IMG/VR virus record: IMGVR_UViG_3300009068_000170
Span: 1-25,643 of that record
DNA length: 25,643 nucleotides
DNA from: a virus
Strand: one strand, 5' to 3'
Below are positions 1-25,643 of the stretch, piece by piece. The translations under genes were made by a program, and so were the position numbers. A model generated the notes under the pieces. It had not been told where the DNA came from and did no database searches. It saw only the letters and a program-made list of their open reading frames with translations. Numbering within the stretch: position 1 is the stretch's first letter; the number at the start of each line of letters is the position of its first letter.

Positions 1-176
1 AAATTAGATCTTTAAGCTTTACAGATGCTGGATCAACTAGAAGCTACGATCCTAGTGCATCTATTAATTTACCAACAGGTAGCTATGTAGATTTATATGT
101 AGATACAGGCGCTTCAGGTTATTCAGGATTTTCTTGGGTAGTATTAGCAACTGGCTCCGCTTATGGGTCAATATAA
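1..176 (+). CDS. C-terminal end of a probable phage structural protein (partial)
   Basis: An open frame enters at the left edge (first full codon at base 3) and stops with TAA at 174-176. The 57 visible residues are rich in Ser, Gly, Thr and Tyr in an alternating beta-like pattern (SYVDLYVDTGAS, FSWVVLATGSAYGSI). This style is common at the C-terminal ends of phage tail, fibre or other virion proteins, but no family can be named from this fragment. The start lies outside the window. Confidence 0.6.
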   Translation, partial: IRSLSFTDAGSTRSYDPSASINLPTGSYVDLYVDTGASGYSGFSWVVLATGSAYGSI

Positions 177-185
177 TTAGTTTAA

Positions 186-365
<180 letters not shown>

Positions 366-376
366 AATTAATTTTG

Positions 377-384
377 TATATTTG
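377..384 (+). promoter_or_regulatory. Bacteroidota-type promoter box (TATATTTG)
   Basis: TTTTG directly followed by TATATTTG, matching the Bacteroidota -7 consensus TAnnTTTG. It ends 17 nt before the ATG at 402, so any leader would be about 10 nt. The same TTTTGTATATTTG string precedes the polymerase gene. Confidence 0.55.
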
Positions 385-401
385 ATTTATATAATAAAGT
401 T

Positions 402-632
402 ATGGTATTAACAATCGGCGAAGGAATAGTATATTTAGTAGTCACTTTAATTTTAATGGGAATTCAAGTTTGGCAGGTAAGAAAATTTCATTTACAAAAT
501 AAAGAAATAGATCTTCTTTGGGAACAGATAGGAATACTAGCTATGACTACTAGTCTTAATATAGAAAAACTTCAAAAATCAATAGATGAAAAAGAATCAA
601 AAAATAAAACAAGACTTAAATCAAAAGTCTAA
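402..632 (+). CDS. Small single-pass membrane protein, unknown function
   Basis: 76 aa. Residues 7-24 (EGIVYLVVTLILMGIQVW) form one hydrophobic membrane segment, followed by a charged tail (residues 25-76) with coiled-coil-like heptads and a Lys-rich end. The ATG sits 17 nt after a clear promoter box. The last 47 nt overlap the next gene in another frame. The topology (short N-terminal anchor, long charged tail) is seen in phage holin-like or anchoring proteins, but nothing here identifies a role. Confidence 0.65.
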   Translation: MVLTIGEGIVYLVVTLILMGIQVWQVRKFHLQNKEIDLLWEQIGILAMTTSLNIEKLQKSIDEKESKNKTRLKSKV

Positions 633-786
633 AGGTCTTGGAGACACTATTGCTAAAGTAACTAATTTTTTTGGTATAGATATTTTAGCAGATAAAATAG
701 CAAAATTCTTTGGTAAAGAAGACTGCGGCTGCACTAGAAGAAAAGACAAATTAAATAAACTTGTTCCTTATAAAAAAAATAAATAG
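586..786 (+). CDS. Small basic protein with DCGC motif
   Basis: 66 aa, strongly basic. It begins inside the 3' end of the preceding gene (47-nt overlap). The middle part, GLGDTIAKVTNFFGIDILADK, is amphipathic, and it ends in a motif DCGCTRRKDKLNKLVPY. Proteins with a GLGDTI...CGC-x-x-R-x-x-x-LN pattern recur in Bacteroidota phages to my knowledge, without an assigned role. The two cysteines suggest metal binding or a disulfide. An internal later start is possible, but none is better placed. Confidence 0.6.
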   Translation: MKKNQKIKQDLNQKSKGLGDTIAKVTNFFGIDILADKIAKFFGKEDCGCTRRKDKLNKLVPYKKNK

Positions 787-788
787 TT

Positions 789-1808
789 ATGAAATTAGAA
801 AAATTTGAAAAACTTAAGGTACGATTAGAAATACTTAAGTTAGAAAAAAACTTTTTTACTTTAGATAAGGTTTTATATTATTTTTCTTTTTTAGGAAATA
901 TATTTCTTATTTATTTCGGATATTTCTTTATCAAATCAATTACAGATACCCTACCTAATTTATTTCCATATCAAAATACATTTTTAGCAATTTTTATTGC
1001 TCTATTTTTAACTGGTTATGAATTAACAAAAAGATTTGTAGTAGAACAATTCACTATTTTTGCTTTAAAAAGTAAATCATTTACAGCAGGATTAGTTTTT
1101 GGATTAGCAGTTTCTTTAATGTTGATAGCAGGATCTTTTTATTTATCAATTAATGGTGCTCATAGACTTGTAGATAATACTCAAATAATTGTAAGTAAGA
1201 TAGATGAAACGGCATCAATAAAATTAGATTCAGTATCTAAATATTATGATAAAGAAATTCTATATTATAGGACTCAACCTGCAAAAACAAGACAAGATAG
1301 AAAATATAGGGATTCTATAGTCGCTGAATTACAAATCAGTAAAGATAAAAGACTTGCAGAAATAGAAACAAAAATTAAAGCAGGTTCTAAATTAGATATA
1401 GATAAAAATAAAGAGAATGACACAGCATTTATCTTTATGACTTTTTTCTTAGAGTTTATTATAGTTTTAGGAGTTGGATTTAATTCATTCTATACAGTTG
1501 GATCATATAATGAAACAAAAACTCTTTTACAAACTCCAAAATATAAACAAATACAACTTAATTTACAACTACTTAAATTATATTATCAAGCAGGAAAAAA
1601 GAATTCTGGAGACGCAGTATTATCTGCTAGTAAATTTCAATCTATAGTAAAAAATCAAAAAATAGGATGCACTCAGTCTGAAGTAAAAAACTTTATAGTA
1701 CTTTGTTTTGAATTAGGTATAACTAAAGAGATTAGAAGCAGAAAAAAAGAGTATCAAGTATCTTATGAAGAGGCTAAAGCATTGATTCTCAAGGACGAAA
1801 TACTGTAA
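789..1808 (+). CDS. Multi-pass membrane protein with cytoplasmic C-terminal domain
   Basis: 339 aa, starting 2 nt after the preceding stop. Four hydrophobic segments are visible near residues 30-50, 62-79, 98-120 and 212-236. A charged stretch (about 125-210) with helical heptads lies between segments three and four. The C-terminal part (about 265-339) is soluble and contains CTQSEVKNFIVLCFELGITKE, which could be a small winged-helix-like fold. I do not recognise the family. Its place behind two small genes under one promoter suggests a co-transcribed membrane set. Confidence 0.65.
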   Translation: MKLEKFEKLKVRLEILKLEKNFFTLDKVLYYFSFLGNIFLIYFGYFFIKSITDTLPNLFPYQNTFLAIFIALFLTGYELTKRFVVEQFTIFALKSKSFTAGLVFGLAVSLMLIAGSFYLSINGAHRLVDNTQIIVSKIDETASIKLDSVSKYYDKEILYYRTQPAKTRQDRKYRDSIVAELQISKDKRLAEIETKIKAGSKLDIDKNKENDTAFIFMTFFLEFIIVLGVGFNSFYTVGSYNETKTLLQTPKYKQIQLNLQLLKLYYQAGKKNSGDAVLSASKFQSIVKNQKIGCTQSEVKNFIVLCFELGITKEIRSRKKEYQVSYEEAKALILKDEIL

Positions 1809-1839
1809 GCCAATATTTTTTTATTGTAAAATTATTTTG

Positions 1840-1847
1840 TATATTTG
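1840..1847 (+). promoter_or_regulatory. Promoter box for the DNA polymerase gene, near-leaderless
   Basis: TTTTG-TATATTTG ends only 4 nt before the ATG at 1852. If transcription begins the usual 5-7 nt after the box, the mRNA starts at or next to the start codon, so the polymerase transcript would be leaderless. Confidence 0.55.
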
Positions 1848-1851
1848 ATAT

Positions 1852-4155
1852 ATGAATAAAAGTTATGTAACCGTAGACACAGTAGACAAACTAAAAAGTG
1901 TAATAGAACACATTAAAGCAAACGAAGTAATAGCGTTTGATACTGAGACAAATAGTCTTAATCCACGTAAAGGCAAAATCATAGGCTTCTCAGTTTCAGG
2001 AGAAGAAGGTAAAGGCTATTATATGCCAACTATGATATTCAAAGATAATGAGCTTCAAGACGCTATGATTGAAGATAAACTTGCTCATGATCTTGCAAAG
2101 AAAACAATATCACTACTTATTGGAAAAAAATTAATTATGCATAACGCATCTTTTGATACAAGATTCGTTAAGTGTTTTTATGGTATTAATTTACTTCCTA
2201 GTCTTTATGCAGATACGCTTTTATTAGTTCATACAGTAAAAGAAGAAGGCGCAGGTTATATGGCAGGTTCTCCATTCGGTCTTAAGGATATTGCTAAAAT
2301 GATTCAAGCACATATCGGTTTAGATATTGAAAAATCTGCTAATGAAGAACAAATAGCTCTTAAGACTTCTATTAAAGAAAATGGCGGATCAATTACAAGA
2401 GAGAGTTATGAAATATGGAAAGCTGATCTAGAACTACTTTCAGAATATGCTGCTGCAGATACTGACTTAACTTTAAGAGTTTATAATCATTTTATTAAGC
2501 AGCTTTACGCAGAAGGTCTAGAAAAGTTTTTCTTTGAAGATGAGGTTATGCCTTTATATAAAGAGGTTACAATTCCAATGGAGCAAGTAGGTGTTAAATT
2601 AGATCTTCCTTTAATTAATAAAGCAAAGACAGATATTGAAATACATTTAAAAGAATATTCTGATCTTGTAACGAAAGAGTTATTACAAAATTCAGATGTA
2701 AAAGCTTGGGTAGTTTATAAAGCTAAAGATGCATATCCAGCAAATAATAAAGGAACATTTGCTCAAGAGTTATGTAAAGAGTTTGATCTACCTTTAGAAA
2801 GGTCAGAAAAAACACAAAAATTTAATATAAATAAATCTGCACTAACAAGACTTCCTGAATCTCAAATAAAACACTTTTTAATACATGGAGATCCTGCAGT
2901 ACTAGATAAAGACCTATGTATTAAAATTAGTCTTCGTTTATGGAAAGAAGATAATGATGGGGCATTCTTTAATATACAGTCTAAAGATCAAATGGGTGAA
3001 ATTGCTTTTGGAGTTCTTGGTATTAAACCAATGTCAAAGACTGCAAAAGGTAAACCTCAATTTGATGATGATATGGTCCAATCAATAGCAGAGAAATATA
3101 GCTGGGCAAAAAACCTTAGAATATATAATAGACTACTTAAAATTAGATCTACTTACATAGAAAGATTTTTAACAGCTCAAGAAGATGGTAGATACTATTT
3201 CTATTATAAACAACATGGTACAGTATCTGGTAGATATGGTTCTGATGCTCAACAATTACCTAGACCTAAAGAGGAAGGCGATGATGATCCAATAGTTATT
3301 GAATATAATAATTTGATCCGAGCATTTTTTATACCTGATGTACATAATATTTTTATCGATTGTGACTATGAATCTCTTGAGCCTCATACATTTGCTCACG
3401 TATCTGGTGATGAAGGCTTAAAAGATATTTTTAGAAATGGTTGGGATTTTTATTCTACAATTGCTATAAAAACAGAAAAACTAAATCAATATTCTCCAGA
3501 TAAAAAAGCACCAAACTATCTACGTAAGTTAGATCCTAAACTAAGAAATAAAGCTAAAGCTTATTCATTAGGTATTCCTTATGGAATGGGTGCTTATGCT
3601 CTAGGTATGAATTTAGGTATTCCTACTAAAGAAGCAAAAAAACTTGTTGAAGGTTATTTAAGTGGGTATCCGCAACTTAGAGAGTGGATGGATTCTTCTA
3701 AAGCTCAAGCAAAAGCTGTAGGATTTGTTAAGACTCAAGTTGGTCGTGTAAGACACTTACCTAAAGTAAAAGCGATCTATGATAAAATTGGAGACGATCT
3801 ACTCGACTGGAATATCAAGAAAGAGATGGAGTATCAATATGGCGTAGATAAAGTAAAAAACCTCTCGAGAGACTATATAAATGGATTAAATAATAGTTGT
3901 AATGTTCAAATTCAAGGTCTTGCTGCATCTATTGTAAACAGAGCGGCATTAGCTATCAATAGAAAGTTTAAGGAACTAAATATACGTGGCTGGGTATGCG
4001 CACAGATCCATGACCAGTTAGTTATTGAAGTAGATCATGATATCGCAGAAGATGCGGCCAAAATAGTCCAGGATTGCATGGAGAATACAACTAAACTTAG
4101 TATTGCTTTGAAAGCACCACCATCCCTAGCTAAAAACCTTCGTGATGGTCACTAA
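1852..4155 (+). CDS. polA: Family A DNA polymerase with 3'-5' exonuclease
   Basis: 767 aa replicative polymerase. The N-terminal DEDDy exonuclease shows Exo I (D30-x-E32 in FDTETN), Exo II (N98-x3-D102) and Exo III (Y199-x3-D203). The polymerase domain shows motif A with catalytic D505 (CDYESLEPHTFAH), motif B R565-x3-K569-x7-Y577-G, and motif C H720-D721-Q722. There is no 5' nuclease domain, as is usual for phage enzymes. Three points are odd: motif A reads DYESLEPHT where DYSQIELR is typical, the O-helix residue equivalent to E. coli F762 is L573, and the HDE of motif C is HDQ. Leu at the 762 position is known from many viral PolA enzymes and linked to slower, more accurate synthesis. The aspartates needed for catalysis are intact, so I expect an active enzyme. 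Confidence 0.97.
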   Translation: MNKSYVTVDTVDKLKSVIEHIKANEVIAFDTETNSLNPRKGKIIGFSVSGEEGKGYYMPTMIFKDNELQDAMIEDKLAHDLAKKTISLLIGKKLIMHNASFDTRFVKCFYGINLLPSLYADTLLLVHTVKEEGAGYMAGSPFGLKDIAKMIQAHIGLDIEKSANEEQIALKTSIKENGGSITRESYEIWKADLELLSEYAAADTDLTLRVYNHFIKQLYAEGLEKFFFEDEVMPLYKEVTIPMEQVGVKLDLPLINKAKTDIEIHLKEYSDLVTKELLQNSDVKAWVVYKAKDAYPANNKGTFAQELCKEFDLPLERSEKTQKFNINKSALTRLPESQIKHFLIHGDPAVLDKDLCIKISLRLWKEDNDGAFFNIQSKDQMGEIAFGVLGIKPMSKTAKGKPQFDDDMVQSIAEKYSWAKNLRIYNRLLKIRSTYIERFLTAQEDGRYYFYYKQHGTVSGRYGSDAQQLPRPKEEGDDDPIVIEYNNLIRAFFIPDVHNIFIDCDYESLEPHTFAHVSGDEGLKDIFRNGWDFYSTIAIKTEKLNQYSPDKKAPNYLRKLDPKLRNKAKAYSLGIPYGMGAYALGMNLGIPTKEAKKLVEGYLSGYPQLREWMDSSKAQAKAVGFVKTQVGRVRHLPKVKAIYDKIGDDLLDWNIKKEMEYQYGVDKVKNLSRDYINGLNNSCNVQIQGLAASIVNRAALAINRKFKELNIRGWVCAQIHDQLVIEVDHDIAEDAAKIVQDCMENTTKLSIALKAPPSLAKNLRDGH

Positions 4156-4188
4156 AAAGAAAAATTATTTATCTCTACAAAAATTATA

Positions 4189-4196
4189 TATATTTA
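4189..4196 (+). promoter_or_regulatory. Promoter box for the chaperone module
   Basis: TATATTTA inside an ATATATATTTATAAT stretch, about 83 nt upstream of the hsp20 ATG. It is the only promoter-like box between the polymerase gene and hsp20. Unlike most promoters here it leaves a leader of roughly 75 nt. Confidence 0.4.
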
Positions 4197-4209
4197 TAAT
4201 AAAAGGTAC

Positions 4210-4219
4210 GGTAGGCCTT
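4210..4219 (+). repeat. Inverted repeat flanking hsp20, left copy
   Basis: GGTAGGCCTT, the exact reverse complement of AAGGCCTACC at 4693-4702. The two copies bracket the hsp20 gene, one in its leader and one just after its stop. Confidence 0.45.
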
Positions 4220-4246
4220 TAGTTACGAAATAAACAATTATAAACC

Positions 4247-4263
4247 GTTCACCGGAAGGGAAC
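4247..4263 (+). promoter_or_regulatory. Leader hairpin with GGAA tetraloop before hsp20
   Basis: The leader can fold as GUUC-A-CC-GGAA-GG-GAAC: six base pairs, one bulged A and a GNRA-type GGAA tetraloop. It ends 15 nt before the start codon. A small hairpin next to the start of a heat-shock gene could act in translation control (for example as a thermosensor), but this is inference from position only. Confidence 0.35.
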
Positions 4264-4278
4264 ACAAAACAAAAAAAC

Positions 4279-4689
4279 ATGGGAACATTAAGACCATTAG
4301 AGCTTGATCCATTCGACTTGCTCTGGAAAGACCTCTTCGAAACAGTACCACACTTCTCTGCAATTACGCAGAAAATATCGCATCCAGTAGACATTTATGA
4401 AACAGAAAACGGCATCTCTTTTGAGGTTGCTGCAGTAGGCCTAGACAAAGAAGACATAGACATTCTAGTTGACGGAGACCAACTTCGTATTAAATACGAA
4501 AAAGTAAAACCAGTAAATCAAGAATCTGTTATTTATCGAGGAATTAAAAGATCAGGATTTGATCTAAGTTGGAAAATCTCAGTTAAATTTGAAATTTCTA
4601 AATTAGAAGCAAAACTTGAAAAAGGACTTTTAATTTTAGATATTCCTTACGCAGAATCTAAAAAACCAAAACAAATAGAAATTAAATAA
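4279..4689 (+). CDS. Small heat-shock protein (Hsp20, alpha-crystallin family)
   Basis: 136 aa ATP-independent holdase that would bind unfolding proteins and pass them to GroEL or Hsp70. The alpha-crystallin domain runs from about residue 35 to 130: HPVDIYETENGISFEVAAVGLDK is its opening strand pair, KFEISKLEAKLEKGLLILDIP carries the conserved A-x-L-x-x-G-L-L-x-I-x-I-P ending. The N-terminal arm (about 35 aa) and C-terminal tail (KPKQIEIK, with an I-E-I motif suited to the IXI oligomer contact) are both present, so the protein looks complete. It is the first gene of a module with GroES and GroEL. Cyanophages are known to carry Hsp20; the combination with a full chaperonin is less usual. Confidence 0.9.
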   Translation: MGTLRPLELDPFDLLWKDLFETVPHFSAITQKISHPVDIYETENGISFEVAAVGLDKEDIDILVDGDQLRIKYEKVKPVNQESVIYRGIKRSGFDLSWKISVKFEISKLEAKLEKGLLILDIPYAESKKPKQIEIK

Positions 4690-4692
4690 AGT

Positions 4693-4702
4693 AAGGCCTA
4701 CC
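4693..4702 (-). repeat. Inverted repeat flanking hsp20, right copy
   Basis: AAGGCCTACC, reverse complement of 4210-4219, starting three bases after the hsp20 stop. The next bases repeat CCTA twice (CCTACCTAAG). Confidence 0.45.
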
Positions 4703-4712
4703 TACCTAAGTT

Positions 4713-4901
4713 ATGTTTTCAATCTGCAAAAATTTCATTAAAGTAAATGATGACTTATTTTTAGTCAAGCGAGTTCTATTCGAAGATCGGATAAAAGATC
4801 TTGAAGGAATTAAACAATGGCTTGGAGCAGATTCTGTTTATAAAAAAGATAACCTACTCTATTTTTGTATTAAAATAGATGAATTAGAAATTGTAAATTA
4901 A
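4713..4901 (+). CDS. 62-aa protein of unknown function in the chaperone module
   Basis: A short frame starting 23 nt after hsp20 and ending 6 nt before groES. The sequence (FIKVNDDLFLVKRVLFEDRIKDLEGIKQWLGADSVYKKDNLLYFCIKIDELE) looks like a small alpha-beta domain with no signal peptide or membrane segment. Similar short proteins in phages form small housekeeping families without known role. Because it lies between hsp20 and groES and has tight spacing, it is probably co-transcribed with them. Confidence 0.65.
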   Translation: MFSICKNFIKVNDDLFLVKRVLFEDRIKDLEGIKQWLGADSVYKKDNLLYFCIKIDELEIVN

Positions 4902-4907
4902 CAATAT

Positions 4908-5198
4908 ATGAATAAAATAACCCCGCTAAATGGTTTCATTTTGTTGAAACCAATAGAGACACAAGAAGAGACATTCGGTAATATCATTATTCCTGATCTA
5001 GGCAAAGAAAGACCTGAAATGGGAGAAGTAGTAGCAACCTCTGATATCTACAATTATCATACAGATAAATTTGTAGTATCCAATATAGAAGTAGGAGAGA
5101 TTGCACTAATCCCTAAAATGGGATCTCAAAGAATTGTTCTTGACGGACAAGACTATTTCATTTGCAAAGAAACGGATATTTTAGGAATTATTGAATAA
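4908..5198 (+). CDS. groES: Co-chaperonin GroES
   Basis: 96 aa, the usual length for GroES. The N-terminal strand ITPLNGFILLKP matches the IRPL-x-D-R-V-x-V-K-P start of the family. Residues 16-30 (ETQEETFGNIIIPD) form the mobile loop, and the hydrophobic tripeptide III (26-28) corresponds to the IVL that docks on GroEL. The roof region and the C-terminal strand (DYFICKETDILGIIE) are also present. It is the lid of the chaperonin cage and lies 17 nt before groEL. Phages such as T4 encode a GroES substitute (gp31), but that is not sequence-similar; this one is a true GroES. Confidence 0.92.
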   Translation: MNKITPLNGFILLKPIETQEETFGNIIIPDLGKERPEMGEVVATSDIYNYHTDKFVVSNIEVGEIALIPKMGSQRIVLDGQDYFICKETDILGIIE

Positions 5199-5215
5199 AA
5201 AAATTAAATAATATT

Positions 5216-6841
5216 ATGAGTACAACAAAAAATGTTTTCGGAACAGAACTTAAAGAAAAGTTATTGTCCGGTATAGAAAAATTAAATGCATCAGTATCAT
5301 CAACACTAGGTCCAGGTGGACGCACTGTTTTAATTCGTGAACAGAATGGAGAAGTCAAAGTTACAAAAGATGGTGTAACAGTTGCTAAAGCTTTTCATAA
5401 ACTAGAAGATGATATTGAAGATCTTGGTGCACAACTTGTAAAACAAGTAAGTATTAAATCTGCAAATGAAGCAGGTGATGGTACAACAACATCTACACTT
5501 ATTGCAACTGAAATTGTAAAAGCTGGATTAAAAGAAATTCGCCAAGGTTATAATGCTGTTGAGATTAAAAATGAAATTGATAAAATTGTTTTAGAAGTAA
5601 TTCAAGAAATTAAAGATAAAGCAATTGAGATTTCTTCTGAAGAACAAATTAAACAAGTAGCAACTATTTCAGGTAATAATGATCCAGAAGTTGGAAATTT
5701 AATTGCTACCGCAATTGATAAAGTTGGTCGTGAAGGTGTTGTAACTATTGAAGAATCTAAGACAGGAGAAACTTGTCTTGAAGTTGTTGAAGGTATGCAA
5801 TTTGATCGTGGATATAAATCTCCATATTTTGTTACTAACAATACAACAATGCAAGCAGGTCTTGAAAATCCTTATATCTTATTGTATGATGGACGTATTA
5901 CAACTGCACAAGAATTGCTTCAAGTACTTACAAAAGCAAATTCAGAAAATAAATCGCTATTAATTATTGCAGAAGATATTGGAGATGAAGCTCTAGCAAC
6001 ATTAATTGTAAATAAAATGCGTGGCATTATTCAAGTATGCGCAGTAAAAGCACCAGATTTTGGTGAAAGAAAAACCCTGATCTTAGAAGATATTGCTATC
6101 TTAACCGGAGGTCAAGTTGTTTCTAAAGATAAAGGACATAAGCTTGATAAATTAACCCCAGCTCAACTTACAGATTTCTTAGGCACTGCTAGAATGTCAA
6201 CTATTACTAAAGAAGAAACTACTATTGTAGATGGTAAAGGAGACGAAGCTAAAATTGAAGCTAGAGCAATTGAGATCAAAGATCAAATTGAAAAAGCTAC
6301 TTCATTTTATGAGAAAGAAAAACTACAAGAAAGACTTGGTAAGTTGATTGGTGGTGTTGCAATTATTTCTGTAGGTGGTAATTCTGATATTGAAATTAAA
6401 GAAAAGAAAGACCGAGTAGAAGACGCACTATTTGCAACTAAAGCAGCGCTTGAAGACGGAGTAGTTCCAGGAGGAGGTACAGCATTGTATCAATCTTCTC
6501 TTAATCATAGAGCAGAGACAAGTGTTAATGTTGCAATTGCTAGGTCAATTTTATTAGATGCACTACAAGCTCCATTTAAGAAAATCCTTGATAATGCAGG
6601 AGTAAAAGATTGGTGGAATTATATTCCAAGTGAATTAGTCAAAAATAAAATTTATGATGCAAAGAATCATAAAATGGTAGATGCTTTTGAAGCTGGTATT
6701 ATTGATCCTGCAAAAGTGGTTATCACAGCGCTTAAAAATGCTGCATCGGTAGCCGGAACAATTCTAACAACAGAAAGTGTTATTTTTGAAAAATTAAATA
6801 AAGATGAGAAACCAGCAGATCCTATGATGGGTATGATGTAA
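5216..6841 (+). CDS. groEL: Chaperonin GroEL
   Basis: 541 aa, close to the 548 of E. coli GroEL. The ATP-binding and hydrolysis residues are present: D52 in KDGVTVAK, D88 in GDGTTT, and D403 in [21 protein letters not shown] (E. coli D398). The apical domain keeps the substrate and GroES binding face (GYKSPYFV near 199-206, [23 protein letters not shown] near 248-270). The C-terminal tail ends in PMMGMM, a short form of the GGM tail. Equatorial residues 430-490 ([24 protein letters not shown]) are also intact, so it should form an active ring. A codon-usage check against the neighbours would show whether it was acquired recently. A terminator follows directly. Phage GroEL genes are known (for example phage EL), but a groES-groEL pair with hsp20 is uncommon. 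Confidence 0.97.
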
Positions 6842-6848
6842 AAATAAA

Positions 6849-6870
6849 GCCCCACTTTGGTGGGGTTTTT
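6849..6870 (+). terminator. Rho-independent terminator after groEL
   Basis: CCCCAC-TTTG-GTGGGG, a perfect 6-bp GC-rich stem with a 4-nt loop, followed by five T. It begins 9 nt after the groEL stop and closes the chaperone module. Confidence 0.9.
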
Positions 6871-6872
6871 CA

Positions 6873-6880
6873 TATATTTA
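6873..6880 (+). promoter_or_regulatory. Promoter box for the 85-aa gene
   Basis: TATATTTA, 19 nt before the ATG at 6900 and immediately after the groEL terminator, giving the next gene its own start site. Confidence 0.45.
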
Positions 6881-6899
6881 TTATAGTAAATAATAAAAA

Positions 6900-7157
6900 A
6901 TGAAATCACAACTAAACGAAGTAAATAAGCTACAAAAGACAGCGGGTATTAAAATTAATGAATTGTTTGGCAAAGCATCTAAAGCACCAGATGATCAAAT
7001 AAATTACCTTTCTTCGGTTTTTAATTTCATGCCTGATGATGTAGTCTATGCAGCAGAAGACTTAGAAAAAGAATTAAAAAAAGTAGGCGTAAAATTTAGT
7101 GGTGAATTAATAAATGCCATAAAAGACTTAGTCGTAGCTGCTAGAAATTCAAAATAA
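6900..7157 (+). CDS. 85-aa helical protein of unknown function, monocistronic
   Basis: An all-helical, mildly charged protein. The N-terminal stretch NEVNKLQKTAGIKI resembles the short E-x-x-R/K-L-Q-x-x-A-G-I motif found at the start of many phage proteins of unknown role (from memory, in tailed phages of marine hosts). The rest (DDVVYAAEDLEKELKKVGVKFSGELINAIKDLVVAAR) forms amphipathic helices. It is bracketed by its own promoter box and its own strong terminator, which suggests separate and possibly high expression, as for a minor virion or DNA-binding protein. Confidence 0.65.
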   Translation: MKSQLNEVNKLQKTAGIKINELFGKASKAPDDQINYLSSVFNFMPDDVVYAAEDLEKELKKVGVKFSGELINAIKDLVVAARNSK

Positions 7158-7168
7158 AAAAATAAGTG

Positions 7169-7194
7169 AAGCCCTCAATTACGAGGGCTTTTTT
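7169..7194 (+). terminator. Rho-independent terminator
   Basis: AAGCCCTC-AATTAC-GAGGGCTT: an 8-bp perfect stem with a 6-nt loop followed by TTTT. It ends the transcript of the 85-aa gene. Confidence 0.88.
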
Positions 7195-7237
7195 ATTATA
7201 CTTAATAGATAAAGTTTCTAAGTAATTAGAAATTGTT

Positions 7238-7245
7238 TATATTTG
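7238..7245 (+). promoter_or_regulatory. Promoter box for the SGNH / hypermodification-like block
   Basis: TATATTTG, matching TAnnTTTG exactly, 16 nt before the ATG at 7262 and downstream of a terminator. It would drive the block 7262-10821. Confidence 0.55.
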
Positions 7246-7261
7246 AATAAATAAACAGGTT

Positions 7262-8194
7262 ATGAAAGCAGCAATTGTAGGAATGCTAAATAATGTGAGT
7301 AACAGTCAAAATCACCATGGCGGAGGTTATTCGCGGATCATGGTAAGTATACTAAAAGAATCTATTCCAGAAGTAGAATTTACACTTAATCCAGAACCTA
7401 GTACTTGGAATGAGTATGACTGCCTTTGCATTTTAGAAGGAGTCAACTATCAAGAAAATACTTTTAATTTTATTGGAGGTCCTCAACCTGAACATACTGA
7501 AAAGCTAAAAGCTATTCTTGATTATAAAGGTACTATTAAATTTATTAATAAATCATTAGACTTTTCTCAATTCAATAAAAGATTTGCTCTTGAAGGAGAA
7601 TTTCCTACCGGTAAAACTATTGACTTTGCTACTAAGTATGGTGAAAAAACTAAAAAAATAGTTGTAGGAGATTCACATTCACTTAGTGTTTGGAAGCCTG
7701 GTTTTGGTATTAATAGAACAGATGGAAAAACTTTATTTGGTTTCTTAAAAAATGCAGATTCTTTAGTTGAAGAGTGGAATCAAAAGTATGATGAAGTAAT
7801 TTTATACTTTGGTAATATTGATCTTCGTTTTCATTTAATGAGACAAGAAAATCCAAGAGCGGCGGTAGGAGACCTATTTAGAAGGTATATAGAGTTTGCT
7901 AAAAAATTAAATAACGCAACTCTAGTTAATTTGTTACCTGTTGAGCATGAAAGTCGTAAATTACCTGGTACAGGTTTATATCTTAAACAACCATTCTTTG
8001 GAACAAGACAAGAACGAATGAATTTAAGAGACGCTGCAAATAGAATCATAAATAATTCAGGACTTAATACAATTCAATGGCCTGATGAATGGATTGATGA
8101 AGATGGTACAAAAATGTTTGAGTACATGGAACCTAAACAATCTGTACATTTAAAGCCTAAATATTATAAGTACTTTAACCAATATAATGACTAA
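7262..8194 (+). CDS. SGNH/GDSL-hydrolase-like protein
   Basis: 310 aa. The C-terminal two thirds carry three blocks in the order and spacing of the SGNH hydrolase fold: GDSHS with a possible nucleophilic Ser (near residue 140), GNIDLR (near 183), and SVHLKPKYY near the end (His near 300). The N-terminal 110 residues (MKAAIVGMLNNVSNSQNHHGGGYSRI) look like a separate alpha-beta domain. No signal peptide is present, so it acts in the cytoplasm or the virion. SGNH proteins remove or add acyl groups on sugars, which would fit a role with the phage glycosyltransferases, but that link is inferred. Its stop overlaps the next start (TAATG), so the two are translationally coupled. Confidence 0.55.
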   Translation: MKAAIVGMLNNVSNSQNHHGGGYSRIMVSILKESIPEVEFTLNPEPSTWNEYDCLCILEGVNYQENTFNFIGGPQPEHTEKLKAILDYKGTIKFINKSLDFSQFNKRFALEGEFPTGKTIDFATKYGEKTKKIVVGDSHSLSVWKPGFGINRTDGKTLFGFLKNADSLVEEWNQKYDEVILYFGNIDLRFHLMRQENPRAAVGDLFRRYIEFAKKLNNATLVNLLPVEHESRKLPGTGLYLKQPFFGTRQERMNLRDAANRIINNSGLNTIQWPDEWIDEDGTKMFEYMEPKQSVHLKPKYYKYFNQYND

Positions 8195-9237
8195 TGCAAA
8201 AATTTATAATTAACGAAAAACTTCTAGATGCATTAGATGAATATGATAAACGTAGTCTATTAATGCAACAGCATGGTAGTTTAAAACTTCCATATCAAGG
8301 AGATCTATATAAAGATGTAAATGATGATCTAATTTATTATGTACCTATTTATGATACTGCGCATCGTAGATTTGCTGCATTCTGTGCATTTACTGAAGCT
8401 ATATGGTATAAAGAAAAAGATATAAGGGGAATGGGTAATCACTTTACCAATCATGATATTAAAGATGATTTTAATTGGTTCATGTTATTTTATTTATTTA
8501 GGTTGTGTGGTTCAGGAATTAATTATGTACCTAGATATAAAACAGATCATATCAAGGACATATTAGGAACGCATGGTTTCGGTAATTTTTGGATCGTAAA
8601 TTCTATATTGAAAGAGCATTACACATGGCCAGAATGGAAGCAAGACCTTTATAATAGGATAACTCCATTTACAGATAATAAAGGTTATCTACTTCCACAA
8701 TTTACATTTGAAGGTGAAACTAGAGGACACTTAAGAAGATTTATTCTTGATCATGCAGAAGGTTTAGTTAGACACATATATGAAGCTGTTACTACAAAAA
8801 GACTCGACATATATCAAGTAACTGATTTAGGTAATGAATATCTAAACAATATTGGATTTAAAAGACAGAATTTTGTTGTAACTGCATTTGCAGCCGATTT
8901 AGCAGAGTATTTCCCACAGTACGTTAATCCTAAAGGTTGGGTATATGCTGGAACAAATGCAGTTCGTTGTATTAAAGCAATATTTCCTAAAGTAAGTCCT
9001 AAAATAAAAGAGTTCGAATATATTAATGAAGTACTACAATTCTTATCAAATAGATATAACTTAAATCCTATTGATTGTGAAGATAGTAGAGCTTGTGACG
9101 TAGTAAGATATTTTCAAGAATATCAGTCCGAAGATCATATTATTAAAAACAATGGTAGAAGAATGTATAATAATTCAATTCTCAAACAAACGTGGGGTCA
9201 TGATAAATACTATGACTTCGCAACTAAATTAAAATAA
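8194..9237 (+). CDS. Possible DNA base hypermodification protein (AADT / aGPT-PPlase-like helical family)
   Basis: 347 aa, translationally coupled to the preceding gene. Mostly helical, rich in aromatic residues and Arg. Visible blocks: FTNHDIKDDFNWFMLFYLFRL (85-104), THGFGNFWIVNSI (126-138), GHLRRFILDHAEGLVRHIYEAV (178-199), FVVTAFAADLAEYF (227-240), YAGTNAVRCIKAIF (251-264) and DSRACDVVRYFQEY (297-310). The order 'tyrosine-rich helices, then a F-x-x-x-x-x-A-x-D-L block, then a G-T/P-G/N-A-x-R block, then an acidic helix near the C-terminus' is how I remember the glycosylase-like helical families of thymine hypermodification (amino acid:DNA transferases, alpha-glutamyl/putrescinyl thymine pyrophosphorylases, and the helical part of HMdU-DNA kinases). 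The match is remembered, not computed. A PLP-enzyme-like gene two genes on supports it. Otherwise it is an unknown phage protein. Confidence 0.42.
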   Translation: MQKFIINEKLLDALDEYDKRSLLMQQHGSLKLPYQGDLYKDVNDDLIYYVPIYDTAHRRFAAFCAFTEAIWYKEKDIRGMGNHFTNHDIKDDFNWFMLFYLFRLCGSGINYVPRYKTDHIKDILGTHGFGNFWIVNSILKEHYTWPEWKQDLYNRITPFTDNKGYLLPQFTFEGETRGHLRRFILDHAEGLVRHIYEAVTTKRLDIYQVTDLGNEYLNNIGFKRQNFVVTAFAADLAEYFPQYVNPKGWVYAGTNAVRCIKAIFPKVSPKIKEFEYINEVLQFLSNRYNLNPIDCEDSRACDVVRYFQEYQSEDHIIKNNGRRMYNNSILKQTWGHDKYYDFATKLK

Positions 9238-9246
9238 AACAAAAAA

Positions 9247-9930
9247 ATGAAAAAAATCACAATCATAGTAGTAGGTCTACTAGTAACATTATTCAGTTGT
9301 AAAACAAAAAATGAAGACATTAAATTTGATAAAGCTGTAAAAATTCACCAAGGATCTTTTGCATTCTGTGGAGCATCAGCAGCAATTCCTACTGGAAAAA
9401 AGATTATTGTTCAAGGAGTAGAATATGATGAAGGATGCGCTGTATGTCCTGTATTAACAGGTCCATCTATTTCTAATTTAGTAATGGAAGGTGTAAGCGG
9501 AACTTATGGAAAGTTTAATGTAAATAAAAACTTTCAAACTCCTGATGGAAGTGATACTACAGTATGGTCTTTATTTTGGTATTATGATTCAACAACTACT
9601 GTACCACAATTTAATCCAGCAACTAAAGAGTGGGAATTTTTACCTCCTATAAATCGTTCGTTTATTGTAAATTTAGATTCTCCAAGTACGAGTGAAAGTA
9701 ATATGTTTGCAATGCCAGGAGTTATCTTTGATACAACATCTACTGGTATTATATTAGCAAGAGTATATGGACCACTTAATGAAGCAGCAGTTCCATTACG
9801 TAAAGCAGTTCCTGTTACATCTGGAATGAAATCTATTACTGCAGCTAAAGAAGGATTTCCATATCCAGTAGGAACCCCAGTGCCTATTATTGAATTAAGC
9901 AAAGAACTTCAAAAAGAAGAAAAAAAATAA
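9247..9930 (+). CDS. Phage-encoded lipoprotein, unknown function
   Basis: 227 aa. The N-terminus has a lysine pair, a hydrophobic core (ITIIVVGLLVTLF) and a lipobox ending LFSC at about residue 18, so it should be lipid-anchored in the cell envelope after cleavage before Cys. The mature part has a Cys pair in a GCAVC context (near residues 63-67), another Cys in AFCGAS, and many beta-type stretches (FIVNLDSPS, GIILARVYGPL). I do not recognise a domain. Envelope lipoproteins made by phages often block superinfection, which is one option here. It lies between the two hypermodification-like genes, only 9 and 3 nt from them. Confidence 0.7.
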   Translation: MKKITIIVVGLLVTLFSCKTKNEDIKFDKAVKIHQGSFAFCGASAAIPTGKKIIVQGVEYDEGCAVCPVLTGPSISNLVMEGVSGTYGKFNVNKNFQTPDGSDTTVWSLFWYYDSTTTVPQFNPATKEWEFLPPINRSFIVNLDSPSTSESNMFAMPGVIFDTTSTGIILARVYGPLNEAAVPLRKAVPVTSGMKSITAAKEGFPYPVGTPVPIIELSKELQKEEKK

Positions 9931-9933
9931 CTA

Positions 9934-10821
9934 ATGTTTTTAAACAAAGCTACAGATCAATCAAATTTAGATATGTCAGATGGTAGAGATTTAAACTATT
10001 ATCTTGAAATGACAAAAGACTATAAACATGATTTTCAGTTTGAATTAAAACAAGCAGAAGGTTATACTATAGTAGATGATGGAACATTTCAATACGGAAG
10101 TAAAGCTAAAATGGCCGACTTCATGATTAGTCAAGTAAAAGAAGATACTTTAATTTATGTAGCGCCAAGAACAGGTTATGCTCCTTATTCACTTACTTAT
10201 CTTGCAAAAAAATATAATAAGAAGTTGATCCTGTTTATGCCAGCATCTAAAGAAGCATCAGAACACCAACTAAGAGTTATTGAAGATGGTGTGACTCCTA
10301 TATTTTTAAAAACTCCTGCTATGCCAACTATTAATGGTTGGGCAAAAGATTTTGCAAAAAAAATTGGAGCGAAGTATTTACCATTTGGACTTAAACATGA
10401 ACAAGTTGTAGCAGGGGGAGTAAGAATATTTCATGATGCATTTAAAGATAAAATAATTCCAAATATGTGGACTGTATTTTCTACAGGAGTTTTATCTAGA
10501 ACATTACAAATCGCTCTACCTAATACAAATTTTAATGCTGTAGCAGTAGCAAGAAATGTGCAACCAGGTGAATTAGGTAGAGCTAAATTTTATACACACC
10601 ACAAAGACTTTCTAAAAAATGCTGAAACAGAAACTCCATTTGATTGTATAAAAACTTATGATGCAAAAGGTTGGGAATACATGAAAAAATATGGACACTT
10701 AAAAGATTGGTTTTGGAATGTAGCTAGAAATATGCCAAAGCCAACAATTAAGCCAAGTGATATTGATTCTCAACGAGAGTGGGGCGATAAGTCTGATATT
10801 ATTAAGTACTTAGGAGAATAG
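9934..10821 (+). CDS. PLP-dependent enzyme-like protein (fold type II)
   Basis: 295 aa. Several blocks follow the cysteine synthase / threonine synthase pattern: YGSKAKMADFMI with a candidate Schiff-base Lys (K57 or K59), PRTGYAPYSL in the place of the substrate-binding SGNTG loop, KKLILFMPASKEASEHQLRVIEDGVTPIFL in the place of the K-L-x-x-x-x-P-x-x-x-x-x-x-R-x-x-x-L-x-x-x-G-A region, and FSTGVLSRTL in the place of the phosphate-binding GTGG loop. Such enzymes use pyridoxal phosphate to rearrange amino acids. In thymidine hypermodification phages, PLP enzymes modify the amino acid already joined to the base. It is the last gene of the block, 3 nt after the lipoprotein gene. The PLP residues are plausible but partly degenerate, so a non-catalytic relative is possible. 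Confidence 0.6.
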   Translation: MFLNKATDQSNLDMSDGRDLNYYLEMTKDYKHDFQFELKQAEGYTIVDDGTFQYGSKAKMADFMISQVKEDTLIYVAPRTGYAPYSLTYLAKKYNKKLILFMPASKEASEHQLRVIEDGVTPIFLKTPAMPTINGWAKDFAKKIGAKYLPFGLKHEQVVAGGVRIFHDAFKDKIIPNMWTVFSTGVLSRTLQIALPNTNFNAVAVARNVQPGELGRAKFYTHHKDFLKNAETETPFDCIKTYDAKGWEYMKKYGHLKDWFWNVARNMPKPTIKPSDIDSQREWGDKSDIIKYLGE

Positions 10822-10845
10822 TTTTATTAGATTAATAAATTTAAT

Positions 10846-10853
10846 TATATTTA
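10846..10853 (+). promoter_or_regulatory. Promoter box for the nucleotide-metabolism block
   Basis: TATATTTA ends 4 nt before the ATG at 10858, again giving a near-leaderless transcript, as at the polymerase gene. Confidence 0.45.
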
Positions 10854-10857
10854 CTTT

Positions 10858-11163
10858 ATGAATATATTAGAACAAGCAAATGAGATCATTTATAAAAGAA
10901 ATGAAGAAAAAGCTAGACAGTATGGACCAATGCAAGAAGGCATGCAAGAAGCGGCTAAGATAGCCTCTCTATTGTCTCACAAAGAAATTACTGCTGTAGA
11001 TATGTACAATTGTATGATAGCCTTAAAACTATCTAGACAAGCATATAATCATAAAGAAGACAATTTGCTAGATGCAGTTGCATACATGGCATCATTAAAC
11101 GATTATCAAAATAATTTACAAAATGAAAATTCTAAAGACGAGAGACGTAAAGACACCAAGTAG
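10858..11163 (+). CDS. DUF6378-like small phage protein
   Basis: 101 aa. NILEQANEIIYKRNEEKARQYGPMQEGMQEAAKIASLL, then ITAVDMYNCMIALKLSRQAYNHKEDNLLDAVAYMASL, match the layout of the DUF6378 family: an N-terminal 'ILxxAxExIxxxRxxxYG' helix, and a second part 'Vxxxxxxxxmxxl K-xxRxxxxxxxDNxxDxxxY'. Members are common in phages next to nucleotide genes; the conserved acidic and histidine-like positions recall all-alpha NTP pyrophosphohydrolases, but activity has not been shown to my knowledge. The last 41 nt overlap the dUTPase gene. Confidence 0.65.
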   Translation: MNILEQANEIIYKRNEEKARQYGPMQEGMQEAAKIASLLSHKEITAVDMYNCMIALKLSRQAYNHKEDNLLDAVAYMASLNDYQNNLQNENSKDERRKDTK

Positions 11164-11551
11164 AGGAACATCTGAAAGTGCTGGTATAGATTTTTATGTG
11201 CCTAATGATTTTGAAGATGTAGTATTACAACCAGGAGAATCAGTATTAATTCCATCAGGAATTAAAGCTCAAGTTCCAAGAGGAAATGCATTAATTGCAT
11301 TTAATAAATCTGGAGTTGCTACTAAACAAGGTCTTATGGTTGGAGCTTGTGTAGTTGATGAAGACTATGAAGGAATTATACATCTTCATATGACAAATAC
11401 ATCAAATAAAGAACAGCTTATAAAATCAGGACAGAAACTAGTACAATTTATTTTACTACCTGTAAACTATTCTGAAGTACAAGAAGTACATGAATTACAA
11501 TCTAGAAATACAGAAAGAGGATCCGGAGGATTTGGATCAACAGGACTTTAA
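11123..11551 (+). CDS. dut: dUTPase (trimeric dUTP diphosphatase)
   Basis: 142 aa, the normal length for a trimeric dUTPase. All five motifs are present: 1 SAGIDFYV (19-26), 2 NKSGVAT (61-67), 3 CVVDEDYEG (76-84, with catalytic D79 region and Y82), 4 GQKLVQFILLP (103-113), 5 RGSGGFGSTG (132-141). It splits dUTP to dUMP and pyrophosphate, keeping uracil out of DNA and giving dUMP for the ThyA-like enzyme encoded downstream. The start at 11123 lies inside the preceding gene; it gives the standard short N-terminus before motif 1. Confidence 0.96.
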   Translation: MKILKTRDVKTPSRGTSESAGIDFYVPNDFEDVVLQPGESVLIPSGIKAQVPRGNALIAFNKSGVATKQGLMVGACVVDEDYEGIIHLHMTNTSNKEQLIKSGQKLVQFILLPVNYSEVQEVHELQSRNTERGSGGFGSTGL

Positions 11552-11565
11552 AATTATAAATCATC

Positions 11566-11778
11566 ATGCTTGAATTCAAACATCCAATACCAGTAATAGT
11601 AGAAGGAGGAAAAGAGGGGTATGCTATTTATGTTGTTAATGGTGGAACATTTGAAAATGATATATGGTGTATTGTATTATGTGAAGGTGGTACAGTTAGA
11701 CATTATAGAAGTGATCAAATTAAAATGCATCATAATTCAACTTTAGATTTATCAAAAGATGAAAAAAATAATAAATAA
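11566..11778 (+). CDS. 70-aa small phage protein, beta-rich
   Basis: Starts 14 nt after dut. The sequence PIPVIVEGGKEGYAIYVVNGGTFENDIWCIVLCEGGTVRHYRSDQIK alternates strand-forming stretches and Gly turns and could form a small SH3-like barrel. The C-terminus (LDLSKDEKNNK) is charged and overlaps the next gene by 20 nt. Close-looking proteins with 'GGTFENDxWxxVLCxGGxVRHYxSxQIxxHxN' are common in T4-like phages without known role (from memory). Confidence 0.65.
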   Translation: MLEFKHPIPVIVEGGKEGYAIYVVNGGTFENDIWCIVLCEGGTVRHYRSDQIKMHHNSTLDLSKDEKNNK

Positions 11779-11989
11779 ATTTGGTCTAGAATTAGAAATT
11801 GGAGACAAATTATTAATAATAACAGATAGGATAGACGATAAAATGTTAGCAAATGTTAGCCTAAATGAAATAATAACAATAACTGGATTCTCTGATAATG
11901 AAAAAATAATGTATCATCATAATTCTTTAGCATTACCTGTAGATTGTAATATTTACAAAAAATTAGAGGGTGATAAAAATAATGAATAA
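11759..11989 (+). CDS. 76-aa protein of unknown function
   Basis: A short protein (KFGLELEIGDKLLIITDRIDDKMLANVSLNEIITITGFSDNEKIMYHHN...) with a beta-rich, barrel-like hydrophobic pattern. It overlaps the preceding gene by 20 nt and the dCMP deaminase gene by 8 nt, so it belongs to the same transcript. Its pattern 'YHHNSLALPV' resembles the 'MHHNST' of the preceding protein; the pair may be diverged duplicates. Confidence 0.6.
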   Translation: MKKIINKFGLELEIGDKLLIITDRIDDKMLANVSLNEIITITGFSDNEKIMYHHNSLALPVDCNIYKKLEGDKNNE

Positions 11990-12383
11990 ATTAGATAAAG
12001 TATTTATTAATATAGCAAAGGAAACATCTACTCTGTCACACTGCGTTCGATCTAAGGTCGGCGCAGTTTTAGTTAAAAGTGGAAATATAATTTCTTTTGG
12101 CTATAATGGAACTCCTGCAGGAATGAATAATGAGTGTGAAGAAAATGATGTTACTCTATCTCATGTTATACATGCTGAAGTAAATGCTATTCTTAAAGCG
12201 GCAAAAACAGGAAACTCTGTAGATGGATCTACTTTGTATCTAACTCTTTCACCATGTTTAGACTGCTCTAAACTTATTTTGCAATCAGGAATTAAAAAAG
12301 TTGTATATTTAACTAACTATCGTAATCTTGAAGGCGTAGATTTTCTTAAACAATTTATAGAAGTAGAACAATATGGAGAATAA
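11982..12383 (+). CDS. dCMP deaminase
   Basis: 133 aa zinc enzyme that turns dCMP into dUMP. Zinc ligands and the catalytic Glu are H64-A-E66 (HAEVNAI) and the pair C92/C95 (SPCLDC). The family start SHCVRSKVGAVLVK and the GYNGTPAGMNN loop, which binds the nucleotide, are clear. I choose ATG at 11982, overlapping the previous stop as ATGAATAA; a GTG at 11970 would add four residues but has no advantage. Together with dUTPase it gives dUMP for the next gene. Confidence 0.95.
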   Translation: MNKLDKVFINIAKETSTLSHCVRSKVGAVLVKSGNIISFGYNGTPAGMNNECEENDVTLSHVIHAEVNAILKAAKTGNSVDGSTLYLTLSPCLDCSKLILQSGIKKVVYLTNYRNLEGVDFLKQFIEVEQYGE

Positions 12384-13017
12384 AATATATAAAACACCGA
12401 CTATAGCATTTGAATATCTTTATCATTATATATTAGGTAAAGGTGAAGACTTTGCTGGTACTAAAGCTATATTCAATTCAGTATTTAGTATACAAGATCC
12501 AACACAAAAAGTAATTGAAACTCCTAAACGTAAGTTTAATAAAGACTATGCTGACTATGAATGGGATTGGTATGTAAAAGGTGATAGAGACGCAAGTGAA
12601 ATAGCAGAGAGAGCAAAGATCTGGAAACAAATGATGGTTCCATTTACTACAGAAGTAAATTCCAATTACGGATACTTTTGGAATTATAATGATCAGCTTA
12701 AAAGAGTTATTGATGAACTAAAAAGAAATAAAGAAACACGTCGTGCAATTGTTGTACATTACATATTACATGAATTAGATAGATATCAATACGATACTCC
12801 ATGTAATGATGTACTTAATTTTTATATTAAAGATAATAAATTACAATTAACAGTATTTGCAAGATCTATAGACTTAGTTTACGGATTTTGTAATGATCAA
12901 TATACCTTTGCAAAGCTAATGGAATTAGTATCAGAAAAAACTGGTTATCCCGTTGGTGAAATGCACTGGATGATAACTAATCTTCATATATATCCAAGAC
13001 ATTACGATTTATTATGA
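12373..13017 (+). CDS. ThyA-family nucleotide hydroxymethylase or thymidylate synthase-like enzyme
   Basis: 214 aa, overlapping dCMP deaminase by 11 nt. Thymidylate synthase family features: SNYGYFW (97-103), R123-R124 (ETRRAIV), catalytic C144 in DTPCNDVLNF, R164-S165-x-D167, and HIYPRH (205-210). Three points argue for a pyrimidine hydroxymethylase: the usual PCH is PCN, the position of the base-reading Asn reads GFCNDQY, where N174 and D175 compete for the role (Asp there marks dCMP enzymes, Asn dUMP enzymes), and the DYEWDWYVKGDR start resembles viral hydroxymethylases. The protein ends four residues after HIYxxH and lacks the usual 40-50 residue C-terminal part. So it makes either 5-hydroxymethyl-dUMP, 5-hydroxymethyl-dCMP or dTMP; I favour hydroxymethylation. 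Confidence 0.8.
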   Translation: MENKIYKTPTIAFEYLYHYILGKGEDFAGTKAIFNSVFSIQDPTQKVIETPKRKFNKDYADYEWDWYVKGDRDASEIAERAKIWKQMMVPFTTEVNSNYGYFWNYNDQLKRVIDELKRNKETRRAIVVHYILHELDRYQYDTPCNDVLNFYIKDNKLQLTVFARSIDLVYGFCNDQYTFAKLMELVSEKTGYPVGEMHWMITNLHIYPRHYDLL

Positions 13018-13481
13018 TTATACCAACAAGATTATCAAGAGAAACTTTAGAGGCTAAACTATCTACTTTACCTAATAAAACATATAATAAATTTATGTGG
13101 TGGAGAAGATATCAATCTAGGCAAACTATGCCTGATAAATCTACATTCTATGATAAGATTGTAAATGGCGATTTTGAAACCTCTGACTATTATTATCAAG
13201 CAGAATATGAAAATTATCTTTTAGAAGATACTATAAAAGATATGAAGCACTACGAAGATAAAGTTACTCATATAGGTTTATTTAGAGCCAGACATAAAAG
13301 ACTTATGGAAGATTACCAAAAAGAAGAGGCTGAAATTTTACGTAAATTAAAATTAGAATTTAAAAAAGTATTCAAAATATCTAAAGAGGATTTAGAAAAG
13401 ATTATGGAAACTTTTGATGGAACAACTTTAGATCTATATATTTATGTTAAAGACTTAGTAAAAAATAATATACCCTCCTAA
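13014..13481 (+). CDS. 155-aa charged helical protein of unknown function
   Basis: Coupled to the preceding gene by a 4-nt ATGA overlap. The N-terminal half is rich in aromatic and basic residues (KFMWWRRYQSRQTMPDK), and residues 70-130 form long charged helices (EEAEILRKLKLEFKKVFKISKEDLEKIM) with coiled-coil character. It does not contain the missing C-terminal part of a ThyA protein. No family recognised. Confidence 0.6.
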   Translation: MIIPTRLSRETLEAKLSTLPNKTYNKFMWWRRYQSRQTMPDKSTFYDKIVNGDFETSDYYYQAEYENYLLEDTIKDMKHYEDKVTHIGLFRARHKRLMEDYQKEEAEILRKLKLEFKKVFKISKEDLEKIMETFDGTTLDLYIYVKDLVKNNIPS

Positions 13482-13500
13482 TTTAAAATAAATAAAGTTT

Positions 13501-14073
13501 ATGAATGTACAATTTCAAGATTCTTTTTTTAAATCACTGAAGCGTTTATCTTGGCACGAAAGTAAGCCGTATAAATTTTATAAGCTTTTTTCTAATGATA
13601 TTCCATTATTTTTAAAAAATATTTGGGCTTTTCGCCGTGAACTTTGGTCACATAGATGGTGGGATTATCATTTTACTTTAGAAGTATTTCAGAGATCATT
13701 AAAAATTCAAGAACAAGGAATTAGAACTAAGGGCATGGAAATAGATTCCAGTAGACAAAAAAAAGAATATAAAATTAGAAAAGCAATTCAACTTCTACAA
13801 AATAAATTAGATTCTAATTATATAGATAGAACAGAAGAAAAGTATGGTAAATTAAGTGATAAAGAGTGGAAATTTGAAAAAACAGAAAATGACAATTATA
13901 TTTTAGTAGACGAAGATTCAGAGGAAGAAAAGGCTCATAATAGAATGATCTTTGATAAAGCACATAGATTAGAAGAAAAAGAATGGAAAGAATTATGGGA
14001 AATCATAGAAGGAAAAAAATATAAAGAATATAAGGATTGGGATGGATCTGATCTTAGAACCTGGTGGGATTAA
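13501..14073 (+). CDS. 190-aa conserved phage protein of unknown function
   Basis: Starts 19 nt after the preceding gene, after AATAAAGTTT. The opening FFKSLKRLSWHESKPYKFYKLFSNDIPLFLKNIWAFRRELWSHRWWDYHFTL is a pattern I recall from many myovirus hypothetical proteins ('F-x-K-x-W-x-F-R-x-x-L-W-x-H-x-x-x-D-x-x'), followed by helices and an acidic Trp/Glu-rich C-terminus (EEKEWKELWEIIEGK, DLRTWWD). There are no membrane segments. Its wide distribution suggests a basic phage function, but none is known to me. Confidence 0.7.
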   Translation: MNVQFQDSFFKSLKRLSWHESKPYKFYKLFSNDIPLFLKNIWAFRRELWSHRWWDYHFTLEVFQRSLKIQEQGIRTKGMEIDSSRQKKEYKIRKAIQLLQNKLDSNYIDRTEEKYGKLSDKEWKFEKTENDNYILVDEDSEEEKAHNRMIFDKAHRLEEKEWKELWEIIEGKKYKEYKDWDGSDLRTWWD

Positions 14074-14093
14074 TAATTAAAAAATTTAATAAT

Positions 14094-14279
14094 ATGATAG
14101 GCGTTATCGTTTTAATTTTAGCAATTTCAGGATCCTTAGCTTGGTTATGGGCTGGAGGTATAGAATACATGCGTAAAAATCATCCAGATTATAAAGGAAA
14201 AGATTTTTTAGATTTTGATCAAGATGAGATAAATAAAAAAGCAGGTAGAGACTCTTGGGATGATCATTTGGAAGATTAA
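14094..14279 (+). CDS. Small single-pass membrane protein
   Basis: 61 aa from ATG at 14094. A GTG at 14064 inside the preceding gene would add ten residues; the ATG directly before the membrane segment is the better start. Residues 2-21 (IGVIVLILAISGSLAWLWAGG) are the membrane anchor, the rest is acidic and hydrophilic (DFLDFDQDEINKKAGRDSWDDHLED). Unknown role. Confidence 0.55.
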   Translation: MIGVIVLILAISGSLAWLWAGGIEYMRKNHPDYKGKDFLDFDQDEINKKAGRDSWDDHLED

Positions 14280-14291
14280 ATAAAAAAAGTT

Positions 14292-14489
14292 ATGAGTTGG
14301 TCAAGTTATGAACAAAGAAGAGACTTCTTATTAAAAACAATGAAAAAACAAACTGATCATTGGTTAAAGGAAGATCAATACGAAGAATGGCAGAAAAAAA
14401 ATAAACCAAAAAAAACGTATACTTTTATTCCAAAAAGAACAATACGAACCCAGGATATTTATAATAAAAAATGTTTAGATTATTATTAA
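14292..14489 (+). CDS. 65-aa basic protein of unknown function
   Basis: Begins 12 nt after the previous gene (AAAAAAAGTT-ATG). Helical N-terminus (SSYEQRRDFLLKTMKKQTDHWLKEDQYEEWQKKN), basic C-terminus. It overlaps the nuclease gene by 19 nt. No family recognised. Confidence 0.55.
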   Translation: MSWSSYEQRRDFLLKTMKKQTDHWLKEDQYEEWQKKNKPKKTYTFIPKRTIRTQDIYNKKCLDYY

Positions 14490-15115
14490 TAATATCAATA
14501 GTTCCTTTTCTTAATGTACCATTAAAGGCACAAGATACAGTGAGATTGGTCCATAAAGAGTACATTACAGTATTTTCAAAATCTTTAAAATATCCGGTAT
14601 TAGTTGAATGGTGGGAAACAAAAGCTAAAGTAACTTGTGTAAATCCAATTCCTAGAAAAGACCAATTTGCGCCTGATCCTCTTTTAGCAAAAGAAACAGA
14701 TCTAATGGCTGATTATAAAGGATCAGGAACTGATCGCGGCCATATGGCCCCAGCAGCTGATAATCAATGTTCTGGAGATCAAGCTATGAAAGAGTCTTTT
14801 TATTTTTCAAATATGACTCCACAATATCATAGTCTTAATGCTGGAGATTGGAAAACATTAGAAACACTAACTAGAGATTTAGGAGCAAAAGAAGATTCAG
14901 TTAAAGTGTGGGCGGGATCTATTGGGTCTTCAAAAAAAATAGGATCAATACATGTTCCTACAAAATGTTGGAAAATTTTATATATAAAGAAAACAAAGGA
15001 ATGGATGGCATATATATTCAATAATGATACATCTAAACCTGATGGAATAAATAATAATAAAGTAACAGTAGAAGAAGTAGAAAAATTAACTGGTTTTAAA
15101 TTTAAAATAAATTAA
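14471..15115 (+). CDS. Exported DNA/RNA non-specific endonuclease (NUC1/EndoG family)
   Basis: 214 aa. The motif D88-R89-G90-H91-MAP is the signature of the Serratia nuclease / EndoG family: His91 is the general base, N114 in FYFSNMTPQ is the metal-ligand region. An N-terminal signal peptide (MFRLLLIISIVPFLNVPLKAQ, cleavage after KA or AQ) sends it out of the cytoplasm, so it would cut nucleic acids in the periplasm or outside. The C-terminal part keeps the family pattern (KVWAGSI, VPTKCWKILY, EWMAYIFNN). Extra cysteines (C56, C100, C166) could form disulfides, consistent with export, and a thioredoxin gene follows 1 nt later. It may clear host DNA at lysis or attack incoming DNA of rival phages. 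Confidence 0.93.
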   Translation: MFRLLLIISIVPFLNVPLKAQDTVRLVHKEYITVFSKSLKYPVLVEWWETKAKVTCVNPIPRKDQFAPDPLLAKETDLMADYKGSGTDRGHMAPAADNQCSGDQAMKESFYFSNMTPQYHSLNAGDWKTLETLTRDLGAKEDSVKVWAGSIGSSKKIGSIHVPTKCWKILYIKKTKEWMAYIFNNDTSKPDGINNNKVTVEEVEKLTGFKFKIN

Positions 15116-15116
15116 T

Positions 15117-15374
15117 ATGAATGTTATGTATTTTAGCGCTGATTGGTGCGCTCCGTGTAAAGTATTTAAACCAATTGTTCAGCAGGTATCTCAAGAATTA
15201 GGAATCGGAGTACAATATATTAATGTAGATTACGATGCTTCTTATGGTGAAAAATATTCTATAACATCAATACCTACAATTATAGTATTAGATAATTTTG
15301 GAACCGTTGTATATAGAAATTCCGGAGTTGTGTCAAAAGATCAATTAATTAAGGAATTAACTAAATTTAAGTAG
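15117..15374 (+). CDS. Thioredoxin-like protein
   Basis: 85 aa, a compact thioredoxin. Active site WCAPC near residues 10-14 follows a FSAD strand, and the cis-proline loop is SITSIPTI (near 53-60). The fold is short at the N-terminus compared with E. coli Trx (108 aa) because it starts directly at the strand before the active site; this short form is common in phages. It may reduce disulfides in phage enzymes, or act as a polymerase clamp as E. coli Trx does for T7 polymerase, but the polymerase here has no visible T7-type thioredoxin-binding insert. No signal peptide, so cytoplasmic. Confidence 0.93.
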   Translation: MNVMYFSADWCAPCKVFKPIVQQVSQELGIGVQYINVDYDASYGEKYSITSIPTIIVLDNFGTVVYRNSGVVSKDQLIKELTKFK

Positions 15375-15413
15375 ACTTCGTAGATATTTATTTCTGAATC
15401 AATAGAAGTAAAT

Positions 15414-16013
15414 ATGGACATTAGTAAACTTAAAGGGCATATTCCTGAGACAGTTATAGCTCAAATACCTGATACTGCGGCAAAATTTGAACTTAATACA
15501 CCATTAAGATTAGCTCATTTTCTTGCTCAATGTGGTCATGAGTCTGGTGGATTCAAATTAGTTAAAGAAAACTTAAACTATGGAGCAAAAGGTCTCCGTG
15601 GTATATTTGGAAAATACTTCCCAACAGATGCAAAAGCTTTACAATATGAAAGAAAGCCTGAAAAAATTGCAAATTTGGTTTATGGAAATAGGATGGGCAA
15701 TGGACCAGAATCATCAGGAGATGGTTTTAAATATTGTGGCCGCGGCTTTATTCAATTAACAGGTAAAGATAATTATACCTCTTTCGGTAAGGCTATCAAT
15801 GAAGATATTGTAGCTAATCCTCAATTAGTTGCAGACAAATATCCTTTATTATCTGCTGCATGGTTTTTTCATAAAAATGGTTTACATAAAATTGCAGATA
15901 AAGGTGCTACTGATCAAGTAGTTACAGAAGTAACCAAAAGAGTTAACGGAGGTACAATAGGACTCCCAGATCGCATAAAACACTTTAAAGAATATTACGA
16001 ATTGCTAAAGTAA
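15414..16013 (+). CDS. GH19-type endolysin
   Basis: 199 aa, chitinase class I / GH19-like lysozyme that cuts the glycan chain of peptidoglycan. The proton-donor Glu is E43 in LAHFLAQCGHESGGF, and the second conserved block is SGDGFKYCGRGFIQLTGKDNY (about 101-121). No signal peptide or cell-wall binding domain is seen, so it would need the holin to reach its substrate. A holin-like gene follows 47 nt downstream. Confidence 0.93.
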   Translation: MDISKLKGHIPETVIAQIPDTAAKFELNTPLRLAHFLAQCGHESGGFKLVKENLNYGAKGLRGIFGKYFPTDAKALQYERKPEKIANLVYGNRMGNGPESSGDGFKYCGRGFIQLTGKDNYTSFGKAINEDIVANPQLVADKYPLLSAAWFFHKNGLHKIADKGATDQVVTEVTKRVNGGTIGLPDRIKHFKEYYELLK

Positions 16014-16031
16014 TAGGTTTCATAAAGGTTG

Positions 16032-16039
16032 TATATTTT
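16032..16039 (+). promoter_or_regulatory. Promoter-like box before the holin-like gene
   Basis: TATATTTT after GGTTG, 21 nt before the ATG at 16061. It resembles the other boxes but ends in T, not G or A. Confidence 0.3.
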
Positions 16040-16060
16040 TTAAAATTAAAAATAGACCTT

Positions 16061-16303
16061 ATGAAAAAGTTTTTTTCTGACTTATTTAATGATAATAATT
16101 CTATCAATGAAAAAGCCGTTATTGGTTTTTTAGCATTTTGCATGATGTGTATATTTGCAATTGCCGATATAGTAACAGGTACTATGGATAAACCATTATT
16201 AGTAAATGAGTTTATTTATGATTCATTTAAAATATTAACAATTGCGTGCTTTGGTATAGCTTCTGTAGATAAGTTTATTAACAAAAAGAAAGATAATAAT
16301 TAA
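16061..16303 (+). CDS. Holin-like membrane protein
   Basis: 80 aa with two hydrophobic segments (near 18-40 AVIGFLAFCMMCIFAIADIVTG, and 53-72 YDSFKILTIACFGIASVDKF) and charged ends. The layout 'NEKAVxGFxxFxxMxIFAIxDIVTG...FIYDSFxxLTxxxFGIxxxxKF' is one I recall from small holins or holin-like proteins of Bacteroidota phages. Position directly after the endolysin supports a role in forming the membrane lesion. Confidence 0.65.
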   Translation: MKKFFSDLFNDNNSINEKAVIGFLAFCMMCIFAIADIVTGTMDKPLLVNEFIYDSFKILTIACFGIASVDKFINKKKDNN

Positions 16304-16314
16304 AAACCAATATT

Positions 16315-16563
16315 ATGGAAAAGATCCCAACAAAAAAAGCAGAATCTCTAATTAGTGCCTTAAAAGGAAAAAAACCAGTTGTTATCATTGCTTGTGTAGT
16401 AATCTTTATTGTAGGTATATTTGCAGTTAAAAAAGGCTACATTGCAGAAGACATGTTAAATGTTGATACTATTGTATCATTTGTTAATGGAGCTCTTGGA
16501 AGTGACTCAACTAAAGCTGCTGTTGATACTGCTGCTCATGTAATTGATAGCTTACCTAAATAA
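16315..16563 (+). CDS. Small single-pass membrane protein of the lysis block
   Basis: 82 aa. One membrane segment at about 20-39 (KPVVIIACVVIFIVGIFAVKK), basic before it, then a soluble C-terminal part of about 40 residues with small side chains (ALGSDSTKAAVDTAAHVIDSL). It sits 11 nt after the holin-like gene. Pattern and position fit a lysis helper such as an antiholin or spanin-like anchor, but no sequence signature confirms this. Confidence 0.55.
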   Translation: MEKIPTKKAESLISALKGKKPVVIIACVVIFIVGIFAVKKGYIAEDMLNVDTIVSFVNGALGSDSTKAAVDTAAHVIDSLPK

Positions 16564-16569
16564 TTAAGT

Positions 16570-16929
16570 ATGAAAAAATTAATTATTTTATTGTGCTTAT
16601 GTTTAAGTATTTTTGTGGTTGATGCTCAAACATCAAAATTAAAACCTAAATTAATTGAAGGATCTATTATGGGATTCAGTAATGGTAAAGGTAAGGTCGG
16701 AATTGGAGGAGTATCATCTTCATTTTTAAAAGTAAATATTTCTAAAAAATTATCAATAGGAACTGCATTAGCTCCTATTCTTTGGTTTGACACTGAAAAA
16801 CATAATCACAGTTATGGTACAGCAGGTTTTGCTATAAGAGCAGATTATAAAAAAATTAGCCTAGGTTGTAATTTATTAACAATTGCCGGTGTTGATACAA
16901 AATTTGTAGGCATCGGTGTAAAATTATAA
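16570..16929 (+). CDS. Exported small protein, possible outer-membrane beta-barrel fragment
   Basis: 119 aa with a clear signal peptide (MKKLIILLCLCLSIFVVDAQ, cleavage near A19). The mature part has alternating hydrophobic residues and ends FVGIGVKL, like the last strand of small outer-membrane barrels (SIGTALAPILWFD, AGFAIRADYKKISLGCNLL). It is too short for an 8-strand barrel of usual size unless strands are short. In the lysis region, an exported barrel-like protein could disturb the outer membrane or block receptor use. Function not assigned. Confidence 0.6.
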   Translation: MKKLIILLCLCLSIFVVDAQTSKLKPKLIEGSIMGFSNGKGKVGIGGVSSSFLKVNISKKLSIGTALAPILWFDTEKHNHSYGTAGFAIRADYKKISLGCNLLTIAGVDTKFVGIGVKL

Positions 16930-16936
16930 TACCCCT

Positions 16937-17341
16937 ATGTCACAGATTTCGCAACAAGAAAAAACAGCTGAATTAGAAAAATCAATAGCCATTGATAAAG
17001 GTAAATCGGATCTAATAGAAAAATTAGTATTTATTTTATTCCCTATATGTGTATCAGCAATCGGATGGTTACTTACTCAAGTAAATAGTTTGAGTGATAA
17101 TATTACAGTCCTTAACAATAAAGTTAATATTGTAGTAAATGCTGAAAATAAAGCAATACCGCCTCAAGGTACTACTATAGAACTTGAACAATTAAGAGCT
17201 AGTGCTATGCAAGCTAGAGCTGATATGAAAATGGATATAAATGAAAAAATAACTGCTATTCAAATAGGAGCAATGCAAGAAAGAGCCGATATTAAAGCTC
17301 GTTTAAGTGTAGTTGAATCTAGATTAAATAATCACAAGTAA
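16937..17341 (+). CDS. Membrane-anchored coiled-coil protein
   Basis: 134 aa. A short basic-acidic head (1-26), a membrane segment at about 29-49 (KLVFILFPICVSAIGWLLTQV), then a long coiled coil. The coil holds two similar repeats, AMQARADMKMDINEKIT and AMQERADIKARLSVVE, 26 residues apart. Type and place in the block (after endolysin, holin-like and exported protein) resemble inner-membrane spanin subunits, which have one anchor and a periplasmic coiled coil. No spanin-type lipoprotein partner is next to it. Confidence 0.6.
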   Translation: MSQISQQEKTAELEKSIAIDKGKSDLIEKLVFILFPICVSAIGWLLTQVNSLSDNITVLNNKVNIVVNAENKAIPPQGTTIELEQLRASAMQARADMKMDINEKITAIQIGAMQERADIKARLSVVESRLNNHK

Positions 17342-17349
17342 TAAAATTA

Positions 17350-18036
17350 ATGAACCAACAATTAAGTATAATTATTCCATGTAAAAATGAAGGCAAAGGA
17401 ATAATTGAAGTACTTAAGTTAATTTTATCTCAAATTGATTGTAGAATAATAGTAGTGGACTCCTCAACTGAGGAGTCTTCTATTTTATTATTAACAGAAT
17501 ATCAATCAATACATAAAAATATAGAAATAATTAAAGGCGGTTTACCTGCTATTGCTCGAAATAATGGAGCTAAATTAGTAACAACTCCATATATTCTATT
17601 TTTAGATGCGGATATATATCCATATGAGAATGCAATTAAAAATTGTATTAGAACTGCTGTTAAAGGTAAGTATGATTTAGTTACTTGTAAATTTACCACT
17701 GATAAAAAATATAACTGGGTTTATAGAATTTTTGATATATTTCAATGGTATAGTTCAAAAACAAAACCTTTTGCTTTAGGTGGCTTTATGCTATTTAAAA
17801 CAGAAACATTTAATAAATTAAAAGGATTTAATGAAGAAGATAAAATTGCCGAGGATTACCATCTCAGTTCCAAAATTAAACCTAATCGTTTTAAAATCAC
17901 AAACGATTTCGTTTATACTTCAAGTAGAAGATTTGATAAAAAAGGTATATGGTATATGATTAAATTAGCATGGAAATCCTGGCTAAATAGAAATAATGAT
18001 GAATTTTTTAAAAAAGATTTTAATTACTGGAAATGA
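17350..18036 (+). CDS. Glycosyltransferase, family GT2 (GT-A fold)
   Basis: 228 aa. LSIIIPCKNE (5-14) begins the nucleotide-sugar binding domain, D86-A-D88 (FLDADIY) is the DXD motif for the metal and UDP, and A-E168-D169-Y is the catalytic base region. The C-terminal part (KGIWYMIKLAWKSWL) could touch the membrane as an amphipathic helix. It transfers a sugar from a nucleotide donor, probably to a lipid or surface glycan. The next gene, an LpxH-like phosphoesterase, overlaps by 4 nt, so the pair may remodel host surface lipid or glycan. A strong terminator-like hairpin lies inside this gene at 17457-17478. Confidence 0.9.
   Translation: MNQQLSIIIPCKNEGKGIIEVLKLILSQIDCRIIVVDSSTEESSILLLTEYQSIHKNIEIIKGGLPAIARNNGAKLVTTPYILFLDADIYPYENAIKNCIRTAVKGKYDLVTCKFTTDKKYNWVYRIFDIFQWYSSKTKPFALGGFMLFKTETFNKLKGFNEEDKIAEDYHLSSKIKPNRFKITNDFVYTSSRRFDKKGIWYMIKLAWKSWLNRNNDEFFKKDFNYWK
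17457..17478 (+). promoter_or_regulatory. Intragenic hairpin resembling a terminator
   Basis: GACTCCTC-AACT-GAGGAGTC, a perfect 8-bp stem with 4-nt loop (a ninth G-T pair is possible), followed by TCTATTTTATTA. It lies within codons for the conserved VVDSSTEESS region of the glycosyltransferase. Confidence 0.4.
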
Positions 18037-18779
18037 AAAATTACAAAGCAATAATAGTTTCTGATTTGCATTTAGGTACTAAGGATTCTAAAGCTGAAGA
18101 ATTTTTAGAATTTTTAGAAAATCATCCAACAGATCTACTAATTTTAAATGGTGATATAATTGATGGTTGGGCTTTAAATAGAGGAAGTAAGTGGAAAAAA
18201 CAACATACTAAAGTATTAGGTAAAATTTTAAAACTATCTAATAAAATACAAGTAATTTGGATAAGAGGTAATCATGACGAATTTATTCAAGAATTTATAG
18301 GATCTCATTTTGGAGGTATAGAATTTAGAGAAGACTATAAAATTGAATATGCTGAGCATATAGAATATGATAATTGGGAAAAAAAATGTTTTTATGTTTT
18401 CCATGGCGATGTTATTGATGTGTTTATAACAAAGTATACTTGGTTAGCTAAAATTGGTGCTGTTGGATATGATGTAGCATTAACTTTAAATCGTTGGTAT
18501 AACAAATATCGTAAATGGCGTAAACTTCCATATCAATCAATATCTAAAAAAATAAAAAATAGCGTTAAAACAGCAACTAGTTACATTAACGATTTTGAAG
18601 TAACAGCATTAAAAATGGCAGAAAAGAAAGGCTGTGACGGAGTTATTTGTGGCCATATACACCAACCAGAAGACAGAACTATAAATGGTAAAAGATATTT
18701 AAATTCTGGGGATTGGGTAGAAAATATGAGTGCTATATTAATAGATACTTATGGGCGGGTATATTTATATAAAAATTAG
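18033..18779 (+). CDS. Metallophosphoesterase, LpxH-like
   Basis: 248 aa calcineurin-type phosphoesterase with all metal-binding motifs: D11-x-H13 (SDLHLG), G40-D41-x-x-D44 (NGDIID), G79-N80-H81-D82, H124-G-D126 and G207-H208-x-H210. The long insert between the metal sites (about 95-190) and the ending SGDWVEN are as in LpxH-type UDP-2,3-diacylglucosamine diphosphatases, which make lipid X for lipid A. A similar two-gene pair (GT + LpxH-like enzyme) is found in surface-glycolipid pathways. Start overlaps the GT2 stop (ATGA). Confidence 0.9.
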   Translation: MKNYKAIIVSDLHLGTKDSKAEEFLEFLENHPTDLLILNGDIIDGWALNRGSKWKKQHTKVLGKILKLSNKIQVIWIRGNHDEFIQEFIGSHFGGIEFREDYKIEYAEHIEYDNWEKKCFYVFHGDVIDVFITKYTWLAKIGAVGYDVALTLNRWYNKYRKWRKLPYQSISKKIKNSVKTATSYINDFEVTALKMAEKKGCDGVICGHIHQPEDRTINGKRYLNSGDWVENMSAILIDTYGRVYLYKN

Positions 18780-18782
18780 TTT

Positions 18783-18902
18783 ATGATTAAAGTACTAGAC
18801 ACTTTATTTAATTTTAATAGTGGTAAAAAAGTCAACTTCGAACAAGGATTCTTTCTTGGAATAATAACATTCACACTCTTATTATTTCTTTTTATGGTAT
18901 AA
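18783..18902 (+). CDS. 39-aa membrane peptide
   Basis: ATG at 18783, TAA at 18900-18902, starting 3 nt after the phosphoesterase gene. The first 22 residues are polar (LDTLFNFNSGKKVNFEQG); the last 17 form one hydrophobic helix (FFLGIITFTLLLFLFMV) right to the stop, a tail-anchored topology. The tight spacing suggests co-translation with the preceding gene. No family recognised. Confidence 0.5.
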   Translation: MIKVLDTLFNFNSGKKVNFEQGFFLGIITFTLLLFLFMV

Positions 18903-18912
18903 AATAATTTTG

Positions 18913-18920
18913 TATATTTA
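18913..18920 (+). promoter_or_regulatory. Promoter box for the tmRNA gene
   Basis: TTTTG-TATATTTA, identical over 12 bases to the promoters at 377 and 1840 apart from the last base. It lies 28 nt before the tmRNA 5' end, which leaves a short pre-tmRNA leader that contains the BoxA-like element. Confidence 0.55.
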
Positions 18921-18934
18921 TACTATATAAAAAA

Positions 18935-18944
18935 GTTCTTTAAC
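18935..18944 (+). promoter_or_regulatory. BoxA-like antitermination element before tmRNA
   Basis: GTTCTTTAAC, close to the rRNA-leader BoxA (TGCTCTTTAACA in E. coli), 4 nt before the tmRNA 5' end. BoxA binds NusB-NusE (S10) in leader transcripts and allows RNA polymerase to read untranslated RNA without termination. A second copy lies at 20116-20125 after the RNA block. Confidence 0.5.
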
Positions 18945-18948
18945 TTAT

Positions 18949-19344
18949 GGGGATAACCGGTATCGATCTGAATGATGAGATAATACCACATGCAGGCGTT
19001 TGGTAGAGTCGCCTTAGAAAACTGCAAACAATAACTGACGAAATGTCAACAATGACCTTCGAAGACTTAATGTCTTTCGTAGGCGCTGATTACGCTCTAG
19101 CAGCCTAGTCCGCATCGGGTGGTAGAGAACCTAGGAACAGAACACAACAGCGAGTCATACGCTAAAGAGATGGCATCCGGACGCATATTGCGAGCCGTAG
19201 TTTTCTTGATAGTCATAAAATCAAGTGGTGGAAACGACCATAAAGGTCAGCCCTTACTGATCAAAAGCAATTTAGATCTAAGCATGTGAGACGTTGGTGT
19301 TATTATCACTTTTAGAGACGTGGGTTCGAATCCCACTATCTCCA
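18949..19344 (+). ncRNA. ssrA: tmRNA (transfer-messenger RNA) with long tag reading frame
   Basis: Complete one-piece tmRNA, 396 nt. Acceptor stem GGGGATA (18949-18955) pairs with TATCTCC (19337-19343) and keeps the G3-U70 wobble pair that marks alanine charging. T arm GTGGG-TTCGAAT-CCCAC at 19320-19336, the family block CTAAGCATGTGAGACGTT upstream, no encoded CCA. A stem GCAGGCG/CGCC...CTGC ends at 19025. Eleven nt later (AAACAATAACT, as the 11 nt of E. coli tmRNA) the resume codon is GAC at 19037, position 89 of the RNA (90 in E. coli). The frame reads DEMSTMTFEDLMSFV, then GADYALAA, then TAG at 19106-19108: 23 residues ending in the standard YALAA degron. Bacteroidota tags are normally about 9 residues beginning with G. 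A shorter reading from GGC at 19082 (GADYALAA) is possible but sits 45 nt too far from the pseudoknot. Confidence 0.95.
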
Positions 19345-19381
19345 CTTAAAATATATATTTTTATTATTTTAAATTTATTTG

Positions 19382-19389
19382 TACATTTA
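19382..19389 (+). promoter_or_regulatory. Promoter-like box before the small lipoprotein gene
   Basis: TTTG-TACATTTA, matching TAnnTTT(A), 24 nt before the ATG at 19414. Confidence 0.4.
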
Positions 19390-19413
19390 ATTAATAATCA
19401 AAACAAATAAAAA

Positions 19414-19596
19414 ATGAAAAAATCAGTTTTCGTAATCATTGCAGGAATTTTTTTAATGTCATGTGGTGGATCTTCAAATTCAACGGTAGCTACAGATTCT
19501 ACAGCAGTAGATAGCACGAAAGTAGCAGACAGCGCAGTAGTAGCTACAGATTCTACAGTAGCACAAATTCCAGCAGATAGCACAAATACTAAGTAA
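19414..19596 (+). CDS. Small lipoprotein with Ser/Thr/Asp/Val repeats
   Basis: 60 aa. Signal MKKSVFVIIAGIFLMSC with lipobox MSC at residue 17, then GG and a low-complexity tail built of units like VATDST, AVDST, VADSAV. The tail would be extended and could be O-glycosylated, as D-S/T-hydrophobic motifs are known glycosylation sites in Bacteroidota. Similar small lipoproteins are common in Bacteroidota chromosomes, so this may be a host-derived gene. A 19-bp direct repeat lies inside the gene. Confidence 0.65.
   Translation: MKKSVFVIIAGIFLMSCGGSSNSTVATDSTAVDSTKVADSAVVATDSTVAQIPADSTNTK
19486..19504 (+). repeat. Direct repeat within the lipoprotein gene, copy 1
   Basis: GTAGCTACAGATTCTACAG, identical to 19540-19558, 54 bp (18 codons) apart, in frame; encodes VATDST. 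Confidence 0.7.
19540..19558 (+). repeat. Direct repeat within the lipoprotein gene, copy 2
   Basis: Second exact copy of the 19-bp unit at 19486-19504; the spacing by whole codons suggests growth of the repeat tail by slippage or duplication. Confidence 0.7.
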
Positions 19597-19604
19597 TTAG
19601 TGGA

Positions 19605-19699
19605 AACACAGAAACCATAATATAGCGTTAAAATAAGGAGGCGTGGTTGCCGAGTCGCAAGCTATGCGAGCGTATGAGGTTCGATTCCTCTCTGTGTTC
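19605..19699 (+). tRNA. Aberrant tRNA-like gene 1 (no clear anticodon)
   Basis: The outer parts fit a tRNA: AACACAG (19605-19611) pairs perfectly with CTGTGTT (19692-19698), and GAGG-TTCGATT-CCTC forms a T arm with the invariant TTCGA. An inner hairpin GTCGC-AAGCTAT-GCGAG gives a 7-nt loop with GCT in the anticodon position (Ser), but position 33 is A instead of the near-universal U, and one stem pair is G-G. The D side is expanded to about 40 nt. Total 95 nt. It may be a decayed tRNA, a tRNA with an insert, or a tRNA-like structure with another role. Confidence 0.45.
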
Positions 19700-19717
19700 A
19701 AAATAAAAAAATAAATT

Positions 19718-19948
19718 ATGATTTGGTACATTTATATTATTAGTATTACATATTGTATTTGGAAAATGTCAAAAGGCTATAAAAGAACTTTTGGCGAAGG
19801 GAATCCTATAGGGCCAACCCCAGGACTAGAAACACTTTTTATAATTCCTTTTGCTCCAGTTTTAGCAGTCCTTGATATTAGTTTAACTTGGATTCGTAGA
19901 TTTCATGAAGTAGAAGAATATAAAATAAGAAACAATAAGATATTTTAA
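19718..19948 (+). CDS. Small membrane protein between two tRNA-like genes
   Basis: 76 aa. Hydrophobic segments near 2-16 (IWYIYIISITYCIWK) and 38-58 (LETLFIIPFAPVLAVLDISLTWI), with a charged C-terminus. Start ATG at 19718 follows an A-rich spacer after tRNA-like gene 1. No family recognised; the stop lies 3 nt before tRNA-like gene 2. Confidence 0.55.
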   Translation: MIWYIYIISITYCIWKMSKGYKRTFGEGNPIGPTPGLETLFIIPFAPVLAVLDISLTWIRRFHEVEEYKIRNNKIF

Positions 19949-19951
19949 TAT

Positions 19952-20106
19952 TGTCGGGTGGTGAAAAGCGTACGCACGGTAGACACACCCTCTCGTCTCG
20001 AGGGCGCTGAATTTGAAATAGGTAATTGGATATGGGTTGACCACAAAGCCGGCTATTTTGTCCACTACCGAATCACAGCGTGAAGGTTCAAATCCTTCCT
20101 CGACAG
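19952..20106 (+). tRNA. Aberrant tRNA-like gene 2 with large insert in the variable arm
   Basis: Clear tRNA ends: TGTCGGG (19952-19958) pairs with CTCGACA (20099-20105, one G-U), T arm GAAGG-TTCAAAT-CCTTC is perfect. The D region reads GTG...GGTAGACAC as in tRNA-Leu, but its loop holds an extra AGCGTACGCAC. The anticodon stem CCCTC/GAGGG is perfect; its loop TCGTCTC puts GTC (Asp) in the anticodon position, with C instead of U at 33. Where a tRNA-Leu variable arm should be, CGCTG...CAGCG encloses about 66 nt that can itself fold (GGTAATTGG with CCACTACC). 155 nt in all, about 70 more than a tRNA. The insert is too short for a group I intron. Confidence 0.5.
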
Positions 20107-20108
20107 CA

Positions 20109-20125
20109 AGTTATCGTTCTTTGAC
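20109..20125 (+). repeat. Inverted repeat flanking the 87-aa gene, left copy
   Basis: AGTTATCGTTCTTTGAC; 16 of 17 bases are the reverse complement of 20413-20429. It contains the second BoxA-like element and starts 3 nt after tRNA-like gene 2. Confidence 0.7.
20116..20125 (+). promoter_or_regulatory. BoxA-like antitermination element after the tRNA-like genes
   Basis: GTTCTTTGAC(ATAT), the form I recall from Bacteroidota rRNA leaders (GTTCTTTGACATATTG), 9-of-10 match to the copy before tmRNA at 18935. Confidence 0.5.
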
Positions 20126-20144
20126 ATATAAGGAGAAATAAAAT

Positions 20145-20408
20145 ATGGAAACACTATCATTCGTTTTAGGGATAGCATTCATTGTGGTTATAGCTTTAGC
20201 TATAGTTGCTACTTATGCTTTCGTTAAAGTAATAAAAGTACAAAAAGAAATCAATGATCTAGACAGAAGATTTGCAGACATCTATCAGTGTATTGCTGAA
20301 GAGAATGCTCAGATTAATCGGAGAGTCGATGATTTTGAAAAAGAGATATTCTCTCAGTTAGATTCAAGATTAGATAAGTTAGAAAATAAATTAATAATTA
20401 AAAAATAA
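20145..20408 (+). CDS. Membrane-anchored coiled-coil protein
   Basis: 87 aa with an N-terminal membrane segment (residues 5-28, SFVLGIAFIVVIALAIVATYAFV) and a coiled coil (29-83, KEINDLDRRFADIYQCIAEENAQINRRVDDFEKEIFSQLDSRLDKLENKL). It has one of the few Shine-Dalgarno-like sites in the window (AAGGAG about 9 nt before ATG). The gene is bracketed by a 17-bp inverted repeat. Similar in topology to the protein at 16937. Role unknown. Confidence 0.6.
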   Translation: METLSFVLGIAFIVVIALAIVATYAFVKVIKVQKEINDLDRRFADIYQCIAEENAQINRRVDDFEKEIFSQLDSRLDKLENKLIIKK

Positions 20409-20412
20409 ATAA

Positions 20413-20429
20413 GTTAAAGAACGATAACT
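20413..20429 (-). repeat. Inverted repeat flanking the 87-aa gene, right copy
   Basis: GTTAAAGAACGATAACT, reverse complement of 20109-20125 with one mismatch, 5 nt after the gene's stop and 20 nt before the next start. Confidence 0.7.
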
Positions 20430-20449
20430 AAATTTTTAAAAATAAGACT

Positions 20450-20698
20450 ATGAATAATCCAATTGAACTTTGTGTAATATGCGGTAAAGAAACTCCTTAT
20501 AGATTCAATGATCATATTGATCTTAGAATAGGATATGTAGAAGGATCAGGACAGGGTTGTTATAATCCATCATTATGTAATAATGAAAGAAGTAGAAAAC
20601 TAATTACTATTAGTGAGCAAACTATATATGATACACCTAATGATCAACAATTAGGAGAAATAGTAAGAGCCTTATATTTTAAAAATAAAAATAAATAA
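20450..20698 (+). CDS. Small zinc-binding-type phage protein (CxxCG)
   Basis: 82 aa. CVICGKETPYRFNDHIDLRIGYVEGSGQGC followed by a further Cys (SLCNN) could hold one zinc ion. Similar proteins starting with 'CxICGxxTPY...HIxxRxGYVEGxGQxC' are frequent in T4-like phages without known role (from memory). It starts a group of three small genes that lead into the nuclease gene. Confidence 0.7.
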   Translation: MNNPIELCVICGKETPYRFNDHIDLRIGYVEGSGQGCYNPSLCNNERSRKLITISEQTIYDTPNDQQLGEIVRALYFKNKNK

Positions 20699-20699
20699 T

Positions 20700-20933
20700 A
20701 TGAATCAGCAAAACATGAAATTAAATATTTCATTAGATAAAACTACTGGAGTATCATGTGATAGTTGTGAAAATACAACTTTTCAAGAAGCATTAATTTT
20801 AAGAAAAGCTTCTAAGTTTTTAACTGGAACAGAACAAGACGGAATAATTCCTATTCCTACATTTGTTTGTTCTAAATGCGGACATGTTAATGATGATTTT
20901 TACCCTAAAGAATTAAGTCGTGACCAAAAATAG
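20700..20933 (+). CDS. Zinc-ribbon protein
   Basis: 77 aa. A CDSC...CSKCGHVNDDFYP arrangement with about 38 residues between the two Cys pairs gives a four-Cys zinc ribbon. A second protein of the same type begins at 25472. Zinc ribbons of this style may touch nucleic acid or protein; nothing more can be said. 1 nt after the preceding stop. Confidence 0.65.
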   Translation: MNQQNMKLNISLDKTTGVSCDSCENTTFQEALILRKASKFLTGTEQDGIIPIPTFVCSKCGHVNDDFYPKELSRDQK

Positions 20934-20937
20934 TGAC

Positions 20938-21186
20938 ATGTACGGAAAAATAACCGAGTATACTTCTGAAAATAGTAGAACTATTTTAAAAGCTGATTCT
21001 ATTGTTGATTCTATAATAGATCAATTTATTGATAGAGCTAAAATAGGAAAAAGAAAATATGGTACTGATCTAGATAGGGAAGATCTATCTTTAGAACAGT
21101 GGTTAAATCATGCTATAGAAGAACACCTCGATGCTATTTTATATCTTCAGAAAATTAAGACTATTGTAACCGGTAAACAAAAATAA
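20938..21186 (+). CDS. Small phage protein resembling NTP diphosphohydrolase-associated domains
   Basis: 82 aa from ATG at 20938; a GTG at 20920 would overlap the preceding gene and is less likely. The central part KIGKRKYGTDLDREDLSLEQWLNHAIEEHLDAILYLQKI fits the 'K-YG-x-x-L-x-R...WL-x-HA-x-EE-x-x-DA-x-x-YL' pattern that I recall from phage dATP/dGTP diphosphohydrolases and DUF550-like proteins. The H-A-x-E-E-x-x-D set is reminiscent of metal-binding in all-alpha NTP pyrophosphatases. Confidence 0.6.
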   Translation: MYGKITEYTSENSRTILKADSIVDSIIDQFIDRAKIGKRKYGTDLDREDLSLEQWLNHAIEEHLDAILYLQKIKTIVTGKQK

Positions 21187-22091
21187 TGCCCAAACCAAAA
21201 ATTGATATTAACTGGGCTTATCAAAAAGCAGTTTCTTATTCTCAGTATTCTATATATTCTCAATGTCCATATCAATGGTATCTATCTTATATTAAGAAGG
21301 AGTCAAGTTTTAAACCTTCTATATATTTGATCTATGGTACTTCAATACACGAAGTAATTCAAGAGTATCTAAAGACTATGTATGAAAAATCTGGTAAAGC
21401 TGCTGACGAATTAGATCTAGATAAACTATTAGAAGATAGATTAGTATTTAATTATAAGGAAAGTCTTGCAGATAATAAAGGAGAGCATTTTAGTTCTAAA
21501 GAAGAATTAAAAGAATTTTTAGCAGACGGCCAAGCCTCTCTTAGTTGGTTTAAAAAAAATAGAGGCAAGTACTTTTCTAAAAAGAATACTGAGTTATTAG
21601 GAATAGAAATTCCTATTTTACAACCTGTTTTAGAAGATATACCAAATGTTTTTATTAATGGATCTATTGACTTTATTATCTATGAAAAGATTACAGATAC
21701 ATATACTATTTATGATATAAAAACTTCTACTAAAGGTTGGTCTGATTATGAAAAGAAAGATCAAACTAAAATAAATCAGATTCTACTCTATAAAAGATTT
21801 TATTCTAAAGTTATGAATATCTCTGAGGATAAGGTAGATGTTAAGTTCTTTATTATTAAAAGAAAAGTATTTAATAGCCCAGATTATCCAACATATAGAG
21901 TGCAAGAATTTATTCCCGCAAATGGTAAAAAGAAAGTACAAGATGCTGTAGATAGTTTATCTAAGTTTATAAGAGAATGTTTTACCCCAGAATCAAAATA
22001 TAACACAGATAGAGTCTATACCAAAAATATAAATAGTTGTAAATTTTGTCCATATAATGACAAACCTGACTTATGTAATAAAAGTATATAA
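21186..22091 (+). CDS. PD-(D/E)XK nuclease, Cas4/RecB-like, probably with Fe-S cluster
   Basis: 301 aa. Motifs of RecB/Cas4/AddB-type nucleases: YSQYSIYSQCPYQWYL (18-33), H55 in GTSIHEVI, G-x-x-D162 (INGSIDFII), D177-I-K179 (YDIKTS) and Q198-x3-Y202. Four cysteines are placed as in the Fe-S members: C27 near the N-terminus, and C285, C288, C297 at the C-terminus (SCKFCPYNDKPDLC). It is expected to be a DNA exonuclease for recombination or DNA end processing. Start overlaps the preceding stop (TAATG). Confidence 0.9.
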   Translation: MPKPKIDINWAYQKAVSYSQYSIYSQCPYQWYLSYIKKESSFKPSIYLIYGTSIHEVIQEYLKTMYEKSGKAADELDLDKLLEDRLVFNYKESLADNKGEHFSSKEELKEFLADGQASLSWFKKNRGKYFSKKNTELLGIEIPILQPVLEDIPNVFINGSIDFIIYEKITDTYTIYDIKTSTKGWSDYEKKDQTKINQILLYKRFYSKVMNISEDKVDVKFFIIKRKVFNSPDYPTYRVQEFIPANGKKKVQDAVDSLSKFIRECFTPESKYNTDRVYTKNINSCKFCPYNDKPDLCNKSI

Positions 22092-22130
22092 ATATATTTT
22101 ACTTATTTACGTATTTATTTTGTATTTCCA

Positions 22131-22138
22131 TATATTTA
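22131..22138 (+). promoter_or_regulatory. Promoter box before the ribbon-helix-helix gene
   Basis: TATATTTA (in CCATATATTTATTATA), 12 nt before the ATG at 22151, with TTTTG 18 nt upstream. Confidence 0.45.
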
Positions 22139-22150
22139 TTATAAAACAAT

Positions 22151-22369
22151 ATGATTGCAAAAACAAAGAGAGTTATTACGTCGGTAAAAATACCGGAAAC
22201 TCTATATGATGATTTTAAAATAACATCCATTAAAAGTAAAATGAATCTTCAAGATATTGTTGAAAGATCTATCTTTATGTATCTAACAGATTCAAAATTT
22301 AGACAGACTATTCACGAACAGTACAATACCTACTATACAGGATCAAGTTTAATTGAAGCAATAAAATAA
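22151..22369 (+). CDS. Ribbon-helix-helix DNA-binding protein (likely regulator)
   Basis: 72 aa. RVITSVKIPETLYDDFKITSIKSKMNLQDIVERSIFMYL follows the RHH pattern: a beta strand with alternating exposed residues (TSVKIP), helix one (ETLYDDFKITSIKSK), a turn with polar residues and helix two (LQDIVERSIFMYL). Such dimers bind DNA as repressors. It has its own promoter box and stands before two glycosyltransferase genes 5 nt downstream, so it may regulate that block. Confidence 0.7.
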   Translation: MIAKTKRVITSVKIPETLYDDFKITSIKSKMNLQDIVERSIFMYLTDSKFRQTIHEQYNTYYTGSSLIEAIK

Positions 22370-22374
22370 GTTAT

Positions 22375-23817
22375 ATGATTAATGGTTATATTCCTCAAGC
22401 ACAAAGAAAAAAAATACTTCTTTTGTGCGATGATATTAGAATGACAAGTGGTATTTCTACCATGGCTAGAGAGATAGTAATAGGAACATCTCACGTATTT
22501 AATTGGGTAAATTTAGGAGGCGCAATAAATCATCCAGATCAAGGAAAGCGTCTAGATATTTCTCAGGATACTAATAAAATTATGGGTCTAAATGACACTA
22601 GTGTTTTTATATATCCTACTAATGGTTATGGATCTCAAGAATTAATTAGGCAACTAATCAGTTTAGAAAATCCAGATGCTATAATGTTTTTTACTGATCC
22701 TAGATATTGGATTTGGTTATTTCAAATGGAGAATGAAATTAGAAAAAAAATCCCAATGATTTATTTAAATATATGGGATGATCTACCTGCTCCATTATAT
22801 AATAAGCCCTATTATGAATCATGTGATACTTTAATGGCAATATCTAAACAAACCCTAAATATTAATAAAATGGTTTTAGGAGATAAGGCTAAAGGTAAAA
22901 TATTAAAGTATATTCCTCATGGAATTAATGAAAATATCTTTTTTCCTATTACAGAATTTAATAAGCCTTATCAAGAAGCTTTAGAAAAAAAGAAAGAACA
23001 AATATTTGGAAATTTTAAACCTGGATTTGTAGCTTTTTATAATGCTAGAAATATTAGACATAAATGTAAATCTGATCTAATTGCAGCAAGGGCTGTATTT
23101 TGTGATAGTATAGGAAAAGAAAAAGCTAGTACATGTGCCTTATTATTACATACACAAAGAGTAGACGAAAACGGGACAGACCTAAATTCAGTAGTTGATC
23201 TGCTATGCGATCCTGAATATCAAAAGGTATATTTTTCAGATGCTAGATTAAATGCAGAGGAAGTTAATCTATTATATAATATGTCTGATGTTACATGCCT
23301 GGTTAGCTCTAATGAAGGCTGGGGATTATCTCTAACAGAATCTATGATGGCTGGAAGAATGATTATTGCAAATGTTACAGGAGGAATGCAAGATCAAATG
23401 AGATTCGAAGACGAAAATGGAAATTGGATCAACTTCAATGATAAATTCTGTTCTAATCATTTTGGAAAATACAAAAAACATGGCGAGTGGGCAATTCCAG
23501 TATTTCCAACTAATATGAGTATTGTCGGATCTATTCCAACTCCATATATTTTTGATGATCGTTGTGATTTTAGAGACGCGGCAAAAGCTTTAGAAGAAGT
23601 TTATAACACGCCTTTAGAAGAAAGATCTAAAAAAGGTTTATTAGCTAGAGATTGGGTTTTATCAAATGAATCTATGATGAGTGCTAAACATATGTGTGAT
23701 AATGTTATATGGACTATAAATGAAAGTATAACAACATTTAAACCTAGAAAGAAATTTGAATTAATTAAAACAGAAAAATTAGCAAAGAAAAAAATTGTAC
23801 ACCCTTTAGTTTATTAA
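22375..23817 (+). CDS. Glycosyltransferase with GT-B fold (GT4-like), 1 of 2
   Basis: 480 aa. The first half (KILLLCDDIRMTSGISTMAREI, 13-34) is a Rossmann-like acceptor domain, the second holds the donor site with the E-x7-E motif E314...E322 (SSNEGWGLSLTESMMAG). No signal peptide or membrane helix, so it is cytoplasmic. Targets could be hydroxymethylated DNA bases (as with T4 glucosyltransferases, also GT-B) or a surface glycan. The DNA-base idea is supported by the ThyA-like hydroxymethylase at 12373, but not by direct sequence similarity. Confidence 0.9.
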   Translation: MINGYIPQAQRKKILLLCDDIRMTSGISTMAREIVIGTSHVFNWVNLGGAINHPDQGKRLDISQDTNKIMGLNDTSVFIYPTNGYGSQELIRQLISLENPDAIMFFTDPRYWIWLFQMENEIRKKIPMIYLNIWDDLPAPLYNKPYYESCDTLMAISKQTLNINKMVLGDKAKGKILKYIPHGINENIFFPITEFNKPYQEALEKKKEQIFGNFKPGFVAFYNARNIRHKCKSDLIAARAVFCDSIGKEKASTCALLLHTQRVDENGTDLNSVVDLLCDPEYQKVYFSDARLNAEEVNLLYNMSDVTCLVSSNEGWGLSLTESMMAGRMIIANVTGGMQDQMRFEDENGNWINFNDKFCSNHFGKYKKHGEWAIPVFPTNMSIVGSIPTPYIFDDRCDFRDAAKALEEVYNTPLEERSKKGLLARDWVLSNESMMSAKHMCDNVIWTINESITTFKPRKKFELIKTEKLAKKKIVHPLVY

Positions 23818-23818
23818 T

Positions 23819-25126
23819 ATGAAACAGTTTTGTGTAATATCATGTCCAATAGATACCTATTCAGGTTATGGCGCTAGAAGTAGAGATTTTGTAAAAGCAA
23901 TATATGAACTTAAAAAAGATGAATATGAGTTCTGTATCGTTAGTCAAAGATGGGGACAAACTCCATGGGGATATATAAAAGATAACATAGAAGAGTGGGA
24001 TTGGGTTTCCCCTTTAATTAGTAAAGATGGGCAACTTAACAGGCAACCTGAAATATGGATACAAATTACTGTTCCTAATGAATTTCAACCAATAGCTACT
24101 AAATGTAATATTGGAGTTACAGCAGGTATAGAAACAACTCTTTGTGACGCTAGTTGGATTCAAGGTGTTAATAGAATGGATATTACATTAGTATCATCTG
24201 AACATGCTAAAAAAGTATTTCAACAATCAACATTTGAAAAAAGAGATGATAAAAATAATGTTATAGAAAGAATTAAATTAGAAAAACCTGTAGAGGTTTT
24301 ATTTGAGGGATTGGATCTAAATAAATACTTCTATATTCCTGATGAAGAGTTAGAGGAGACGGATTTAGTTTTAGAATTAGATGAAATAAAAGAAGATTTT
24401 TGTTTTCTATTTGTAGGACACTGGATGCAAGGTGAAATTGGAGAAGATAGAAAAAATGTAGGTCTGATGATTAAAACTTTTTTTGAAACTTTTAAAGACA
24501 AGAAAAATAAACCAGGACTAATATTAAAAACTTCTTCTTTTGGATCTAGTATTATGGATAGAGAAGAAATATTAAATAGAATTAATATTGTAAGATCTAC
24601 TGTAGATGGAAAACACCTTCCAAATGTATATTTGCTACATGGTGAATTAGATGACAAAGATATAAACGATCTATACAATCATAATAAAGTAAAAGCCATG
24701 ATTAATATAACAAAAGGAGAAGGTTTTGGTAGGCCTCTATTAGAATTCACAACTTCAAAGAAACCCATTATAACATCAGGTTGGTCAGGACAAATTGATT
24801 TTTTAAATCCAGAATTTTCATTATTACTTTCTGGAGAATTAAAGCCAGTGCATCCTTCCGCACAAGTACCTAATATGATTTTAGGAGATTCTCAATGGTT
24901 TAGTCCAAATATTTCTGAAGTAACCCACTATTTAAAAGAGGTATTTGAAAAATATGAGAAATTTGAAGAAGGCGCAAAAAGGCAAGCTCAAATATCTAAG
25001 ACTAAATTTAGTTTTGAAGAAATGAAAAAAGTATTACTTACTTATTTAGATAAAATACCTAAAAATATACCTTTAAAACTTCCTCAATTAAAAAAAATAG
25101 AATTACCAAAATTAAGTAAGGCATGA
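23819..25126 (+). CDS. Glycosyltransferase with GT-B fold, 2 of 2
   Basis: 435 aa, 1 nt after the preceding gene. Ordered blocks: N-terminal CPIDTYSGYGARSRDFVKAI (9-28), middle VEVLFEGLDLNKYF (158-171, the usual P-x-G-V-D linker), FLFVGHWMQGEIGEDRKNVGLMI (196-218), and E301-x7-E309 in TKGEGFGRPLLEF. It differs clearly from its neighbour in the N-terminal half, so the pair may act in sequence, one adding the first sugar and the other a second. The C-terminus is Lys/Pro-rich (KLPQLKKIELPKL). Confidence 0.9.
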   Translation: MKQFCVISCPIDTYSGYGARSRDFVKAIYELKKDEYEFCIVSQRWGQTPWGYIKDNIEEWDWVSPLISKDGQLNRQPEIWIQITVPNEFQPIATKCNIGVTAGIETTLCDASWIQGVNRMDITLVSSEHAKKVFQQSTFEKRDDKNNVIERIKLEKPVEVLFEGLDLNKYFYIPDEELEETDLVLELDEIKEDFCFLFVGHWMQGEIGEDRKNVGLMIKTFFETFKDKKNKPGLILKTSSFGSSIMDREEILNRINIVRSTVDGKHLPNVYLLHGELDDKDINDLYNHNKVKAMINITKGEGFGRPLLEFTTSKKPIITSGWSGQIDFLNPEFSLLLSGELKPVHPSAQVPNMILGDSQWFSPNISEVTHYLKEVFEKYEKFEEGAKRQAQISKTKFSFEEMKKVLLTYLDKIPKNIPLKLPQLKKIELPKLSKA

Positions 25127-25479
25127 CAAGTTCAGAATTTGTTTATTGGGTAAAAGGATACCTAGCAGCTCAGACGGATAGTCAATTTAAAATAGATATT
25201 GAAAAGGCATTAGATCAAGTAAAAGATTATGATGATAATCCTGATATTTGGGAAACAGAAGACTGGAATGATTGGTATAATAATGAAACACCATTAACAG
25301 GAACAATATCAGGTTCAGGAACAATAGGATGTACTACTAACGATTCAAGTAGATATACTACCACTGTATGGAATGATAAAATGGGTTGTTGGCACTATAC
25401 AAATTATCCTGAAGGATTTGGGTATTACGTAAATAGCACAGCAGAAAATAAAAAAGAAAAACAACAATTAAATGATTGA
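25123..25479 (+). CDS. 118-aa acidic phage protein, unknown function
   Basis: Coupled to the glycosyltransferase gene by ATGA. Opens with TSSEFVYWVKGYLAAQT, a start that I recall from many phage proteins of unknown role ('MTSxEFVxWLKGF'). The middle is acidic and Trp-rich (DNPDIWETEDWNDWYNNETP), then a Ser/Gly/Thr part (GTISGSGTIGCTTNDSS). Not exported. Confidence 0.65.
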   Translation: MTSSEFVYWVKGYLAAQTDSQFKIDIEKALDQVKDYDDNPDIWETEDWNDWYNNETPLTGTISGSGTIGCTTNDSSRYTTTVWNDKMGCWHYTNYPEGFGYYVNSTAENKKEKQQLND

Positions 25480-25643
25480 CAAGTTAATAACATGTGATAA
25501 ATGTAAAGCAGAAGTTTCTTGCTACGCAACTCCGATTAATGAATTTCATAATTCATATACATGTTTAAATTGTGGTTTTCATACCAATGATTTAATGGTA
25601 GAAGGAGAATTTAATTTTGAAGAATATGAAGCAGAACTTCCAG
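25472..25643 (+). CDS. Zinc-ribbon protein (partial, runs off the window)
   Basis: ATG at 25472 overlaps the end of the preceding gene by 8 nt; the frame stays open to the right edge (57 codons visible). Cys pairs CDKC (8-11) and CLNC (31-34) are 20 residues apart, followed by GFHTNDLMVEGEFNFEEYE. It resembles the zinc ribbon encoded at 20700. Confidence 0.65.
   Translation, partial: MIDKLITCDKCKAEVSCYATPINEFHNSYTCLNCGFHTNDLMVEGEFNFEEYEAELP

Follow-up and report, generated by a model that had tools for sequence, protein, structure and literature searches.

The question raised by this locus is which base a phage would modify with the genes it carries, and by what chemistry. The window, that is the whole stretch of DNA analysed, comprises positions 1 to 25,643 of IMG/VR record IMGVR_UViG_3300009068_000170 (25,643 nucleotides), and the cassette block spans 7262-13017, with every gene of the block given below on the plus strand. 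A preliminary description of the letters had read the part from 8194 on as a candidate pathway that may place an amino-acid-derived group on thymine; the genes named in it are all open frames at the coordinates it gave. In our analysis it is fairly probable that the block is a phage pathway for making 5-hydroxymethylcytosine (5hmC) and then decorating it with a further, probably amino-acid-derived group.

As described before, the block encodes a dUTPase (11123..11551; PF00692, E 1e-23), a dCMP deaminase (11970..12383; PF00383, E 2.7e-26; PHROG 174, E 2.9e-55) and a thymidylate synthase (ThyA)-family enzyme (12373..13017; PF00303, E 1.1e-26), and the PCN and FCND variants pointed out in the latter are present. 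Compared with PDB sequences, the enzyme at 12373 matched thymidylate synthase best (9.2e-17) and T4 dCMP hydroxymethylase 1b49 second (E 2.1e-16). It is 26% identical to T4 gp42, its Cys144 aligns with the catalytic Cys148 of T4, and the catalytic Cys is found in 101 of the 103 cassette-near rows with a residue there. The gene at 10858..11163, encoding a DUF6378 protein (PF19905, E 3.5e-14), lies close to the cassette in most loci listed, distant ones included. The frame o101, considered as a T4 gp56-like dCTPase, gained no support from hhalign.

The residue that bears on the base is the Asp of FCND, which occupies the column of T4 gp42 Asp179 and E. coli ThyA Asn177. In ThyA-family enzymes Asp is tied to cytosine and Asn to uracil in the relevant passages of PMC5175136, PMC6400193 and PMC8670742. 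Near cassette PLP genes we counted 116 distinct ThyA-type frames, of which 94 carry Asp and 9 Asn, and 13 end short of the column (Asp in 94 of 103 readable frames). All nine Asn frames contain the ordinary ThyA motif PFNIASY and are accompanied by an Asp copy in their own locus. Counted by locus, 149 have Asp only, 20 have both, none has Asn only, 17 are unreadable and 2 lack a row. By contrast, Asn was found in 36 of 36 readable copies from Pseudomonas phage M6 and the loci fetched with M6 gp51/gp55. Family and key residue thus mark the enzyme at 12373 as a predicted pyrimidine hydroxymethylase of the dCMP type. Because it carries the dCMP-type Asp, as does every readable cassette locus, cytosine is a likelier base than thymine, and the earlier choice of thymine is probably wrong.

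The gene at 9934..10821 had been taken for a PLP enzyme, and here the preliminary description was right. Its product matches PHROG 7093 'threonine dehydratase' (E 2.9e-27), and hhalign related its family to that of M6 gp52 in two runs, one with several profiles blurred by read-through or fused rows and a second with cleaned sets (probability 98.2 and 96.5, E 3e-14 and 7e-10). The protein of the window has no Pfam match itself; when three divergent members were compared with Pfam PALP (PF00291, cut-off 35), L138 scored over the cut-off with 37.4 bits, and L136 (34.9) and L110 (24.2) scored under it. Lys57, within G[ST]K, stands in all 114 rows that have a residue at its column, M6 gp52 included (5 rows are gapped). 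Because of its GGxKxR context, which we take to be the motif around the PLP Schiff-base Lys, we infer that Lys57 is this residue. Judged by sequence, the protein is a PLP-dependent enzyme of fold type II related to M6 gp52, and the attached amino acid is its predicted substrate.

The protein encoded at 8194..9237 (o347) had been described as helical and transferase-like. Its AlphaFold2 model is indeed nearly all helical (pLDDT 89.2, pTM 0.88); this model was used for the fold searches, a first one from 14 close rows having reached pLDDT 53. Foldseek against BFVD returned an 'Amino acid:DNA transferase domain-containing protein' (E 1.5e-11, prob 1.00, TM 0.74/0.67), the well-scoring relatives that carry names being transferase or 5-hmdU kinase proteins. 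Foldseek against the PDB gave no match under E 1e-3; VIA-align found as best chain 8z2n, the 5-PmdU glycinyltransferase of phage PaMx11, with 207 residues aligned, rmsd 4.3, 9% identity over the alignment and a Z of 9.1 that is only moderate for a helical protein. The fold is common to DNA glycosylases, for which Z reached up to 8.2. Sequence profiles did not bear out the transferase reading as the fold did: Pfam, PHROG and NCBIfam scans of o347 were empty, its relatives (n = 14, E up to 10) gave weak matches to other families and none to PF18724, and 0 of 12 records hold a PF18724 match. Comparison of o347 with the M6 ADDT and HMUDK_hel families by hhalign was not significant, a test with little power, given the low probability (16.8 and 21.4%) with which these two families find one another. 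The preliminary description had made its reading depend in part on a profile match of 8194-9237; at the level of sequence profiles there is none, and the fold search gave the answer. As modelled, o347 has the amino acid:DNA transferase fold, and it is a candidate for the transferase that would work on the hydroxymethylated base. The next gene, o227 (9247..9930), separates o347 from the PLP gene and encodes a small protein, lipoprotein-like by eye, with no significant family match in Pfam, PHROG and NCBIfam scans. It occurs in some relatives and is missing in others, o347 then running directly into the PLP gene, and it probably stands outside the pathway.

In M6-type phages, a P-loop 5-hmdU DNA kinase acts on the 5-hydroxymethyl group before the transferase. 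The preliminary description saw no kinase, and we likewise found no 5-hmdU DNA kinase in the 25,643-nt window; PF18748 was detected in 0 of 12 larger related records and PF18723 in 0 of 8 distinct cassette contigs, records and contigs that may be fragments. The gene at 7262..8194 (o310) matches PHROG 13881, an annotation without function (E 3.4e-46), and has no significant Pfam or PDB profile match nor any detected relation to an enzyme. Its full-length forms (n = 98) contain GDSH[SA] in 93, [GS]NIDxRxH in 93 and [SD]VH in 95 cases, and over 87 forms the median spacing is 46 residues for blocks I-III and 158 for blocks I-V. SGNH hydrolases/acyltransferases have GDS in block I, GxN in block III and His in block V, in this order. 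The order and spacing of the GDSH, NID and SVH blocks make o310 look SGNH-hydrolase-like, a label resting on motifs. In L138, o310 and o347 are naturally fused in one 713-aa frame. In Aeromonas phage 44RR, o310 is the N-terminal domain of ORF233c (795 aa; residues 5-333, 218.5 bits), and a region fused to it has weak similarity to HMUDK_hel (E 0.0036, 17.2 bits, cut-off 25). Genes 42 and 56 are present in this phage (of whose 174 kb about 69 kb were covered), and no PLP-type gene is annotated within 24 kb around ORF233c. Both cultured phages examined with o310, 44RR and more weakly Tenacibaculum PTm1, have an Asp-type enzyme and a separate Asn-type ThyA. We infer that o310 is a candidate enzyme activating or acylating 5hmC, which may stand in for the 5-hmdU DNA kinase.

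Across viruses, the neighbours of o347 were counted by sequence group wherever the contig was long enough for a verdict, the groups being related sequences and not independent events. All 69 such groups have the PLP gene on the downstream side (3 cut contigs were left out), 66 of 67 have o310 on the upstream side (5 left out), and in 55 of 56 a ThyA-family gene follows downstream (16 left out). The exception to the last count, L139, carries an Asp-type copy some 8 kb beyond. These counts uphold the claim that the genes at 8194, 9934 and 12373 belong together. The o310-o347-PLP-hydroxymethylase order persists in divergent loci with o347 only 48-65% identical, in whose stretches polA and groEL were not detected. 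Because gene order is kept in divergent viruses, the block is more than chance: o310, o347, the PLP and the ThyA-like genes are a conserved unit travelling through very different viruses. The preliminary description had recognized this unit from 8194 on and overlooked o310.

The PLP gene also occurs in other company. Of the 83 groups in which the region upstream of the PLP gene could be judged (9 set aside), 14 have no o347 there; two of these are phages R6L and Mae-JY30, in which the PLP domain is found without a ThyA-family gene. A divergent o347 copy elsewhere, considered as a rule for viruses without o347 at this place, was seen in 1 of 10 records searched and not found in the other 9 (6 of the 10 are shorter than 36 kb). 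In G005 (122 kb), which has the PLP gene and the hydroxymethylase, neither o310 nor o347 was found. No match to o347 was obtained in bacterial genome contigs (pattern scan) or in cultured phages (tblastn), nor to the divergent o347 copy of G008 in cultured phages.

In the proposed pathway, the enzyme at 12373 would convert dCMP to 5-hydroxymethyl-dCMP, to be incorporated instead of dC, with the dUTPase and dCMP deaminase tuning the nucleotide pools. In the finished DNA, o310 would activate or acylate the 5-hydroxymethyl group, doing the job of the P-loop 5-hmdU DNA kinase of M6-type phages. With its base-flipping glycosylase/transferase fold, o347 would then join an amino acid or an amine to the C5 methylene, and the PLP enzyme would process what has been attached, for instance by decarboxylating it. 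Where a virus has o310 and PLP without o347, it may make a simpler product or use another transferase. More tentatively, and as a possibility we would not yet favor, 5hmC could receive amino-acid hypermodification by a route without a kinase: o310 would found a new 5hmC-activating/acylating class, a base-flipping ADDT-fold partner (o347, or the fused HMUDK_hel-like region in Aeromonas T4-like phages) would follow, and PLP would finish the side chain.

Other readings of the cassette were weighed against this one. It is unlikely that 5hmC is instead glycosylated by the two adjacent group-1 glycosyltransferase-like genes downstream (22375-23817 and 23819-25126, the second under the Pfam cut-off), with o310, o347 and PLP serving elsewhere, e.g. 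in base-excision defence or counter-defence. The pair is kept in several relatives (57-76% identity), and the fold shared by o347 and DNA glycosylases would suit such a role; however, the fetched stretches of the divergent loci L110-L141, many of them short, showed no such pair, whereas o310, o347, PLP and hydroxymethylase stay together, and the well-scoring named relatives of o347 in BFVD are transferase and 5-hmdU kinase proteins. We consider a thymine route quite improbable, in which 5-hydroxymethyl-dUMP, made directly or by deaminating hydroxymethyl-dCMP, would replace T before o347 and PLP add an amino-acid-derived group. The o347 fold and the PLP family are those of the M6/PaMx11 thymidine pathway and a dCMP deaminase lies within the block, yet the specificity column holds Asp and not Asn, the deaminase was detected in 5 of 31 divergent loci (L110-L119 and L121-L141, several short), and nine distinct ordinary ThyA frames stand beside the Asp-type one. 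That no 5-hmdU DNA kinase family was found in the records searched, and that o310 co-occurs with a T4-type gene 42 in 44RR, likewise point away from thymine.

Very improbable is a cassette acting on free nucleotides or a non-DNA target (e.g. capsid, lipid), its linkage to the hydroxymethylase being gene-order inertia. Many phages keep metabolic genes in blocks, and o310 received no function from PHROG, Pfam or PDB comparisons; against this, the unit survives at low o347 identities, in stretches that yielded no polA or groEL, two unrelated cultured phages combine o310 with an Asp-type enzyme, and the modelled fold of o347 is a DNA-modifying one.

The reading as 5hmC decoration would, if true, extend amino-acid-type hypermodification to cytosine by a step without the known DNA kinase. 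In the literature examined (including parts of PMC8670742, PMC12783734 and PMC6449724), the known elaborations of 5hmC in phage DNA are glycosylation and carbamoylation, and amino-acid-type chemistry after hydroxymethylation is known on thymidine; among titles and abstract beginnings of the open literature we found no report of a PLP/ADDT-type route on 5hmC. It would also amount to a new form of chemical camouflage of viral DNA, encoded by a gene set common to many very different viruses. In 2010 it was asked whether T4 relatives with gene 42 and without glucosyltransferase carry another decoration (passages of PMC2993671, on phages like RB69 and JS98, with 44RR, 31 and 25 grouped with them); arabinosylation of RB69 DNA has since been reported (PMC6024577). 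ORF233c of 44RR is a concrete candidate gene for this question, and the o310 class, if true, would explain 5hmC protection in such T4-like phages.

Several known systems resemble the cassette in part. PaMx11 gp46 (PUGT, the 5-PmdU glycinyltransferase, PDB 8z2m and 8z2n) is the best solved fold match of o347 and a sequence relative of the ADDT protein M6 gp51 (E 1.2e-90), whereas o347 shares little identity with it and has no profile match to PF18724. The T4 gp42 system likewise combines an Asp-type hydroxymethylase with a dUTPase in a phage, and T4 also has a dCMP deaminase; however, gp42 adjoins beta-gt, whereas the cassette enzyme adjoins o310, o347 and PLP. In the 5-carbamoyloxymethylcytosine pathway of environmental phages (MetaGPA; the passages concerned in PMC8670742), an Asp-type ThyA relative is accompanied by a 5hmC-decorating enzyme, which is a carbamoyltransferase in place of o310, o347 and PLP. 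The 5-carboxymethylcytosine-glycine pathway CmoA/CmoX/CmoY, in the parts of PMC12783734 that describe it, also puts an amino acid on a C5 handle of cytosine in phage DNA, but the handle is made by a cytosine methyltransferase homologue with Cx-SAM and an amide ligase adds the glycine; the main text of that paper uses neither the word PLP nor the word hydroxymethylcytosine. Phage 44RR, to which the review PMC2993671 ascribes genes 42 and 56 and no homologue of a glucosyltransferase, shares the o310 domain through ORF233c and relatives and differs by the fusion and by the lack of an annotated PLP-type gene in the surrounding 24 kb. The 5-NedU (thymidine hypermodification) cluster gp51-gp58 of M6, whose reaction order is in part described in PMC6449724, likewise sets a transferase-fold protein and a PLP enzyme of this family beside a ThyA-family hydroxymethylase, and also carries a radical SAM enzyme. 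Whereas M6 has a dUMP-type (Asn) enzyme and a P-loop 5-hmdU DNA kinase with a helical partner, the cassette, for which the kinase families were not found, joins an Asp-type enzyme to o310.

The window, a single virus record of 25,643 bases, contains a gene block whose 8194-13017 part the preliminary description had located correctly. The block opens with o310 (7262-8194, 310 aa), followed by o347 (8194-9237, 347 aa), a small lipoprotein-like protein (9247-9930) and a PLP-like protein (9934-10821, 295 aa); downstream lie DUF6378, dUTPase, dCMP deaminase and a ThyA-family enzyme (12373-13017), in that order. A 136 kb contig (L002/G001) carries genes nearly identical to those of the window. Relatives differ in whether the lipoprotein-like gene separates o347 from the PLP gene. 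Small heat shock protein-like, GroES-like and GroEL-like genes, named by reading the sequence, adjoin the cassette at 4279-6841. Two neighbouring group-1 glycosyltransferase-like genes (22375-25126), a pair retained in several relatives with 57-76% identity, possibly encode further 5hmC decorators or surface enzymes.

The cassette genes form a unit. In close relatives the gene order is unchanged, with polA and groEL upstream. In divergent viruses (loci L110-L119 and L121-L141, o347 identity 48-65%), o310, o347, the PLP gene and mostly the ThyA-like gene are still consecutive, DUF6378 usually precedes the ThyA-like gene, and neither polA nor groEL was detected in the fetched stretches. Loci were pooled by shared sequence into 139 groups in total, setting aside contigs that ended prematurely. 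With 3 groups set aside, all 69 others have the PLP gene downstream of o347; o310 lies upstream in 66 of 67 groups (5 excluded), and in 55 of 56 (16 excluded) a ThyA-family gene follows within 5.5 kb. As the groups are mutually related, these counts reflect conservation and not independent events. The sole o310 exception, L106, comes from record G004, in which a 29-31% identical o310 lies elsewhere; the sole ThyA-family exception, L139, has a copy with Asp at the base-specificity position about 8 kb away. At locus L138, o310 and o347 share one stop-free frame of 713 residues, which is a natural fusion.

For o347, sequence-profile searches and profile alignments were uninformative. Its AlphaFold2 model (pLDDT 89.2, pTM 0.88, 44 diverse alignment rows) was compared with BFVD, where ranks 1 and 2 were uncharacterized phage proteins, rank 3 an 'Amino acid:DNA transferase domain-containing protein' (ADDT; E 1.5e-11, TM 0.74/0.67), rank 4 nameless (E 4.2e-4), rank 5 another ADDT protein (E 2.5e-3) and rank 6 the SP10 5-hmdU DNA kinase (E 1.3e-2, probability 1.00). 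Foldseek against the PDB gave no match below 1e-3. VIA-align against 397 PDB chains placed 8z2n, the phage PaMx11 5-PmdU glycinyltransferase, on top (Z 9.1, 207 residues, rmsd 4.3), a Z of 9 being by itself modest for a helical protein; 8-oxoguanine DNA glycosylases came next (Z 8.2 to 7.3). Gp51 of the thymidine-hypermodifying Pseudomonas phage M6 is related in sequence to the PaMx11 enzyme (E 1.2e-90). Because two libraries indicate the same small family, the modelled fold of o347 is credibly that of amino acid:DNA transferases. By eye only, o347 ends in D-x3-C where M6 gp51 and gp55 have E-x3-C. The earlier reading of this protein as transferase-like thus holds at the level of fold, through BFVD and 8z2n, and finds no match in sequence profiles.

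The protein at 9934 had been taken for a PLP enzyme, and this reading holds. It lacks a Pfam match of its own and matches PHROG 7093, 'threonine dehydratase'; its family aligned with that of M6 gp52, itself Pfam PALP, with 98.2% probability (E 3e-14; unrelated pairs with either profile at most 2.5% in this first, uncleaned comparison) and, in cleaned sets, with 96.5% (E 7e-10); and the L138 copy passed the PALP cut-off, narrowly missed by L136, with L110 below. The G[ST]K lysine occurs in 114/114 rows with a residue in that column (5 rows, including M6 gp52, are gapped), and a C-terminal YDxKxW...FWN signature in 105 of 115 frames, common to M6 gp52, R6L and Mae-JY30. In Erythrobacter phage R6L (gp1, L075) and Microcystis phage Mae-JY30 (L076:6360-8678) the PLP domain lies within or adjoins a ParB/DNA-methyltransferase-like system; in R6L gp1 it sits between DPFAGGS and SCPPY motifs, with a PAPS-reductase gene nearby. 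These phages, in which no ThyA-family gene was found, possibly employ this PLP family in another kind of DNA modification.

Thymine had been proposed as the modified base, which is probably wrong. In the GFCND motif of the window's ThyA-like enzyme, Asp aligns with T4 gp42 Asp179 and E. coli ThyA Asn177. Of the 116 distinct ThyA-type frames near cassette PLP genes, Asp is found in 94 and Asn in 9, and 13 end short of the column; all nine Asn frames carry the ordinary thymidylate synthase motif PFNIASY and lie downstream in a locus also holding an Asp copy. At the level of loci, some of which overlap, Asp alone occurs in 149, Asp together with Asn in 20 and Asn alone in none; a further 17 are unreadable and 2 lack a row. 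Elsewhere, 47 distinct frames comprise 39 with Asn, 7 with Asp and one (L257) short of the column. All 36 readable frames from M6 and from the loci retrieved with M6 gp51/gp55 have Asn, and the remaining Asn frames are SPO1 gp29, E. coli ThyA and a single second gene; Asp was present in T4, 44RR, Bacteroides phage BF503P2 (two), Agathobaculum phage AB434P2 (one), L139 and the window again. Published work associates Asp with cytosine and Asn with uracil substrates (PMC5175136, PMC6400193), and another study finds that this position separates modified-cytosine phage contigs (PMC8670742). Asp in the cassette enzymes, read with this specificity, makes cytosine the likely target base. Thymine could still be reached by deaminating hydroxymethyl-dCMP, yet no more than 5 of the 31 divergent loci showed a dCMP deaminase. 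The Agathobaculum phage enzyme at L078:3838-4500 shows the dCMP-type Asp (FPYD); its annotation, deoxyuridylate hydroxymethyltransferase, may give the wrong base.

Family and profile searches matched o310 to no known family. Of 98 full-length forms, its conserved blocks GDSH, NIDxRxH and SVH occur in 93, 93 and 95, respectively; their median spacings, 46 and 158 residues, resemble the SGNH enzyme pattern. A tblastn search recovered o310 from 43 records of cultured phages, not all of them distinct: 38 from Aeromonas, 3 from Tenacibaculum and 2 from Stenotrophomonas phages. In Aeromonas phage 44RR it makes up the N-terminal portion of a 795-residue protein (residues 5-333, 218.5 bits), whose C-terminal end weakly matches HMUDK_hel (E 0.0036, below cut-off; E 4.1e-4 in a whole-genome search) and gave no match to the o347 profile. 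Aeromonas phage 31 is another isolate with the o310 fusion and gene 42. Besides gene 42 (Asp) and gene 56, 44RR encodes a distinct ThyA of the Asn type; Tenacibaculum phage PTm1 has a weak Asp-type relative (37.2 bits, alignment less certain) plus an Asn-type ThyA. Judged by these enzymes, o310 thus appears to accompany cytosine hydroxymethylation in both unrelated cultured phages examined, the PTm1 case being weaker. Of the 5-hmdU DNA kinase families, PF18748 was found in 0/12 records and PF18723 in 0/8 distinct cassette contigs. 44RR also has, near its replication genes (L353:6130-7299), a gene whose annotation names a match to serine hydroxymethyltransferase; this PLP enzyme could supply methylene-THF for gene 42.

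From the gene linkage, the PLP family, the o347 fold, the Asp-type hydroxymethylase and the co-occurrence of o310, we infer the following steps. Hydroxymethyl-dCMP would be incorporated into DNA and its hydroxymethyl group activated or acylated by o310; o347 would flip the base and add an amino acid or amine, which the PLP enzyme would trim. Against this pathway, 14 of the 83 PLP groups that could be judged (12 being cassette viruses) lack o347, and no copy elsewhere was found in 9 of 10 such records searched (6/10 under 36 kb). One 174 kb relative (G008) has a cassette without o347 and, elsewhere (L275, G008:115500-121000), a 24% identical o347 adjoining an HhH-GPD DNA-glycosylase-like protein and an unassigned 333-aa protein. 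Neither o310 nor o347 was found in the related contig G005, and the R6L and Mae-JY30 PLP domains occur without a ThyA-family gene. Given these cases, o347 may be an elaboration and not part of the pathway core.

The cassette is a real, conserved hypermodification-type pathway cassette; the preliminary protein assignments stand; the base proposed there probably does not. Specialists will likely find the gene combination surprising. According to a review (PMC2993671), phages 44RR, 31 and 25 are without glucosyltransferase homologues, and the old question about such T4-like phages becomes testable. In M6, whose DNA contains 5-(2-aminoethyl)deoxyuridine (PMC6449724), gp52 is clustered with gp51 (ADDT), gp53 (radical SAM, below cut-off), gp54 (HMUDK kinase), gp55 (HMUDK_hel) and gp58 (ThyA family). 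What is new here is the probable cytosine route, with the unexplained o310 where the known kinase would be.
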